In this document: positions 1-60,314 of the stretch, piece after piece
How the letters are laid out: each line of letters begins with the position of its first letter
How positions within the stretch are numbered: the stretch's first letter is position 1
The notes under the pieces: model-generated
What the model was told of the DNA's origin: nothing
Database searches by the model: none
Seen by the model: only the letters and a program-made list of their open reading frames with translations
NCBI GenBank assembly: GCA_028282025.1
Contig: JANQIT010000017.1
Span: 1 to 60,314 of the forward strand
Direction of reading: 5' to 3'
Source of the DNA: Hwanghaeella sp.
GTDB lineage: Bacteria; Pseudomonadota; Alphaproteobacteria; UBA8366; Aestuariispiraceae
Length of the DNA: 60,314 nt
Position numbers and translations under genes: made by a program

Positions 1-607
1 CAAGCACATCAAAGCGCACCCGCGCGGTTGCCGGCAGGATCGCGCCGCGCCAGCGCCGCGGCCGGAACGGGCTGATCGGCGTCAAGGCTAGCACGCCGGC
101 GTCAATCGGCACGATTGGGCCATGGGCCGACAGGTTATAGGCGGTGCTGCCGGCCGGCGTGGAGACGATCACCCCGTCGCAAGTCAGGCTTTCCATGCGT
201 TGGACGCCATCGATCATGATTCGAAGTTTGGCCGCCTGCCGGGTTTCGCGGAAAAGCGACACCTCGTTGATGGCGTAAGCTTCCGCCGTGTCGCCGTTGT
301 CCGTATGGGCGCGCATGTGCAATGTGTTTAGGCGCACCGCCTCGGCCCGCGCCAGCCGGCCGGGCAGGTCCTTCGCGCCATAGGCGTTCATCAGGAACCC
401 CACGGTTCCCCGGTTCATGCCATAGACGGGTTTTTCCATCTGTATGGAGGTATGCATGGCCTGCAGCATGTAGCCGTCGCCGCCCAGCGCGACCAGAATG
501 TCCGCCTCTTCCGCCGGTACGGTTTCGAACATGTCGCTCAGTTCGGTCAGCGCAGCCTGCGCGGCCGGCGACTGCGCCGCCATCAGGGACATCTTCATTT
601 CACTCAT
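1..607 (-). CDS. nadK: NAD kinase, C-terminus cut by window edge
   Basis: Phosphorylates NAD to NADP in the cytoplasm. Reading the minus strand from ATG at 607 gives [12 protein letters not shown], then the kinase motif LGGDGYMLQ (residues 41-49) and the second conserved segment [16 protein letters not shown], both typical of the NAD kinase family. About 202 residues are visible; the reading frame is still open at base 1, so roughly the last fifth of the protein lies outside. A second in-frame ATG nine bases downstream (598) is an alternative start; GGGGAA lies directly before the chosen ATG. The neighbouring secreted-protein gene is divergent, starting about 150 bases away. Confidence 0.93.
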
Positions 608-758
608 TTCCCCGCGATCCTTGCCCACGACTACGGTTTCGGCTGAATGGCCGGCCCCGGGCGCCCCTCTGGTCTTTAACCCATGGCTGGAGGTGCTAAG
701 GTGCACAGAACTACACGTCGCTGTCCAGCCACGCGCAAGAGCCATGAGAGCCAATTCC

Positions 759-1244
759 ATGAAACATTTGAGTTTTTCTGTCATTTTGATATCGCTGATT
801 GCGATTGCCGTCGGGTCGTCGCCCGCCTCCGCGCAAAACAAGCATGAGGGCTATTACTATCCCACGCCAAGCTCGACAGAGACTTATGTGGCGCGGGTGG
901 ACACGCTGCCGGAAGCGAGCCGCCGGACACGGATCGCCTTCGTTACCGGGCTGACGGCGCAGCAGGCCCGGGCGACCTACGCCCCCTCCTATCATCTTTT
1001 CGCGAAGGGTGAGAATTCGCAGAAATTCATTCTGGTATCGGTCGAGACAGGGCGTTACGCGACGCTGTATCAACTGCGGGCGCTGCTGGCGGCGATGACC
1101 GCCCTGGCCCGCAATACACCGATATTCCAGGATCATGCGATGCCGGAAAATCTGACTTTTCTGGATCTCTGCAAGCTGATGGGGGTTACGGAACTGGTCG
1201 TGTCCGACGGCGCGGCGCTGGCGCACCGTATACGGATCCAATAG
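759..1244 (+). CDS. Small exported protein of unknown function
   Basis: A 161-residue protein beginning [19 protein letters not shown] and ending its signal peptide at about ...SPASA-Q, followed by the mature motif [19 protein letters not shown]. No membrane segment or cofactor motif follows. I recall similar alphaproteobacterial proteins having been labelled molybdopterin-guanine dinucleotide biosynthesis protein A in databases, but this sequence lacks the MobA LAGGxSxRMG signature and carries an export signal, so I do not assign that role. The start at 759 gives the cleanest signal peptide with GAGAG upstream; an in-frame ATG at 744 would add five residues. It is divergent from nadK and followed by the NTF2-like gene 51 bases on. 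Confidence 0.75.
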
Positions 1245-1295
1245 GTCTGTTCCGCTGAACGCGGTCCGCGGAACGGCCGGGAATGGGCGGTTGGG

Positions 1296-1691
1296 ATGTT
1301 CAACGAGGAAGCGGTTCTGTTCGCTAATGACGCATTCTACCTGGCCCTGACGCAAGGGGACTTCCGGGCGATGGAAGCGATTTGGGCGAAGGAAACGCCG
1401 GTTTGCTGTCTGCATCCTGGATGGGAGCCGCTGTTCGGCCGTGACGCGGTTTTGGAAAGCTGGCGCGCGATCTTTCAGAACCCGCCCGATATTCGTTGTC
1501 TGGAGCCGCGCGTGATGGCCTTGGAAGCAGTGGCGACAGTGGTCTGCTACGAAGCGATTGACGGGGCCTATCTTGCGGCTACGAATCAATTCGTGCTGGA
1601 GGGTGGACGGATCCTGATGTTCCACCACCATGCTGCCCCCACACGCGGGCGGCCCAATCCGGACACCGTTCAGGAACCAACGATTAACTAA
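1296..1691 (+). CDS. NTF2-like / SnoaL-fold protein
   Basis: A 131-residue cytoplasmic protein with the pattern of the NTF2/SnoaL cone fold: an N-terminal helix pair (AFYLALTQGDFRAMEAIWAK), the CCLHPGWEPLFGRDAVLESW segment that in this superfamily carries the W/H/G cluster, and closing beta strands (YLAATNQFVLEGGRILMFHH). Family members of this type often act as small hydrolases, isomerases or binding proteins; the substrate here cannot be read from sequence. It has no signal peptide, runs in the same direction as the preceding exported protein and converges on moaA with 27 bases between the stop codons. Confidence 0.75.
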   Translation: MFNEEAVLFANDAFYLALTQGDFRAMEAIWAKETPVCCLHPGWEPLFGRDAVLESWRAIFQNPPDIRCLEPRVMALEAVATVVCYEAIDGAYLAATNQFVLEGGRILMFHHHAAPTRGRPNPDTVQEPTIN

Positions 1692-1718
1692 CAGGCCTTG
1701 ATCTTGGGGAGGGGGCGG

Positions 1719-2711
1719 TCAGCCGCCTGTCACGCTCATATGGCGGACGGTGCTTTTCGCGCCGCGCCTGCGGTCGATGATAAAATCGTGGCCCTTCGGC
1801 TTGCGTGAGATCGCTTCGTGTATTGCCGCGATCAACTGATCGTCGTCGTCGCTGGCCCGCAACGGTTGCCGCAGGTCCGCCGCGTCTTCCTGGCCAAGGC
1901 ACATATACAGCGTGCCGGTGCAGGTCAGGCGCACCCGGTTGCAGCTTTCGCAGAAATTGTGGGTCATCGGCGTGATGAAGCCGATCTTTTGGCCGGTCTC
2001 TTCCACCGTGCTGAAGCGTGCGGGGCCGCCGGTCGTATAGTCGCTTTCGTGCAGCGTCCAGCGCTTGGCGAGTTCCGCACGCACCATCGAGAGCGGCCAG
2101 TATTGATCCAGACGGGCCTCGTCGCCGATTTCGCCCATCGGCATGACCTCGATAAAGGTCAGGTCGAAGCCTTCCCGGCCGCACCAGGCCACCATGTCGT
2201 GCAGTTCGGTATCGTTCACGCCTTTCAGCGCCACCGCATTGATCTTTACCTGCAGGCCCGCCGACTTCGCGTCCTCCAGGCCCGCCATCACCTTGTCCAG
2301 CTTGCCCCAACGGGTGATCGAATGGAATTTGTCCGGGTCCAGCGTATCCAGCGACACATTCAGCCGCCGCACGCCCGCTTTATACAGATCGTGCGCGTAC
2401 TTGCTAAGCTGACTGCCATTCGTGGTCAGCGTCAGCTCCTTCAGCTTGCCGCTATCCAGGTGCCGGCCAAGCCGCTCTATCAGCCACATGATGTTCCGGC
2501 GCACCAGCGGTTCGCCGCCGGTAAGCCGAAGCTTGCTGACACCCTGTTCGACGAAGGCGCTGCAAAGCCGGTCCATCTCCTCCAGCGAGAGGACGTCGGA
2601 CTTGGGCAGGAAGGTCATGTCCTCCGCCATGCAATAGACGCAGCGGAAGTCGCAACGGTCCGTGACCGAGATGCGCAGGTACGAGATATGGCGGCCGAAT
2701 GGATCAATCAT
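1719..2711 (-). CDS. moaA: GTP 3',8-cyclase MoaA
   Basis: Radical-SAM enzyme that, with MoaC, converts GTP to cyclic pyranopterin monophosphate, the first step of molybdenum-cofactor synthesis. The N-terminal SAM [4Fe-4S] motif is CDFRCVYC, followed by [11 protein letters not shown]; the C-terminal second cluster motif [11 protein letters not shown]-13-C is complete and the protein ends in the conserved GG tail. Length is 330 residues, normal for the family. I chose the ATG at 2711 ([13 protein letters not shown]) because GAGAAAG lies nine bases before it; an ATG at 2720 is in frame but sits against that site. The gene is divergent from fdhD over a 181-base gap. Confidence 0.96.
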
Positions 2712-2807
2712 GCTATGCATCTTTCTCGCCGGGCGGTGATTTTCAAGCCCCCGTCGGACAGAAAGAGATATGTGACTAAAGAAAAATGGAAAAGTAGGGA
2801 CATTCCG

Positions 2808-2831
2808 CCGCCCGGTTGCCGCTTCGGGCGG
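2808..2831. repeat. Inverted repeat in the moaA-fdhD divergent promoter region
   Basis: A perfect 7-bp inverted repeat, CCGCCCG at 2808-2814 and CGGGCGG at 2825-2831, separated by ten bases. It lies between the two divergent starts, so it could be an operator or a 5' leader hairpin; no poly-T follows on either strand, which argues against a terminator. I do not recognise a molybdenum-cofactor riboswitch fold here. Confidence 0.35.
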
Positions 2832-2892
2832 CCCGTTCCATATTAGCCGACGTGCAAAAACCCAGAACACAGCCACACATTTTAGGGTGATC

Positions 2893-3801
2893 ATGGCATC
2901 CTCCGACTCAGTACAAACGCCGGACACAGCCCTTCGGATTGTGCCCGATCCAAATGACCCGCGCCTGACACAGGCCGTGGCCGGTATCGATCACGAGGGC
3001 AAGCCGGTGGAGACCCGCGTGGTGATGGAACGGCCGTTGACGCTGTTCCTCAACGGGCAGGAGATCGTCACCAACATGACGATCGGCGATCACCCCGACT
3101 ATCTGGCGGTGGGGTATCTGTTGAACCAGAATATGCTGCGCCCGGACGATGAAATTACCGCCATCGATTACGACGACGACCTGGAAACCGTCGTCGTGCG
3201 CACCAAGCGGCAGACCGATTTCGAGGAGAAGCTGAAGAAAAAGGTCCGCACGTCAGGCTGTGCGCAAGGCACCGTTTTCGGCGATCTTATGGAAAAGGTG
3301 GAAGAAATCGCCTTGCCGCAGGATGCGGAATTGCGGACCTCTTGGCTATATGCCCTGACCAAGGCGATCAACACGATGCCCAGCCTGTATCTCTCCGCCG
3401 GTGCGATTCACGGCTGCGTGCTTTGCCGCGGCGATGAGCCGCTGCTGTATATGGAAGATGTCGGGCGTCATAACGCGGTCGACAAGATCGCAGGCTACAT
3501 GTTCCTGAACGGGATCAGTCCCGGGGATAAGATGTTCTATACGACCGGGCGGCTGACATCCGAGATGGTGATCAAGACGGTGCAGATGGGGATTCCGATC
3601 CTGATTTCGCGGTCCGGGTTCACTGCTTGGGGAGTCGAACTGGCGCGCGAAACCGGCCTGACGTTGATCGGCCGCGCCAAGGGCCGCCGGTTTATTGCGC
3701 TGTCGGGGGCGGAACGCATCGTGTTCGACGCCAACCCGTCCGATATCGGCGACGAGGACAAGCGCCACGGCAGAAAGGCCGCCCGCAGTGACGCGGCCTG
3801 A
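2893..3801 (+). CDS. fdhD: FdhD-type sulfurtransferase for formate dehydrogenase
   Basis: FdhD passes sulfur from a cysteine desulfurase to the molybdenum cofactor so that formate dehydrogenase becomes active. The 302-residue protein shows the family core [25 protein letters not shown] and [15 protein letters not shown]. The catalytic loop, which usually carries a CxxC pair, reads [11 protein letters not shown] with only Cys123; another pair, Cys175 and Cys178 (HGCVLCRG), precedes the EDVGRHN motif. The start at 2893 (ATG) has AGGG five bases upstream; a GTG two codons earlier is possible. Its 3' end overlaps the next gene by 14 bases. No formate dehydrogenase structural gene is in the window. 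Confidence 0.9.
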
Positions 3802-4753
3802 CCTGTCTCCTGCGCCCGGGGCGAAAGCCGGGGACGACGCGGAGCGACAGGTGGGGGCGGACCGTGATGTCTCCGCGCAGGAACTGCTTACCCAGTTGGA
3901 TGACGCCATAGAGGAAATGCGGGCCTTCATGCAGGGATGGCACCGTTCCATCGTCTGCGGTAAACCGCCCGGCAAGATCCTGACCGCCGAAAATGCGCAC
4001 GCCGCCGCCCGTTTCGGGGCGTGGTCGGCGGCGCATGCGGAAGCAGGGTTGGTCCGGCAACCCGCTTTCCAGGATCTGATCGACAGTCACCGGAAGGTTT
4101 ATGAGCAGGCGCGGCGGTTGGCCCTCGGCGTGACGGCGGGACAGGCCATCCGGACCGTCGAATACGACGCCCTGATCGGTCAGCTCAGCCGGTTTTACGA
4201 TCAGTCCCGGCGGCTGCGCGATGCATTCCGCAAACTGGTTTCAGAGATTGATCCCCTGACCGGCCTGCATAACCGCCAGATTATGACCGAAGAGTTGGAT
4301 GTCGAATATTCCCGCGGCAGACGGACCAATGGCCCCCTGTGCATCGCGCTGGCCGACATCGACTTTTTCAAGAAGGTCAACGATACCCACGGCCATGCGG
4401 CCGGCGATATGGTGCTGGCCAGCGTCGCGGGCCGGTTCCTCGCGCATCTGCGGCCCTATGACACGATTTACCGCTACGGGGGCGAGGAATTCCTGCTTTG
4501 CCTTCCGAATGCCAATACCGGTACCGCCAATTCGGTGTTGGAACGGCTGCGGCGCGCCCTGGAAAGCGAGCCCATAGGCCTGCCGGAAGGAAGGGACTTG
4601 CCGGTTACCGCCTCCTTCGGGTTGGTTCGCGTGAATTACGACCATAGCCTGAAGGCATCGATTGAGCGCGCCGATCAGGCGCTCTATGCCGCGAAGCAGG
4701 CTGGTAGAAACCGAGTGGTGACATGGAGCGAAAGCTTGGAGTCCGACCAATGA
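3788..4753 (+). CDS. GGDEF diguanylate cyclase with CZB-like N-terminus (DgcZ-like)
   Basis: Predicted to make cyclic di-GMP. The GTG start at 3788 lies inside the end of fdhD, giving 321 residues. Residues about 33-150 form a helical domain resembling the chemoreceptor zinc-binding (CZB) domain of E. coli DgcZ, leading directly into DPLTGLHNR, the start of a GGDEF domain. The active site is GGEEF (231-235) and the product-inhibition site RPYD (222-225) is intact, so activity with feedback is expected. Compared with DgcZ as I remember it, ligand positions equivalent to the first His and the Cys are Met44 and Ala here, so zinc sensing may be lost or changed. No membrane segment. Coupled to mobA by an ATGA overlap. 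Confidence 0.88.
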   Translation: MTRPDLSPAPGAKAGDDAERQVGADRDVSAQELLTQLDDAIEEMRAFMQGWHRSIVCGKPPGKILTAENAHAAARFGAWSAAHAEAGLVRQPAFQDLIDSHRKVYEQARRLALGVTAGQAIRTVEYDALIGQLSRFYDQSRRLRDAFRKLVSEIDPLTGLHNRQIMTEELDVEYSRGRRTNGPLCIALADIDFFKKVNDTHGHAAGDMVLASVAGRFLAHLRPYDTIYRYGGEEFLLCLPNANTGTANSVLERLRRALESEPIGLPEGRDLPVTASFGLVRVNYDHSLKASIERADQALYAAKQAGRNRVVTWSESLESDQ

Positions 4754-5379
4754 CATTCCCTCTCGACAAAGCGGGCGTCACCGCGGTGCTGTTGGCCGGC
4801 GGGCAATCCCGGCGCATGGGGGGCGGCGACAAATGCCTGCTGCCGCTCTCCGGCAGGTCCGTTCTGCAACGGGTGATCGACCGGGTCGGCCCGCAGGTGG
4901 TGGGGCTAGCCCTGAACGCCAACGGCGATCCGGGCAGATTCGAAGAATATGGCTTGCCGGTTATTCCGGACGCGGTCGGCGACTTCGCGGGGCCGCTGGC
5001 GGGCGTGCTGACGGGGATGGAATGGGCCGCCGCCCATACTGTTTCGACCCATATCCTGACTGTGCCGACCGATGCGCCCTTTCTGCCCAAGGATCTGGCG
5101 GCGCGCCTCATGGAGCCGGTGGCGGCCGGCCGCGCGGACATGACATGCGCGGAATCGGACGGACGTGCGCATCCGGTGGTCGGCCTTTGGCCGGTAGCGC
5201 TACGGGACGCGCTCCGCAGCGCCATGCTGGAGGAAGATATCCGCAAGGTCGACCGATGGACGGCGCGCTATCGGTTGGAGCAAGTGGCGTTCGGAACCGA
5301 GCCCCTGGACCCGTTTTTCAATATGAACCGCCCGGACGACGCCGCCCGGGCGGAAGAACTGGCCGGGCTGGATCCTTAG
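4750..5379 (+). CDS. mobA: Molybdenum cofactor guanylyltransferase MobA
   Basis: Joins GMP from GTP to molybdopterin to give the guanine dinucleotide cofactor used by formate dehydrogenase and other DMSO-reductase family enzymes. The N-terminal nucleotide-binding motif LLAGGQSRRMGGGDKCLLPL is classic MobA, followed by VPTDAPFLP (metal/GTP site) and the NMNRPDD segment near the C-terminus. Length is 209 residues from the ATG at 4750, which overlaps the stop of the diguanylate cyclase (ATGA); an in-frame ATG at 4723 would add nine residues. fdhD, the cyclase and mobA form one translationally coupled unit. Confidence 0.95.
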   Translation: MTFPLDKAGVTAVLLAGGQSRRMGGGDKCLLPLSGRSVLQRVIDRVGPQVVGLALNANGDPGRFEEYGLPVIPDAVGDFAGPLAGVLTGMEWAAAHTVSTHILTVPTDAPFLPKDLAARLMEPVAAGRADMTCAESDGRAHPVVGLWPVALRDALRSAMLEEDIRKVDRWTARYRLEQVAFGTEPLDPFFNMNRPDDAARAEELAGLDP

Positions 5380-5473
5380 CGGCCGCCCTGGGCGCGCGCT
5401 CCGTCCCCGAGGGCGGCAGCGGGGTTGCCGGAAAAGACGCCGCCCTATTGGCCCATTCAGTCAGCAGGATACG

Positions 5474-5497
5474 AAAAACCCCGCCAAAGGGCGGGGT
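5474..5497 (-). terminator. Intrinsic terminator of the small gene at 5551-5730
   Basis: On the minus strand CCCCGCC pairs with GGCGGGG (plus-strand arms 5479-5485 and 5490-5496) around a four-base loop, followed by five T residues. It lies about 55 bases past the stop of the 59-residue gene, and also separates it from the convergent mobA. Confidence 0.8.
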
Positions 5498-5550
5498 GCT
5501 CCGTTCTGCCGGTGAGGCGCGTGAGGGCGCGCGCCAGCCGCCGATCCTTC

Positions 5551-5730
5551 TTAGGACGTCGCGGGAGTGCCCTGGCTGGCGCTAATACCGCCGAACAGTT
5601 TCGCGACCCATGCAGACAGCGTCCGGAGGTTGCCGTGAAAAACTTTGCTGCGCTCGTAGCGCGCGCGGCCGACGATGGCGTCGATCTGCTTGGCGGACAG
5701 GTTCACGGTGGGCTTCGCAATGGTGGTCAT
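5551..5730 (-). CDS. Small protein of unknown function, 59 residues
   Basis: I do not recognise this family. The start at 5730 is well supported: AGGAGT stands eight bases before an ATG giving MTTIAKPTVNLSAKQIDAIV. The protein is basic in its middle (GRARYERSKVFHGNLRTL) and ends in an amphipathic or weakly hydrophobic stretch (SAWVAKLFGGI). There is no signal peptide and no cysteine. A strong intrinsic terminator follows, so it appears to be a free-standing transcription unit. The arginine-rich helical make-up would fit RNA or membrane-surface binding, but that is only a guess. Confidence 0.6.
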   Translation of the reverse strand: MTTIAKPTVNLSAKQIDAIVGRARYERSKVFHGNLRTLSAWVAKLFGGISASQGTPATS

Positions 5731-5852
5731 TTTTCTTACTCCTGGTTTGCGGGTCGTGCGGTTTGTCCGGTCGCGGCCCAGTGAAAAGTTACCGTAAAGT
5801 GACAATCAGGTCGATAGTTAGGGGAAATACCGCCCGTCGTCATGAAGCGTAA

Positions 5853-6065
5853 GATACTCTTGTCGCCGGAAATAAGAATGCGTCAAAAACAAAACTCACT
5901 TATGAAATTATAGAAAGAATAAATGGTGACATTGCGATTGAACTAGGTGATGGGGAAATAATCGCTGCGCCTTGTGGATCGATTGCCGGAATTGTCGAGC
6001 CGAGCTGCATTGTTGACATTTTCGAAGCCAAACTTCCGGAAGATCTATCCGTTTCTTGCGTTTGA
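5853..6065 (+). pseudogene. Startless ORF in a low-GC patch, possible gene remnant
   Basis: The stretch from about 5806 to 6202 is clearly richer in A and T than the flanks. Inside it one frame is open for 71 codons between a TAA at 5850 and a TGA ending at 6065. Its translation looks protein-like (INGDIAIELGDGEIIAAP, then EPSCIVDIFEAKLPEDL) but contains no ATG, GTG or TTG near its 5' end. The best reading is the 3' remnant of a decayed or transferred gene; chance is the alternative. The remainder of the 472-base gap between 5731 and 6202 shows nothing I can name. Confidence 0.3.
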
Positions 6066-6202
6066 GCAGCATAGAAGGTTGGTAAGCCATAACCCTTATG
6101 CTATTCCGTCACAAAACAAGGAAACGACTGTGCCCGACTGGAAATAATAGCGTTTGGAAAACACGGCGCACGGAAGGGCGGGATCTAGGGACTCTAAGGA
6201 TT

Positions 6203-7111
6203 ATGGACAATATCAATGAAATGCAGGTGTTCGCCCGCGTGGTGGACGCCGGAGGGTTTTCGTCGGCGGCGCGAAGTTTGAGCTTAAGCCCATCAGCGGT
6301 AAGCAAGCAGATTACGCGGCTGGAAGATCGTTTGGGCGTGCGTCTTTTGACACGCACCACGCGGCGCTTGAACCTGACGGAAGAGGGCGATGCCTTTTAT
6401 CACCGTGTTAAACGTATTCTCTCCGACATCGACGAAGCGGAACAGGCCGTATCCCTGTCCAAGACAGCGCCGCGCGGACACCTGCGGGTAAGCTGTTCGG
6501 TCGCGTTCGGGGAAAAGCAGATCGCACCGATTGTGCCGGAATTCCTCGACCGCTATCCCGAGGTGGCTTTGGAACTGATGCTCTCCGACGGGATCGTCGA
6601 TCTGGTGGAAGAGGGGATCGATGTCGCGGTGCGCATGGGTAAGCTGAGCAATTCCGCGATGGTCGCCCGGAAGTTGGGCAACAACAAGCGGCGGATCTGC
6701 GCGGCGCCCGCCTATCTGGAACGATATGGCGTGCCCGAGGAGCCGGACGAACTGCATCATCACAATTGCCTGGGCTTCGCCGGTCACAACACGCTCAACG
6801 AGTGGCCGTTCAAGTACCCGGACGGCCGGCGTCAGACGATCCGGGCGGAAGGCAACTTCGTCGCCAATAACGGCGAGTCGATCTACGATCTGTGCCTTCT
6901 TGGGCTGGGGGTGGCCAGGGCGGCGGATTTCCTGGTCAGCGACGATATCAAGGAAGGCCGCCTGATCGAGGTGCTTGGCGATTTCATCGAGGATGAGCCC
7001 GCGCCCATTCACGCGGTCTATCCCGATCCCCGGCATCTTTCGCCCAAGACTCGCGCCTTTATCGATTTCCTGGTCGAGAAATTCACCCCGATCCCGCCGT
7101 GGGAACGGTGA
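6203..7111 (+). CDS. LysR-family transcriptional regulator
   Basis: A 302-residue DNA-binding regulator. The N-terminal winged helix-turn-helix is textbook LysR: MQVFARVVDAGGFSSAAR, then SPSAVSKQITRLEDRLGVRL and TRTTRRLNLTEEG. The rest is the periplasmic-binding-protein-like effector domain (GHLRVSCSVAFGEKQIAPIV, then VDLVEEGIDVAVRMG). It is of the group that often controls a divergent neighbour, but the upstream gene is not divergent in a close pair: the low-GC patch lies between. The ATG at 6203 has AAGGA just ahead; longer in-frame starts back to 6098 run into the AT-rich region and are unlikely. Effector and targets unknown. Confidence 0.9.
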   Translation: MDNINEMQVFARVVDAGGFSSAARSLSLSPSAVSKQITRLEDRLGVRLLTRTTRRLNLTEEGDAFYHRVKRILSDIDEAEQAVSLSKTAPRGHLRVSCSVAFGEKQIAPIVPEFLDRYPEVALELMLSDGIVDLVEEGIDVAVRMGKLSNSAMVARKLGNNKRRICAAPAYLERYGVPEEPDELHHHNCLGFAGHNTLNEWPFKYPDGRRQTIRAEGNFVANNGESIYDLCLLGLGVARAADFLVSDDIKEGRLIEVLGDFIEDEPAPIHAVYPDPRHLSPKTRAFIDFLVEKFTPIPPWER

Positions 7112-7312
7112 CATTGGGGGGAGAGAGCTCCTGGGATCGGGGGTGACTGCGATAGGTCCGGCGTAAAGTTGGCGTCCGCGCTGTTCCGTGGGCGGTACAG
7201 CACGGCGTCAACCGCTTCATGGTGTGGGGCGGCGGCGTCGCCGGTGTGGCGCATAAGCCGGCCGGTAGGTTGGAACAGGCGCGTCGGGGGGCGGGAACGA
7301 AGGGAAGATGCC

Positions 7313-7849
7313 TTAGCTGAACGCTTCCGCCGTCTGCCCCATGCGCATCACCGCCCCGCGTACCGAAAGCGTGCTGTTCCGCAGCAAGGGGAACAGAGCG
7401 TCCGCCAGATAGGGGTCGCTGGTCGCCCCGAGCGATTGCAGCAGGCTTTCCATGTCCAGTTCCGTTTCCCGGTTGCGCCAGGGGGCGTTTCGGTGATCCC
7501 AATAGCGCTCTTCCGCGGCCGTCTCAAACGACCACCAGGGAAGAACCGGTTGCGCCGAACTGGTCTCGTCGATGGCCCACAAGGGGCAGAAATCGCGCGA
7601 ATACAGAACCCGGGTGCCGTCCTCCAGCAACCAGTATCCGAAGGGCAGCCGCAGCCGCATCGGAATGGCGTCGCGCACCGGCTTTACGGGGACCGAGAAT
7701 TGCTGGCGCTGAACCTCCTCCTTGCCGGCGTCGGTAAACAGCGTCGCCCTGTTCCCCCGGCAGGAGAGCAAAACGGCAATGCTGCCGAAACGGGCTTTCA
7801 GTGAGTGCGAGCGCAGGTGCACAAGCGTGCCGGGCGGTGGGTTGGGCAT
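7313..7849 (-). CDS. Conserved-looking protein of unknown function
   Basis: A 178-residue cytoplasmic protein I cannot assign. The start at 7849 (MPNPPPGTLVHLRSHSL) is preceded by GGAGGAG at good spacing. The sequence contains a beta-rich front half (GSIAVLLSCRGNRATLFTD, MRLRLPFGYWLLEDGTRVL), a tryptophan-rich centre (VLPWWSFETAAEERYWDH) and a helical C-terminus (SLLQSLGATSDPYLADALF). No signal peptide, membrane segment or metal motif is visible. It faces the cyclase-like gene across a 181-base divergent promoter region and converges on the LysR gene. Confidence 0.6.
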   Translation of the reverse strand: MPNPPPGTLVHLRSHSLKARFGSIAVLLSCRGNRATLFTDAGKEEVQRQQFSVPVKPVRDAIPMRLRLPFGYWLLEDGTRVLYSRDFCPLWAIDETSSAQPVLPWWSFETAAEERYWDHRNAPWRNRETELDMESLLQSLGATSDPYLADALFPLLRNSTLSVRGAVMRMGQTAEAFS

Positions 7850-8030
7850 CTCAGACACTCCTCCGCAAGTTGATCGCGGAAACAGGCTGAACCGATTCGT
7901 TGCATCCTTGGCGAAAAACCGCTTGAACACCGGGCAACGCATTTGTCGTTCAAGTGTTGTTCAAGCGGGGATGTCGCCGTTATGATCCGCGCATGTTTTG
8001 CGGGTTCTGGCCGATATTCCGGGGGAGATA

Positions 8031-9257
8031 ATGGTGCAAAAAGGGGCCTCGGCCAGGGAGTCCTGGATCGAAACCTTTATCGATGTTCAGGGCGAACACG
8101 ACCGCACGCTGGATGTGTCGGAGGTGCGCGCCTGCATCATCCGCCTGGACACCATCCTTCACGAACAATGGAAGCTGGGCCGCAATATTGTCCTGGCCTG
8201 GACTCCGACCGATCCGGGAATCGATATCCTGGTGGTGCCGCACTATTCCATCATGGACTATGTGACGAACCCTAAGCGGATCGAGGAAGTCAGCCATATC
8301 TTCCAGATTATCTCCGGCCGCAAACAGGTCGCGCCGCGTTGGCTGGCCAGACTGGGCAAGGCCCTGCGCTGCGAGGTCGTCAGCATCGATTTGGATTTCA
8401 AATCCGGGCGCTGGCTGGACAACGATACGATTGAGACGATGATCCGCCGGTATTCCCTGTCCCATGGCACGGACAGGGCGGTGGCGCTGTTCGACGCGGT
8501 CGGTTTTTCGCTGCTCAGTCCGTTGGCGCAGGTTACGCAGTTGAACAGTCTCGCCTACTCCGTCAATTCGGCGCACAGCAAGCTGCGGGACAAGTCTATT
8601 TCGATTAAGTTCGCCCGGTCGACCACCGGGGACGGCTTCTACATCTGGAACCGCTCCTCCAGCCTGCAGGCGAACCGCGATCTGTATCATTTCATGCATC
8701 TGATCCTAGCGGATAATGCTATTGCGCAGCGGAAGGCGGACAGTAACTCGGTGCCGAAACTACGGGCGGCCTTCCATATCGGCGATCATTACGAATTCTA
8801 TCAGTCCGAAGGGCTTAGTCCGACGACATTCAGCTATATCGTCGGCGATGTGACGATTGAACTGGCGCGGATGCTGGAACGCGCCGTGCCGGGACAGATC
8901 GTTATGGGCGATTTCGACATCATGACCGATCACCCGCTGACCGGTCACGATTGGCAGATGGGGACCCGCGATTTCATCAAGACGACTCAGTTGAATCTGG
9001 AAGATCTCAACGGTCTGGTGCTGGCCGATGACGAGATTTCCCAGATCAAGGTCTACCTGACCGGGCCGCAGCAGGAGAACGGGGAGTTCGGCGTCAGCCG
9101 CTATACGATCGAGGACAAACACGGCAAACAGCGGTCGGTCTTCAACGCCAAGGTCAATATCTACCGTCAGGCCAAAGAGCCGATCTTCCTCGGTATTCAG
9201 GAAAATCAGCTTGCGGATTTCGACACGGTCGAGGTGGAGTGCCTGTCGGCGGTCTGA
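8031..9257 (+). CDS. Class III nucleotide cyclase-like protein
   Basis: A 408-residue soluble protein. Residues about 150-300 resemble the class III adenylate/guanylate cyclase catalytic domain: VALFDAVGFSLLS supplies the first metal aspartate (Asp155), STTGDGFYIW the second (Asp201), and YIVGDVTIELARMLE with PGQIVMGDFD matches the later GDxVNxAxRLE region, although the transition-state Asn is not where expected. The first 145 residues and last 100 are of no family I recognise; the front part is predicted mixed alpha/beta, with no sensor fold evident. The ATG at 8031 has GGGGAG four bases upstream. Whether it makes cAMP, cGMP or is inactive cannot be told. Confidence 0.55.
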   Translation: MVQKGASARESWIETFIDVQGEHDRTLDVSEVRACIIRLDTILHEQWKLGRNIVLAWTPTDPGIDILVVPHYSIMDYVTNPKRIEEVSHIFQIISGRKQVAPRWLARLGKALRCEVVSIDLDFKSGRWLDNDTIETMIRRYSLSHGTDRAVALFDAVGFSLLSPLAQVTQLNSLAYSVNSAHSKLRDKSISIKFARSTTGDGFYIWNRSSSLQANRDLYHFMHLILADNAIAQRKADSNSVPKLRAAFHIGDHYEFYQSEGLSPTTFSYIVGDVTIELARMLERAVPGQIVMGDFDIMTDHPLTGHDWQMGTRDFIKTTQLNLEDLNGLVLADDEISQIKVYLTGPQQENGEFGVSRYTIEDKHGKQRSVFNAKVNIYRQAKEPIFLGIQENQLADFDTVEVECLSAV

Positions 9258-9383
9258 CCCCACTGCCGTGCGGCCGCCGGGTCTGCGGGCAAATCATGAA
9301 GGTTTGGTGATAGTGCGCGCCGCCTGCTTGCCGCGCCGGATGCGATCCACGAATGTGCCGCGCCTAACCAGTCGGAATTGAGT

Positions 9384-10526
9384 ATGATGAATATTGTAAA
9401 TGGGCGCGTTCTCCTGGCTGACGGAGAAATTGCCGAGACAGACCTTTCCATCCAGGAAGGCCGGATCGCGGGCATCGGGGCCGCCGCCGGTGCGGGAGAG
9501 ACCATCGACGCCGCGGGGCATCTTGTCCTGCCTGGGATCGTCGATATTCACGGCGATGCGTTCGAACGCCAGGTGATGCCGCGCCCCGGCGTGCATGTCG
9601 ATCATGATATCGCTTTCATGGAAACCGATAGGCAGTTGGTCGGAAACGGAATCACCACGGCCTATCACGGCATAACCTACTCCTGGGAGCCGGGTTTGAG
9701 AGGTGCGGAACAATGCCGGACCGTGCTGGAAACGCTTCAGCGTCTGAAAAACAGCTTCGGTTGCGACACCCGTGTCCATCTGCGCTGGGAGACGTACAAC
9801 CTGGATGCCGTCGATGAAGTGATGGACTGGATCGCGTCCGGCCGGATCGACTTGCTCGCCTTCAACGATCATACGCCGATGATCGTCCGGGAAGTCCGAA
9901 GCCAAGTGAAAAAGAAGATCGGGCAATATACCGGGCGGACCGGCCTGGAAGAGGGCGCCTTCGTCGCCCTGGTCGACCGTGTGGCGGCGCGGGAGGACGA
10001 GGTTCCAGGCGCTATCGACACGCTGGCGGGGGCGGCCCGCGAGCATGGCGTCGCCCAGCTATCCCACGACGACCGCACTGCCGAGATCAGAAGCCGGTTC
10101 GATGCCATCGGTTGCAGGATCGCCGAGTTTCCGATGACGGACGAGGCCGCCGGGAAGGCGGTCGCCCTGGGCAATCCCATCGTGCTGGGCTGCCCCAATG
10201 TCATGCGGGGCGGAAGCCACAACGGATCCTTGAACGCCGCGGAGATGGTCCGCATCGGACGCTGCGACATTCTGGCCAGCGACTACTACTATCCCAGCAT
10301 GATGGTGTCCGCCTTCAAACTGGCGGATCAGGGCGATTGTTCCTTCGCGCAAGCCTGGGCGAAGATCAGTGCGAACCCCGCCCGGGCGGCGGGCCTGACG
10401 GACCGCGGAGAGATCGCGCCCGGGAAACGGGCCGATCTGGTGATTGTCGATCCGGATGCGCCCGGCCGTGCGCGCGCAAAAGTGACCGTCAGCGCTGGTG
10501 ACATCGTTCACCGGATGCGTATGTAA
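9384..10526 (+). CDS. phnM: PhnM-like RPnTP diphosphatase / amidohydrolase
   Basis: Belongs to the PhnM branch of the amidohydrolase superfamily; in the C-P lyase pathway PhnM removes pyrophosphate from alpha-D-ribose 1-methylphosphonate 5-triphosphate. The 380-residue protein shows the metal motif as DIHGDAFERQ (in PhnM the usual HxH is HxD), AYHGITYSWEPG, FNDHTPM, QLSHDDRT, the characteristic GCPNVMRGGSHNGSLNA and the LASDYYYPSMM segment, ending with a standard amidohydrolase tail (APGKRADLVIVD). All other phn genes are absent, so its substrate here may differ. Start: ATG 9384 or 9387, with a weak GGA upstream. Confidence 0.85.
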   Translation: MMNIVNGRVLLADGEIAETDLSIQEGRIAGIGAAAGAGETIDAAGHLVLPGIVDIHGDAFERQVMPRPGVHVDHDIAFMETDRQLVGNGITTAYHGITYSWEPGLRGAEQCRTVLETLQRLKNSFGCDTRVHLRWETYNLDAVDEVMDWIASGRIDLLAFNDHTPMIVREVRSQVKKKIGQYTGRTGLEEGAFVALVDRVAAREDEVPGAIDTLAGAAREHGVAQLSHDDRTAEIRSRFDAIGCRIAEFPMTDEAAGKAVALGNPIVLGCPNVMRGGSHNGSLNAAEMVRIGRCDILASDYYYPSMMVSAFKLADQGDCSFAQAWAKISANPARAAGLTDRGEIAPGKRADLVIVDPDAPGRARAKVTVSAGDIVHRMRM

Positions 10527-10580
10527 AGAAGGCCCGGGGAATCGACCCACGGGCGTCCTTATGTCGCTCGGCGAAGGCGG

Positions 10581-11150
10581 TTGGGATCCGGTTCCGTGAA
10601 AGGCACGCTTCGACTTCTGTTGGTGACGTTCGGCTGCGTTGGGATCATCGCGGCCTTCAACCTCATTACTGACGCGCGCACACAGAAGGTGGACGCCGCC
10701 TCGCTGCGGAACTGGGATCTGCCGAATTTCGAACTGACTGGGCTCTACGGCGACCCCAAAAGCGGGTTTTCCAGCGACGTTTTCCGGACGGGAGAAGTCA
10801 CCGTCATCAATTTCTTCGCATCCTGGTGCATTCCGTGTTTGTCCGAACATCGGTATGTAAAGCGGCTTGGCGAGGAAACCGCGGTGCGCATCTACGGCGT
10901 GAACCTACGGGACGACCCGGAGCAGGCGGCGCGCTGGCTTGCGGATCTGGGCGACCCCTATACGCAAGTGGGCGCGGACCCGGACGGCAGCATTGCAAGG
11001 ATGCTCAGGGTGGTCGGCATTCCGGCGACTTTCATCGTCGACGGGGAGGGGCGTGTCCGCTACCGGCACGACGGACCGATCACCCGCCGCGCGTTGTCGG
11101 CGCGGATTGCGCCCGTCGTCCAGGCCCTGCGGGACCGGCCGCATCTTTAG
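10581..11150 (+). CDS. TlpA/CcmG-type thioredoxin, membrane-anchored
   Basis: A periplasmic thiol:disulfide oxidoreductase tethered by an N-terminal membrane helix (residues about 8-27, LRLLLVTFGCVGIIAAFNLI). The thioredoxin fold carries the active site WCIPC (Cys83, Cys86) and the cis-proline loop VVGIPATFIVD. The DGPITRR tail after that resembles CcmG/DsbE, the reductant of apocytochrome c, but no other ccm genes are nearby, so a general TlpA-like role is equally possible. The start is uncertain: TTG 10581 has GAAGG ahead; GTG 10596 would still leave the anchor. Length about 189 residues. It converges on an SDR gene. Confidence 0.75.
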   Translation: MGSGSVKGTLRLLLVTFGCVGIIAAFNLITDARTQKVDAASLRNWDLPNFELTGLYGDPKSGFSSDVFRTGEVTVINFFASWCIPCLSEHRYVKRLGEETAVRIYGVNLRDDPEQAARWLADLGDPYTQVGADPDGSIARMLRVVGIPATFIVDGEGRVRYRHDGPITRRALSARIAPVVQALRDRPHL

Positions 11151-11227
11151 CCGGCGACGTGCAGCGTCCGGTAATGCCTTCTTGGAGGTGTTTTCCACCG
11201 CACGTCCGTCCGGCCGGGGCGGGGACC

Positions 11228-11995
11228 TTAATACATATGCTGGCCGCCGGTGACGAAGATCTCGGTGCCGGTGACGTAGGAGAAATCCGGATTGCAGAGT
11301 TGAAAAACCGCTCCGGCGACTTCCGCCGGGGTGCCCATGCGCTGCATTGGTATGCGGGTGATCAGGGGTTCGTATTCCGGGCCGATCATCTCCGTCGCAA
11401 TCTCCCCGGGCGCAACGGCGTTCACCCGGACGCCCAACTGGGCGAACTCAACGGCCATTTCCCGGGTCAGGGCCGACAGCCCAGCCTTCGAGGTGGAATA
11501 GGCCGACCCGGCAAAGGGATGAATCGCATGCCCGGCGATGGAGGTTATGTTGACGATGGCCCCGCCAGCCGTGCGCGCACCCTTGCCGAGCGCTCCGGCC
11601 AACCCTCGCGAAAGGGTCAGAGGCGTGAAGAAATTCAGCTCGAAAACCTGCCGCCACAAGTCGATGTCGCCGTTCAGCACGCCGAGCCGTTCCTTGAAGG
11701 CGGTTTTTGGCGAGACGGCGGCATTGTTCACCAAGGCGTTCAGCGGATTCCCGTCTAGCGCCTCGTTGGCTTCTTCGATGAAGGCGGCCACCGAGTCGCG
11801 GTCGCCCAAATCCGTGGGGATGTGGCGCGTCCAGTTCGGGTCCGCCTTACAGGCTTCGGGAATAGCATCGCGGGAGCAGGTGATGATGCGCCAGCCCTCG
11901 GCTGAAAATCGGCGCACGGTGGCGTGTCCAATCCCACGGCTGGCGCCGGTCAGGATTACGGTTCTCAGATTGGCGTCGTGTTCTGCATCCGTCAT
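11228..11995 (-). CDS. Short-chain dehydrogenase/reductase
   Basis: Classical SDR oxidoreductase of 255 residues. The cofactor motif is TGASRGIG, the NNAA motif is present (LVNNAAVSPK), and the catalytic Ser-Tyr-Lys set is intact (NITSIAGH, then SAYSTSKAG). C-terminal VTGTEIFVTGGQHMY is typical of the family. An Asp/Arg-type choice between NAD and NADP is suggested by TCSRD after the second strand, leaning to NADP. Substrate unknown. It begins 120 bases upstream of the end of the gene at 12116-12946 and runs in the same direction, possibly as an operon with it. Confidence 0.88.
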   Translation of the reverse strand: MTDAEHDANLRTVILTGASRGIGHATVRRFSAEGWRIITCSRDAIPEACKADPNWTRHIPTDLGDRDSVAAFIEEANEALDGNPLNALVNNAAVSPKTAFKERLGVLNGDIDLWRQVFELNFFTPLTLSRGLAGALGKGARTAGGAIVNITSIAGHAIHPFAGSAYSTSKAGLSALTREMAVEFAQLGVRVNAVAPGEIATEMIGPEYEPLITRIPMQRMGTPAEVAGAVFQLCNPDFSYVTGTEIFVTGGQHMY

Positions 11996-12115
11996 AGCGA
12001 CGGTTCTACTGATTTCGTCCCGCCCGGGCCAGCGCGAATCGAGACATACGCGCCGCCGGCTGTTAAAGCCGCCTCGGTTGATGTGGAATGACCGCGAACT
12101 GCCGGTCTGGCGACT

Positions 12116-12946
12116 TTAAGGGTACTCGAACACTGTCAGTTTCCGGAACTGACCGGCCGGGTCCCCGTCGTCCGTGGCTGCAGTCCAATAGGCACCGTCG
12201 TCCCTGAACCGAAAGTAGGTGAACTGCAAGGGCAGAAACATGTCCGCGTCGAAGGACGGGTGGGCCATGCGGCCGGCGATTTGCGGGTCCTGCTCCAGCA
12301 GGGCGAAATTGAAAGAAGACGGGCGCATGCAGTGCGACGATGTCACATAGCTTTCGGTCCTGAACTCGAACCCGGCGGACGGAAGAAAGGCATAACCGAT
12401 ATCGACCGGCATGCTCATCGAATTGCCGCCTTCAAGCTCGGCGACCAGATAATGCTGCCCGCCGCTTTTTAGGCTGTCGGCAAGACCGCGATCCGTCCGG
12501 CGGTGGCCTTCCTGGCTCCGCTGAACCTCGAACACCTGTTTGCCGGGCGGGCGTAGCGCGAAGTCGTGCACCCGGTAGTGGTTTCGCGACATCAGCTTCA
12601 CGGCGATTTCCCCGGTCTCGGGCTTCACCATCCGGGTGAAGACAATCGAGTAGTAGGGCAGTGCGTTGGTGTAGGAGAAGGACAATGCATCATAGCCCCC
12701 GTCATCGTTCCGGTGATGATGCGCCGGGCGGGTCAGACCCGCGAAGGTATCCCCTTCGGCAAAGATGAATGGCAGAGTGTAGGTTTCCAGATATTCCGGC
12801 GCGTCGGTCGCCAGGATTTCATGGTTCGGCTGCAAGTGAACCGACAGCCTGTAGCCATTCCGTATTTTTGTCAGGATATCCACGTGTCCGTCGCTTTGCC
12901 TTTCTTGAGTGGAAAGCCAAACGTCCGGGGATGCGGCTTCGTCCAT
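12116..12946 (-). CDS. Unknown protein, paralogue of 32927-33760
   Basis: A 276-residue protein, no signal peptide, no family recognised. It is a distant relative of the protein at 32927-33760 in this window: both share YLE(T/C)...LF..., then YTNALPYYSIV against YTNTAPVYAVL, then LKSGGQHYLVAELEGG against IQSGARLKAVLVLPDG, and SMPVDIGYAFLPSAGFEF against QAPVHIPYYRTGSGHFDI. The fold looks beta-rich with repeated aromatic residues. The start at 12946 lacks a good ribosome-binding site, so a slightly different start is possible. It is divergent from the LiuR-type regulator with 135 bases between, so it may share that promoter region. Confidence 0.6.
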   Translation of the reverse strand: MDEAASPDVWLSTQERQSDGHVDILTKIRNGYRLSVHLQPNHEILATDAPEYLETYTLPFIFAEGDTFAGLTRPAHHHRNDDGGYDALSFSYTNALPYYSIVFTRMVKPETGEIAVKLMSRNHYRVHDFALRPPGKQVFEVQRSQEGHRRTDRGLADSLKSGGQHYLVAELEGGNSMSMPVDIGYAFLPSAGFEFRTESYVTSSHCMRPSSFNFALLEQDPQIAGRMAHPSFDADMFLPLQFTYFRFRDDGAYWTAATDDGDPAGQFRKLTVFEYP

Positions 12947-13043
12947 GCTGAATAGTCAGGCCGGCCGCTGTATTGGGCAAGCCTTTCGACGGAAACTCCG
13001 ACCGCGGCGGTGAAAGGAGACAGGACTTGCCGCAGGAATTTGC

Positions 13044-13064
13044 TTACGTTAACGTAAACGTAAA
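13044..13064. promoter_or_regulatory. Palindromic LiuR-type operator
   Basis: A perfect 14-bp palindrome, TTACGTTAACGTAA (13044-13057), continues directly into a further ACGTAAAG half site ending near 13064. The ACGT(a/t)AA make-up matches the site I associate with LiuR, the MerR-type regulator of branched-chain amino acid breakdown. It stands 18 bases ahead of the regulator's GTG start, as expected for autoregulation, and between that gene and the divergent gene at 12946. Confidence 0.7.
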
Positions 13065-13081
13065 GATGGCGGGAGCCTGCC

Positions 13082-13495
13082 GTGGGGCAAACCTTCACAA
13101 TTCGGGAATTGGCCGATGCGTTCGACGTTACCACGCGAACCATCCGGTTTTACGAGGACGAAGGATTGCTGAAGCCCAAGCGGGACGGTCAGCAACGCAT
13201 CTTCCACTCCGGCGACCGTGTGCGCCTGAAACTCATCCTTAGAGGCAAGCGCCTCGGTTTTTCCTTGGCCGAGATCAAGGAAATCGTCGGCATGTATGAC
13301 GAGGCGCCGGGCGAGGCCGGACAGTTGCGGCTGTTCCTGTCGAAGATTGCCGAACGCCGGGGTGAGTTGGAGGACAAGCGTCAGGATCTGGAAGAGACGC
13401 TGGCGGAGTTGGATGCCCTGGAAAAGCAAAGCAGGAACCGATTATCGGAACTGCAGGCTTGCGCCGAACACGAAGAAGAACCCGCGGCGGATTAA
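13082..13495 (+). CDS. liuR: MerR-family regulator, LiuR-like
   Basis: A 137-residue MerR regulator: winged helix with FTIRELADAFDVTTRTIRFY and EDEGLLKPKRDGQQRIF, then LILRGKRLGFSLAEIKEIV and a long coiled coil (residues about 88-130, AERRGELEDKRQDLEETL). This arrangement matches LiuR, which controls leucine/isovalerate degradation, and an isovaleryl-CoA dehydrogenase gene lies 1.1 kb downstream. The GTG start at 13082 follows directly after the palindromic operator. No metal-binding cysteines typical of CueR/MerR occupy the effector region. Likely co-transcribed with the three genes that follow. Confidence 0.82.
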   Translation: MGQTFTIRELADAFDVTTRTIRFYEDEGLLKPKRDGQQRIFHSGDRVRLKLILRGKRLGFSLAEIKEIVGMYDEAPGEAGQLRLFLSKIAERRGELEDKRQDLEETLAELDALEKQSRNRLSELQACAEHEEEPAAD

Positions 13496-13516
13496 AGCCG
13501 CAACAGAGAGGATACG

Positions 13517-14041
13517 GTGACCGAAGATATGAGTAATGTAGTGGAAGAAGTTGGAAGCACGACCGTAAGCGGGGAAGCGAAACGCGGCGTGGTTACGTTT
13601 CAAGGGGCGATTTACCCGGCTGAGTGCGATCATATGGATCACTTCAACGTCGCTTTTTACATGCGCAAGTTCGACGAATGTAACTGGTCCAACTTCGCGT
13701 CGGTCGGGATCGACCGGCGTCACATGGAAGAGCACGGCGTCGGCATGGGCGCGATGGAAAGCCGCACGAAGTACCTGCGGGAACTGTTCGCCGGCGATGT
13801 GCTGACCTGCCGCAGCCGGATCCTGGAGGTACACGCCAAGGTTATCCGTACGATCCACGAAATGTGGGTCGTGGAAGACGGGGTTGAGATTCCGGCGGCG
13901 TCCTGTGAGCTGGTGATCGCCTATTTCGACCGCAAGGTCAGCAAGGCGCGTCCGTTCCCGGAAGATGTGAAGGCCCGGCTGATGGCGCGGTGGGAAAAGG
14001 AGCGCGACCCCGCTGTTCCGGACGAGGCCGCGGCGGACTGA
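13517..14041 (+). CDS. Acyl-CoA thioesterase, 4HBT hot-dog fold
   Basis: A 174-residue hot-dog fold protein. The segment YPAECDHMDHFNVAFYMRKFDE is the hallmark of the 4-hydroxybenzoyl-CoA/YbgC thioesterase type, with the Asp of DHMDHFN as candidate catalytic residue; SRTKYLRELFAGDVLTCRS follows as expected. It presumably releases or clears acyl-CoA intermediates near the isovalerate pathway, but the substrate is unknown. GTG 13517 is preceded by AGAGAGGA; the ATG at 13529 is an alternative. The gene sits 21 bases after liuR and two bases before the next thioesterase gene, so the set is one operon. Confidence 0.85.
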   Translation: MTEDMSNVVEEVGSTTVSGEAKRGVVTFQGAIYPAECDHMDHFNVAFYMRKFDECNWSNFASVGIDRRHMEEHGVGMGAMESRTKYLRELFAGDVLTCRSRILEVHAKVIRTIHEMWVVEDGVEIPAASCELVIAYFDRKVSKARPFPEDVKARLMARWEKERDPAVPDEAAAD

Positions 14042-14043
14042 CG

Positions 14044-14532
14044 ATGCCGCAGGCAGCTCAAACCCCGGCGGAGCAACCGTCGTTTCAACCGCGCAATCCG
14101 GATTTCGAGCGGCGCGTGCGGGACAGTTTCGCGCGCCAGCCCTTCATGGCTCACTGCGGGATTGCGATGCCGGTTGTCGAGCCGGGATTTGTCGAAATGC
14201 GGGTGGCGTATGACGAACCGCTTACCCAGCAGCACGGTTTCCTGCATGGCGGCCTGGTCGGTACCGTGGCGGACTGCGCTTGCGGATATGCGGCCTTCTC
14301 CCTGATGCGGGCGGAAGACTCCGTCGTCACTGTGGAATACAAGATCAACCTTCTGTCCCCGGCGGAAGGGGATGAACTGATCGGGCGGGCGCGTGTGATC
14401 CGTGCGGGCGGTAGTTTGATGGTCTGCCAGGCGGAAATCGGTATGCGGGAGGGGAAGGCGGAGCGTGCTTGCGCCACGGCGCTGTGTACATTGATGGTGT
14501 TGAAAGATACCCCGGACGCGCCGCGCACCTGA
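14044..14532 (+). CDS. PaaI-type acyl-CoA thioesterase
   Basis: A second, different hot-dog protein (162 residues) of the PaaI/YdiI group: FMAHCGIAMPVVEPGFVEM, QQHGFLHGGLVGTVADCACG (the HGG/G-A-D region that holds the active site), and VTVEYKINLLSPAEGDELI. It follows the first thioesterase gene with only two bases between stop and start. Two thioesterase types side by side suggest an operon that handles build-up of CoA esters, perhaps isovaleryl-CoA or phenylacetyl-CoA derivatives, but this is inference. Confidence 0.85.
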   Translation: MPQAAQTPAEQPSFQPRNPDFERRVRDSFARQPFMAHCGIAMPVVEPGFVEMRVAYDEPLTQQHGFLHGGLVGTVADCACGYAAFSLMRAEDSVVTVEYKINLLSPAEGDELIGRARVIRAGGSLMVCQAEIGMREGKAERACATALCTLMVLKDTPDAPRT

Positions 14533-14614
14533 CCGCAGGTGGAACGGTTTTGAGGAATATACGGCGGCGGGCGATCCTAGACCCTTCGGCCGGCGACGAT
14601 GAATGGAGACGGAA

Positions 14615-15790
14615 ATGATCCCGAACGATTATCCGACCTTGAATTTCAACCTGGGTGAAACCGCCGACATGCTGCGCGACGCCGTCCGGTCCTTCTCGTC
14701 GGACGAAATCGCGCCGCGCGCCGATGAAATCGACCGCACGGATGAATTTCCCATGGATCTGTGGCGAAAGATGGGGGATTTGGGCGTCCTCGGTGTGACG
14801 GTGGAAGAGGAGTATGGCGGCGCCGGGATGGGATATCTCGAACATGTCGTGGCGATGGAGGAGATCAGCCGGGCCAGCGCCTCGGTCGGCCTCTCCTACG
14901 GCGCTCACTCCAATCTCTGCGTTAATCAGATCCGCCGTAATGGGACGGAGGATCAGAAGCAGCGCTATCTCCCGAAACTGATTTCCGGCGCGCATGTCGG
15001 CGCGCTCGCAATGTCGGAGCCCGGCGCGGGGTCGGATGTCGTCAGCATGAAGCTTCGGGCCGACAAGAAAGGAGACCGCTACGTCCTCAACGGGTCGAAG
15101 ATGTGGATTACGAATGGCCCGGACGCGGACACAATGGTGATTTACGCCAAGACCGATCCGGATGGCGGACCGCGCGGGATTACAGCTTTTCTGGTTCAAA
15201 AGGACTTCAAGGGCTTTTCCGTGGCGCAGAAGCTGGACAAGCTCGGCATGCGGGGAAGCCATACCGGCGAACTTGTCTTCGAGGATTGCGAAGTGCCGGA
15301 GGAAAACGTTCTCGGTCAGGTGGGCAAGGGTGTGAATGTACTTATGTCCGGCCTGGACTACGAACGGGCCGTGCTGGCGGCGGGACCGACGGGCATCATG
15401 CAGGCCTGCATGGATATCGTCGTTCCCTATATGCACGAACGCAGGCAGTTCGGAAAATCCATCGGCGAGTTTCAACTGATGCAGGGCAAGCTTGCCGACA
15501 TGTACACGACCATGAATGCCTGCAAATCCTATGTCTATCTGGTGGCCCAGGCGTGCGACCGGGGGGAAACGACACGGAAGGATGCCGCCGGCGTCATTCT
15601 GTATGCGGCGGAAAAGGCGACCTGGATGGCGCTGGAGGCGATCCAGACGCTGGGCGGCAACGGCTATATTAACGAGTATCCGACCGGACGGCTGTTGCGC
15701 GACGCGAAGCTTTATGAAATCGGCGCCGGGACCAGTGAAATTCGCCGTATGTTGATCGGCCGGGAGTTGTTTAACGAGACCGCGGGCTGA
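14615..15790 (+). CDS. liuA: Isovaleryl-CoA dehydrogenase
   Basis: FAD enzyme oxidising isovaleryl-CoA to 3-methylcrotonyl-CoA in leucine breakdown. The 391-residue acyl-CoA dehydrogenase has [21 protein letters not shown] and [12 protein letters not shown]. The catalytic Glu lies at position 250 in [18 protein letters not shown], the location special to isovaleryl-CoA dehydrogenases, while the usual C-terminal Glu site reads [13 protein letters not shown] as in that enzyme. I chose ATG 14615, with GGAGACGGA ahead, over ATG 14603. The methylcrotonyl-CoA carboxylase and later liu genes do not follow, so the rest of the pathway is elsewhere. Confidence 0.93.
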
Positions 15791-15901
15791 CGTAATCGGG
15801 GATGCCGCAAAAAGGATGATATAGGGTAGAATTGCAATTTGTGCGAGTTGTTGCCATGCTCCGAATTCGTCGTCGATCCTGCAACATTCTCGTGCTCTGT
15901 C

Positions 15902-16459
15902 ATGCCCTCATTGAAGTATCTTTCCGGACCGGCGGCCGACGTCGCCGACGCGGATGCATATAGGTCTTTTCGAAACTGTTTGCCCGGGAATGACCTGATC
16001 CGGCTGTTCGATTATTGGCTGGGGTTGGTCCAGGCCAACGGTTTCGCTGTCAAGCACCGGGTCGATCCGGTGGAAATTGCGTACCTGTTGCCGGCGATCT
16101 ACTTGGAAGAATGGGACCGGCTTACCCAGCAAAGCAGAATCCGCCTCGCGGGGGAGAGCCTTAAAGAGTATTGGGGTGGCAATTCATATGTCGGCGCGAC
16201 CGTCGACGAGCAGACCCAGGGGGCGGTCAACGCATTGTGGAAGCAGTGCGACAAGGCGAACTTCCTCGACCGGGCGCCGACCTTGTGCCGCTACCATCTG
16301 GAGCACAGGGATTTGGGTTTTCGCTGGATATGGGATCTGTCTTTGCCGATTGCCGATGCGCGGGACAATGGCTACGTGCTTGGAATGGTTACACCCTGTG
16401 GTATGGAAGACGGTATGGACGCAACACACTTTTCGGAAGGCGATGTCGATGAGCTGTGA
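15902..16459 (+). CDS. PAS_5-type sensory/unknown protein
   Basis: A 185-residue protein with the PAS_5 pattern found widely in Rhodospirillales: FDYWLGLVQANGF, a VDPVEIAYLLPAIYLEEWD segment, then RIRLAGESLKEYWGGN. It lacks a membrane segment or output domain, so its partner is unknown. The ATG at 15902 has no clear ribosome-binding site; an earlier TTG-type start (15839) is possible. It overlaps the methyltransferase gene by 11 bases. A second PAS_5 protein (21346-21900) lies on the other side of the paa operon. Confidence 0.75.
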   Translation: MPSLKYLSGPAADVADADAYRSFRNCLPGNDLIRLFDYWLGLVQANGFAVKHRVDPVEIAYLLPAIYLEEWDRLTQQSRIRLAGESLKEYWGGNSYVGATVDEQTQGAVNALWKQCDKANFLDRAPTLCRYHLEHRDLGFRWIWDLSLPIADARDNGYVLGMVTPCGMEDGMDATHFSEGDVDEL

Positions 16460-17276
16460 GGGAGACGTCACCGGCCACTATAGCAAGGGCGCGCTGCTGG
16501 ACGCCCTGATGGCTGCCTTGCGGGACGATGGCGTCGATTTGGATAGGCTGTCGATCCAGGACCTTGCGCCCTACGATCAATTTCACGGTCGCGGTCTGGA
16601 AGCGACTTTGGAGGTCGCCGATCTTCTGGCCTGCTCCGCCGATGACACGCTTTTGGATATCGGTTGCGGCATCGGCGGGCCGGCACGCTATATGGCGGAC
16701 AGGTTCGGCTGCCGCGTGGTGGGCATCGATCTGACCGCGCCCTTTATCGGCGTGGCGGACCGGTTGACCGAGATGACGGGATTGGGCGGCCGGGTCACGT
16801 TCCGGCAAGGGAATGCGCTTTCAATGGATTTAGACGCGCAGACGTTCGACGCCGCCTATTCGATGAATGTCTCGATGAATATCGCAGACAAGGCCGGATT
16901 CTACGCGGAAATCTTCCGGGTCCTGAAGCCGGGCGCATCGCTGGTCCTCTCGGAACTGTCGAAGGGCGCGGAAGGCGACGTCCAATATCCCACGCCCTGG
17001 GCGCTGACGCCGAACGAAAGTTTTCTGGCGACTTCGGAAGAAACCCTGGAGGGCCTTACGGCTGCCGGGTTCACGATTGTCACGGTCGAGGATACCACGG
17101 CCCAGTCCATCGCCTATGGCGCGAACGCGAAGGCGATGGTCGAACGCGGCGAGAAGCCGCCGCATCGCGCGGTGCAACTGATCCACGGACCGATTGCCTT
17201 GGACGCCATGCGGAACACCGCGGCGGCGGTCAAATCGGGCGCGGCCGTTCCAGTCGAGATTCTCTGCAGAAAATAG
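16449..17276 (+). CDS. SAM-dependent class I methyltransferase
   Basis: A 275-residue methyltransferase. Motif I is LLDIGCGIGGPARYMA, followed by VVGIDLTAPFIGVADRLTE, the post-I acidic residue and the FDAAYSMNVSMNIADK motif and a VLKPGASLVLSE segment. The YDQFHGRGLEATLEVADL front and the layout resemble the sarcosine/dimethylglycine or UbiE/gamma-tocopherol type, so a small-molecule substrate is likely. ATG 16449 is eight bases after GGAAGG; ATG 16443 is an alternative. Overlap with the PAS_5 gene suggests coupled expression; a terminator follows at 17283. Confidence 0.82.
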   Translation: MSCEGDVTGHYSKGALLDALMAALRDDGVDLDRLSIQDLAPYDQFHGRGLEATLEVADLLACSADDTLLDIGCGIGGPARYMADRFGCRVVGIDLTAPFIGVADRLTEMTGLGGRVTFRQGNALSMDLDAQTFDAAYSMNVSMNIADKAGFYAEIFRVLKPGASLVLSELSKGAEGDVQYPTPWALTPNESFLATSEETLEGLTAAGFTIVTVEDTTAQSIAYGANAKAMVERGEKPPHRAVQLIHGPIALDAMRNTAAAVKSGAAVPVEILCRK

Positions 17277-17282
17277 CCGGTT

Positions 17283-17307
17283 CCCGCCGCCAGCGCAGCG
17301 GGGTTTT
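17283..17307 (+). terminator. Intrinsic terminator after the methyltransferase
   Basis: CCCGCCGC (17283-17290) pairs with GCAGCGGG (17295-17302) with one C/A mismatch around a CAGC loop, and GTTTT follows. It lies a few bases past the methyltransferase stop and separates that unit from the paa operon. Confidence 0.55.
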
Positions 17308-17314
17308 CCATCTC

Positions 17315-17366
17315 TTAATATGATACACTTTTCAATTGATTTTTGAAGAAAATCATATCATATTAA
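17315..17366. promoter_or_regulatory. Nested inverted repeats upstream of paaA
   Basis: In a markedly AT-rich stretch, TTAATATGAT (17315-17324) is repeated inverted as ATCATATTAA (17357-17366), a perfect 10-bp pair. Between them sits a second pair, TGATTTT (17337-17343) and AAAATCA (17349-17355). About 60 bases before the paaA start, this is the likely promoter/operator of the phenylacetate operon. No regulator gene of the PaaX or PaaR type is in the window. Confidence 0.55.
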
Positions 17367-17427
17367 CCCTCAACAACGCGGCGTCATGGACGTCGTGCAG
17401 GGATGATCAACGCTCGGAAAACCCGCC

Positions 17428-18444
17428 ATGGCCTACACGATTGCCGAAAAACCGGAAGAGGCTGCCGCCTTCGCCAAGGAAACCGATGTCGAGGAAAATC
17501 CCGAATTGCGGGCGGCTTTCGACGGGAAGGTTGCCGCCGAGGGCAAGGTGGAACCCCGCGACTGGATGCCGGAGAAGTATCGCAAGACCTTGATCCGGCA
17601 AATCTCTCAACATGCGCATTCCGAATATGTCGGCATGCTGCCGGAGGGAAATTGGGTAACCCGCGCGCCGTCTCTGCGCCGCAAGGCGGTGTTGCTGTCA
17701 AAGATTCAGGATGAAGCCGGCCATGCGCTGTACCTCTATAGCGCGGTGGAGACGCTGGGCGTCTCCCGCGACGACCTGTTGGACGCCCTGCATGAAGGCC
17801 GCGCCAAGTACAGCAGCATCTTCAACTACCCGACCCTGACCTGGGCGGATATCGCGGCGATCGGCTGGCTGGTCGATGGGGCGGCGATCGTCAATCAGGT
17901 CTCCCTGCAACGCTGTTCCTACGGCCCTTACTCGCGGGCCATGGTGCGGATCTGCAAGGAAGAAAGCTTCCATCAGCGTCAGGGATTCGAAGCCATGATG
18001 GTGATGGCCCAAGGCGCGCCGGAGCAGAAGAAACTGGCCCAAGACGCACTGAACCGATGGTGGTGGCCGAGCTTGATGATGTTCGGCCCCAGCGACAAGG
18101 ACAGCCCGCATTCGGCGCTAAGCATGGCCTGGCGGATCAAGCGGGATTCCAACGACGATCTGCGCCAGCGGTTCGTCGACATGACGGTGCCGCAGGCGGA
18201 GTATCTGGGGCTGTCCATGCCGGACCCGGACCTCTCATGGAACGAGGAACGCGGCCACTACGATTTCGGCGAGATCGACTGGGAGGAATTCTGGCGGGTC
18301 GTCAACGGCAATGGCATCTGCAACCGCGAACGTTTGGCGGCGCGCCGCAAGGCTTGGGACGACGGCGCCTGGGTCCGCGACGCCGCGATGGCGCATGCGG
18401 AGAAAAAGCGCGCACGGCAAGCACAACAGGCCGCCGCCGAATAA
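17428..18444 (+). CDS. paaA: Phenylacetyl-CoA epoxidase, catalytic subunit PaaA
   Basis: Diiron oxygenase subunit that, with PaaBCE, epoxidises the ring of phenylacetyl-CoA. The 338-residue protein shows diiron ligand helices including [32 protein letters not shown] and [15 protein letters not shown] (the ExxH type), with the long conserved segment [19 protein letters not shown] that is unmistakable for PaaA. It is the first gene of paaABCDE, transcribed rightward from the AT-rich operator region. A single ATG at 17428 gives the expected N-terminus. Confidence 0.97.
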
Positions 18445-18502
18445 CGCGCGGCCGCGCACAAGAATTGTCGGTCCGAAGGGGCCCTACGGGAAGGAAAACG
18501 CT

Positions 18503-18790
18503 ATGTCGTCGAGAGAATGGCCGCTTTGGGAAGTGTTCATCCGCAGCAAGGCCGGAATGCACCATCGCCATGCCGGCAGCTTGCGCGCGCCGGACGCGGA
18601 ACTGGCGATACAGAATGCGCGGGATGTCTACACCCGGCGCAGCGAAGGGGTCAGCATCTGGGTGGTGAAGTCGGAAGATATCACGGCCTCCGACCCCGAT
18701 GACAAAGGCATGCTGTTCGATCCTGCGGACAGCAAGGTCTATCGCCACCCGACCTTTTACGAGGTCCCTGACGAAGTCGAACATCTCTAG
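18503..18790 (+). CDS. paaB: Phenylacetyl-CoA epoxidase subunit PaaB
   Basis: A 95-residue small subunit that bridges PaaAC heterodimers and reductase in the epoxidase complex. WPLWEVFIRSKAGMHHRHAGS and the LAIQNARDVYTRRSEGVSIWVV segment are diagnostic. GGGAAGGA stands just ahead of the ATG at 18503. It follows paaA after 58 bases and precedes paaC by 30. Confidence 0.97.
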   Translation: MSSREWPLWEVFIRSKAGMHHRHAGSLRAPDAELAIQNARDVYTRRSEGVSIWVVKSEDITASDPDDKGMLFDPADSKVYRHPTFYEVPDEVEHL

Positions 18791-18820
18791 TATCGGCGTC
18801 GTTTCGAGCGGCAAGGCAAT

Positions 18821-19600
18821 ATGATGGGAATGCAGGTGGCGATGAACAGAGAACAGCATTTCGAATATCTGTTGAGATTGGGCGACAACGCATTGGTGCT
18901 GGGGCACAGGCTTTCCGAATGGTGCGGCCACGGTCCGGTTCTGGAAGAAGATATCGCCATGACCAATGTGTCGCTCGATCTGATCGGTCAGGCGCGGCTG
19001 CTGTACAGCCATGCCGGAGAGGTTGAGGGGCAGGGCCGGGATGAAGACGCGCTGGCCTATCTGCGCGACGTTCTGGATTGGCGGAACTGCCTGCTGGTGG
19101 AGCAGCCCAACGGGGACTTCGCCGACACGATGGCGCGGCAGTTCCTATTCGATTGCTGGAATTTCCTGGTCTTTTCGGAACTTACCGAATCCTCGGACGA
19201 AAAGCTTTCCGCGATTGCCGCGAAGGCGCTGAAGGAGATTTCCTATCACCGGCGTCATTCGGGGGAATGGGTCATACGGCTTGGCGACGGGACCGACGAA
19301 AGCCGCGAGCGGATGATCAAGGGGCTGGCCGGCGTCTGGGGATTTGTCGACGAGATGTTCGAGATGGATTCGGTGGACCGCGCGGCGGTGGACGCCGGGA
19401 TCGGTGTCGACTTGTCCGCCCTGCGTCCGCAATGGGATCGGGACGTTCAGGCGGTCCTGGCGGAGGCGGGCCTTTCCGTGCCGGACGTTACCTGGTCGGT
19501 GAATGGCGGACGGACCAAGGGGATGCACAGCGAACATCTGGGTTTTCTGCTGGCGGAACTGCAATTCATGCAGCGCGCCTATCCCGGTAACGACTGGTAG
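18821..19600 (+). CDS. paaC: Phenylacetyl-CoA epoxidase structural subunit PaaC
   Basis: Non-catalytic partner of PaaA, with the same ferritin-like fold but incomplete metal ligands. FEYLLRLGDNALVLGHRLSEW, CGHGPVLEEDIAMTNVSLDL and HSEHLGFLLAELQFMQRAYP at the C-terminus are typical. Length is 259 residues from ATG 18821 (AAGG ahead); many family members would begin at the ATG at 18842 (MNREQHFEY). Fourth in position in the run with paaD starting 22 bases on. Confidence 0.96.
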   Translation: MMGMQVAMNREQHFEYLLRLGDNALVLGHRLSEWCGHGPVLEEDIAMTNVSLDLIGQARLLYSHAGEVEGQGRDEDALAYLRDVLDWRNCLLVEQPNGDFADTMARQFLFDCWNFLVFSELTESSDEKLSAIAAKALKEISYHRRHSGEWVIRLGDGTDESRERMIKGLAGVWGFVDEMFEMDSVDRAAVDAGIGVDLSALRPQWDRDVQAVLAEAGLSVPDVTWSVNGGRTKGMHSEHLGFLLAELQFMQRAYPGNDW

Positions 19601-19622
19601 GCGATCAGGCGGAGGCGGCGCG

Positions 19623-20144
19623 ATGCCCGTTGTAGAACCGATCCCCGCAGCACGGCCGAACGCGTCGATCTGGGCGTTGTTGCAGACGGTTACCGATCCC
19701 GAAATTCCGGTGCTGACACTGGAAGATCTTGGCGTCATCCGGGACGTGCAGGTCGGGCGGGAAGATGGCGAGGACTGCGTTACCGTTGTGATCACACCGA
19801 CCTACAGCGGATGTCCGGCGATGACGACGATGGAAATCGACATCAGGGACCGTCTGATGTGCGCTGGATATAACACGGTTTCCGTAAAGACGGTGCTGTC
19901 TCCGGCCTGGACCACCGACTGGCTGACCGAGCGCGGGCGCGAAAAGCTGCGGGCCTACGGCATCGCGCCCCCCGAAGAGGCGGCTGGAAAGCGCGCGTTG
20001 ATGGGGGACGATCCCATTATTTCATGCCCGCGTTGCGGGTCCAGGAACACGCGTCAGATCAGCGAGTTTGGATCGACCGCCTGTAAGGCTTTGCACCAAT
20101 GCAATACCTGTCTGGAGCCGTTCGACTATTTCAAATGTATCTGA
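19623..20144 (+). CDS. paaD: Phenylacetate degradation FeS-assembly protein PaaD
   Basis: A MIP18/DUF59 family protein thought to help load iron-sulfur or diiron centres of the epoxidase. The front domain contains LLQTVTDPEIPVLTLEDLGV and TPTYSGCPAMTTMEIDI; the C-terminal zinc ribbon has CPRCGSRNT and CNTCLEPFDYFKC. Length is 173 residues from ATG 19623, with GGAGGCGG ahead; a longer reading starting at 19503 is a shadow of the paaC end. Confidence 0.96.
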   Translation: MPVVEPIPAARPNASIWALLQTVTDPEIPVLTLEDLGVIRDVQVGREDGEDCVTVVITPTYSGCPAMTTMEIDIRDRLMCAGYNTVSVKTVLSPAWTTDWLTERGREKLRAYGIAPPEEAAGKRALMGDDPIISCPRCGSRNTRQISEFGSTACKALHQCNTCLEPFDYFKCI

Positions 20145-20206
20145 GCGGGTGCTCGGAGTAACCCGGCAAGCGGTGCGCCGCAGGCGCGCGAAGAAGGATT
20201 GTACCG

Positions 20207-21316
20207 ATGGTGAAATTTCATCCCTTGAAAGTGCGTGAGGTTCGGCGCGAAACTAAGGACGCCGTGTCGATTGCCTTCGACGTGCCGGAAGATCTTAAGG
20301 ACTCTTACCGCTTTTCGCCGGGCCAGTACCTGACCTTGAAGGCCGAGATCGGCGGTGAGGAAGTGCGCCGGTCCTATTCGATTTGCAGCGCCGCCGGCGA
20401 AGGCGATCTTCGCGTCGCGGTCAAGCGGGTGACGGACGGCGTCTTCTCTCGCTACGCAAACGACGATATCGCAGTCGGCGACAGCATCGACGTCATGGAG
20501 CCCGATGGGCGCTTCACCGTCGATCCGGAAGATCGCGCATCCCGAAACTATGTTGCCTTCGCCGCTGGCAGCGGGATTACGCCGATCATGTCGATTGTGA
20601 AAAGCGTGTTGGCGGGGGAACCGGACAGCACCGTTACTCTTTTCTACGGCAACCGTTCCGTTCAAGGCATTATCTTCCGGGACGCCTTGGAGGATCTGAA
20701 AGACAAGTATCACGAGCGTTTCACGCTGGTGCATCTGCTAAGCGGCGAGGTTCAGGAAGCCCCGCTGCTGAACGGGCGTATCGATGCGCAGAAAGCCGGC
20801 AGTCTGGTGGATACCCTGTTGCAGGTGGACGACGTGGATACCTTCCTGATCTGCGGTCCGGGCGATATGATCGCGGCGGTCACGGAAGCTCTGCAGGGGC
20901 GCGGTGTGCCGGAGTCTAGAATCCGTTTCGAACTCTTCACGGCGGCGGGCGGCGCTCCCCAATCTAAGCCCGCGACGGTGGGCAGCGCGACGCCGTCCGA
21001 TGATGACGGCAATCCCGCGCTGGCGGCCGGGGAGGCGGACGTGACCGTAATCCTGGACGGGGTCCGGACTCAATTCAAACTGGGTGCGGAGGGAGAAAAT
21101 ATTATGAAAGCGGCCCGCGCTGCCGGTGCGGATGCGCCGTTCTCCTGTACAGGAGGGGTCTGTGCGACCTGCCGGGCCCGTCTGGTCGAGGGGCAGGTGG
21201 AGATGGATACGAATTTCGCCTTGTCCGAGGAAGAGTTGGGCATGGGTTATGTTCTGACCTGTCAGTCCCATCCAAGAACAAAAAAGATCGTGGTGGACTA
21301 CGATGACGCCGTCTGA
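20207..21316 (+). CDS. paaE: Phenylacetyl-CoA epoxidase reductase PaaE
   Basis: Electron-transfer subunit passing electrons from NADPH through FAD and a plant-type [2Fe-2S] cluster to PaaA. The FAD-binding motif is RRSYSICSA, the NAD(P) motif AAGSGITPIMSIVKSVL, and the C-terminal ferredoxin part has FSCTGGVCATCRARL plus the distant Cys in YVLTCQSHP. Length is 369 residues, usual for PaaE. Last gene of the operon; the PaaK ligase, PaaG/J/Z and later beta-oxidation genes of the pathway are not in this window. Confidence 0.97.
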   Translation: MVKFHPLKVREVRRETKDAVSIAFDVPEDLKDSYRFSPGQYLTLKAEIGGEEVRRSYSICSAAGEGDLRVAVKRVTDGVFSRYANDDIAVGDSIDVMEPDGRFTVDPEDRASRNYVAFAAGSGITPIMSIVKSVLAGEPDSTVTLFYGNRSVQGIIFRDALEDLKDKYHERFTLVHLLSGEVQEAPLLNGRIDAQKAGSLVDTLLQVDDVDTFLICGPGDMIAAVTEALQGRGVPESRIRFELFTAAGGAPQSKPATVGSATPSDDDGNPALAAGEADVTVILDGVRTQFKLGAEGENIMKAARAAGADAPFSCTGGVCATCRARLVEGQVEMDTNFALSEEELGMGYVLTCQSHPRTKKIVVDYDDAV

Positions 21317-21345
21317 GATTCCGACGCTGGCCCGCGTCCTCCCGT

Positions 21346-21900
21346 TCAGGGTTTGATCAGCACCCGTTCGACGCCTTTGTGCCGGGCCTCGTCAAGGATC
21401 GTCCTGTATTTCGTTGTATCGCCGTTGTTCCAGTCCAGGAATTCCTGCCCGATCAACAGAAACGCAATTTCCTCGCCGCCATGGGTCATCGGCAGGATAA
21501 GGCGTTTGACCCGATGATAGTCTTTCCCGGGGATAAAAAAGTTGCTTTCGCAGAATACCGGGGTCCGCGAATCGACAGCCGCCTGTAGAAACGAATGCAC
21601 ATAGTTCAAATAGGTGCCCGTGATTATCTCCGAGATGGTCAGGCCCGTGGTATCCTGCCCCAGCCTTTCCACCAAATGCGTCCCGATTAGCCGGACCCGG
21701 AATTCTCCGTCCGGCAGGACGTCGGTAATGTAGAGATGCGGCAGAAGGGTCGGAATGGACATGGGATCGATGTCGGACCGGTCCAGGACCTGCTTGTCTC
21801 CCCGGCACGTGTTCCAGTAGGCGTAGAGTTCCAGCAGGAAACTGTTTTTCAGCAGACTGGCCGGGTCCGAAACCGTGGTGAACTGATCGATCTCAGCCAT
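21346..21900 (-). CDS. PAS_5-type protein
   Basis: A 184-residue protein of the PAS_5 family: LLELYAYWNTCRG, DIDPMSIPTLLPHLYITDVLPD, FRVRLIGTHLVERLGQDTTG, then YLNYVHSFLQAAVDSRTPVF and a LPMTHGGEEIAFLLIGQEFL closing segment. It ends in a unique tail of about 20 residues. It has no output domain, so it may act by binding a partner or ligand. It converges with paaE at 29 bases. Together with 15902-16459 it brackets the phenylacetate operon. Confidence 0.85.
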   Translation of the reverse strand: MAEIDQFTTVSDPASLLKNSFLLELYAYWNTCRGDKQVLDRSDIDPMSIPTLLPHLYITDVLPDGEFRVRLIGTHLVERLGQDTTGLTISEIITGTYLNYVHSFLQAAVDSRTPVFCESNFFIPGKDYHRVKRLILPMTHGGEEIAFLLIGQEFLDWNNGDTTKYRTILDEARHKGVERVLIKP

Positions 21901-22040
21901 TCAATCTGCTCCGTTTCTTGCCATACTTCCGCTCTGACCGGACCTGGACCGGGCAATCGGTCTCCCTGAATTATTTTAGCTTCATATGGTAATATTGAAT
22001 TGGCAAGAATTACGGGAAATTCTCCGGCCGTACCGTCCCG

Positions 22041-23189
22041 CTATTGAATGATCGGCAATTCCGGCGGTGCGCGGCGGGACAGCAGGCGCGGCGGCCCATC
22101 CGTGATCAGGATGTTTTCCTCGTGAACCATGATCCGGCCCGGTGCAATTTCCATACTGGGCTCCAGCGTGATCACCGCCCCGATTTCCAGTTGCGTACGG
22201 TCGAAGGAGATGAGCGACGGGCCTTCGGTCAGTTGCAGTCCCAATCCATGGCCGAACCGCCCCACATCCGCGCTCGTCTGTCCGATCACCCGGGCCATGG
22301 CGTTGAACAGATCGCAACAGCGCGCGCCCGGGCGGGCGGCGGTCAGGGCCGCATCGGTCGCGGCATAGAGCGTTCGATAGGCCTGCAACGCATCTTCCGC
22401 CGCATGGCCGAATGCGTAGTTGCGGTCGAAATCGCAGAAATACCCTTGCAGCGTCGAACCGGTATCCAGCATCAAAACATCGCCTTCGCGGATCGGATCG
22501 GCGGTGGGCGGTGAAATAACATCGGCGTAACCGCCTGGACCCGCGCCGCCGACCAGATAGGGCACATCTTCCGCGCCGTTGTTCAGAAGGTCCGTCTTGA
22601 AGGCGCGGAAGGCGTCGTTCAACGGCTGGCCGGTGCTGAACAAGGCGTGCGCGTTCTCGAAACTGTCCGACGCGATTCCGCAGATCGCCGCGATCTTTTC
22701 AACCTCCGCCGGGGATTTCACGAACCGCAGGGCCTGCATAAGCGGGCTGACATCGACGAGGGCGGCGTTCGGCAGGGCCTGCCGCAGCGTGTCGAAATCC
22801 TGCAACGGAATGCGCAGCGTGCTTTCCCTACCCATCGGAATGCCGAGGCGGTTTACGCCCGTCAGGCACGCTGTCAGCAAAGACACGCCATCGTCCTGCT
22901 CGGCGGGTGACGACCAGGTCCGTACATCGTCGATCCAGGTCGCGCGCATCAGCGCCGCGCCGATCTCGGGAATGACGGCGACAGGCTTACCCTTGATGGG
23001 GACCACCAGGAACCAGGGCCGGGTCGGGCTCTGCCAGAACAGGGTCCGAAAGCCGGTAAAGTAGCGGATTTCGGCCTCTGTGGTGAACAGCATCGCGTCG
23101 ATACCCTGCGCGTGCATGGCCCGCTGGGCGCGCTCCAGGCGGCTTTCGAATTCCTCGGCGGGAAAGTCTTGCTGCGTCATGCCGGTCAC
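22041..23189 (-). CDS. M24-family metallopeptidase (Xaa-Pro dipeptidase/creatinase type)
   Basis: A 382-residue protein with an N-terminal creatinase-like domain (AEIRYFTGFRTLFWQSPTRP) and a C-terminal pita-bread domain. Candidate metal ligands are intact: Asp of LMLDTGSTLQGYFCDFDRNY (two), His of GRFGHGLGLQLTEGP, and Glu of VITLEPSMEI and MVHEENILIT. It could be a prolidase, creatinase or an ectoine-hydrolase-like enzyme; sequence alone does not settle which. The GTG at 23189 has AAGGA three bases ahead; an ATG at 23180 is as likely. Cytoplasmic. Confidence 0.85.
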   Translation of the reverse strand: MTGMTQQDFPAEEFESRLERAQRAMHAQGIDAMLFTTEAEIRYFTGFRTLFWQSPTRPWFLVVPIKGKPVAVIPEIGAALMRATWIDDVRTWSSPAEQDDGVSLLTACLTGVNRLGIPMGRESTLRIPLQDFDTLRQALPNAALVDVSPLMQALRFVKSPAEVEKIAAICGIASDSFENAHALFSTGQPLNDAFRAFKTDLLNNGAEDVPYLVGGAGPGGYADVISPPTADPIREGDVLMLDTGSTLQGYFCDFDRNYAFGHAAEDALQAYRTLYAATDAALTAARPGARCCDLFNAMARVIGQTSADVGRFGHGLGLQLTEGPSLISFDRTQLEIGAVITLEPSMEIAPGRIMVHEENILITDGPPRLLSRRAPPELPIIQ

Positions 23190-23468
23190 GATCCTTCAAT
23201 TTTCCATTACTGGAGCATGGATGGCAGGGGACAGTCGACGGGCTCGTCGATGGTAGAGAGACTGATCCGCATCCGGGCCTTTATCAATGGGAACATGCGG
23301 GTAGACGGTGTTTCATCACCCGCCGACAGGGCCGGATGCCGCGTCATTTGATGTTTCGTGCGCGAAATTATGCATCGATCCGCACCGGCCTTTACAAGGG
23401 TAGTCCGGGATTGGCGCGGGATGCTAAGAATTGAAAGGAGGGATCAGGCTCCAACAAAGGGAAACGAC

Positions 23469-24059
23469 ATGAGCAAGCTCGACGATGCCGCACTGGCGCA
23501 ATTGTTCGACGACGCGCGCACCTTCAGTTATTGGCAGGAGGACAAGAGCGTTGACGACGCGCTGCTGCGGGAACTGCACCGGCTGGTCGAATTGCCGCCG
23601 ACATCTGCGAACTGCAGTCCGGGCCGGTATGTTTTCGTCAAGTCCAAGGAGGGGAAGGACCGTTTGGCGCCGGCACTCGCCGAAGGCAATCTCCAGAAAA
23701 CAATGGCGGCCCCGGTCTGCGTCATCGTGGCCCATGACATGGCGTTCTATGAGGAACTGCCGAAACTCTATCCGCCCACCGACGCGCGGTCCTGGTTTGT
23801 CGGCAACGAGCAATTGATTGCCGATACCGCCTTCAGGAACGGGTCTCTCCAGGGGGCCTATCTGATCATGGCGGCCCGGGCGCTTGGATTGGATTGCGGT
23901 CCGATGTCCGGCTTCGACAATGAAAAGGTGGACCGGGAATTCTTCGCAGGCACCGCCATCAAGTCGAATTTCCTGGTCAATCTGGGATACGGAAACCGCG
24001 ACAGGCTACATCCGCGCGTCCCGCGCTTCGCGTTCGAGGACGCCTGCCGGATCGTCTAA
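23469..24059 (+). CDS. RutE-type nitroreductase-fold reductase
   Basis: A 196-residue FMN enzyme similar to E. coli RutE (malonic semialdehyde reductase, also 196 residues). [40 protein letters not shown] and [20 protein letters not shown] are typical of the RutE/HadB subgroup. It stands alone without the pyrimidine-degrading rut genes, so a general quinone or nitro-reductase role is equally possible. ATG 23469 has GGGAA ahead. The 279 bases upstream to the peptidase start hold no gene I can identify. Its end overlaps the end of the convergent HD-GYP gene by 4 bases. Confidence 0.85.
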
Positions 24060-25417
24060 AACGATCCCGCCTGGTTTGATTCGAGGAACGGCATCCCAAC
24101 CGCCTCGTGGCGGATTGCGTTTTGCGGTTTCTGCGCGGTTCCGCCGGCCTGTCGATATCCGGCGGCGATTCCATAGTAGTGGTCTGCCCGGGCGGCCAGC
24201 GTCTCGAAAATCTCCGCGTCCAACTGTCCGTCGCGCACCATCGCGCGCATGATCCGAACGATTTCCTCGGCCGTCTTCCGGTTGCGGTAGGGTCTTTTCT
24301 GGCTAAGCGCCTGGAAAATGTCGGCAATTGCGACAATGCGCGACCCGGGGTCGAGTTCGTTGCCCTTCAAATGGTTGGGATAGCCGTTGCCGTCCAGGCG
24401 CTCATGATGGTTCGACGCCCACTCCGCGATCCGCGATCCGGGAAAACAACGGTGCAACATCGGGCGGACATTCTTGACGTGCCGTTGGACAATCGAGAAT
24501 TCATCCGGGTTCAGTTTACCCTGTTTCAGGGTGACGTTCGGCGGGGTGTCGACATAGCCGACATCGTGCAGCAGGCCCGCCAGATAAATCTCGGACTGTG
24601 CGCGGGGGCTGAAGCCGATATCCCGCGCAAGCTCCTGACAAATCAGCGCCACCCGTTCCGAATGCCCTACCGTGTCACAGCTCTTACCGTCGACCAGGCG
24701 CGCGATCAGCAGGCTTACCTTCGCCGCTTCTTCGGCATCGGTTTTGACCAGATATTCCGATGTATCCCCCAGATTCCCCGTTACGTTTTGCAACTCTGTG
24801 CCGTTCAGGTGGTTCCAGAAGTCGGTCAGGCGCATCGCCGCGGTCAACGCGGCCCCGAACTCTTCGCAAAACAAGGCGCCGCTGCCGCCGGCGATCGCCT
24901 TCGCCGTGGGAAGGGCCGCGTCCGATAGCGGGGCCGCGGGGTTTTCCTCCGCAAAGCGGAAAATCGCTTCATCCGCGATATTGGCGACATAGATCAGGTT
25001 GGCGGCATCCTTGTCGCATTGCTGTAAGGACAGCTGCGTTAACGCCGGCCACGGGGTGTGGGAGTGCCGCACGGCATTGGCAAAGGGGCGCAGCAAGGCC
25101 GATTGATTGAGATATTCGTACCCGCGCACGCATTCTTCCGCGATGCAGCCGCACGGTTTGCCATCGGTCCCAACGAGCCCGTCTGCGTTGGTGTTAACGC
25201 CGCAATGGTACAATACGCCGGTCAGATGCACGAAACGCTGGCGTTCCTCGGACCATCCCAGTTGCTTTGCGCATTGCTGTGCGATGTAGGCTGTCCGGAA
25301 CGGATGGTCCAACCCGTCCGCGCCGACATAATTCAAGGCGCGGCCGATCCCCAGCACGATGTGCCGCAAATCGATTTTCAGGTCGTCTAGAAAGACGTCG
25401 CTTGTGCCGTGTGGCAT
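24056..25417 (-). CDS. HD-GYP phosphodiesterase with degenerate second HD domain
   Basis: Predicted cyclic di-GMP phosphodiesterase of 453 residues. The C-terminal half is [32 protein letters not shown] (HD pair), and [20 protein letters not shown], then [15 protein letters not shown]. The N-terminal half is a second HD-like domain ([31 protein letters not shown]) in which the HD Asp is replaced by Cys72, so it is probably non-catalytic and regulatory. No membrane segment. Together with the diguanylate cyclase at 3788-4753 it shows c-di-GMP turnover in this organism. Confidence 0.9.
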
Positions 25418-25493
25418 GCCCCAATCCGTCCGCTAACTCCTCGGATAGGTAAGATGGAAGGATTAAAACTTCCTTTACGCAAAAAGTTTAGAA

Positions 25494-26063
25494 TTAACTA
25501 TTAGGCAAATCCAAGACAGTTTGGATGGCGGAGACAACGGCGGTTGCGTCCGGTTTCGTCGCTGTCGGCCATGCATCCACCGGCGCTCCGTCGGGTCCGA
25601 TCAGGATTTTGTGGAAGTTCCAGCGCGGCGTTCCCCGAACGCCCAGCGCCTCCCTCGCCCAACGGTAGAAGGGATGCGCATTCCGGCCCTTCACGGCCTG
25701 CTTTTCGGTCAACGGGAAGGTGATGTCGTAATGGGTTTCGCAGAACTCCTTAATATCCTCCTCGCTGCCGGGCTCCTGACTGCCGAAATCATTGCTCGGC
25801 ACACCCAGCACCACCAATCCGTTTTCGCGATAGCGGTCGTAGAGAGCCTGCAGCGCCTTGTATTGCGGTGTGAAACCGCAGAATGAGGCTGTGTTGACCA
25901 CAAGGACGGCCTGCCCCTTGAAGCCCGCCAACGGCATGGGATCGCCCTCTATGGAGACAAAGCCGAACTGATGTGCGTTACCGTCCGCGGCGTGCGTCGT
26001 AGCCGGCGCCGCGATCGCGGCCGCCAAGAGGAGCATTGCTGCAAAGGGTGGCGGGAACCGCAT
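25494..26063 (-). CDS. Exported glutathione peroxidase family protein
   Basis: Reduces hydroperoxides with glutathione or thioredoxin. The catalytic Cys is Cys62 in NTASFCGFTPQYKALQALY, with VLGVPSNDFGSQEPG (Gln) and WNFHKILIG (Trp/Asn) completing the tetrad. The first 25 residues (RFPPPFAAMLLLAAAIAAPA, then TTHA) look like a signal peptide, so the enzyme is probably periplasmic, unusual for this cytoplasmic family. Length is 189 residues. It is transcribed away from the photolyase gene across a 116-base divergent region. Confidence 0.9.
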   Translation of the reverse strand: MRFPPPFAAMLLLAAAIAAPATTHAADGNAHQFGFVSIEGDPMPLAGFKGQAVLVVNTASFCGFTPQYKALQALYDRYRENGLVVLGVPSNDFGSQEPGSEEDIKEFCETHYDITFPLTEKQAVKGRNAHPFYRWAREALGVRGTPRWNFHKILIGPDGAPVDAWPTATKPDATAVVSAIQTVLDLPNS

Positions 26064-26179
26064 ATGACCTCTCCGTGGTGGATTCCTGTTTACCTAATCA
26101 TACGCCGGCTAGACCAAAACGGATGCGGGACGCAGGCGCATGACAAGTCCGTTCGCCGGCGTTCTGCGTAACCCGCTGC

Positions 26180-27718
26180 ATGACCGATGCTTCCGTCCGC
26201 GCATTGCGCCTTGTTCTAGGCGACCAACTGACCGAGTCGCTATCCAGCCTTCAAGGGCTCGACAGCACGGTGGATGCAGTGCTGATGGTCGAGGTGGCGG
26301 ACGAAACGGACTATGTCCGCCATCATCCGCAGAAGATCGTGCTTGTCCTGGCTGCCATGCGCCACTTTGCAGCATCTCTTCGCGACCGGGGGATCCGCGT
26401 TGAGTACGTGACCTTGGATGCACCGGGGAACAGCGGATCTTTTTCGGGGGAGATTGCCCGCGCCGTTGAACGGCTGAAGCCGGAGCGCGTGATCGTGACG
26501 GAACCGGGCGAGTGGCGGGTTCTGGAAATGATGCGGGACTGGCGGGAAACTCTGGATGTGCCCGTGGAGATCCGATCCGACGACCGTTTTCTCTGTTCTC
26601 TTGGGGAGTTCGCCCGCTGGGCCGACGGCCGCAAGCAATTGCGCATGGAGTATTTCTATCGGGAGATGCGGCGCAAAACCGGACTTCTGATGGATGTCGA
26701 CGGGAATCCGGAAGGCGGGGCCTGGAACTTCGACAGCCAGAACCGAAAAAACCTGCCCAAGGGGCTGCGGCCGCCACAGCGTCTGCGGTTTCCGCCGGAT
26801 GCGGTGACGGAGGAGGTCATCTCGCTGGTTTCCGAGCGGTTTGCGGATCATTTCGGCAGGGTGGACGGATTCGGATATGCGGTTACGCGCCAGGACGCCT
26901 TGCGCGCCCTTCGGGCTTTTGTCACCGACTGTCTGCCGTCCTTCGGCGACTATCAGGATGCGATGAAGCAGGATTCCCCCTTCCTGTATCATGGATTGGT
27001 TTCCGCCTATCTGAATATCGGACTTCTGCTTCCCCTGGAGGTTTGCCGGGCCGCGGAACAGGCTTATCTCGCAGGGCAAGCGCCGTTGAATGCGGTCGAA
27101 GGGTTCGTCCGGCAGATCCTGGGCTGGCGCGAATATGTCAGAGGGCTTTACTGGTTGAAAATGCCGGACTATGCCGCGACGAACTTCCTCAATGCGACCC
27201 GTGACTTGCCTGACTTTTACTGGAGCGGGGAGACCGGGCTGAATTGCCTGGCGCAGTCGATCCGCCAGACGAGGGACCATGCCTACGCGCACCATATCCA
27301 GCGCCTCATGGTAACCGGCTGTTTCGCTCTGTTGATCGGTGCCGACCCGGTTCAAGTGAACCGCTGGTATATGGAAGTCTATATCGACGCCTTCGAATGG
27401 GTCGAACTGCCGAACACCCATGGTATGGCCTTGTTCGCCGACGGCGGGATCATGGCCTCTAAACCTTATGCCGCCAGCGGAAAATACATCGACCGTATGT
27501 CCGACTACTGCCGGAACTGCCGATACGACGTGAAACAGAACACGGGGCCAGACGCCTGTCCGTTCAACGCGTTGTATTGGCGTTTCCTGGAGAACAATCG
27601 CGCCCTGCTTTCCAGGAACCCGCGCATGGGCATGCCGTACCGGACATGGGCGAAGATGGCGGAGGACAAACGCGCCGCGATCCTGCAAACGGCTGACGCG
27701 TTTCTGGATCGTCTTTAG
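26180..27718 (+). CDS. Iron-sulfur bacterial cryptochrome/(6-4) photolyase
   Basis: Light-dependent repair enzyme of the FeS-BCP group (PhrB/CryB). The 512-residue protein begins LRLVLGDQLTESLSSLQG, as this group does, and near the C-terminus has CRNCRYDVKQNTGPDACPF, three cysteines of the [4Fe-4S] cluster; the fourth is probably in LMVTGCFALLIG. FAD-contacting segments include GWREYVRGLYW and NTHGMALFADGGIMASKPYA. Family members repair (6-4) photoproducts using FAD and a lumazine antenna. Divergent from the exported peroxidase gene; the pairing fits protection from light and oxidants. Confidence 0.92.
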   Translation: MTDASVRALRLVLGDQLTESLSSLQGLDSTVDAVLMVEVADETDYVRHHPQKIVLVLAAMRHFAASLRDRGIRVEYVTLDAPGNSGSFSGEIARAVERLKPERVIVTEPGEWRVLEMMRDWRETLDVPVEIRSDDRFLCSLGEFARWADGRKQLRMEYFYREMRRKTGLLMDVDGNPEGGAWNFDSQNRKNLPKGLRPPQRLRFPPDAVTEEVISLVSERFADHFGRVDGFGYAVTRQDALRALRAFVTDCLPSFGDYQDAMKQDSPFLYHGLVSAYLNIGLLLPLEVCRAAEQAYLAGQAPLNAVEGFVRQILGWREYVRGLYWLKMPDYAATNFLNATRDLPDFYWSGETGLNCLAQSIRQTRDHAYAHHIQRLMVTGCFALLIGADPVQVNRWYMEVYIDAFEWVELPNTHGMALFADGGIMASKPYAASGKYIDRMSDYCRNCRYDVKQNTGPDACPFNALYWRFLENNRALLSRNPRMGMPYRTWAKMAEDKRAAILQTADAFLDRL

Positions 27719-27774
27719 CGCGGCGTCGTGGCATGATCGGCAATGGAGGTTGGGCCGCAAGACCGGAGGGGATC

Positions 27775-28143
27775 ATGAGCCAACACGTCCTTGAACACGC
27801 GATCATGCTTTCGTTGGAACCTTTGTTCGAACGCGCGGAAAACGAAAGTCTCTGGTTCTATCATTATTCCAAAGAGGCGGGCGAAGTGTGGTGTTCGCCG
27901 AAATATCTCCGCCTGTGTCACGACAAGGGGCGCTATATTTGGGGGCCGGAGCATTGGGAACTTCGCAGCCCGCTGATTTATATGAAATCCTTGAAATACA
28001 AGGCGCAGGAACTGGTCGACGAGTACAACGAAATGGCCGACCGGATGAAGCTCGAGGAAAAGATCGAGCTCAGCAGCGTATCGACCAATCCGGCCGACCT
28101 GCCGGAGAACCTTCCCCCTGTGGATACCGATAGCGCGGAATAG
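27775..28143 (+). CDS. Small protein of unknown function
   Basis: A 122-residue cytoplasmic protein I cannot assign. The start is strongly supported by GGAGGGG eight bases before ATG 27775. It contains ESLWFYHYSKEAGEVWCSPKY, CHDKGRYIWGPEHWELRSP and a helical KYKAQELVDEYNEMADRMK, then an acidic, proline-rich tail. Tyrosine and tryptophan are unusually frequent. It lies between the photolyase and the PhyH gene with 26 bases to the latter, so it is likely co-transcribed with one of them. Confidence 0.6.
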   Translation: MSQHVLEHAIMLSLEPLFERAENESLWFYHYSKEAGEVWCSPKYLRLCHDKGRYIWGPEHWELRSPLIYMKSLKYKAQELVDEYNEMADRMKLEEKIELSSVSTNPADLPENLPPVDTDSAE

Positions 28144-28169
28144 GGCGAAACGGAAGAAGGGCTGGAAAC

Positions 28170-29060
28170 ATGACGCCAGAGGCGATCCTTGCCGAACCGG
28201 CCCGTGTCCTCAGCCAGGCGCAGCGGGAGCGTTACTTCGAGGAAGGATATCTGCTTGTCGAGGGAGCGGTCGACCCGGGTTGGATCGCAAATCTGCTCTC
28301 CGTCACCCAGGACTTCGTGGATCGGAGCCGCGACCGAACGGTTTCGGACGGAACGTTCGATTTGGCGGCCGGCCACCATCCGCTGGCGCCGAAGTTGCGC
28401 CGTTTGCGGCGGCCCGACGAAAAGCATTCCCTCTATTGGGAATTCGCGACCGGGCTGCTGGCTGACATCGCCACGGATCTGGTCGGGCCGGATGTGGTGT
28501 TTCACCATTCGAAGCTGAACTTCAAATGGGGGGACGGCGAAGACCGGGTCGAATGGCATCAGGATATCCAGTTCTACCCGCACACCAACTACAGTTCCCT
28601 GACCATCGGCGCGTATCTCAGCGATGTCGGCCCGGATGACGGACCGCTGATGGTTCTGCCCCGCAGTCATGAGGGGCCGCTCTACGATCTTTATGGTGAC
28701 GATGGGCGCTGGGCGGGGTGCCTGCGGCCCGATGACGTCGCGGCCTTGGATGCCAGCTCGGCTGCGACCTGTCCGGGACCGGCGGGCAGCATCACCATCC
28801 ATAACTGCCGAACGCTTCATGCGACGGCCGCGACACGGACGCTGACCGGCCGCCCGTTGCTGTTGAACTGTTACAACGCGGTCGACGCTTTCCCCTATAC
28901 GGCCGTTCCCGACAAGTCCCGCCATGCGGGGGCTGTCATTCGTGGTGAGCGGGCCCGCGTGGCGCATCACGATCCGCGTCCGTGCCCGATCCCGCCCGAT
29001 TGGTCGGAAGGGTACACGTCCATCTTTGCCGCCCAGGTTGGGGAGGGCGGTTCCGGATAA
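28170..29060 (+). CDS. Phytanoyl-CoA dioxygenase (PhyH) family protein
   Basis: Iron(II)/2-oxoglutarate-dependent oxygenase of 296 residues. The metal triad is WHQDIQFYP (His-x-Asp) and the distal His in the TIHNCRTLHATAATR segment, with an Arg seven or so residues later to hold 2-oxoglutarate. PRSHEGPLYDLY is the usual DSBH turn. PhyH family members hydroxylate diverse substrates (phytanoyl-CoA, ectoine, secondary metabolites); the substrate here is unknown. Runs in the same direction as the small unknown gene before it and converges on the kinase gene. Confidence 0.87.
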   Translation: MTPEAILAEPARVLSQAQRERYFEEGYLLVEGAVDPGWIANLLSVTQDFVDRSRDRTVSDGTFDLAAGHHPLAPKLRRLRRPDEKHSLYWEFATGLLADIATDLVGPDVVFHHSKLNFKWGDGEDRVEWHQDIQFYPHTNYSSLTIGAYLSDVGPDDGPLMVLPRSHEGPLYDLYGDDGRWAGCLRPDDVAALDASSAATCPGPAGSITIHNCRTLHATAATRTLTGRPLLLNCYNAVDAFPYTAVPDKSRHAGAVIRGERARVAHHDPRPCPIPPDWSEGYTSIFAAQVGEGGSG

Positions 29061-29088
29061 GGTACCGGCCTTTAGAGTTGGCGCGGCG

Positions 29089-31716
29089 TTACGCGCGAAG
29101 GGGGGCTTTCACCTGCTGGCCCGGCTCCCGTCCGGCCTTGGACAGGGCCTGTTCCACGCTTTCCAACAGATCCGCCGTTGCGACCGGCTTGGTCAGATAA
29201 CGGAAGAAGCCGGCCTGTTCGCCCTGCCGCTGTTCCGCCTCCGTGGCCGCGGCTGTCAGGGCGATGACAGGGGTTCGGGCCGTTTCCGGGTTGGATTGAA
29301 GGATTTCAAGCATGTCGGCGCCGTCGACGCCGGGCAGGTCGAGATCGATCAGGACAAGGTCCGGGCGGGCGGTTCGGGCGCGGTCCAGACCCAGTTCTCC
29401 GGTCGGGGCATCAAGCAGCGTCACGCCGGAATTGTGGCTTAGGATTTTGCGAACGAGATCCAGGTTGGCCGGGTTGTCCTCTATATACAGGATAACGCTG
29501 TTGTGCGTTTCGCCGTTTGCGGCATCGCCGTCGCCCTGTTCCGGTTGCGGCAGGACCATGATTTGTTCGGAAACCGAGAAGTCGAGCCAAAAGGTGGTGC
29601 CTTCTCCCTCGACGCTTTCGACGGTGATTTCACCGCCCATTTGGGTGACCAGGCGCTTGGTGATGGTAAGGCCGATCCCGGTTCCCTCAATCGCGCTGTT
29701 TTCCGCACCAAGCCGGTCGAAGGGATCGAACAGATTCTCCATGCGGGTTTCGGGAATGCCCGACCCGTTGTCCCGAACGCCGATCCGCAATGTACCTTCT
29801 GCGCTCTCTGCCCGCAGAATCCGAACGGCGCCGCCCTTGTTGTTGTATTTGATTCCGTTCGACAGAAGGTTCAGCAGGACCTGTTTGAAACGGGTCTTGT
29901 CGACCGCGATGGACGGTAGCGGGTTTTCGGTGATGAGGCTGGACACCGAAACGCCGCGTTTATCGCCGTGAGAGGCGGATAGGGCGACGCATTCGTCGAT
30001 GACCGAGACCGGCTCGACCGGCTCAATCGTCAACGCGACCGTGTTCGCCTCGATCTTGGCGAGGTCCAGTATATCGTCGATCAGGGTCAGGAGGTGACGG
30101 CCGGCTTTCAACACTTGAGACAGCGAATCGCGCTGGTTTTCCGAAATGCTCTCCTTGTCGTTCACCATCACGAATTCGGTGAAGCCGATGATGGCGTTCA
30201 GCGGCGTGCGGAGCTCGTGGCTCATGTTCGACAGAAAATCGCTTTTCGCCTGGTTCGCTTGTTCCGCGTTGTATTGGGCTTGTTGCGCGGCGTCGATCGC
30301 GTTCCGCAGATCTGTGATGTCCTGATAAGTTTGGACGATCATCCCGTCATCAAGGGCGCGAAAGCTCACCTGGGTCCAGGCGTCTTCGTCCACGCCGCGT
30401 CTCTGATAGGTGGTGACGAAGCCGCGCTCCCCGCTCCGGACTCGGTTATTGAATTCACGGATCTTTACCTTGATCGCCTCCTCATGCTCCAGGCGGGCGC
30501 TCTGCGCCGCCTGCCGTTCGGTCAATGACAGATGCGGCGGCAGGCCCGTGAACCGTTCCGCCAGTTCGTTCGCCAGGACCGGACGGTTTTCGTCCTGAAA
30601 CACGACGATGCCCTGCCCGACATTATCCAGAATAATCCGCTGCAGTTTCGCCTGTTCCTCGGCTTCCGCACGGGCGCGTTGCAGTTCCGCGTTCGCTTCA
30701 TGGCGTTCGCGCACGGCGTCGCGCAGGGACAGCAGGGCGTTGCGGATCGTCTGCAACTCGTCCGGACCGACGGTTGGGACGGTGACCTTCGTGTCGCCCG
30801 ACGCCAATACCTGCATCGCTTTCGAAAATTCCCGCAGCCGGCCGAAAACGGCGAGTTTCAGCAGCAGCCAGCCGATGAGGACGCTGCCGACCACCACGGC
30901 CGCGACAATCCCGAGCGCCCGGTCGCGCAGCACCGACACCGCGGCGTGGAATCCGGAAAGGTCACGGGTCAGGGTGGCGACGGCCCAGACTTCGCCGTCC
31001 GCCCCTTCAATGGGAACCCGTAAGGTTTCGAGCTCTGCGTCCTGTATGGCGGCCGTGTCCGCGTGGTCGCTGACGAACAGGGTTTCTCCGTTCACATCGA
31101 TCAGACTGAACCGGCCCAGCAGGGCTGTCTCAATACCGTCCAGGTCGGATACCGGGTCTGTCACGAACTCAACGAAGCCGGCCACTTGGAACCCGCCGAT
31201 GGGGGCGAAAGTGCTGATCAGCGGGCGTCCATCCTGGCTGCGCCACATCAGGGACTGGATCTTCCGCCGGCCGCCCCGGCTTCGGTTGCGCAGCCGTTCC
31301 ATGAACGGGGCGAGGGTGGCGAGACTTTCTCCCGATCCCTTATCCGCCGAGGCGACGGTCGACAAAGTTGGGGCGTAGATCACGACATTCCTCAGCCGGA
31401 CGCGTCCTTGCGCCACTTCCAGCGTATGCATCATTCGGTTCGCCGCGATCCTGGCGCGCTGCGGATCGTTTTCCTTCATGCCTCTGACCAGGGTGGAGAG
31501 GCGGGCCCATTCGTCGATGAAAGGGTGAACCTTGCGCTGATGCCTGTCCTCGATCTGCCGCCGCACAAGGTGTGACACGGTGGCGGCGGTAAAGGCGTTC
31601 TGATTTTCAATCGCGAACCGCTGATAGGTCGCCGTGACCCAAATCAGCGTGCCGGCGACGGCGCACGCCGACAGCAGCATGATCAGTATGAGAATTCGGC
31701 GGAGTGTCCAGGTCAC
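29089..31716 (-). CDS. Membrane hybrid histidine kinase (HAMP-PAS-HisKA-HATPase-REC)
   Basis: An 875-residue hybrid sensor kinase. A transmembrane helix at about 8-28 and another at about 267-288 enclose a periplasmic sensor region of about 240 residues, followed by HAMP (289-345), a coiled coil, PAS (365-475), HisKA with the phospho-His in NMSHELRTPL (His500), HATPase (VRDNGSGIPE, GTGIGLTI) and a C-terminal receiver with phospho-Asp in LIDLDLPGVDG. No DNA-binding output is fused, so a separate response regulator or phosphotransferase must follow. Its start (GTG 31716) is 28 bases after the stop of the binding-protein gene, so the two are in one operon. Confidence 0.93.
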   Translation of the reverse strand: MTWTLRRILILIMLLSACAVAGTLIWVTATYQRFAIENQNAFTAATVSHLVRRQIEDRHQRKVHPFIDEWARLSTLVRGMKENDPQRARIAANRMMHTLEVAQGRVRLRNVVIYAPTLSTVASADKGSGESLATLAPFMERLRNRSRGGRRKIQSLMWRSQDGRPLISTFAPIGGFQVAGFVEFVTDPVSDLDGIETALLGRFSLIDVNGETLFVSDHADTAAIQDAELETLRVPIEGADGEVWAVATLTRDLSGFHAAVSVLRDRALGIVAAVVVGSVLIGWLLLKLAVFGRLREFSKAMQVLASGDTKVTVPTVGPDELQTIRNALLSLRDAVRERHEANAELQRARAEAEEQAKLQRIILDNVGQGIVVFQDENRPVLANELAERFTGLPPHLSLTERQAAQSARLEHEEAIKVKIREFNNRVRSGERGFVTTYQRRGVDEDAWTQVSFRALDDGMIVQTYQDITDLRNAIDAAQQAQYNAEQANQAKSDFLSNMSHELRTPLNAIIGFTEFVMVNDKESISENQRDSLSQVLKAGRHLLTLIDDILDLAKIEANTVALTIEPVEPVSVIDECVALSASHGDKRGVSVSSLITENPLPSIAVDKTRFKQVLLNLLSNGIKYNNKGGAVRILRAESAEGTLRIGVRDNGSGIPETRMENLFDPFDRLGAENSAIEGTGIGLTITKRLVTQMGGEITVESVEGEGTTFWLDFSVSEQIMVLPQPEQGDGDAANGETHNSVILYIEDNPANLDLVRKILSHNSGVTLLDAPTGELGLDRARTARPDLVLIDLDLPGVDGADMLEILQSNPETARTPVIALTAAATEAEQRQGEQAGFFRYLTKPVATADLLESVEQALSKAGREPGQQVKAPLRA

Positions 31717-31744
31717 ATGGTTACTCGATCAAGATCGCTATCGT

Positions 31745-32761
31745 TCAACGGAACGGCATTGCGTAGTGAAGGCCTCCATCCTGCCAGAGCGCGTTTAACC
31801 CCCGCTCGATGGCCAGCGGTGTGCCGGGGCCGACATTCCGCTCGTAGACTTCACCGTAGTTCCCGACTTGGCGGATGATCCGTTCCGCCCAGTCCACCGG
31901 CAGGCCCAGTTGCAGCCCCATGTTGCCCGTGACCCCCAGCAGCCGTTGCACAGTCGGGTCCGATGAGTTCTTCATGGCGTCGATGTTCTGGGATGTGATG
32001 CCCGATTCTTCCGCCTGGACCTTGGCGAAAACAGTCCATTTCACAACATCGAGCCATTCGTCATCGCCATGTCGAACGACGGGACCCAGCGGCTCCTTCG
32101 AAATGATGTCCGGCAGGATCGTGTGTGCTGCCGGGTCGTCGAACTCGGTCCTGAAGGCGGCCAAAGCGGATCGGTCGTACGTCATGGCGTCGCATTTTCC
32201 GCGTTCATAGGCCGCCGCCGCATCGCGCGGATTCTCGAACTGAAGCGAGCGCAAGGACAGTTCGTTGGCGCTGAAATAATCATACAGATTCAGTTCCGTC
32301 GTGGTACCCAGGGAAACGCAGATCGCCGCCCCATCCAATTCCTTTGCGGATCGAAGGCCAAGGTCTGCCCGGACCATGAACCCCTGACCGTCGAAAAACG
32401 TGACGCCGGCGAAATTCAAACCCAGTGCGGTGTCGCGAACCAATGTCCAGGTGGTGTTGCGCGCCAAGACATCGACCTCGCCTGACTGAAGCGCCGTGAA
32501 TCTCTCTTTGGGGGTCAGTTCGGTGAAAACGACTTTTTCCGCGTCGCCCAGGATGGCGGCGGCCACGGCGCGGCAGGTATCGACGTCCAACCCGGTCCAA
32601 CGCCCGGATGAGTCGCGGATTGAGAAACCCGGCAGCCCCTGGCTGACGCCACAGGTGACAAATCCTCGGTCGCGGGTGTCCTGCAAGGTTCCTGCAAGAA
32701 CTGCCGTAGAAAGCAGACTCCACAGAAATCCCGCCAAAAACAGGCGAACAACCGCAACCAT
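31745..32761 (-). CDS. Amino acid-type periplasmic substrate-binding protein
   Basis: A 338-residue solute-binding protein with a signal peptide (RLFLAGFLWSLLSTAVLAG) and the general L-amino-acid group features: TCGVSQGLPGFSIRDSSG, GLDVDTCRAVAAAILGD, VDVLARNTTWTLVRDTALG and WTVFAKVQAEESGIT. It resembles AapJ/BztA. ATG 32761 has GGAGAG eight bases upstream. No ABC permease or ATPase gene follows; instead the hybrid kinase with a periplasmic domain is next in the operon, which suggests the protein delivers ligand to that kinase. Confidence 0.92.
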   Translation of the reverse strand: MVAVVRLFLAGFLWSLLSTAVLAGTLQDTRDRGFVTCGVSQGLPGFSIRDSSGRWTGLDVDTCRAVAAAILGDAEKVVFTELTPKERFTALQSGEVDVLARNTTWTLVRDTALGLNFAGVTFFDGQGFMVRADLGLRSAKELDGAAICVSLGTTTELNLYDYFSANELSLRSLQFENPRDAAAAYERGKCDAMTYDRSALAAFRTEFDDPAAHTILPDIISKEPLGPVVRHGDDEWLDVVKWTVFAKVQAEESGITSQNIDAMKNSSDPTVQRLLGVTGNMGLQLGLPVDWAERIIRQVGNYGEVYERNVGPGTPLAIERGLNALWQDGGLHYAMPFR

Positions 32762-32926
32762 CAAAAACTCTCCACACGCTCGTCCGGCCGGAGGCGGTAC
32801 CCTGGGAAGCCGGATTTCATCCTATCCATTATTCCTCAGCCGGAAGCAAATATTATCAACCACTATTAACACGGATGGTGTCGGGACCGTAGCTCCTTCG
32901 CAATTCTGATAGGGAAATACTGTTTA

Positions 32927-33760
32927 TTATGAGTTAATTCGGTGCGTTTGCCTACTCTGGCGCGATGGTTTGTGCGCGTATAACGAGAAGGACAGATAGG
33001 CGGAACGGGTCCCTGACTGCTTCATTCCGGGGTCCGCATATGTCCCATCGGAGAACATATCGAAAGAAACCGGCATCGATGGTGCGCTGAGGGTAAGTCC
33101 GCGATCGGACAAGCTGTCGGGGTTCAATAGCTCCGGATGCACGGCGTGCAGTTCCGAAACCAGTGTCTGGCTTTGCACAAAAAACTGCGGCGCAAGGTCG
33201 GGCACGGTGCTGATGTCGAAATGCCCGGACCCGGTTCTGTAATACGGAATGTGAACGGGCGCTTGAACGGTGAGGCCGTCGGGAAGGACCAGCACGGCCT
33301 TGAGCCGCGCGCCGGATTGAATAGCGGCGCGGACAGCGTCCGTCTCAACCGGATCATGGTGCGTCGACGTCCATAAAAGCTCCATGTCGTCGCGAACGGT
33401 GAATTGGAATCGTTCATACATGCGCAGATGCATCACACGGGCGGACACGGAACCGGACCGCAGGCTTTCGGCAAAAGACTGATGCCTCAGGACGGCATAG
33501 ACCGGCGCGGTGTTCGTATAGGCGAACGCCGTCATGGCGCCGTCGACACTCTGTCCCGAAAACAGCGAACCCCGGTGACCGGTCATCCCCCAGACCGCGG
33601 AGTCCATCATGAACAGGTAATTCATGGGCAGACATTCCAGATAGGGATCTTGCGGCAAAGCCAGGGAGTCCAGGTCGGTACGCGGCTCCATAACCGTAAA
33701 CAGCGAGGCGCCTTGGGCCAACGCGCGCAGATCTTCGTCGGAGATGGCATAGCTGAACAT
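32927..33760 (-). CDS. Unknown protein, paralogue of 12116-12946
   Basis: A 277-residue cytoplasmic protein of unknown family. It aligns, with low identity but the same order of motifs, with the protein at 12116-12946 (YTNTAPVYAVL; IQSGARLKAVLVLPDG; QAPVHIPYYRTGSGHFDI). The C-terminal part (RSAYLSFSLYAHKPSRQ) ends basic. No signal peptide and no cofactor motif. The start at 33760 has no strong ribosome-binding site. It lies upstream of the binding-protein/kinase operon in the same direction, separated by an AT-rich 165-base gap. Confidence 0.6.
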   Translation of the reverse strand: MFSYAISDEDLRALAQGASLFTVMEPRTDLDSLALPQDPYLECLPMNYLFMMDSAVWGMTGHRGSLFSGQSVDGAMTAFAYTNTAPVYAVLRHQSFAESLRSGSVSARVMHLRMYERFQFTVRDDMELLWTSTHHDPVETDAVRAAIQSGARLKAVLVLPDGLTVQAPVHIPYYRTGSGHFDISTVPDLAPQFFVQSQTLVSELHAVHPELLNPDSLSDRGLTLSAPSMPVSFDMFSDGTYADPGMKQSGTRSAYLSFSLYAHKPSRQSRQTHRINS

Positions 33761-33904
33761 GATGCGACCATAGACACCCTTATGGACCTCCGCAAAGGAC
33801 GTTGGCGAAACACGGGCGGGCGCTGGCGGGCGTTCGGTATTTGTGTCTTGGGGCGCGGGACCTTTAAACTGAAAGGGAAATCAGAACACAGTCCGGAGGT
33901 CCGC

Positions 33905-34231
33905 ATGCCGTTCACCATCATTCCCGAGTTCAAGGTCAAGGAAGACAAGATCGACGCGTTCAAGACCGTCATTAAACAGCATGCGCACAATTCCTTTACC
34001 AAGGAAGAGGGGTGCCTGGGCTTCGAATGCGCGCAGGACCAGGACGATCCGACCCGCTTCTTCCTGTGGGAGACTTATGTCGATGAGGCCGCGTTGGACG
34101 TGCACCGCGCCAGCGATCACTTCGCCTGGTATTCCGAACAGGCCGCCCCGCTTGTGGAACCTGGCGCGGACGGGCGTTTGCCGCAATCGATCATCCGGTG
34201 CGACCGAGTGGCCTCCGGCCGAGACGATTGA
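33905..34231 (+). CDS. ABM-domain (YgiN-like) monooxygenase family protein
   Basis: A 108-residue ferredoxin-like fold protein of the antibiotic biosynthesis monooxygenase family: IIPEFKVKEDKIDAFKTVIKQ, EGCLGFECAQDQDDPTRFFLWE, HRASDHFAWYSEQAAPL. Such proteins usually form dimers and act on quinols or small aromatic or dicarbonyl compounds without a cofactor. Six bases separate it from the downstream SDR gene, so they are co-transcribed and may work on the same metabolite. Confidence 0.85.
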   Translation: MPFTIIPEFKVKEDKIDAFKTVIKQHAHNSFTKEEGCLGFECAQDQDDPTRFFLWETYVDEAALDVHRASDHFAWYSEQAAPLVEPGADGRLPQSIIRCDRVASGRDD

Positions 34232-34237
34232 ACGGAC

Positions 34238-35014
34238 ATGGCCGGGCCCGATGAAACGGCGGCGCCGTTCGCGAAACGGATGCAGGGCGAGCATGTCCAC
34301 ATCGTCGGGGGTGGCAGCGGCATAGGGTTCGCGGTGGCCGAAGCGGTTGTTGCGAACGGCGGCCGCGTTACGCTTTCCAGCCGCGATGCGGGTAAACTGG
34401 CTATGGCCGCGGGCAAGCTTGGCGGCGCGCCCGCCGCTGTCGGCCTGCCGTTCGACATGACCGATGAAAACGCGGTCAAATCCGCGTTCGCAACGCAGCC
34501 AGACAGTAGCATCGATCACTTGGTGATCAGTGCCTCCAGCGCCGTTCACGGCCGTTTCGACATGCTGGAGACAGAACCCGTGCGCGGCATGTTCGACGCG
34601 AAATTCTTCGGACCCTATGTCACCGCGCGCGAGGCGCTGCCGAAACTGAAAGAAGGCGGCTCCATCACCCTGTTTTCCGGCGTCTTGAGCAGGAAGCCGG
34701 GCATGAACTGTTCCGGGTTGGGCGCGGTCAACAGCGCGGTCGAGGGATTGACGCGGGCGCTGGCCCTGGAGCTGGGGCCAAGGCTTCGGGTCAACTGCTG
34801 CTCGCCCGGCATGGTCCGGTCCGAGGCGTATGACAAAATGCCCGAGGAAAAACGCGACAGAATGTACGAGGAGACCGGGCGGTCGTTGCCCGTCGGGCGT
34901 GTCGGCTTCGTGCAGGAGGTCGCTGACGCCGTTCTGTTTCTGATGCACAATGGCTATACGACCGGCGTCGTGATGGATGTCGATGGCGGGCATATGGTTC
35001 GGCAGTACGCCTGA
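34238..35014 (+). CDS. SDR-fold protein with altered catalytic Tyr and Lys
   Basis: A 258-residue short-chain dehydrogenase fold. The cofactor motif VHIVGGGSGIGFAVAEAV and the SSRD after strand 2 are intact, and the C-terminal DGGHMVRQYA fits. The active-site Ser is present (LFSGV, Ser147), but where Tyr and Lys should follow the sequence is SGLGAVNSAVEG: Leu161 and Asn165 replace them. Either the enzyme uses another mechanism, or it is a binding protein. It is joined to the ABM gene (six-base gap) and may reduce or sense its product. Confidence 0.85.
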   Translation: MAGPDETAAPFAKRMQGEHVHIVGGGSGIGFAVAEAVVANGGRVTLSSRDAGKLAMAAGKLGGAPAAVGLPFDMTDENAVKSAFATQPDSSIDHLVISASSAVHGRFDMLETEPVRGMFDAKFFGPYVTAREALPKLKEGGSITLFSGVLSRKPGMNCSGLGAVNSAVEGLTRALALELGPRLRVNCCSPGMVRSEAYDKMPEEKRDRMYEETGRSLPVGRVGFVQEVADAVLFLMHNGYTTGVVMDVDGGHMVRQYA

Positions 35015-35127
35015 CCGGGGACCGCACGCCTGCAACCCCCCTCGCTTTGTCGCCGGCGTCGCGATATAGGAGGGGGACTAAGCCTCCCCACATTGCTGTT
35101 CGGGGGCTCTCCTAAAGGATAGACCGG

Positions 35128-36375
35128 ATGCCCGAGACCGAGGTGGACGCTAACGGCGCGTCACCCGAACGCGCTGTTCCGCTACCGGAATTCATCGCCT
35201 TGATGGCGCTGATGATGTCGTTGGTGGCGCTTTCCATTGATGCGATGTTGCCCGCCTTGCCGGATATCGGCGCGGATCTGGATGCACTGGCGGAAAATGA
35301 GACCCAGCTTGTCCTTTCCGCGCTGTTCGGCGGTCTGGCGATCGGTCAGCTCTTCTACGGACCGCTGTCCGATTCCATAGGCCGCCGCCCGGCGGTCTAT
35401 ATCGGTGCGGCGATCTTTGCCGCTGGCAGCCTGTGCGCCATTTTCGCCCAGGATTTCACCATGATCCTGATCGGACGCGCGTTGCAGGGGCTGGGTGCGG
35501 CGGGCAACCGCATCATTATCGTGGCCCTGATCCGCGATTGCTATGAAGGGCGGGCGATGGCCCGGATCATGTCCTTCATTCTGTCGCTGTTCATTCTGAT
35601 TCCGATTATCGCGCCGGCGTTGGGACAGGTGATCCTCTGGGTCTCGGACTGGCGGATGATCTTCATTGCGCTGCTTGCGATCTCCATTGCCTCCATCGTC
35701 TGGTTCGCCCTGCGGCAACCGGAAACGCTGCCGCCGGAAAATCGCCGGCCTCTCTCCGTTCCGGTTGTTTTCGACGCCTTTACCGAAGCGGCCACCAACC
35801 GCGTGACGTTCGGCTATACCATGGCGACGGGGATGATCTTCGGATGCTTTCAGGGGTATCTTGTTTCGTCGCAGCAGATCTTTCAGGAAATCTATCTGGC
35901 CGGCGATTGGTTCGCGGTCTATTTCGCGATCCCCGCCGTGGCGTTTGGAATCGCGGGCTTCTTCAACGCGCGCCTTGTCATGCGCTACGGTATGCGCCGG
36001 ATGATCCGGGTCGCCTTGGCCGCCGTGATCGCGACATCCGCCGTGTTCGGAACGTTCGGTTTCTTCGCCGCCGGGGTGCCGCCGCTGACCGCGCTGCTTG
36101 TATATCTGAGCGGCGTGTTCTTCTGCATGGGACTTTTGTTCGGAAATCTGAACGCGGTTGCGATGGAGCCCATGGGCCATATCGCCGGATCGGCTTCCGC
36201 CTTCATCGGATTTGTCTCCACCCTTGTCTCGATTGTCTTCGGCCTGCTGATCGGCCAGTCCTTCAACGGTACTGTTCTGCCGATGGTGACAGGGTTTGGG
36301 GTTCTGTGCGCGGTGGCGTTCGGCATCGGTCTGTGGGCCGACAGGGACAATCCGCCCGGTCCTGTGACCCCGTGA
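35128..36375 (+). CDS. Bcr/CflA-type MFS drug efflux transporter
   Basis: A 415-residue inner-membrane transporter with about 12 hydrophobic helices, starting with FIALMALMMSLVALSIDAML. The loop-2 motif reads GPLSDSIGRRPAVYIGAAIF and RALQGLGAAGNRIIIVALIRD marks helix 4, typical of the Bcr/CflA (DHA1) group that exports bicyclomycin, chloramphenicol or sulfonamides; the substrate here is unknown. AGGA precedes the ATG at 35128. A short GC-rich inverted stretch lies in the 113-base gap after the SDR gene, so it may have its own promoter. Confidence 0.92.
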   Translation: MPETEVDANGASPERAVPLPEFIALMALMMSLVALSIDAMLPALPDIGADLDALAENETQLVLSALFGGLAIGQLFYGPLSDSIGRRPAVYIGAAIFAAGSLCAIFAQDFTMILIGRALQGLGAAGNRIIIVALIRDCYEGRAMARIMSFILSLFILIPIIAPALGQVILWVSDWRMIFIALLAISIASIVWFALRQPETLPPENRRPLSVPVVFDAFTEAATNRVTFGYTMATGMIFGCFQGYLVSSQQIFQEIYLAGDWFAVYFAIPAVAFGIAGFFNARLVMRYGMRRMIRVALAAVIATSAVFGTFGFFAAGVPPLTALLVYLSGVFFCMGLLFGNLNAVAMEPMGHIAGSASAFIGFVSTLVSIVFGLLIGQSFNGTVLPMVTGFGVLCAVAFGIGLWADRDNPPGPVTP

Positions 36376-36478
36376 CGAAATTGTTTGTCCGCCGGGCCCG
36401 ATTGCCTGCCGGGGCGGGAGGCGATAGGCAAGGGGACCGCGGGGACGCGACAATCATCAAGCAAAGGAAACACAAGCC

Positions 36479-36772
36479 ATGCCCATGCTGATTCAATGTA
36501 CGGACAAGGAAGGTCACCTGCAGCTGCGGCTCGACAATCGGCCGACGCATCTTGCCTATCTGGAAGAGAACAAGGCGAAGCTGCTTGCCGGCGGCGCGAT
36601 CATGGGACCCGACGGCAACCCGGCCGGCAGCGTGCTGATCGTCGACACCGACGATGCGGCGGAAGCGCAGAGCTTCGCCGACAACGATCCGTTCAGCAAA
36701 GTGGGGCTGTTCGAAACGGTGACGGTTACGCCGTGGCGCATGGCGTTCTTCAATTACGAGAACAAACTCTAG
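36479..36772 (+). CDS. YciI-like protein
   Basis: A 97-residue member of the YciI/DGPF family: RPTHLAYLEENKAKLLAGGA, GPDGNPAGSVLIVDTDD, EAQSFADNDPFSKVGLFETV. The His and Asp (THLAYLE and ADNDPF) at the family's putative active site are present. Function in the family is poorly known. It precedes the ThDP enzyme by 72 bases in the same direction. Confidence 0.9.
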   Translation: MPMLIQCTDKEGHLQLRLDNRPTHLAYLEENKAKLLAGGAIMGPDGNPAGSVLIVDTDDAAEAQSFADNDPFSKVGLFETVTVTPWRMAFFNYENKL

Positions 36773-36844
36773 GAAACAGGGTGGGTGTTCCCGGCGGGCG
36801 GCCGCCCGTCGGGAATGTTCCGAACGCGAAGGGGTGTGAAGCAG

Positions 36845-38524
36845 ATGGGATCGAACCTGAGGACCGGCGGGCGCATTCTGGTCGACGCGTTGGCGTCGCA
36901 CGAGGTTGAGTTCATGTTCGGCGTGCCGGGCGAGAGTTATCTGGCGGTTCTGGACGCGCTGCACGACACCCCGCAGATCCGGTTCGTCAACGCCCGTCAG
37001 GAAGGCGGGGCGACGATGATGGCCGACGCCTACGGCAAGCTGACCGGAAAGCCGGGCATCGCCGTGGTGACGCGCGGCCCGGGCGCGACCAACGCGTCGT
37101 CCGGCGTTCACGTCGCCTTCCAGGACTCGACGCCGATGATCCTGCTGATCGGTCAGGTCGGGCGCGATATGGTCGAACGGGAAGCGTTCCAGGAAATCGA
37201 CTATCGCCGGATGTTCGGACAAATGGCCAAGTGGGTGGCCGAGATCGACGATCCCGCGCGCATTCCAGAATTCATCAACCGCGCGTTCCACACCGCGACA
37301 TCGGGCAGGCCGGGTCCGGTCGTCCTGAGCCTGCCGGAAGATATGCTGACTGAAGCGGCGGAAGCGGTGGACCTGGCCGCCTATGCGCCGTTGCAGGCGC
37401 ATCCGGGTGACGCCCAGATTGCGGATCTGCGGACCCGCCTGATGGCTGCGGAAAGACCGTTCATGATCGTGGGCGGCGGCGGCTGGTCGGCTGAAGCCTG
37501 TGCCGACATCCTGCGCTTTGCCGAGGTGCTGCATCTGCCGGTCGGCGTTTCCTTCCGCTGTCAGGATTATTTCGACAATCGCCACCCGAACTATGCCGGC
37601 CATGTGGGCATCGGCATCGACCCGGAACTGGCGGCCCGGATAAAAGGCGCGGATCTGCTGATCGTCGCCGGCGCCCGGCTGGGCGAGATGACGACCGGGG
37701 GCTATTCGCTGATCGATATCCCGCGCCCAAAACAGACCCTGGTGCATGTCTATCCGGATGCGGCGGAGATTAACCGCGTCTATGACGCCGATCTTGGAAT
37801 AGTGAGCGGGATGGCCGAGTTCGCACGGGCAGCAAAGCGGATGGCGAGCCCCGTGGGCGGCGCGCCCTGGTCCGGGGAGGCGGAGAAGGCGCATGAGCGA
37901 TACCTGGCCTTCTCGACGCCCACGGAACAGCCGGGCGATGTGAATATGGGCGAGATTGTCCAGTTCCTGGATGAACGGCTGGGCCCGGAGGCGATTTTCT
38001 GCAATGGCGCGGGGAATTACACGATCTGGGTGCACCGCTTCCGCCGCTACCGGAACTACCGGACGTGCCTTGCGCCGACCAGCGGGTCGATGGGATACGG
38101 TCCGCCTGCGGGCGTGGCTGCGAAGCTGGCCCGGCCCGACGCCCCCGTGGTGGTATTCGCAGGCGACGGATGCTTTCAAATGACGGGACAGGAACTGGCC
38201 ACGGCGGTGCAATACGACCTGCCGGTTCTGTATATCGTCGTCAACAACAGCATGTACGGCACCATCCGCATGCACCAGGAGAGGGAATATCCGGCCCGCG
38301 AGAGCGGCACGGCGCTGCACAATCCCGATTTCGCGAAATTGGCCGAAGCATGCGGTGCGTTCGGTTCGGTGGTCGATAAGACGGAGGATTTCGCCGACGC
38401 TTTCGACCGGGCGGTCGCCAGCGGCAAGGCGGCCTTGATCGAAGTGCGTGTCGATCCGGAAGCCCTGACACCTGCGGCGACCCTGTCGGGTACGCGGGAA
38501 AAGGCGTTGGCGGGTCAGTCCTAG
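36845..38524 (+). CDS. Thiamine diphosphate enzyme, acetolactate synthase large-subunit-like
   Basis: A 559-residue ThDP enzyme with the three domains of the acetohydroxyacid synthase family. The catalytic Glu is Glu53 (NARQEGGATMMADAYGK), the ThDP-binding motif is GDGCFQMTGQELATAV...YIVVNN, and SYLAVLDAL begins the PYR domain. No IlvN regulatory subunit gene is adjacent, so a catabolic decarboxylase/ligase or synthase other than the valine pathway enzyme is likely. ATG 36845 has GGGGTG ahead. The stop TAG at 38522-38524 is supplied by the left end of the MITE-like element. Confidence 0.87.
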   Translation: MGSNLRTGGRILVDALASHEVEFMFGVPGESYLAVLDALHDTPQIRFVNARQEGGATMMADAYGKLTGKPGIAVVTRGPGATNASSGVHVAFQDSTPMILLIGQVGRDMVEREAFQEIDYRRMFGQMAKWVAEIDDPARIPEFINRAFHTATSGRPGPVVLSLPEDMLTEAAEAVDLAAYAPLQAHPGDAQIADLRTRLMAAERPFMIVGGGGWSAEACADILRFAEVLHLPVGVSFRCQDYFDNRHPNYAGHVGIGIDPELAARIKGADLLIVAGARLGEMTTGGYSLIDIPRPKQTLVHVYPDAAEINRVYDADLGIVSGMAEFARAAKRMASPVGGAPWSGEAEKAHERYLAFSTPTEQPGDVNMGEIVQFLDERLGPEAIFCNGAGNYTIWVHRFRRYRNYRTCLAPTSGSMGYGPPAGVAAKLARPDAPVVVFAGDGCFQMTGQELATAVQYDLPVLYIVVNNSMYGTIRMHQEREYPARESGTALHNPDFAKLAEACGAFGSVVDKTEDFADAFDRAVASGKAALIEVRVDPEALTPAATLSGTREKALAGQS

Positions 38525-38742
38525 AGCTTGCCACCTTTACTTGGAATCAACTGAGATCGCTTTTCCGTTCAGCCGGCGACGTCCTCCGGCTGGCCGGCAA
38601 AGCGAGAGAAGGCGGTCTTTGCAACCTTTCGGACCGCGTCAACCGCCGCTTGCGATGCGTCCAGCATCGCCGCGCAACGCCTTCCTAGCCGAAAGGCTGC
38701 AAAGACCGTCTCAGTGGTTCCAAGTAGAGGTGACAGGCTCTA
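38522..38742. mobile_element. 221-bp palindromic MITE-like element
   Basis: The left arm (38522-38556, TAGAGC...CTTGGAA...GAGA) is repeated inverted at 38709-38742, matching about 30 of 35 positions with small gaps (TACTTGGAA and CTGAGA blocks are identical). An inner pair, GGTCTTTGCA with CTTTCGG (38614-38631), is inverted again as CCGAAAGG with TGCAAAGACC (38689-38707). The ends are TAGAGC and GCTCTA, consistent with TA target duplication as in IS630/mariner-type elements. It carries no gene. Both flanking genes use the terminal TAG as stop codon. Confidence 0.75.
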
Positions 38743-40689
38743 AGCCGAGTTCTTAATCAGGTCCCGGATCAGAAACCGGGCCGGGTGCACGGCGTCGATC
38801 AGGTCGCTGGGCAGGGGTAAGGGCGTGCCCGCAATCCGGTCCGCCAGCAGTTCCGCAAGCAAGGGTGCGAACTGATAACCGCGCGCGCCGAGGCCGCTTA
38901 GAATATACAAACCCCGCCGGTAGCGCGCCGGCGGGTACTCTTTCCAGTGTTTGCCCTGATGCAGGTCGGGATAGTCCGCCCGGTAGGCCGTGCGGTCGGG
39001 GATCGGTCCGGCCACAGGAAGCCGGTCCGGTGTGGTGGCCCGCAGGCCGACCCACCCGTCTTCCGCCGCCGGTATGCCGACATCGTAATGGGCGGCGAAC
39101 GTTGCCGCATAGCGCCGGTGGTCCCCTGCGGACCATGTCTGCCAAGTGGAATCCTCATCCGGACGGCGCAGTTCATCGAAACTGCTGCCCAGAATGCGCC
39201 CCGTCGATCCATCGGGCAGGGTGAGCGCCGGTGTGATATAGCCGTCGAAACTGGACGATCCGGCGGGGAGCGTATCCGGTAGATGCCGCAGGAAGCTGAC
39301 CTGCCCGCGGCTGGGCCGGATATTCAGCCAGGGCGCGTCCAGCAGGCGGCCGCTCCACCCCCCGGCGGCGACGATCACGGCATCGCCTTCCCAGAATGTA
39401 TTCCCGTCCGGCCCTTCCAGACGCCAACCCGCTTCTGTCGCGTGGAGGGCCGAGACGGCCCATTGCGCGATCTCCGGCGCGAGCGCCGCCTTCACCGCGT
39501 CCGTATCGAGCGCGCCGGACCCGCCGAAGACCTGCACCGGCGATCCGCCGGCGGTGTCGAGCGCCAGGATATCGTTCGGCCACCCGAGGCCCGCAACGGT
39601 GCGTTCCGCGCGGGTTTCGTCCTTGAGCGCGAGGCGCGCGCCGCGCGGTTCGCACCATATCGCGGCGGGCAGGCTGTCATAGCTTCGCAGAGCATGCAGA
39701 AAGGCGCTGGCGTGCAATCGGCCGGCGGGGGTCGGCTGAACATGCAGTTTTGGGACGAGCAGCGCCGCAGGGTTGCCGGTCATGCCGCCCGCCGCGCCCG
39801 CCTTGTCGAAAAGATCTGCGACGATCCCCCGCTCTTGCAACGCCTTGTTCAGCCATTGACCGGCAATCCCGCCGCCGACGATGGCGACCGATTTGGCGGG
39901 GGGAGTGTCGTGCGCCGGAATGGAGAACCAGGGGGCGCTGGCGGGACGCGCGGCGGGCGGGCCGGTCATGACGCCGACCAGCCGGTCGCGCTTGCCCGCG
40001 AAGCCCGGACGCTTTTCCATGGCGAAGCCCGCCGCCGACAGGGCGCGGCGGACCGCGCCCGCCGCCGTATAGGTGACGACCGCGCCGCCGGGACGGGTGC
40101 GTTCGGCAATGTCGCGCAGCGTGTCCGCCGACCACATGTCCGGATTCTTGGCCGGGGAAAATCCGTCCAGATACCAGGCGTCCATCCGGGCGGTCAGTTT
40201 CGGCAAAACCTCTTCCACAGGGCCGAAGAGCAAAGTGAGCTTTACCCTGCCGTCATCGAGGGAGAGCCGGTGATAGCCCGCATGCCGAATGGGATAGTGC
40301 GCCGTGAGGGCCCGTGCGAGAGGCTTCAAGCCGGGAATGTCGAAATAGGGTTCCAACGCCGCGGCCATCTCGTCGCGGGTCAGGGGGAAACCCTCGATAC
40401 TGGCGAAGTGGAGTTGCGCGGATTGCGGTGCGGTCCGCCGCCAGGCGGCCCAGGTCATCAGGAAATTGAGGCCCAGCCCGAACCCGGTTTCGCCGATGCA
40501 GAACGTGTCCCGGCCGCGCCAGACATCCGGCGCGCCGATAGCCTGCAGAAAGACCAGGTCGGTTTCCTCGGCCGCTCCCGCGGCGGATGCGTAGCCGTCA
40601 TCGTAGCGTGAGGAGCGCGGCCCTTTGGGGCCGGAAAGATCCAATCCTGGATCGGGAAGGCGCGGCCATGCCTTCGGCGCGCCGGTCAT
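38740..40689 (-). CDS. mnmC: Bifunctional tRNA mnm5s2U34 enzyme MnmC
   Basis: Two-domain enzyme finishing 5-methylaminomethyl-2-thiouridine at the tRNA wobble base. The first half is the methyltransferase domain (YFDIPGLKPLARAL, DAWYLDGFSPAKNPDMW), the second the FAD-dependent domain (VAIVGGGIAGQWLNKALQER, then PSRGQVSFLRHLP and GLGARGYQFAPLLAELL). Length is 649 residues. The stop TAG lies in the right arm of the MITE-like element; the last residues (LIKNSA) may therefore be altered from the ancestral end. It follows the XRE gene by three bases. Confidence 0.95.
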   Translation of the reverse strand: MTGAPKAWPRLPDPGLDLSGPKGPRSSRYDDGYASAAGAAEETDLVFLQAIGAPDVWRGRDTFCIGETGFGLGLNFLMTWAAWRRTAPQSAQLHFASIEGFPLTRDEMAAALEPYFDIPGLKPLARALTAHYPIRHAGYHRLSLDDGRVKLTLLFGPVEEVLPKLTARMDAWYLDGFSPAKNPDMWSADTLRDIAERTRPGGAVVTYTAAGAVRRALSAAGFAMEKRPGFAGKRDRLVGVMTGPPAARPASAPWFSIPAHDTPPAKSVAIVGGGIAGQWLNKALQERGIVADLFDKAGAAGGMTGNPAALLVPKLHVQPTPAGRLHASAFLHALRSYDSLPAAIWCEPRGARLALKDETRAERTVAGLGWPNDILALDTAGGSPVQVFGGSGALDTDAVKAALAPEIAQWAVSALHATEAGWRLEGPDGNTFWEGDAVIVAAGGWSGRLLDAPWLNIRPSRGQVSFLRHLPDTLPAGSSSFDGYITPALTLPDGSTGRILGSSFDELRRPDEDSTWQTWSAGDHRRYAATFAAHYDVGIPAAEDGWVGLRATTPDRLPVAGPIPDRTAYRADYPDLHQGKHWKEYPPARYRRGLYILSGLGARGYQFAPLLAELLADRIAGTPLPLPSDLIDAVHPARFLIRDLIKNSA

Positions 40690-40692
40690 GCC

Positions 40693-41055
40693 TTACGCGT
40701 CATCCAGGCGCTTCTCGATGTCGATGATCAGTTCGGTGACTTCGGCCAGCCTTTGCTTCACCGCGGCCAGTTTTCCGCGCAGCAAGGCTTCGTCATTGTC
40801 GCCTTCCATGAACTCGTCCTCGCGGCCTTCCAGCAGCCAGGGCGCAGTGACATTCAGCATGCCCGCCATCATGACGATCTGGTTGGCCCGCGGCGCACGC
40901 CGGGCTTTTTCCCAGCCGCGCACGGTCTTTGCGGTCACGCCCAGCTTCTTGGCGAATTCCTCCGCGGTCAGGCTCGCCCCTTTACGGGCGATACGAATGC
41001 GCGCGCCCAGTTGCTCCTGGGTCAGACTGTCGGCTTTTTCCAATGTCTTCTTCAT
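40693..41055 (-). CDS. XRE-family helix-turn-helix protein
   Basis: A 120-residue cytoplasmic DNA-binding protein. The helix-turn-helix is at about residues 15-70 (LGARIRIARKGASLTAEEFA, KLGVTAKTVRGWEKARRAPR, NQIVMMAGMLNVTAPWLL). After an acidic link a C-terminal coiled coil follows (LLRGKLAAVKQRLAEVTELI). It stands between otnI and mnmC in the minus-strand run and starts 24 bases upstream of the otnI end, so it may regulate the operon or be a passenger. Confidence 0.88.
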   Translation of the reverse strand: MKKTLEKADSLTQEQLGARIRIARKGASLTAEEFAKKLGVTAKTVRGWEKARRAPRANQIVMMAGMLNVTAPWLLEGREDEFMEGDNDEALLRGKLAAVKQRLAEVTELIIDIEKRLDDA

Positions 41056-41079
41056 CGCTTGCCCCCAATTTCAATTGCG

Positions 41080-41853
41080 TTACGCCGCGACGCCATACGG
41101 CTGCGCCCAGGCCAAGCCGTCCTGCGTCCGGCCCGCCGGTCTGTATTCGCACCCGATCCAACCCCGATATCCCAACTCTTCCAGCACCTTCAGAAGATAG
41201 GGATAGTTCACTTCACCCAGATCCGGTTCGTGCCGGTCCGGATTTCCGGCTATCTGCACATGTTCCACGGCGCCGATCAAAGCGGCCGCCCGTTTCGCCA
41301 GATCGCCTTCGCTGATCTGGCAGTGATACAGGTCGAATTGCAGCCGCACATTCTCCGCATCCACCGCCTCTATCACCGCCATCGCCTGGTCCGTTGTGGC
41401 CAGGAAATAGCCCGGTATGTCGCGCTGGTTGATGGGTTCTATGCACAGCGTGACCCCATCTAGCGCAGCGCGCGCGGCCGCACGCTTCAGATTCGCGACA
41501 TAGGTTTCGGTCGTTGCGCCATGCTGGCGCATACCGGCCATACAGTGGACCCGCGGGCAGTTCAGGACCTTGGCGTAGGAAAGGGCCTTTTCCAGCGCCG
41601 CATCGAAGTCGGCCTCGCGTCCCTGCAGGGCGGCGAGCCCGCGCTCTCCCGCATCCCAATCGCCGGGCGGCAGATTGAACAGCGCCTGTGTCAGGCCGTG
41701 GGATTGCAGTTGTTCGGCGATGGCTTCGGCCGGGAAGTCGTAGGGGAAAAGATACTCCACACCCTTGAAGCCGCAGGCGGCGGCTGCGCCGAAGCGGTCC
41801 AGGAACGGGACCTCGTTGAACATCATGCTCAGATTGGCGGCCAGTTTGGTCAT
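41080..41853 (-). CDS. otnI: 2-oxo-tetronate isomerase (hydroxypyruvate isomerase family)
   Basis: Isomerises 2-oxo-tetronate and 3-oxo-tetronate in four-carbon sugar-acid breakdown. The 257-residue TIM-barrel protein has LSMMFNEVPFLDRFGAAAAC, a CIEPINQRDIPGYFL metal Glu, QFDLYHCQISEGD and HVQIAGNPDRHEPDLGEVNY and GCEYRPAG. Start ATG 41853 gives MTKLAANLSMM; a longer reading into otnC is a shadow. With otnC and otnK upstream it forms the known otn set. Confidence 0.92.
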   Translation of the reverse strand: MTKLAANLSMMFNEVPFLDRFGAAAACGFKGVEYLFPYDFPAEAIAEQLQSHGLTQALFNLPPGDWDAGERGLAALQGREADFDAALEKALSYAKVLNCPRVHCMAGMRQHGATTETYVANLKRAAARAALDGVTLCIEPINQRDIPGYFLATTDQAMAVIEAVDAENVRLQFDLYHCQISEGDLAKRAAALIGAVEHVQIAGNPDRHEPDLGEVNYPYLLKVLEELGYRGWIGCEYRPAGRTQDGLAWAQPYGVAA

Positions 41854-41864
41854 CGGTGAATCCG

Positions 41865-42500
41865 TTAGTTGGGAAAACGCTGTTTCAGTTCGGCGACCTG
41901 TTCGCAGGTCAGCGGGCGCACGGGAATGCCGCGCAGCATCATGTGGAGCTTGGCGGTTTCCTCCAGCTCTTCCATCGCGCCGACCGCGTCGCGCAAGCTC
42001 TTGTCCGCCACGACAGGGCCATGGTTGGCCAGCAGGCACGCCTTGTGATCTTTGAAAACCTCCCGCATGGCGTCCGCCAAACCCATGTCGCCCGGGGGAA
42101 AATAGGGGACCATCGGCAGCGTACCGATCCGCATGACGTAGTAGGCGGTCAGCGGCGGCAGGGCGTTCTTTGGGTCCGTCTCCTGCATCACCGACAGGGC
42201 GACGGAATGGGAGGAATGCAGATGCACCACCGCCTCCGTCCCGGGCCGAACTTCGTAAACCGCCATGTGGAGAAAGGATTCCTTGGTCGGTTTGTCGCCG
42301 GAGACATGGATGCCGTCCGGCGCGAGTTTCGCCAAACGGTCGGGCTCCAACTCGCCCAGCATGGAGCCTGTCGGCGTCATCAGCCAGCCGTCGTCCAGGT
42401 GTACGCTGATATTGCCGGACGATCCCGGCGTGAGGCGGCGGTCGAACATCGACCGGGCCAGGCTGCAAAGCTCCGTGCGGAGCGCCGCTTCGTCGCGCAT
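41865..42500 (-). CDS. otnC: 3-oxo-tetronate 4-phosphate decarboxylase
   Basis: Class II aldolase-fold enzyme that decarboxylates 3-oxo-tetronate 4-phosphate to dihydroxyacetone phosphate. TPGSSGNISVHLDDGWLMTP, KPTKESFLHMAVYEVRPGTE and AVVHLHSSHSVALSVM carry the zinc His residues, with ANHGPVVADKSL as the third. Length is 211 residues from ATG 42500; the GTG six bases upstream overlaps the otnK stop. Sits between otnK and otnI. Confidence 0.93.
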   Translation of the reverse strand: MRDEAALRTELCSLARSMFDRRLTPGSSGNISVHLDDGWLMTPTGSMLGELEPDRLAKLAPDGIHVSGDKPTKESFLHMAVYEVRPGTEAVVHLHSSHSVALSVMQETDPKNALPPLTAYYVMRIGTLPMVPYFPPGDMGLADAMREVFKDHKACLLANHGPVVADKSLRDAVGAMEELEETAKLHMMLRGIPVRPLTCEQVAELKQRFPN

Positions 42501-42502
42501 GG

Positions 42503-43771
42503 TCACAGCACCCCAAAAGCTTTTTCGAAAAAGTCGGCCGTGCCGAAGTTGCCGGACTTCATGGCGAGCGCGATCGGGTCCCGTTCGACGCTGGCCGTCC
42601 AGGGAACGCCCGGATCGATCTGCGGTCCGATACGCAGCGCCCGGACGTCGAGCGCCTTGACGACCGCGCCGGACGTCTCGCCACCCGCCGAAACGATACG
42701 CCGCGCGCCCCGTGCATACAGGCCGGACGCCGTGGCGGCCAGAATGCCTTCCATCAGGCTGCCCGCCTCGTCGCGCCCGATACGGTCCTGCAGGGCGCGG
42801 ACCTGTTCCGGCGCGGCGGTCGCGGAGACAAGCACCGGCGTCTCCCCGAGTTTGTCCCGCGCCCAATCCAGAATATCGTCGGCCAGGCCCACGCCCTTCT
42901 CCACGGCGTCGTCCGGCACAATCTGCCAGACCGGAACGCGGCCCTGCATATGGGTGACCTGTCCCCGGGTCGCTTCGGAACATGACCCGGACAGGATCGC
43001 GGCATGTCCGGCGACGGGCGGCAGGGCGTCGGCTTGAATGCCGTTCGGCAGCAGGCCGGCGGCGCGGAAATTGTCGGGCAGCCCCATGGCGATGCCGCTG
43101 CCGCCGGTCACCAGTTTCAGATCCCTGCAGGCATGGCCGATTTCGATCAGGTCCCGGTCCGTTGCGGCGTCGACAATGGCGTGACGGACGCCGCCCGCCG
43201 TCAGGGCGTTCAGGCTCTCCCGGATCTTCGCGGCCCCCTGCGAGACGGCGGTTTCGGCAATCAGGCCTACTTTATGCGGCGTCTGGCGGCTCAACACCCG
43301 GACCAGATTGGGATCCGTCATCGGCGTAAGCGGATGGTTCCGCATGCTGGATTCCGACAGCAGCACGTCCCCGACAAATAGATAGCCATTGAAGATCTGA
43401 CGCCCGTTTTCAGGAAAGGCGGGACAGAAGATCGTCGTGTCGCCGCCGGCCGCCTCCAGCAGCGCGTCCGCGACCGGGCCGATATTGCCGTCGTCGGTGG
43501 AATCGAAGGTCGAGCAGTATTTGAAGAAGGTTTGTCTGACGGAACGGCCCTCCAGCCAGCGATAGGCTTCCAGCGACTGCGCGATGGCGTCCGACGCCGG
43601 GATGCTGCGGCTTTTCAGGGCGACGACGACAGCGTCGATATCGTCCAGTTCCAGGTCGTCCGGCGGAATGCCGATGGTCTGCACGGTGCGCATGCCGGAT
43701 TTGACCAACGTGTTGGCCAAATCGCTCGCGCCTGTGAAATCGTCTGCAATCGCGCCCAGCAACAACGGCAT
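42503..43771 (-). CDS. otnK: 3-oxo-tetronate kinase
   Basis: Phosphorylates 3-oxo-tetronate at C4. The 422-residue protein of the DUF1537 kinase family has LLGAIADDFTGASDLANTLV at the N-terminus (substrate site), KYCSTFDSTDDGNIGPVADAL and GETSGAVVKALDVRALRIGPQ near the C-terminal ATP site. Start ATG 43771 has GGGGT ahead. The dehydrogenase that would feed the pathway (LtnD/OtnD type) and its regulator are not seen in the window. The DNA ligase gene ends 66 bases upstream on the same strand. Confidence 0.93.
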   Translation of the reverse strand: MPLLLGAIADDFTGASDLANTLVKSGMRTVQTIGIPPDDLELDDIDAVVVALKSRSIPASDAIAQSLEAYRWLEGRSVRQTFFKYCSTFDSTDDGNIGPVADALLEAAGGDTTIFCPAFPENGRQIFNGYLFVGDVLLSESSMRNHPLTPMTDPNLVRVLSRQTPHKVGLIAETAVSQGAAKIRESLNALTAGGVRHAIVDAATDRDLIEIGHACRDLKLVTGGSGIAMGLPDNFRAAGLLPNGIQADALPPVAGHAAILSGSCSEATRGQVTHMQGRVPVWQIVPDDAVEKGVGLADDILDWARDKLGETPVLVSATAAPEQVRALQDRIGRDEAGSLMEGILAATASGLYARGARRIVSAGGETSGAVVKALDVRALRIGPQIDPGVPWTASVERDPIALAMKSGNFGTADFFEKAFGVL

Positions 43772-43837
43772 CTGTACCCCTCTCCCGTCAATTCGGCGCG
43801 AAGCATACACACTGAGCCGGTTTGCAAAAGGGGGGAG

Positions 43838-45424
43838 TCAGCCCTCTATCATCGCGGCCAGGGTATCGACCCTGTCGGCTTCCCCATGGGGCTTGTCCCA
43901 GCGAATCCGGTGAATGCGGGGAAAGCGCATCGCCACGCCGGATTTGTGACGCTTTGAGCGGTGGATGGCGTCGAAGGCGACTTCGAACACCAAACCGTAT
44001 TCGACCGCGCGGACCGGACCGTAGCGTTCGGTACTGTGATCGCGGACCCATTTGTCGAGACGGCGCAACTCTTCGTCCGTAAAGCCGGAATAGGCCTTGC
44101 CGACCGGAACCAGTTCCTCTTCGCCCTCCGCGCCGATGCGCCAGCAGCCGAAAGTGAAGTCCGAGTACAGCGACGAGCGGCGGCCATGACCGCGCTGCGC
44201 GTACATTAAGACGCAATCGGCCAGAAAAGGATCGCGCTTCCACTTGAACCACGGCCCTTTCGGCCGGCCGGCGACATAGGGGCTGTCCAACCGCTTCAGC
44301 ATCAACCCCTCGATCCCGGCGTCGCGTAGCCCGTCCCTGATTTCCGCAAGCGCATTCCAATCCGTGAAGGGCAGAGTGGGGGAAAGGTCGAGGCGGTCCG
44401 GCGCAGCTTGCGCATACCAATCTTCCAGCCGTTCGCGGCGCTGGGAGAGGGGAAGGGCGCGCAGATCCTCCCCGTTGAGGAAGAGAATGTCATAGGCCCT
44501 GATATGGGCCGGATGCTCGGCCAGCATCTTCCGCGAGACGGTCTTGCGGCCAAGCCGCTGCTGCAGGTCGTTGAACCCGGCGGTGATCCCGTCGCGCACC
44601 ACCAGCAGTTCGCCGTCCAGCACCGCATCGAAGCGCGCCGCCTCGACAATATCGGGAAAGCTGTTACCGATATCCTCCCCGGTCCGGGAATACAGGCTGG
44701 CCGACGCGCCGTGGGCGTTCAACTGAACGCGGATGCCGTCCCATTTCCATTCCGCTGTGAATTCCGTCGGATCGAGCGTTGGAAGCGCCGCCTCCTCCAG
44801 CGGGTTGGCCAGCATCATCGGATGAAAGACCAGCCTGTCGTCGATGACCGGCTTTTCAGCCGAGCCGTCCAGCCAGGCGAAGAGTTCCCCGTAGGGCGGC
44901 GTCAGGCCGAACCAGATTTCCTCCACCTCTTCGACCACGACCGGGCCGAGGCGCGCCAGAGCGGTCCGCGCCAACCGCGCGGAGACACCGACGCGCATGC
45001 CGCCCATCGCGAGCTTCAAGAGTGCGAAACGCTCGCCGGGGGGAAGCCTGTCCATCCAACCCGCGATCAGTTCCGCGGCCTTGGGCCGGGTGGCGCTGCG
45101 CAGCGCGTTGACCACGTCGCCGAGGGGCGGACTGTCTTCCCCCGCCGCGCCGCTGTCGGGCCAGATCAGCGACGCGGTTTCCGCCAGATCGCCGACGAAG
45201 TCGTAGGAAAGCCGAAACAGAACCGGATCGACCCGGTCTTCCAGCAGTCCGCGGATCAGGGACGGCGTGGCCTGCCGCAGGGACAGGCCGCCGGTCAGAG
45301 AGGCCAGCGCCCAGCCGCGGTCCGGGTCCGGCGTTTCCCGGAAATAGCGTTCCAGCAGGGCCAGCTTGGCGTTCCGGGACGGGGTGAAGACAAGCCCTTC
45401 GAGCAGGGCGGCATAGGCTTTCAC
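43838..45424 (-). CDS. Cisplatin-type ATP-dependent DNA ligase
   Basis: A 528-residue ATP-dependent DNA ligase of the kind that travels with a metallo-beta-lactamase exonuclease. A helical N-terminal domain (residues 1-200) is followed by the nucleotidyltransferase core: active-site Lys in EWKWDGIRVQ (Lys227), the GELLVVRDG motif, and GIEGLMLKRLDSPY; an OB domain ends the protein. The GTG start at 45424 overlaps the exonuclease stop (GTGA). The ligase-associated helicase and PdeM usually found with this pair are absent here. Confidence 0.93.
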   Translation of the reverse strand: MKAYAALLEGLVFTPSRNAKLALLERYFRETPDPDRGWALASLTGGLSLRQATPSLIRGLLEDRVDPVLFRLSYDFVGDLAETASLIWPDSGAAGEDSPPLGDVVNALRSATRPKAAELIAGWMDRLPPGERFALLKLAMGGMRVGVSARLARTALARLGPVVVEEVEEIWFGLTPPYGELFAWLDGSAEKPVIDDRLVFHPMMLANPLEEAALPTLDPTEFTAEWKWDGIRVQLNAHGASASLYSRTGEDIGNSFPDIVEAARFDAVLDGELLVVRDGITAGFNDLQQRLGRKTVSRKMLAEHPAHIRAYDILFLNGEDLRALPLSQRRERLEDWYAQAAPDRLDLSPTLPFTDWNALAEIRDGLRDAGIEGLMLKRLDSPYVAGRPKGPWFKWKRDPFLADCVLMYAQRGHGRRSSLYSDFTFGCWRIGAEGEEELVPVGKAYSGFTDEELRRLDKWVRDHSTERYGPVRAVEYGLVFEVAFDAIHRSKRHKSGVAMRFPRIHRIRWDKPHGEADRVDTLAAMIEG

Positions 45425-46428
45425 GACCCTTCTTCCTCCCGCCCGGCGACGGAAAGCGCTTCGGCTTCGATTCCTTCGGTCCGGATATGGTGGACCAGCG
45501 CTTCCTCGCGCCCGTGGGTCACCCAGATGGTTTCCGCCCCGACATCCTTTACGGTGGCGGTCAACTCGTCCCAGTCGGCGTGATCGGACAGAACCAGGGG
45601 CAGTTCCACACCGCGCTGTTTGGCGCGCTGGCGGACCATCATCCAGCCGGATGCGAAGACGCGGACCGCGTTTCCGAAGCCGCGCGACCAGCGGTCGTTC
45701 AAGGCGGATGGCGGGCACAGGACGATGCCGCCCTTCAGATCCTGTTTCTTCACTCCCTCCAGGGTGCGCAGTTCTCCCAAATCCAGCCCGTGGGCGCGGT
45801 ACAGGTCGCAGAGCGCCGCCATCGCCCCATGCAGATAGATCGGCAGGTCATAACCGGCCTCGCGCAACAGCATCAGCAACCTTTGCGCCTTGCCCAGCGC
45901 ATAGGCGCCGAGCAGGTGTGTGCGGTCCGGGAACAGATCCAGCGATTTGATCAGCTTCGCGACCTCTACCCTGTCCGGCGGATGGCGGAAGACCGGCAGG
46001 CCGAAGGTCGCTTCGGTGATGTACAGGTCGCAGGACGCGACCTCGAACCCGGCGCAGGTCGGGTCGCGGCGGCGCTTGTAATCGCCCGAGACGACCACCC
46101 GCGCGCCCTGCTGTTCGATCAGGACCTGGGCGCTGCCCAGGACATGGCCGGCCGGCAGCAAGGTCACGGATACGCCGGACAGAGACACCTTATCCCCATA
46201 ATCCGCCGTCTGAAGGACGCCGATCCGGTCCGCGCCGAACCGGCTTTCCATGATCCGCGCCGTCGGTGCGGTGGTCATGACCCTGGCGTTGCCCGGGCGG
46301 GCGTGATCCGCATGGCCGTGGGTCACCACGGCGCGGTCGACGGGCCGGTGCGGGTCTATGAAGAAATCTCCAGCCGGACAATACAGGCCCTCCGGGCGGA
46401 GCTGGAGGACCTTTCGGGCATCCATCAT
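45421..46428 (-). CDS. Ligase-associated MBL-fold DNA exonuclease
   Basis: A 335-residue metallo-beta-lactamase/beta-CASP nuclease, the ligase-associated damage-response exonuclease. The metal motif VVTHGHADHARPG (His37, His39, Asp41, His42), then LLPAGHVLGSAQVL, VVVSGDYKRRRDPTC, ITEATFGLPVF and LSDHADWDEL are the family signature. It is translationally coupled to the ligase, so the two probably act on the same DNA ends. Start ATG 46428; ATG 46425 is equally possible. Confidence 0.93.
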   Translation of the reverse strand: MMDARKVLQLRPEGLYCPAGDFFIDPHRPVDRAVVTHGHADHARPGNARVMTTAPTARIMESRFGADRIGVLQTADYGDKVSLSGVSVTLLPAGHVLGSAQVLIEQQGARVVVSGDYKRRRDPTCAGFEVASCDLYITEATFGLPVFRHPPDRVEVAKLIKSLDLFPDRTHLLGAYALGKAQRLLMLLREAGYDLPIYLHGAMAALCDLYRAHGLDLGELRTLEGVKKQDLKGGIVLCPPSALNDRWSRGFGNAVRVFASGWMMVRQRAKQRGVELPLVLSDHADWDELTATVKDVGAETIWVTHGREEALVHHIRTEGIEAEALSVAGREEEGS

Positions 46429-46532
46429 CGGTCGCGGTCCCCTGTCCGGTTGGCGGGTTGGCCGGGAATCTGCATAGGCTGACGCCGGAACAGCGGAGCG
46501 GCTGAGGAGGCAATCATGCAGGGAGAAGCGCG

Positions 46533-47507
46533 GTGACGGCGCATCCGAAATTGTCGCCCACGGCGCGGCGCGTTGTGGTGACCGGCGGGTCGGGTTTTCT
46601 GGGCTCTCACCTCTGCGCGAAACTGCTGGCGCGCGGCGATGAAGTGCTTTGTGTCGACAACTACTATACAGGCCGCCGGGCCCTGATTGCCGACCTGCTG
46701 GACGATCCGCGGTTCGAAGTGCTGCGCCATGACGTTACGTTTCCGCTCTATGTCGAATGCGACGAGATCTACAATCTGGCCTGTCCCGCATCCCCGATCC
46801 ACTACCAGCGCGACCCGGTGCAAACCACCAAGACCAGCGTGATCGGCGCGATCAATATGCTGGGCCTGTCAAAACGGTGCCGCGCCCGGTTCTTTCAGGC
46901 CTCCACCAGCGAGGTCTATGGCGATCCGGACATCCACCCGCAGCCGGAGGGCTATACCGGCAACGTCACCTCCATCGGGCCGCGGGCCTGTTACGATGAA
47001 GGCAAGCGATGCGCCGAAACGCTCTGTTTCGACTACCGCCGGCAGAACCGTATCGACGCGCGGGTGGCGCGCATCTTCAACACATACGGTCCGAACATGC
47101 ATCCGGACGACGGGCGCGTGGTATCGAATTTTATCCTGCAGGCCCTGCGGGGCGATCCGATCACGATTTTCGGCGACGGCGGCCAGACCCGCTCCTTCTG
47201 TTATGCGGACGATCTGATCGAGGGGATCGTCGCCCTGATGGAACTGGATCCGGTCGAGGATTTCGGGCCGGTCAATCTCGGCAATCCGCATGAAATCACC
47301 ATTCGGGAACTGGCGGAAACGGTCGTGGAGATGACCGGATCGCGGTCGAAGATCGATTTTCAGCCCTTGCCGCAGGACGATCCGCTGCAACGCTGCCCCG
47401 ACATTTCGCGCGCCCAATCGATCATGGACTGGCGGCCCAAAACGTCCCTGGCGGACGGTCTGGAAAGAACCATCGCCTATTTCGAGGATTATCTGAAGGA
47501 CGCCTAG
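46533..47507 (+). CDS. UDP-glucuronate decarboxylase-like NAD-dependent epimerase (UXS type)
   Basis: SDR-extended sugar-nucleotide enzyme of 324 residues, most similar in pattern to UDP-xylose synthase. The cofactor motif is [53 protein letters not shown] (YxxxK) and [17 protein letters not shown] are the UXS hallmarks. It would supply UDP-xylose or a related sugar for envelope glycans. The GTG at 46533 has GGGAGAA upstream. It is divergent from the exonuclease gene and convergent with the glycosyltransferase-like gene (12-base gap). Confidence 0.92.
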
Positions 47508-47519
47508 AGTCCACAGGAC

Positions 47520-48428
47520 CTAGCGCAGGACGCCGGTTTCGATCAGCGCGTCTGCGTGCCGGTTCATGAAACGCTCCAGATGGCCGAGCTGTCGGGTGCG
47601 CAGGTCTTCCCGGACGAACAGCTTCAGGTTCATTTTGCGCGACATGCCCTGAACGCCCACTGTCAGTTCGCCATCGACATGGCGGTCGCCGGCGGAAGTG
47701 GCGTGAACGAAACGCGCGGCCCCGCCGCCTGATGCATCGACATCGTCGAGCAGCGAGCCGTGGGCGTTCCATTCGGCGGTGTCCAGCACCGCGACGCGGC
47801 CGGGGGCTTCGTAGGCCAGGCTGTTGAAGCTATTCTGCTCGAATAGCAGCCAGACATGCTGTTTCAGCACCAGGTCGCGCCATGCCTGCGCGAACGCCGG
47901 ATCGACGCAGATGATGAAGCCGGTGTTGAGATACGCCTGATCCCCCGCGATCCCGCGCGCCGCAAGCTGTTCCGCGAAAGGGGCCACGTCCCGGTCGCGG
48001 CCGCGCCATGCCTCTATGAAGGCCGACAGGCTGTAGCCGCAATCGTCGGGGCAAAGGGCGGCGCTTCGCCCGGTTTGTCTGAGGTCGGCTGCGGTCCGGG
48101 CCACGCCGTCGTTGAAGGGGGCGAGCGGGATGATGTCCGCGTCGATCCAGACGAAACCGCGTTCCGCGACCGTGTCGCCGGGCAGGTAATCCGCCATCGC
48201 CGCCTTGGCATACCAGGGGTGATCCTTTCCGGCGAGGAAGGCCGGTTTCGGCAACAGCCAACCCATTCGCCCGAAAAAGCGGGCGACGGGCGGGCTGAAG
48301 CCGAAATCGCAGATTTTCAGATCGATTGCCGGTTCGTGTTCCGCCACCGCGTCGAGCAGCATGAACAGATTGGCGAGGAGGTGGTCGTCGGCGCCGGTGA
48401 TATAGCAGGGCGGGGTGGAGGCGCTCAT
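47520..48428 (-). CDS. Glycosyltransferase-like protein, unknown substrate
   Basis: A 302-residue cytoplasmic protein with a GT-A look: the segment FVWIDADIIPLAPF contains a DxD motif (Asp96-Asp98), preceded by DHPWYAKAAMADYLPGD and followed by AYLNTGFIICVDPAFAQAW, reminiscent of GT8 or capsular-polysaccharide transferases. There is no membrane helix. With a UXS-type gene beside it, a role in adding pentose or similar sugars is possible but not shown. Beginning near gcrA in the same direction. Confidence 0.7.
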   Translation of the reverse strand: MSASTPPCYITGADDHLLANLFMLLDAVAEHEPAIDLKICDFGFSPPVARFFGRMGWLLPKPAFLAGKDHPWYAKAAMADYLPGDTVAERGFVWIDADIIPLAPFNDGVARTAADLRQTGRSAALCPDDCGYSLSAFIEAWRGRDRDVAPFAEQLAARGIAGDQAYLNTGFIICVDPAFAQAWRDLVLKQHVWLLFEQNSFNSLAYEAPGRVAVLDTAEWNAHGSLLDDVDASGGGAARFVHATSAGDRHVDGELTVGVQGMSRKMNLKLFVREDLRTRQLGHLERFMNRHADALIETGVLR

Positions 48429-48495
48429 CGTACCGGCCGGACGGGGAGGGGACGGTCCGGGCCGTCCCCTTCAAGGATTGCGCTGCTCGTCTCGT

Positions 48496-48843
48496 CTACG
48501 CGACGTTCTTGCTGGAGTCTTCGCTGGACCCACGCCGATAGGCGATGGCGCAATGGCTCTCGCAATAGGGTTTGCCGGGCGTCGCCGGCTTGCCGCAGAA
48601 ACGGAAATCGTCCTGGCCCGGATGGCCGATGGGCCACTGGCAGGTACGCGCCATTTTGCTGAGGTCGATGGGCGCTTCTTCGCGCTTGATCGGCTGCGGG
48701 CGGGAAGACAGACCCAACCGGTGCGCCTTGCCGATGACGGCGTTGCGGGTTACGCCGCCCAGACGCTCTGCGATCTGGCGCGCGGTGTAGCCGTTTTTCC
48801 AAAGCCCTTTAAGGGTCTCGACCCGTTCTTCAGTCCATTCCAT
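48496..48843 (-). CDS. gcrA: GcrA cell-cycle regulator
   Basis: Alphaproteobacterial cell-cycle regulator that binds RNA polymerase sigma-70 and prefers methylated GANTC promoters. The helix-turn-helix is WTEERVETLKGLWKNGYTA and RQIAERLGGVTRNAVIGKAH, and the C-terminal WPIGHPGQDDFRFCGKPATP plus CESHCAIAY is the sigma-binding zinc-like region. Length is 115 residues, shorter than the Caulobacter protein because the linker is short. Start ATG 48843 is single. GANTC sites lie 21 and 42 bases before the start. Confidence 0.95.
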   Translation of the reverse strand: MEWTEERVETLKGLWKNGYTARQIAERLGGVTRNAVIGKAHRLGLSSRPQPIKREEAPIDLSKMARTCQWPIGHPGQDDFRFCGKPATPGKPYCESHCAIAYRRGSSEDSSKNVA

Positions 48844-48863
48844 ATCGCCTACCCCCTTCCAGT

Positions 48864-49073
48864 GATTCGCTACGGAAACGGTCGGATTCTACGACAGCCA
48901 CAATATATCACGGATGGGTATATATGTGGTGTTTTCCGGCTCTGGGCGCACAATATACAGCGGATTTCTGCGCGACAACATCATTATCTAGCGTATGGGC
49001 ATCCGATCCACCCCACATCTGGGGACAAGTCTGTGGACCGATTCGGAGTTTCCGTGAGATTCCAATATGATTC
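48864..49073. promoter_or_regulatory. Cluster of five GANTC sites upstream of gcrA
   Basis: GATTC occurs at 48864, 48885, 49040, 49058 and 49069, five times in 210 bases. GANTC is the CcrM methylation target, and gcrA itself controls GANTC promoters. Two lie within 45 bases of the gcrA start. The same 320-base gap also holds an imperfect inverted repeat around 48898-48929 and the terminator of the zinc-ribbon gene; no gene is seen. Confidence 0.5.
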
Positions 49074-49092
49074 CCCGGATGCATGCGGCGGC

Positions 49093-49121
49093 AAAAAAAA
49101 ATCCCGCAATCCAGTGCGGGA
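49093..49121 (-). terminator. Intrinsic terminator of the zinc-ribbon gene
   Basis: On the minus strand TCCCGCA (arm 49115-49121 read in reverse) pairs with TGCGGGA (49102-49108) around a six-base loop and is followed by nine T residues (49093-49101). It is about 45 bases past the stop of the gene at 49165-49443. Confidence 0.85.
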
Positions 49122-49164
49122 GGGGCCGCCGCCGGACCCACCGGCAGGAACACACCCCGGCCGG

Positions 49165-49443
49165 TCAATCGTGACGCGTAACCTGGCCCAGCGACTTCCA
49201 ATCGGGCCGCGTTGCGACGTCCTTCGATCCGCAGCCGCTGCACCGCAAGCGCGCGCCGATTTCAGGCACCGGAAAGGCGGGACCCAGTTCCACCGTCAGC
49301 CGCGCACTGTCCAGAGACGCATTATGACCGCACCGGTTACACCAGCAGAAAATCCCGACATCTCGGTCGAGCAGGTCGCCCAACCGGGTGGCTGTTCTCT
49401 CGCTGTCGCGCGCGCGCAGGGCGGTGTGTTTCAAGCGGCCCAT
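49165..49443 (-). CDS. Zinc-ribbon protein of unknown function, possible SOS gene
   Basis: A 92-residue cytoplasmic protein. Two Cys pairs, CWCNRCGHN (Cys35, Cys38, with Cys33 next to them) and RCSGCGSKD (Cys68, Cys71), form a likely zinc ribbon. The N-terminal 25 residues are basic and helical and could be a DNA- or protein-binding arm. I do not recognise the family. A LexA-like box stands 41 bases before the start at 49443, and a strong terminator follows, so it seems an independent unit that may respond to DNA damage. Confidence 0.65.
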   Translation of the reverse strand: MGRLKHTALRARDSERTATRLGDLLDRDVGIFCWCNRCGHNASLDSARLTVELGPAFPVPEIGARLRCSGCGSKDVATRPDWKSLGQVTRHD

Positions 49444-49459
49444 CGTTCCGTCCAGGTAT

Positions 49460-49498
49460 GAACATTCAATATTCCTACATAATGTTCTTATTTTGTTC
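49460..49498. promoter_or_regulatory. LexA box (GTTC-N7-GTTC) and inverted repeat
   Basis: GTTCTTATTTTGTTC (49484-49498) fits the alphaproteobacterial SOS box, a direct repeat GTTC-N7-GTTC. GAACATT (49460-49466) and AATGTTC (49481-49487) form a 7-bp inverted repeat overlapping its left half. The site lies 41 bases ahead of the zinc-ribbon gene start and also ahead of the divergent space to 49578. Confidence 0.7.
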
Positions 49499-49578
49499 TG
49501 TAAATGTTTTTGTTCGAACGGATGCGCGCGCCCATGTCGGAGGGCGCGAGAAAAGCTGAAAAACTGCAGTAGTCAGGA

Positions 49579-49923
49579 TCAGGCGTGCTGAGGGACGAGA
49601 TGCAGCGGCTTGTCGAAAATCTTCAGCGCTTCGGCAAGGTTCCGGGACTTCGCCAGGATCCGCCTGCCGCTCATCACCAGATATTCGACGCCCTTGCCGG
49701 TTCCCCGCTTGGCGACGGAGAAGACCGGAGTCTCGTAACTGTGCCGGAAGATCGAGAACACGGCGACGGGGCCCTGCTGATCGATGGCGTAGTCTTTCCA
49801 TTCGCCGCGGGCGACGCGAAGGGAATACACGTTGAGGAGGGTGCGCAGTTCCGTGCGGTCGAAACGTATGCGATGGTTCTTATGGCGGCGGCGGTATTCC
49901 CGCAAATCGATCAGATTGGTCAT
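49579..49923 (-). CDS. DUF2794 family protein
   Basis: A 114-residue cytoplasmic protein of the DUF2794 family common in Alphaproteobacteria: FDRTELRTLLNVYSLRVARG, WKDYAIDQQGPVAVFSIFRH and YETPVFSVAKRGTGKGVEYL. The function is unknown. Start ATG 49923. It is followed by the 135-base gap that holds the LexA box, in the same direction as the zinc-ribbon gene. Confidence 0.85.
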   Translation of the reverse strand: MTNLIDLREYRRRHKNHRIRFDRTELRTLLNVYSLRVARGEWKDYAIDQQGPVAVFSIFRHSYETPVFSVAKRGTGKGVEYLVMSGRRILAKSRNLAEALKIFDKPLHLVPQHA

Positions 49924-49988
49924 CGGGCAACGGCTCCGTCACCGCTGCCGGCCTGTCGACTTTCTTCGTTCTGCGCCAAACCGCACCT

Positions 49989-50034
49989 CCCACCGTTTGA
50001 GGTTCACCAGTATATCGGCCTGATTGACGGTGGG
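49989..50034. repeat. Inverted repeat upstream of the DUF2794 gene
   Basis: CCCACCGT (49989-49996) recurs inverted as ACGGTGGG (50027-50034), a perfect 8-bp pair 30 bases apart. It is about 65 bases before the DUF2794 start and could be an operator or the end structure of the lipoprotein transcript. No poly-T follows. Confidence 0.3.
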
Positions 50035-50089
50035 AAGCCCAATTGTGACGGTTTGCTTACTTAGAGTAGGGGATCCTGCCGTGCCGGCC

Positions 50090-50461
50090 TTAGTTGACCT
50101 GCTGTGCCCCGTCGCCGAACGGATCGGGCCGTTCGTAGCAGTTCATGTCGCCCAGCGTCCGGTAGCAGTAAACCGGCCGTTCGATCACGCGCTGTTCCGG
50201 CGCGCGGCATAACGGGCCCTTGTCCCGCGACTGGCGGATGGAATTGCAGTCGAGCCCCGTCACCGCCTCGGCGATGAAGTCGGTAGGCAATTTATCCGTA
50301 TTGACGATGGTCGATGTCGCGCCGGCAACCGCGAGAAATCCGGGTTCGGCGCCGCAGCCGGTCAGCATCAGCACCGCCGCAGCGGCAAGGAGAACGCGCT
50401 TTTTCACGGGAAAACGGGGCTTTGCGGCGGTTCCAGCTTCTGCGGCGGCGGCAAACGTCAT
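50090..50461 (-). CDS. Small lipoprotein of unknown function
   Basis: A 123-residue protein whose N-terminal segment (KKRVLLAAAAVLMLTGC) is a lipoprotein signal with lipobox LTGC. The mature part has several Cys residues (DCNSIRQ, PLCRAPEQR, VYCYRTLGDMNCYERPD), possibly disulfides. The ATG at 50461 has GGGAG six bases upstream; the signal follows about 30 residues in, so a start closer to the signal might be the real one. It is divergent from the YfgM-like gene over 259 bases. Confidence 0.75.
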   Translation of the reverse strand: MTFAAAAEAGTAAKPRFPVKKRVLLAAAAVLMLTGCGAEPGFLAVAGATSTIVNTDKLPTDFIAEAVTGLDCNSIRQSRDKGPLCRAPEQRVIERPVYCYRTLGDMNCYERPDPFGDGAQQVN

Positions 50462-50720
50462 GATGGACTCCCATACTTGGACTGTGTACACCACGCAAAA
50501 GTTAGCACAAATCGTGCCACCATCGGGGTTCCGGCAGCGCGCGCGAACCCCATATCTGGGTGCGTGGCGGTTGCCCGACCCTGTTTGACCCCTTAAAGAA
50601 GACGCCCAACCGTAAGCACGGAGAATTCTCGACCGGCGCGGTGGGTGAACGGGATACAGGGCGATGCGTCGCCACGGCCGTTCCGGTATTGCATAATTAG
50701 GCTATCGATGGGGTTAAGGC

Positions 50721-51365
50721 GTGTCTGAGATCTTTCGTGAGATTGACGAGGAACTTCGTCAGGACAAGCTGAAGGAACAATGGACCAAGTACGGCAAATA
50801 TGTGATTGCCGGCGCGGTGATCATTGTCGGCGGGGTCGGAGGATTCAAGGGCTGGGAAGCCTATGAGCAGCAGCAGCGCGAAGCAGCCGCGGCGCTTTAT
50901 CTGGAGGCGGCGCAGCTTTCTTCGGAGAACGACCTGACCGGCGCGGCGGCCAAGCTGGGCCAGGTCGCGACGGAAGGGAATCTCGGCTATCGCATCGTCG
51001 GGCTGCTTCAGCAGGCTGCGGTCTTGTCCGAAGTGGATGACAAGGAAGGCGCCGGCGCCATCTATCAGCGGCTTGCCGCGGATCCGGACGTGCCGCAGCG
51101 CTATCAGGAACTCGCCATACTGCTGATGGCCATGCAGCAATCGGATACCGCCGATCCGGCGGATCTGCTGGAGCGCCTTCGGCCGATCTCGCTCGACGGG
51201 AAACCGTGGCGCTATTCAGCGCGCGAGGTCACGGCGGGCTTGCTTCTCCGCATGAACGACCTGGCCGCCGCGCGCGAGGAACTGCTCGGTCTGGCGGATG
51301 ACCTCGACGCCCCCCCAGGGGCGCGGGCGCGGGCCGCGGAACTTCTGCAGACTCTGCCGGAATAA
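50721..51365 (+). CDS. YfgM-like membrane-anchored TPR protein
   Basis: A 214-residue protein with one N-terminal membrane helix (about 27-45, YVIAGAVIIVGGVGGFKGW) and a TPR-like helical periplasmic part (AAAKLGQVATEGNLGYRIVG, GAIYQRLAADPDVPQRYQEL). It resembles YfgM, a periplasmic partner of SecYEG and chaperones. Start GTG 50721. bamB starts 15 bases after its stop and der follows, the same gene order as yfgM-bamB-der in E. coli. Confidence 0.88.
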   Translation: MSEIFREIDEELRQDKLKEQWTKYGKYVIAGAVIIVGGVGGFKGWEAYEQQQREAAAALYLEAAQLSSENDLTGAAAKLGQVATEGNLGYRIVGLLQQAAVLSEVDDKEGAGAIYQRLAADPDVPQRYQELAILLMAMQQSDTADPADLLERLRPISLDGKPWRYSAREVTAGLLLRMNDLAAAREELLGLADDLDAPPGARARAAELLQTLPE

Positions 51366-51380
51366 CCGGAACACACACGG

Positions 51381-52730
51381 ATGGTGATGGTCTTGAAAGC
51401 AATGCGCCTGCTGGCGAAACCGGCCGCCGTGGCGTCGGTGGCGCTGCTGGCCGGCTGCGGGCTTGCCGACGAATGGTTCGGAGACGCGGAAGCGCCGCCG
51501 CTGCCGGGCGAGAGGATTTCCGTCATCATCGAATCCGGGGCGGTGGAGCCGGACCCCCGGATTGCGGATTTGGACGTTCTGTTGCCAAAGCCGTATTTGA
51601 ACGAGTCCTGGCCGCAGGCCGGCGGCTATGCGGACCATGCGATGCATCATCTGCAAGTGCGCGACGCCTTGTCGGAGGCCTGGTCGAAAGATTTCGGCGA
51701 TGGATCGGAAGGGGATCAGCGGGTGTTGGGCGGGCCGGTCACCGCCAACGGCTTGATCTATACGATGGACCGCGAGTTCGAGGTGCGCGCCTGGCGCGAA
51801 GATAACGGCGCCCTGGTCTGGTCTTTCGATCCAAACGTGCCGGAAGAGGACGAGGAAGCCTTCGGCGGCGGGCTTGCCTATGATCAGGGCCGGCTTTTCA
51901 TCAGCACCGGTTTTGCACAGATCATCGCGATCGACGCCGGGGCGGGAACGGAGCTTTGGCGCGCCCGTTTGCCGGGCCCGATGCGGGCCGCGCCCGCGGC
52001 GGCCGGCGGAACGGTCGTGGCGATCACCATCGACAATCAGACGACGGCGTTCAGGGCCGAGAGCGGCGAGCAGATCTGGAGCCATACCGGTTTCTCCGAA
52101 ACGGCCGGTCTTCTTGGCGGGGCGAGCCCGGCTATCGACGGCGATGCGGTCATCGTGCCGTATTCATCCGGTGAGCTGTTCGCGCTGCGGCTGGGGACGG
52201 GGCGGCAGATCTGGTCCGATACCCTGACGGCCGTCCGGCGTGTCGACACCCTGTCGACCCTGGCGGACATTCGGGGACTGCCGATCATCGACCGTGGAAC
52301 GGTCTATGCGGTCAGTCATGCCGGACGCACGGTCGCCATCGACCTGCGCACAGGCAGCAGGCTATGGGACCGGCGGCTGGGCGGGCTGCAAAGTCCTTGG
52401 ATTGCGGGCGAGTTCATCTTCTTCATCACGACCGAGGGGAATCTGATTTGCCTGACCCGGCGCGGCGGCCGTGTGAAATGGGTTTCCAGTCTGCCGTTAT
52501 GGGAAGATCTAGAAGACCGCGAGGACCCGATTTCCTGGGTCGGCCCCATTCTCGCCGGGGATCGGCTGTTGCTGGGCAACAGTCTTGGCGAGGTTTGGGC
52601 GATCTCTCCCTATGACGGTAAGGCGCTCGGCAGAATCGACGTGGATTCGGCCGTTCGCGTGCCGCCCATCGTCTCCAACGGCACGGTCTATATTCAGACC
52701 GAAGACGGCCGTTTGACAGCGCTGCGCTAG
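51381..52730 (+). CDS. bamB: Outer-membrane assembly factor BamB
   Basis: Lipoprotein of the BAM complex that inserts beta-barrel proteins. Lipobox SVALLAGC (Cys26), then an eight-bladed PQQ-type propeller of repeated W-x-tail motifs ([64 protein letters not shown]). Length is 449 residues. The run yfgM-bamB-der supports the call. Confidence 0.93.
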
Positions 52731-52755
52731 TCTGCGGCCTTCGAAACGCAAGATC

Positions 52756-54219
52756 ATGACTGAATTCACCGTCGCAATCATCGGCCGGCCGAATGTCGGA
52801 AAATCCACGCTGTTCAACAGACTGGTCGGGAAACGTCTGGCGATTGTCGATGACGCCCCCGGGGTTACGCGGGACCGGCGGGAAGGGGACGCGCGTCTGG
52901 CCGATCTGCGGTTTCGGGTGATCGATACGGCGGGCTTGGAGGACGCGACCGACGACAGTCTGGAAGCTCGTATGCGCCGGCAGACCGAACTGGCGCTGGA
53001 AGAAGCGGATCTGGCGCTGTTCCTGATCGACGCCCGGGCCGGCGTCACGCCGTTGGACGAGCATTTCGCGGACCTGTTGCGAAAATCCAGGACCGAAGTC
53101 GCCCTGATCGCCAACAAGTGCGAGGGGCGGGCCGGACAACCGGGGCTGCTCGAAGCCTATAAGCTGGGATTGAGCGATCCGGTGGCGGTTTCCGCCGAAC
53201 ACGGGGAGGGGCTGTCCGACCTGTACGATGTGCTGGCGAACGCGATGGAATTCTGGGAGCCGCCCGCCGGTTCCGAACCGGACCCGGAAGAAGGCGCCGC
53301 GCTGGAGGCGGCTCTGGCAGGCGGGGAAGACGGGGAAACCGATATTGCCGCCCTTGAGGAAGCCTTCGCCAAGGAGCGCGCGCCGAAGAAGGTGAAGCTG
53401 ACCATCGTCGGACGTCCGAATGTCGGCAAGTCCACGCTGATCAACCGGCTTGTGGATGACGAACGCCTTCTGACGGGGCCCGAGGCCGGTATCACGCGGG
53501 ATTCGATTGCGCTCGACTGGACCTGGCGCGGACGCGAGATGTCGCTGGTCGACACCGCCGGTCTGCGGCGTAAGGCCCGCGTCAGCGAGAAGGTCGAAAA
53601 GCTGTCGGCCTTCGACACGCAGCGGGCCATTCAGTATTCCCATGTGGTCATTCTGCTGTTGGACGCGGCGGACATGCTGGAGAAGCAGGACCTGACGATT
53701 GCGCGGCAGGTGCTGGAAGAAGGGCGCGCGCTGATCATCGCCGCGAACAAATGGGATGCGGTGGAAGACCGGCAGGATGCTTTGCAGAAGCTGCGCGACC
53801 GTATCCTGCGTTCCCTGCCGCAGGCCAAGGGCGTTCCGGTCATGACCGTCTCCGCCCTGAAGGGGCAGCGCCTGGATAGGCTGATCGATACGGCGTTGGA
53901 AGTTTACGATCTGTGGAACAGCCGGATTCCGACCAGCGCCCTCAATTCCTGGCTGGCCGACGTGACCGGCGCGCATCCGCCGCCGCTGGCGCGGGGACGC
54001 CGCATCAAGATCCGCTATATGACGCAGGCCAAGACGCGGCCGCCGACATTCGTACTGTTCGCGTCAACGCCGGAAGAACTGCCGGACAGTTATTCGCGCT
54101 ATCTGACCAACAGCCTGCGGGAGACATTTTCGCTTCCGGGAATTCCGTTGCGCATCTTGTTGCGAAAAGGGAAGAACCCTTATGTTCAAGATGGGCGGCA
54201 ACGGGGCCGCCGGCGCTGA
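52756..54219 (+). CDS. der: Ribosome-assembly GTPase Der (EngA)
   Basis: A 487-residue tandem GTPase for 50S subunit maturation. First P-loop [16 protein letters not shown] with [13 protein letters not shown] and ANKCEG; second [16 protein letters not shown] with [16 protein letters not shown] and [10 protein letters not shown]; then a KH-like domain ([36 protein letters not shown]). It has a normal length. 25 bases separate it from bamB. Confidence 0.97.
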
Positions 54220-54282
54220 TCCGCCGTCATGACGGTACGTACGGACTGCAGTCCGATCTATCCAGGAGGCAGAGGTTCCACT

Positions 54283-54684
54283 ATGCGTTTTGTCCGACCG
54301 ATAGTTGTTTTGACAATGCTGACCCTGCTGGCGGGGTGCGGATCGGCGGCGAACCTGTTCGCATCCGGCAATCCGGAATTTGACGGTCTTTGGACCGGAC
54401 GGCTGCAATTCACTTTCGGAGAAAAATCCTGTTCCCGCACCGGCGCACTGCGGGCGGAGATCCGGCAGGGCGTAGTGACCGCCAGCGTGCGCTGGCCCGA
54501 CATCCGCGGCGAAATGGATGGCGTTATCGACGACGCCGGCGTCCTGCAGGCCAGTGAAATCCTGCAAAACGGTTTCGACTTTGCGGAAGCCACCGGCCAG
54601 TTTTCCGACCGCACCGCCGAAGGCACGTTCAGCGGCAAGGGGTGCCGCGGCGTTTGGAAGCTTCAGAAAGTCCGCAACCTTTAG
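54283..54684 (+). CDS. Lipoprotein of unknown function
   Basis: A 133-residue lipoprotein: signal RFVRPIVVLTMLTLLAGCGS with lipobox LLAGC. The mature part looks like an eight- to ten-strand beta barrel or lipocalin-like fold (LWTGRLQFTFGEKSCSRTG, VTASVRWPDIRGEMDGVID, TAEGTFSGKGCRGVWKLQKV) with two Cys that could pair. Function unknown. AGGAGG and GAGG stand ahead of ATG 54283. It follows der by 63 bases. Confidence 0.8.
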   Translation: MRFVRPIVVLTMLTLLAGCGSAANLFASGNPEFDGLWTGRLQFTFGEKSCSRTGALRAEIRQGVVTASVRWPDIRGEMDGVIDDAGVLQASEILQNGFDFAEATGQFSDRTAEGTFSGKGCRGVWKLQKVRNL

Positions 54685-54772
54685 GGTATTGAACCGGACG
54701 CTCTAGCCCTGCCGAGAATCTGACGCTACCTTCTTGCGACAGCATCCGGTTCTCTATTCGCAGGGGCGTCCC

Positions 54773-55744
54773 ATGACGGAAAAAATCTCCTTTCGGCCTA
54801 TCTCTGGAACGGTTCTTCCCCGTTTTGCGGGTATTCCGACATTCATGCGCCTGCCGCATCTGGCTGTGGAACAAGCGGACGAGGTGGATATCGGCCTGAT
54901 CGGCGTTCCCTGGGACGGCGGAACGACCAACCGGCCCGGCGCGCGCCACGGTCCGCGCCAGATGCGCGACGCCTCCACCCTGATGCGCAACGTCCATCAT
55001 GTGACCGGCATTCGGCCCTATCGTTCGGCGAACTGCGCGGACCTTGGCGATACATCGGTCAATCCGGTCGACCTGATCGACACGCTGGACAGGGTGGAGA
55101 AGTTCTTTGCCGACGTGCACGCCAAGGGAATCAAGCCGTTGACGGCGGGCGGCGATCACCTGATCACACTGCCGATCATGCGGGCGATCGCCGATACGGG
55201 CAATCCGCTGGGCATGGTTCATTTCGACGCCCATACCGATACCTGGGACCGCTATTTCGAAGGCCACAAGTATACCCACGGCACACCGTTCCGGCGGGCC
55301 ATCGAGGAAGGGCTGCTCGATCCCAAGCGGACCATTCAGATCGGTATCAGAGGCGGCCTCTACACCGCGGAGGACAAGGATTGGGGGCTGGCGCAGGGCA
55401 TCCGGGTGATCGAGATCGAGGAATATTTCGATCTTGGGCCGGATAAGGTCGCGGCGCTGGCGCGCGACATCGTCGGCGACGGGCCGGTCTATGTCAGTTT
55501 CGATGTGGACGGGCTGGACCCGGTCTATGCGCCCGGGACGGGAACGCCCGAGATCGGCGGCTTTTCGACCCACGATGCGCAGAAGATGCTGCGCGGCTTG
55601 CGGGGCTTGGACATCGTCGGGGCGGATGTTGTGGAAGTCTCTCCGCCCTTCGATCAGTCCGGGGCCACGGCGGTCGTCGGCGTGACGATGATGTGGGAGA
55701 TACTCTGCCTGATGGCCGAAAAGATCGGGCGGGATACGGATTGA
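54773..55744 (+). CDS. Ureohydrolase (agmatinase/guanidinobutyrase family)
   Basis: A 323-residue manganese enzyme of the arginase superfamily. Metal motifs are GGDHLITLPI, GMVHFDAHTDTWDRYFEG and VSFDVDGLDPVYAPGTGTPE, with GIRGGLYTAEDKDWG and PFDQSGATAVVGVTMM. Such enzymes hydrolyse agmatine, guanidinobutyrate or similar guanidines to urea; the exact substrate cannot be read. Start ATG 54773 (CAGGGGCG ahead); an in-frame start at 54734 is unlikely. Confidence 0.9.
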   Translation: MTEKISFRPISGTVLPRFAGIPTFMRLPHLAVEQADEVDIGLIGVPWDGGTTNRPGARHGPRQMRDASTLMRNVHHVTGIRPYRSANCADLGDTSVNPVDLIDTLDRVEKFFADVHAKGIKPLTAGGDHLITLPIMRAIADTGNPLGMVHFDAHTDTWDRYFEGHKYTHGTPFRRAIEEGLLDPKRTIQIGIRGGLYTAEDKDWGLAQGIRVIEIEEYFDLGPDKVAALARDIVGDGPVYVSFDVDGLDPVYAPGTGTPEIGGFSTHDAQKMLRGLRGLDIVGADVVEVSPPFDQSGATAVVGVTMMWEILCLMAEKIGRDTD

Positions 55745-55780
55745 GAGTGGGGGCGGATGCGCCCAGCGCGCCGGTAATCC

Positions 55781-55812
55781 AATAAAAACGGCCCCACCCG
55801 AAGGTAGAGCCG
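55781..55812 (-). terminator. Intrinsic terminator of rpmG
   Basis: On the minus strand CGGCTCTACC pairs with GGTGGGGCCG over ten pairs, including T-G wobbles, with a TTCG loop (arms 55803-55812 and 55789-55798) and TTTTTATT after it. A second perfect hairpin with 9-bp arms lies at 55836-55857 between it and rpmG, without a T tract. Confidence 0.8.
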
Positions 55813-55870
55813 CCCGAAAGCACCGCTTAAGCCGCGCCGGTTTCGTCTGAAACCGGCATCGGCGTCCGGC

Positions 55871-56038
55871 TTATTTCATTTTGGACTCTTTGAAGACCAC
55901 GTGTTTGCGAACGACGGGGTCGTATTTCTTGAGTTCCAGTTTCTCGGTCAGATTCCGGGGGTTTTTCTTGGTCACGTAGAAATAGCCCGTATCCGCGGTG
56001 CTGACCATTTTGACCTGCAAGGTGGCTGGTTTGGCCAT
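55871..56038 (-). CDS. rpmG: 50S ribosomal protein L33
   Basis: A 55-residue ribosomal protein, too short for most ORF cut-offs. Read from ATG 56038: [20 protein letters not shown], then [20 protein letters not shown] and [21 protein letters not shown] stands seven bases ahead of the start. This is a Cys-free L33 (no zinc motif), the form without zinc, normal in many Alphaproteobacteria. The terminator at 55781 follows. Confidence 0.96.
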
Positions 56039-56222
56039 AGTTCTATCCTCTCAACACGGGCAGAAAATCCGGCTTGGCCTGCCCAAATCATGAATTCGGA
56101 TCCAGAACCCGGCAAACCGAAGGGCGCATCGCGTGCCGCGCATACGCCGCAAGTTTCCGTCTCGCCAAGCTGGAATTGCGCGAACTTATGCATTTCGAAA
56201 TCAAAGTCAAGCGACAGGGCCT

Positions 56223-56263
56223 GAAAACCGGATTACCGCCGCCGCGCGGGGAAAGTAATCCGG
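56223..56263 (-). terminator. Probable terminator of the Nudix gene
   Basis: A perfect 9-bp pair, CCGGATTAC and GTAATCCGG (plus-strand arms 56228-56236 and 56255-56263), encloses 18 bases that can form a further GC-rich stem, and TTTT follows on the minus strand. It stands 18 bases past the Nudix stop. Confidence 0.55.
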
Positions 56264-56280
56264 ATCGCTTCCAGACAGGG

Positions 56281-57015
56281 CTAGGGCCAGTCCAGGCCCG
56301 CCGGATCGATCTGCGGCGGGTCGCCGGGGGCGTCTTCCTGCATGGAGAAACGGTCGCCGCGCTGGGTGAAGCGCGCGATTGGGCGGTCCTTGGGCTCGTG
56401 GGGCCGGTTCCTTCCATCGCTCTTGCACCAGATCGCCAGGGCCCGCGCCAGGACGAACCGTGTGATATGGGCCATGGGGAAGGCCGCCAGGACGAATTCC
56501 GCCCGATGCCAGGCCACGTCCTCCAATTCGCCGCTGCTGCGAATCTCGCCGATGGCCCGCGTCCCGTCGGCCAGGAAGAAGCGGCTGTCGAACCGGATCG
56601 GCACTTCCTCCGGCGTTACGGCGCGGGCGAAAAATTCCAGCCGGTCGGTGGCGGGCCGCACGTCTGCCTCGTGAAAGGCGGCGGCCGCCTCACAGCCGCC
56701 GTCCGGCAGCGGCCAGTCCGCCGGGTCGCCGTAGAATAGGCCGGTCTCTTCCCAGGTCTCGCGCACGGCGGCCCAGACAAGCGCCCGGTACATCTCCGGG
56801 GCGGCATGGCGCGCCAGACTGTCCGCAGTGCCCGCGTGCAGGGGCAGGGCGTTCGATGCCGGACGATCGGTCTCGTCCACCGTGCCGCCGGGAAAAACAT
56901 AGAAGCCGGGCATGAAGCGCAGGCTTTGCGCCCGGCGTCCCATCAGGACGTGCGGCCGGTCGGCGGGGCCGCGGAACAGAACAAGGCTGGCGGCGTCGCG
57001 GGGGCGGACGGGCAT
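56281..57015 (-). CDS. Nudix hydrolase (NUDT19-like)
   Basis: A 244-residue Nudix enzyme. The Nudix box is split: GGTVDETD starts it and, after an insertion of about 30 residues, AAVRETWEETGLFYG completes it, an arrangement shared with NUDT7/NUDT19-type CoA diphosphatases. The front SLVLFRGPADRPHVLMGRRA and FMPGFYVFPGG are typical. Substrate is likely CoA or a nucleoside diphosphate derivative; not proved. It lies between ctpA and rpmG on the minus strand. Confidence 0.87.
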   Translation of the reverse strand: MPVRPRDAASLVLFRGPADRPHVLMGRRAQSLRFMPGFYVFPGGTVDETDRPASNALPLHAGTADSLARHAAPEMYRALVWAAVRETWEETGLFYGDPADWPLPDGGCEAAAAFHEADVRPATDRLEFFARAVTPEEVPIRFDSRFFLADGTRAIGEIRSSGELEDVAWHRAEFVLAAFPMAHITRFVLARALAIWCKSDGRNRPHEPKDRPIARFTQRGDRFSMQEDAPGDPPQIDPAGLDWP

Positions 57016-57076
57016 TCTGAAAAACGGACCTTTCCCGGCTGGGGTCGCCGTATCGCGTGAAGGATTGAATTCTATG

Positions 57077-58645
57077 TCACGATGCCGGCGGCAGCGAAAG
57101 GGCGATTGCGCTTTGATACAGGTCTGCGTCGCGGAGCAGCATCAGACCGGCTTCTTCCGCAATGCCGCCATCCTCGTTCGGACGCCAGGGACAGATCGTC
57201 CCGAGATGCGCTTTTCCGGCCCTGTCGTTCGCCTTCGTCCGACGCCGGACGGAGAGGTTGTGAAGCGTGGTCGCCGGTTCCACCAGCAGCACATGGCGCA
57301 GCAGTGCGCCCGGGTCTTCGGACCCCTGTGTGCAGACGGTGGGGATGACGCCGGCCTCGTGAATCGTATAGCCGCTGGGCGCGATCAGGCGGGCCCAGGT
57401 GAGAATCAGCTCACCGCCGTTGGGCAGATCCAGAACGGTCTGCACCGATCCCTTGCCGAAGCTGCTGGCGCCGATCAGCACCGCCCGCCGCTGGTCCTGC
57501 AGGGCGGCGGCCAGAACCTCCGCCGCCGAAGCGGTCGCGCCGTCGATCAGCAGGACCATCGCCTTGCCGCCGTTGATGTCGCCTGGCTCGGCTTCGAATC
57601 GCTGATAGCTGAGGGTGTGACGCCCACTGGTGGAGGAGATCAGGCCCGCATGGAGAAAGAGATCCGCGACCTCTATCGCCTTTTCCAGCAACCCGCCCGG
57701 ATTGCCGCGCAGATCAAGGACAACGCCGTTCATGGAGTCGCCCAGGGCGGCGCGCGCCTCGCTTATCGCTTCCGCCACGCGCTTGGGCGTCCGGTCGTTA
57801 AAGGCGGTGATCCGGATGACCGCCGCATCGCCCCTGGGTCGGAAAAAGACCGTGTTCGGTACGATGTGCGTTCGCCCGACGGTCGTATCCAACGGGGTGT
57901 CGAGACCTTCCCGCCGTATCGTCAGGATAACGGACTTTTCGACCGGCCCGCGCAACATACGAACGGCCTGCCGGATCGTGCCGCCCGCCACCGGCTTGCC
58001 ATCGACGGCGGTGACGATATCGCCGACATGCAGCCCGGCGGCCTGGGCGGGGCTGTCCGGCGAGACGCTGAGGACGCGGATGCCCAGCGGGTGGCGGCCC
58101 ACGGTGACGCCGATGCCGCCGAACCCTTGGCGGGACTCCCGGTTGGACGTGGCTTCCTCGGCCCCGGCATAGCGGGAATAGCGGTCCAACAGGCCCACCA
58201 TCGCGCCAAACACCGTTTCGAACATCTCCTCCTGGGTCGACTCGGCGAGCACCGGAGAGCGGTCCCGGGCGCGGCTGAGGACTTCCGCGGCGTGGTCGGC
58301 CCATTGTTCGGCGGCTTCCCCCGGCGGCCAGTCCCAGCGCCCTACCGCGTCGTCTTCGGCGATCAGCAAGGTTGTTCCTTCGTCCGCATCGACGGTCAGG
58401 AGGGGATCTATTTCATTGATCGCCTCCAGCGCGGAAAGGGTCAGGCTGCCGATATCCGGCGCGTCGATATAGCTTTCCTCGATACTGCGGAGGATTTTTG
58501 CGAACATTTGCCGGGTCAATGTCGGCTCGGCGGCATCCTCGGGCGGAGGCGTCGAACCGCAGGCCGGCAACAGCAGTATGACCGCCGCCACGAGCGGCAA
58601 TGTCCAAGCCCGGAACGGGCGTCCTATGCGGGGATATTCCTGCAT
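57077..58645 (-). CDS. S41 carboxy-terminal processing protease (CtpA-like), lipoprotein
   Basis: A 522-residue periplasmic protease. N-terminal lipobox LLPAC follows a signal helix (AWTLPLVAAVILLLPAC), then a helical front, a PDZ domain (GFGGIGVTVGRHPLGIRVLS, AGLHVGDIVTAVDGKPVAGG), and the S41 domain: SMNGVVLDLRGNPGGLLEKA, catalytic Ser in DGATASAAEVLAAAL and Lys in GASSFGKGSVQTVLD. The C-terminal 90 residues are unrelated to standard CtpA. Start ATG 58645. Confidence 0.9.
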   Translation of the reverse strand: MQEYPRIGRPFRAWTLPLVAAVILLLPACGSTPPPEDAAEPTLTRQMFAKILRSIEESYIDAPDIGSLTLSALEAINEIDPLLTVDADEGTTLLIAEDDAVGRWDWPPGEAAEQWADHAAEVLSRARDRSPVLAESTQEEMFETVFGAMVGLLDRYSRYAGAEEATSNRESRQGFGGIGVTVGRHPLGIRVLSVSPDSPAQAAGLHVGDIVTAVDGKPVAGGTIRQAVRMLRGPVEKSVILTIRREGLDTPLDTTVGRTHIVPNTVFFRPRGDAAVIRITAFNDRTPKRVAEAISEARAALGDSMNGVVLDLRGNPGGLLEKAIEVADLFLHAGLISSTSGRHTLSYQRFEAEPGDINGGKAMVLLIDGATASAAEVLAAALQDQRRAVLIGASSFGKGSVQTVLDLPNGGELILTWARLIAPSGYTIHEAGVIPTVCTQGSEDPGALLRHVLLVEPATTLHNLSVRRRTKANDRAGKAHLGTICPWRPNEDGGIAEEAGLMLLRDADLYQSAIALSLPPAS

Positions 58646-58729
58646 GATTTGAAAAGTGCGGCGGGATCGCGGCCCAGACAAGGGGCAATGCCCCGCACAG
58701 CGGAATTTGTGGTGGCGGGGCGACGCCGG

Positions 58730-60314
58730 TCAGCGCCGCGGCATTCGTTTCGGCTTGCGTGAGCGTGCGCCTTTCGGACCGCCGAACGCGCCGCCCCTGC
58801 CGCGCCGCTGCGCCTTGCCGACGCCCTTTCCGGCTGGCTTTCCGCCATCGACGATTTCGAACACCAGGGATCCGGTCAGGGCGTTCGCCTCGACCAGCTT
58901 GACGCGCACCCGGTCGCTCAAGGTAAAGGCCAGGCGGGTTTCCTGTCCGACAAGGCAATGGTGAACCTCATCGTGGAAATAGCGGTCCCAGGGCAGGGTG
59001 CTGACGGGAACAAGCCCATCGGCCCCGGTCTCGTCCAGTCCGACGAACAGGCCGAACCGGGCGACGCCGGTGATCCGGCCCTCGAACTCCGCGCCCACGC
59101 GGTTGCTGAGATAGGCCGTGATATAGCGTTCGGTGGCCTCGCGCTCCGCCGCAGACGCCCGCCGTTCGGTGCCGGAGATCTGTTCCGCGATGGCGGCGAA
59201 CTGCTCCATCTCTTCCTCGGTCAATCCATCCTTGCCCAGGCCGTTCGCCGAAATCAGCGCCCGGTGCACAAGCACATCGGAATAGCGCCGGATCGGCGAG
59301 GTGAAATGGCAGTACCGCCGCAGCGCCAAACCGAAATGCCCCGCATTGTCACCGGAATAGACCGCCTGCGCCTGGGAGCGCAGCACGATGTCGGACACGA
59401 TCGGTCCTTTGCCGGCCGCGGCGGCCTGGTTGAGGATGCCGGTCAGCAGGCGCGGTTTGACGACCGCGCCTTTCGCCAGCTTGAAGCCGAGCGCCCCAAG
59501 GCTGTCGCGCAACGCTTCCATCTTGTCGAGCGGCGGCGGTTCATGGACCCGGTACATGATCGGCAGCCGATGCCGGTGCTGGTTCTTCTCCAAGGCTTCG
59601 GCGGCGGCGACGTTCGCGCAGATCATGAATTCTTCGATCAGGCGGTGGCTGTCGAACCGGTCCCGCCTGGTGATTTCCCGTACGTCGCCCTTGTCGTCGA
59701 TGCGCACCTGACGCTCGGGCAGATCCAGTTCCAGCGTGCCGCGCGCCTCCCGCGCCGCGGCAAGGACCCGATAGGCCGCGTAGAGCGGGCGGATTACCGG
59801 GTCGAGCAAGGTATCGGTCTTGTCCGCCGCCACGCCGTCCATCGCGGCTTGGACTTCTTCATAGGTCAGGCGCTCGGCGGAGCGCATCAGGGCGCGGCTG
59901 AAACGGTGCCGGCGCAAGACGCCCTTGGCGTCGATCACCATGTGACAGGCCATGCAGGCGCGGTCCTCGCGCGGGCGCAGAGAGCAGAGGTCGTTCGACA
60001 GACGCTCCGGCAGCATCGGCACGACACGGTCGGGAAAATAGACCGAGTTGCCGCGCAGCCGGGCCGCCTTGTCCAGCGCGCTTGCGGGCCGGACATAATG
60101 CGCCACGTCGGCGATGGCGACGATCAGCTTGAAGCCGCCCTCGTTCTCGGGGTCGTCGTCGGCTTCCGCCCAGACCGCATCGTCGAAATCGCGGGCATCG
60201 CGGCCGTCGATGGTCACCAGCGGCAGGCCGCGCAGATCGACCCGGCCGCTGTCGAGCTGCGGTCTCGGCAGGCCGCGGCAATCCGCCCGCACGGCATCGG
60301 AGAACTGGAACGGC
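58730..60314 (-). CDS. rnr: Ribonuclease R, N-terminus outside window
   Basis: 3'-5' exoribonuclease for structured RNA. The frame is open to base 60314, so the protein begins beyond the window; about 528 residues are seen. The RNB catalytic region TIDGRDARDFDDAVWAE holds the metal Asp set, AIADVAHYVRPASALDK follows, and near the end is an S1 domain (AEFEGRITGVARFGLFVGLD) and a lysine/arginine-rich tail (AQRRGRGGAFGGPKGARSRK). The gene precedes ctpA on the minus strand by 84 bases. Confidence 0.95.
   Translation of the reverse strand, partial: PFQFSDAVRADCRGLPRPQLDSGRVDLRGLPLVTIDGRDARDFDDAVWAEADDDPENEGGFKLIVAIADVAHYVRPASALDKAARLRGNSVYFPDRVVPMLPERLSNDLCSLRPREDRACMACHMVIDAKGVLRRHRFSRALMRSAERLTYEEVQAAMDGVAADKTDTLLDPVIRPLYAAYRVLAAAREARGTLELDLPERQVRIDDKGDVREITRRDRFDSHRLIEEFMICANVAAAEALEKNQHRHRLPIMYRVHEPPPLDKMEALRDSLGALGFKLAKGAVVKPRLLTGILNQAAAAGKGPIVSDIVLRSQAQAVYSGDNAGHFGLALRRYCHFTSPIRRYSDVLVHRALISANGLGKDGLTEEEMEQFAAIAEQISGTERRASAAEREATERYITAYLSNRVGAEFEGRITGVARFGLFVGLDETGADGLVPVSTLPWDRYFHDEVHHCLVGQETRLAFTLSDRVRVKLVEANALTGSLVFEIVDGGKPAGKGVGKAQRRGRGGAFGGPKGARSRKPKRMPRR

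Follow-up and report, generated by a model that had tools for sequence, protein, structure and literature searches.

Why should a gene for a diguanylate cyclase lie between fdhD and mobA? The products of these two genes load molybdenum cofactor (Moco) into enzymes such as formate dehydrogenase (FDH), and c-di-GMP is a bacterial signal molecule. To our knowledge most diguanylate cyclases have no known input, and one of the rare hints at what a given cyclase signals is membership of an operon that persists across families. The case studied here is found in a window of 60,314 nucleotides, the whole stretch of DNA analyzed, from Hwanghaeella sp., a genus which NCBI taxonomy places in Rhodospirillales, Aestuariispiraceae, and to which genome G001 of our comparisons also belongs. 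Table 1 lists the genes and domains at the locus.

Table 1. Features of the fdhD-cyclase-mobA locus, in window positions.
Feature	Position	Strand	Start; stop codon	Evidence
moaA (GTP 3',8-cyclase)	1719..2711	-		TIGR02666, 372 bits (cut-off 284)
fdhD (formate dehydrogenase accessory sulfurtransferase)	2893..3801	+	ATG 2893; 3799-3801	PF02634, 256 bits; TIGR00129, 150 bits (cut-off 141)
DgcZ-type CZB-GGDEF diguanylate cyclase, 321 aa	3788..4753	+	GTG 3788; 4751-4753	NF007380, 281.6 bits (cut-off 256); PF00990, 142.6 bits
CZB-like N-terminal helical domain of cyclase	3866..4231 (boundaries approximate)	+		Residue table; Pfam CZB sub-threshold
GGDEF catalytic domain of cyclase	4244..4714	+		PF00990 match; RPYD aa 221-224, GGEEF aa 230-234
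mobA (Mo cofactor guanylyltransferase)	4750..5379	+	ATG 4750; 5377-5379	TIGR02665, 206 bits (cut-off 152)

Family models and gene neighbours identify a Moco maturation operon in which FdhD and MobA are encoded together; moaA is divergent from it, and a divergent moaA adjoins the locus in relatives too. The window genome has FdhD matches at this locus only, and 14 other GGDEF matches. A first, sequence-only reading had described overlaps of the cyclase gene, over 14 bases with fdhD and over an ATGA with mobA. The coordinates bear out the second overlap, of 4 bases, and also the first, given the GTG start at 3788. An in-frame GTG at 3851 would instead leave a 49-base gap after fdhD; the upstream start was accepted because an ATG occupies the identical -14 position in the cyclase gene of Hwanghaeella grinnelliae. 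Start/stop overlaps between cyclase and mobA recur in relatives. Separate promoters inside the cyclase gene had been named as a finding that would speak against a common expression unit; a scan of positions 2600-5700, which covered the sigma-70 consensus alone, found no promoter-like site there. No Moco riboswitch or other Rfam RNA matched in the window at the gathering score. The three genes are presumably co-transcribed. Beyond moaA lie two small open reading frames, one at 711-1244 encoding a secreted-looking protein with YYYP, which had no Pfam match over the residues tested, and one at 1296-1691 encoding a protein that starts FANDAFYLAL; look-alikes adjoin moaA in relatives L116, L120, L121 and L125.

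The cyclase has the sequence and fold expected of an active enzyme. The GGEEF and RPYD sites described earlier as intact are so in the residue table, as are the surrounding RYGGEEF and the DID metal-site residues, and the protein combines GG[DE]EF, the DxD residue and the overall GGDEF fold. An I-site RxxD is found five residues before GGDEF as R221-P-Y-D224, where E. coli DgcZ has RDYE. The AF2 model has a mean pLDDT of 89.5 and a pTM of 0.66, which makes the domain arrangement less certain. It matches GGDEF domains in the PDB with Z of 22-27, and the DgcZ crystal structure 4h54_A over the whole length of the protein (268 residues aligned, Z 24.9, rmsd 5.3). Compared with the H. grinnelliae ortholog the cyclase has dN 0.254 and dS 1.29, the latter near saturation, and by such sequence comparison it is under purifying selection; the GGDEF half is more constrained (pN 0.144) than the CZB half (pN 0.305). 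Catalytic and I-site motifs are intact in all 26 in-locus active rows of the residue table. Most likely, the window cyclase would act as a dimer that converts GTP to c-di-GMP under feedback through its I-site.

The window protein shares domain order, fold, catalytic motif and length with E. coli DgcZ (YdeH), but three of the four zinc-binding residues are gone from its N-terminal domain. Numbered on the E. coli DgcZ sequence, with ligand positions that agree with the published ones, H22 corresponds to M43, C52 to A73 and H83 to Y104, and only H79 is kept, as H100; the Pfam CZB score is sub-threshold (13.6 bits vs 29.4). Since the 3His/1Cys zinc site is absent although the whole-length equivalog score is over its cut-off, we regard the protein as a DgcZ-derived variant and not as a zinc-type DgcZ. 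E. coli DgcZ is inhibited by zinc and responds to HOCl, and both properties depend on the 3His/1Cys site (PMC8262984, PMC8846402). With one ligand of four left, the known sensing of zinc or hypochlorite probably does not apply here. One could still propose a conventional zinc- or hypochlorite-gated DgcZ-like cyclase that is in this operon by happenstance, as the whole-length equivalog match and the match to the DgcZ structure might suggest. We consider this very improbable, given that all four ligands are present in 2/26 in-locus active cyclases vs 25/31 out-of-locus homologs (Fisher p 2e-8, with rows that are not independent). Activity may rather be set by expression of the operon, or through binding of some ligand or partner to the CZB-derived bundle. 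A WHRxxxC motif was considered as a new ligand set replacing zinc and rejected, because its Cys is common to most out-of-locus homologs and so is not specific to the locus.

The sequence-only reading had left it to relatives to show whether the arrangement is kept. Related marine alphaproteobacteria do keep it: most members of the order have it, as does one family beyond the order. Among 43 genomes of the order sampled, 24 have an intact in-locus cyclase, with mobA directly downstream in 23 of these (in the remaining one the contig ends first) and fdhD upstream in 22; six more carry a tandem array of GGDEF paralogs at the locus (family f4). The fdhD-cyclase-mobA trio is also present in family f63 outside the order (L149, L155, and L036). 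In the collection of named genomes, loci L030 to L044 except L041 have fdhD and/or mobA beside the cyclase, and loci from L045 down are without fdhD. Chance adjacency of the cyclase with fdhD or mobA was rejected, as the synteny is conserved in relatives. Direct fdhD-mobA neighbours without a cyclase occur in other alphaproteobacteria outside the order (G043, G049, G050, G054), and such neighbours are also found inside it (G006, G037, G041); this distribution suggests an ancestral fdhD-mobA pair into which the cyclase was inserted later. In a tree of 63 rows a single change accounts for the in-locus state, but because support for the separating branch is weak (21), a single origin is compatible with the tree rather than proven. 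A DgcZ-type cyclase may thus have been inserted once into an fdhD-mobA operon, in an ancestor of the order and the related family, and kept since as the translationally coupled middle gene. A different, 188-aa gene occupies the place between fdhD and mobA in genome G058 (L118 2893-3459, - strand), indicating that the gap accepts other inserts.

The main rival to a functional link is that the operon is simply a convenient expression site: the cyclase would be kept by inertia, its c-di-GMP would join the general pool, and it would have no role in Moco or formate metabolism. Housekeeping-like expression would suit a generic cyclase, related DgcZ-type cyclases adjoin other genes such as lipB, and G006 has lost the cyclase cleanly, with fdhD-mobA intact at a 5-base gap and FDH kept, so that the cyclase is dispensable in that genome. 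Inertia, however, accounts less readily for a cyclase kept in four families as 24 intact forms and 6 arrays, or for f4 copies which remain around fdhD and mobA despite lost catalysis. In G008 and G010, moreover, the locus is without fdhD, the only FdhD being a divergent copy elsewhere in the genome, and the cyclase still adjoins mobA. We consider this explanation unlikely, although it has the strongest claim of the alternatives. Because cyclase-mobA outlasts the loss of fdhD in these two genomes, the cyclase is tied more tightly to mobA than to fdhD, which points to Moco rather than formate as its closer partner.

Presence of the cyclase also follows that of formate dehydrogenase. When FDH was scored as a match over cut-off to TIGR01591 (formate dehydrogenase alpha), it was found in 29/30 genomes with a locus cyclase or array vs 4/13 without (29/1/4/9), a co-occurrence (Fisher p 1e-5, ancestry ignored) for which phylogeny and gaps in the assemblies are confounding factors. 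Three of the four FDH-bearing genomes without cyclase have assemblies from which the complete locus is missing. The window genome encodes its FDH on another contig, as a protein of 928 aa that begins with a 2Fe-2S domain; in two f4 genomes, mobA and an FDH-alpha gene are no more than a few kilobases apart.

Our best reading, to which we assign a probability of about one half, is that c-di-GMP synthesis is co-expressed with Moco delivery. The cell would produce the cyclase at the same times as FdhD and MobA, which would link its c-di-GMP pool to the state of Moco and of molybdoenzyme maturation. The proposal that c-di-GMP output is tied to Moco supply or formate metabolism, raised when a single genome was at hand, has gained in its genomic part: the conserved arrangement makes such a link more likely than could be known at the time, and presence of the cyclase correlates with FDH. 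The physiological link between the cyclase and Moco or formate is still one that we infer.

Family f4 took a different course. Between fdhD and mobA, loci L110-L115 encode one CZB-GGDEF protein together with short GGDEF-like proteins of ~190 aa, two or three per locus; in L115 a pair of the short proteins is encoded between moaA and fdhD. The array copies examined have lost GGEEF (YGR[STA][EG][FY]) and the DxD residues. The catalytic site is not conserved among 14 aligned short paralogs, all of which (14/14) keep the R and D of the I-site RxxD and an Arg that aligns with PleD R390. In a GGDEF-domain tree, all f4 short and CZB copies form one clade (support 96) which nests in the in-locus group and is separate from the further GGDEF domains that were taken from G016 and from the window genome; on this phylogenetic evidence the f4 copies descend by duplication from the inserted cyclase. 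All four zinc ligands are present in 5/5 f4 CZB-GGDEF proteins, so that decay went in opposite directions: the window lineage kept catalysis and lost zinc, and f4 kept the zinc ligands and lost catalysis. Production of c-di-GMP is therefore not a universally kept property of the locus. The inserted gene was duplicated in tandem, losing catalysis and keeping I-site residues, and the locus may here sense c-di-GMP made elsewhere instead of producing it. One short-clade member (L194 4612-5211, - strand, genome G016) is found away from the Moco locus, next to a pckA-like gene, and its R390-equivalent Arg is gone.

These retained residues lead us to infer that f4 paralogs bind c-di-GMP, and they invite two bolder proposals. 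The first is that the protein acts locally, binding GTP or c-di-GMP and acting on MobA or FdhD, with catalysis secondary or absent in vivo. The f4 paralogs, which lost the catalytic motifs but not their place at the locus or their I-site R, D and R, would fit this, as would the tightest neighbour being mobA, which itself encodes a GTP-using enzyme. We find it doubtful, as the in-locus active cyclases strictly keep their catalytic residues, GGDEF is the more constrained domain, and retention of RxxD may be partly structural. The second, equally tentative, is that c-di-GMP is wired directly into Moco delivery, through a cyclase native to the fdhD-mobA operon in most lineages and, in f4, through three or four I-site receptors descended from it that would sense c-di-GMP and control Moco guanylation or FdhD-dependent sulfuration; if true, c-di-GMP would act directly on cofactor maturation. 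The f4 copies resemble a class discussed in the literature, c-di-GMP receptors that use the I-site of a degenerate GGDEF domain, in having lost the catalytic motif and kept I-site residues, but form a tandem array in a Moco operon and are candidate binders known from sequence.

Among known systems, E. coli DgcZ differs from the window cyclase, which lies in a Moco operon, in genomic setting as well as in its zinc site. Coupling of pterin chemistry to a c-di-GMP enzyme is also seen in PruA-PruR-DcpA of Agrobacterium tumefaciens, where the pterin-binding protein PruR is related to Moco enzymes and encoded beside the c-di-GMP enzyme (PMC13259868). DcpA, however, is a membrane dual GGDEF-EAL protein that senses pterin-PruR in the periplasm (PMC13259868), whereas the window locus encodes a soluble CZB-GGDEF protein beside enzymes of Moco synthesis and delivery, and no PruR. 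In open-licence PMC papers we found no work joining CZB, diguanylate cyclase and fdhD; the one paper that names diguanylate cyclase, fdhD and mobA together concerns an unrelated ycdT neighbourhood, and the titles and abstracts that concern fdhD and GGDEF do not describe the arrangement. The placement of the cyclase, the conserved loss of its zinc site and the dead f4 arrays appear to be new; the parts themselves are of known kinds. If confirmed, the locus would place a c-di-GMP cyclase in a defined metabolic setting, that of Moco and formate dehydrogenase, and would offer at one site a natural series that runs from an active enzyme to receptor-like paralogs without catalysis. Cultured strains (of H. 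grinnelliae, Aestuariispira and Pacificispira) would then allow a direct test of input and output. The nearest out-of-locus DgcZ-type cyclases (L045 2317-4063, L048 3239-4906) lie directly after a lipB-like gene, another cofactor gene, whose identity in L045 is backed by a Pfam match.
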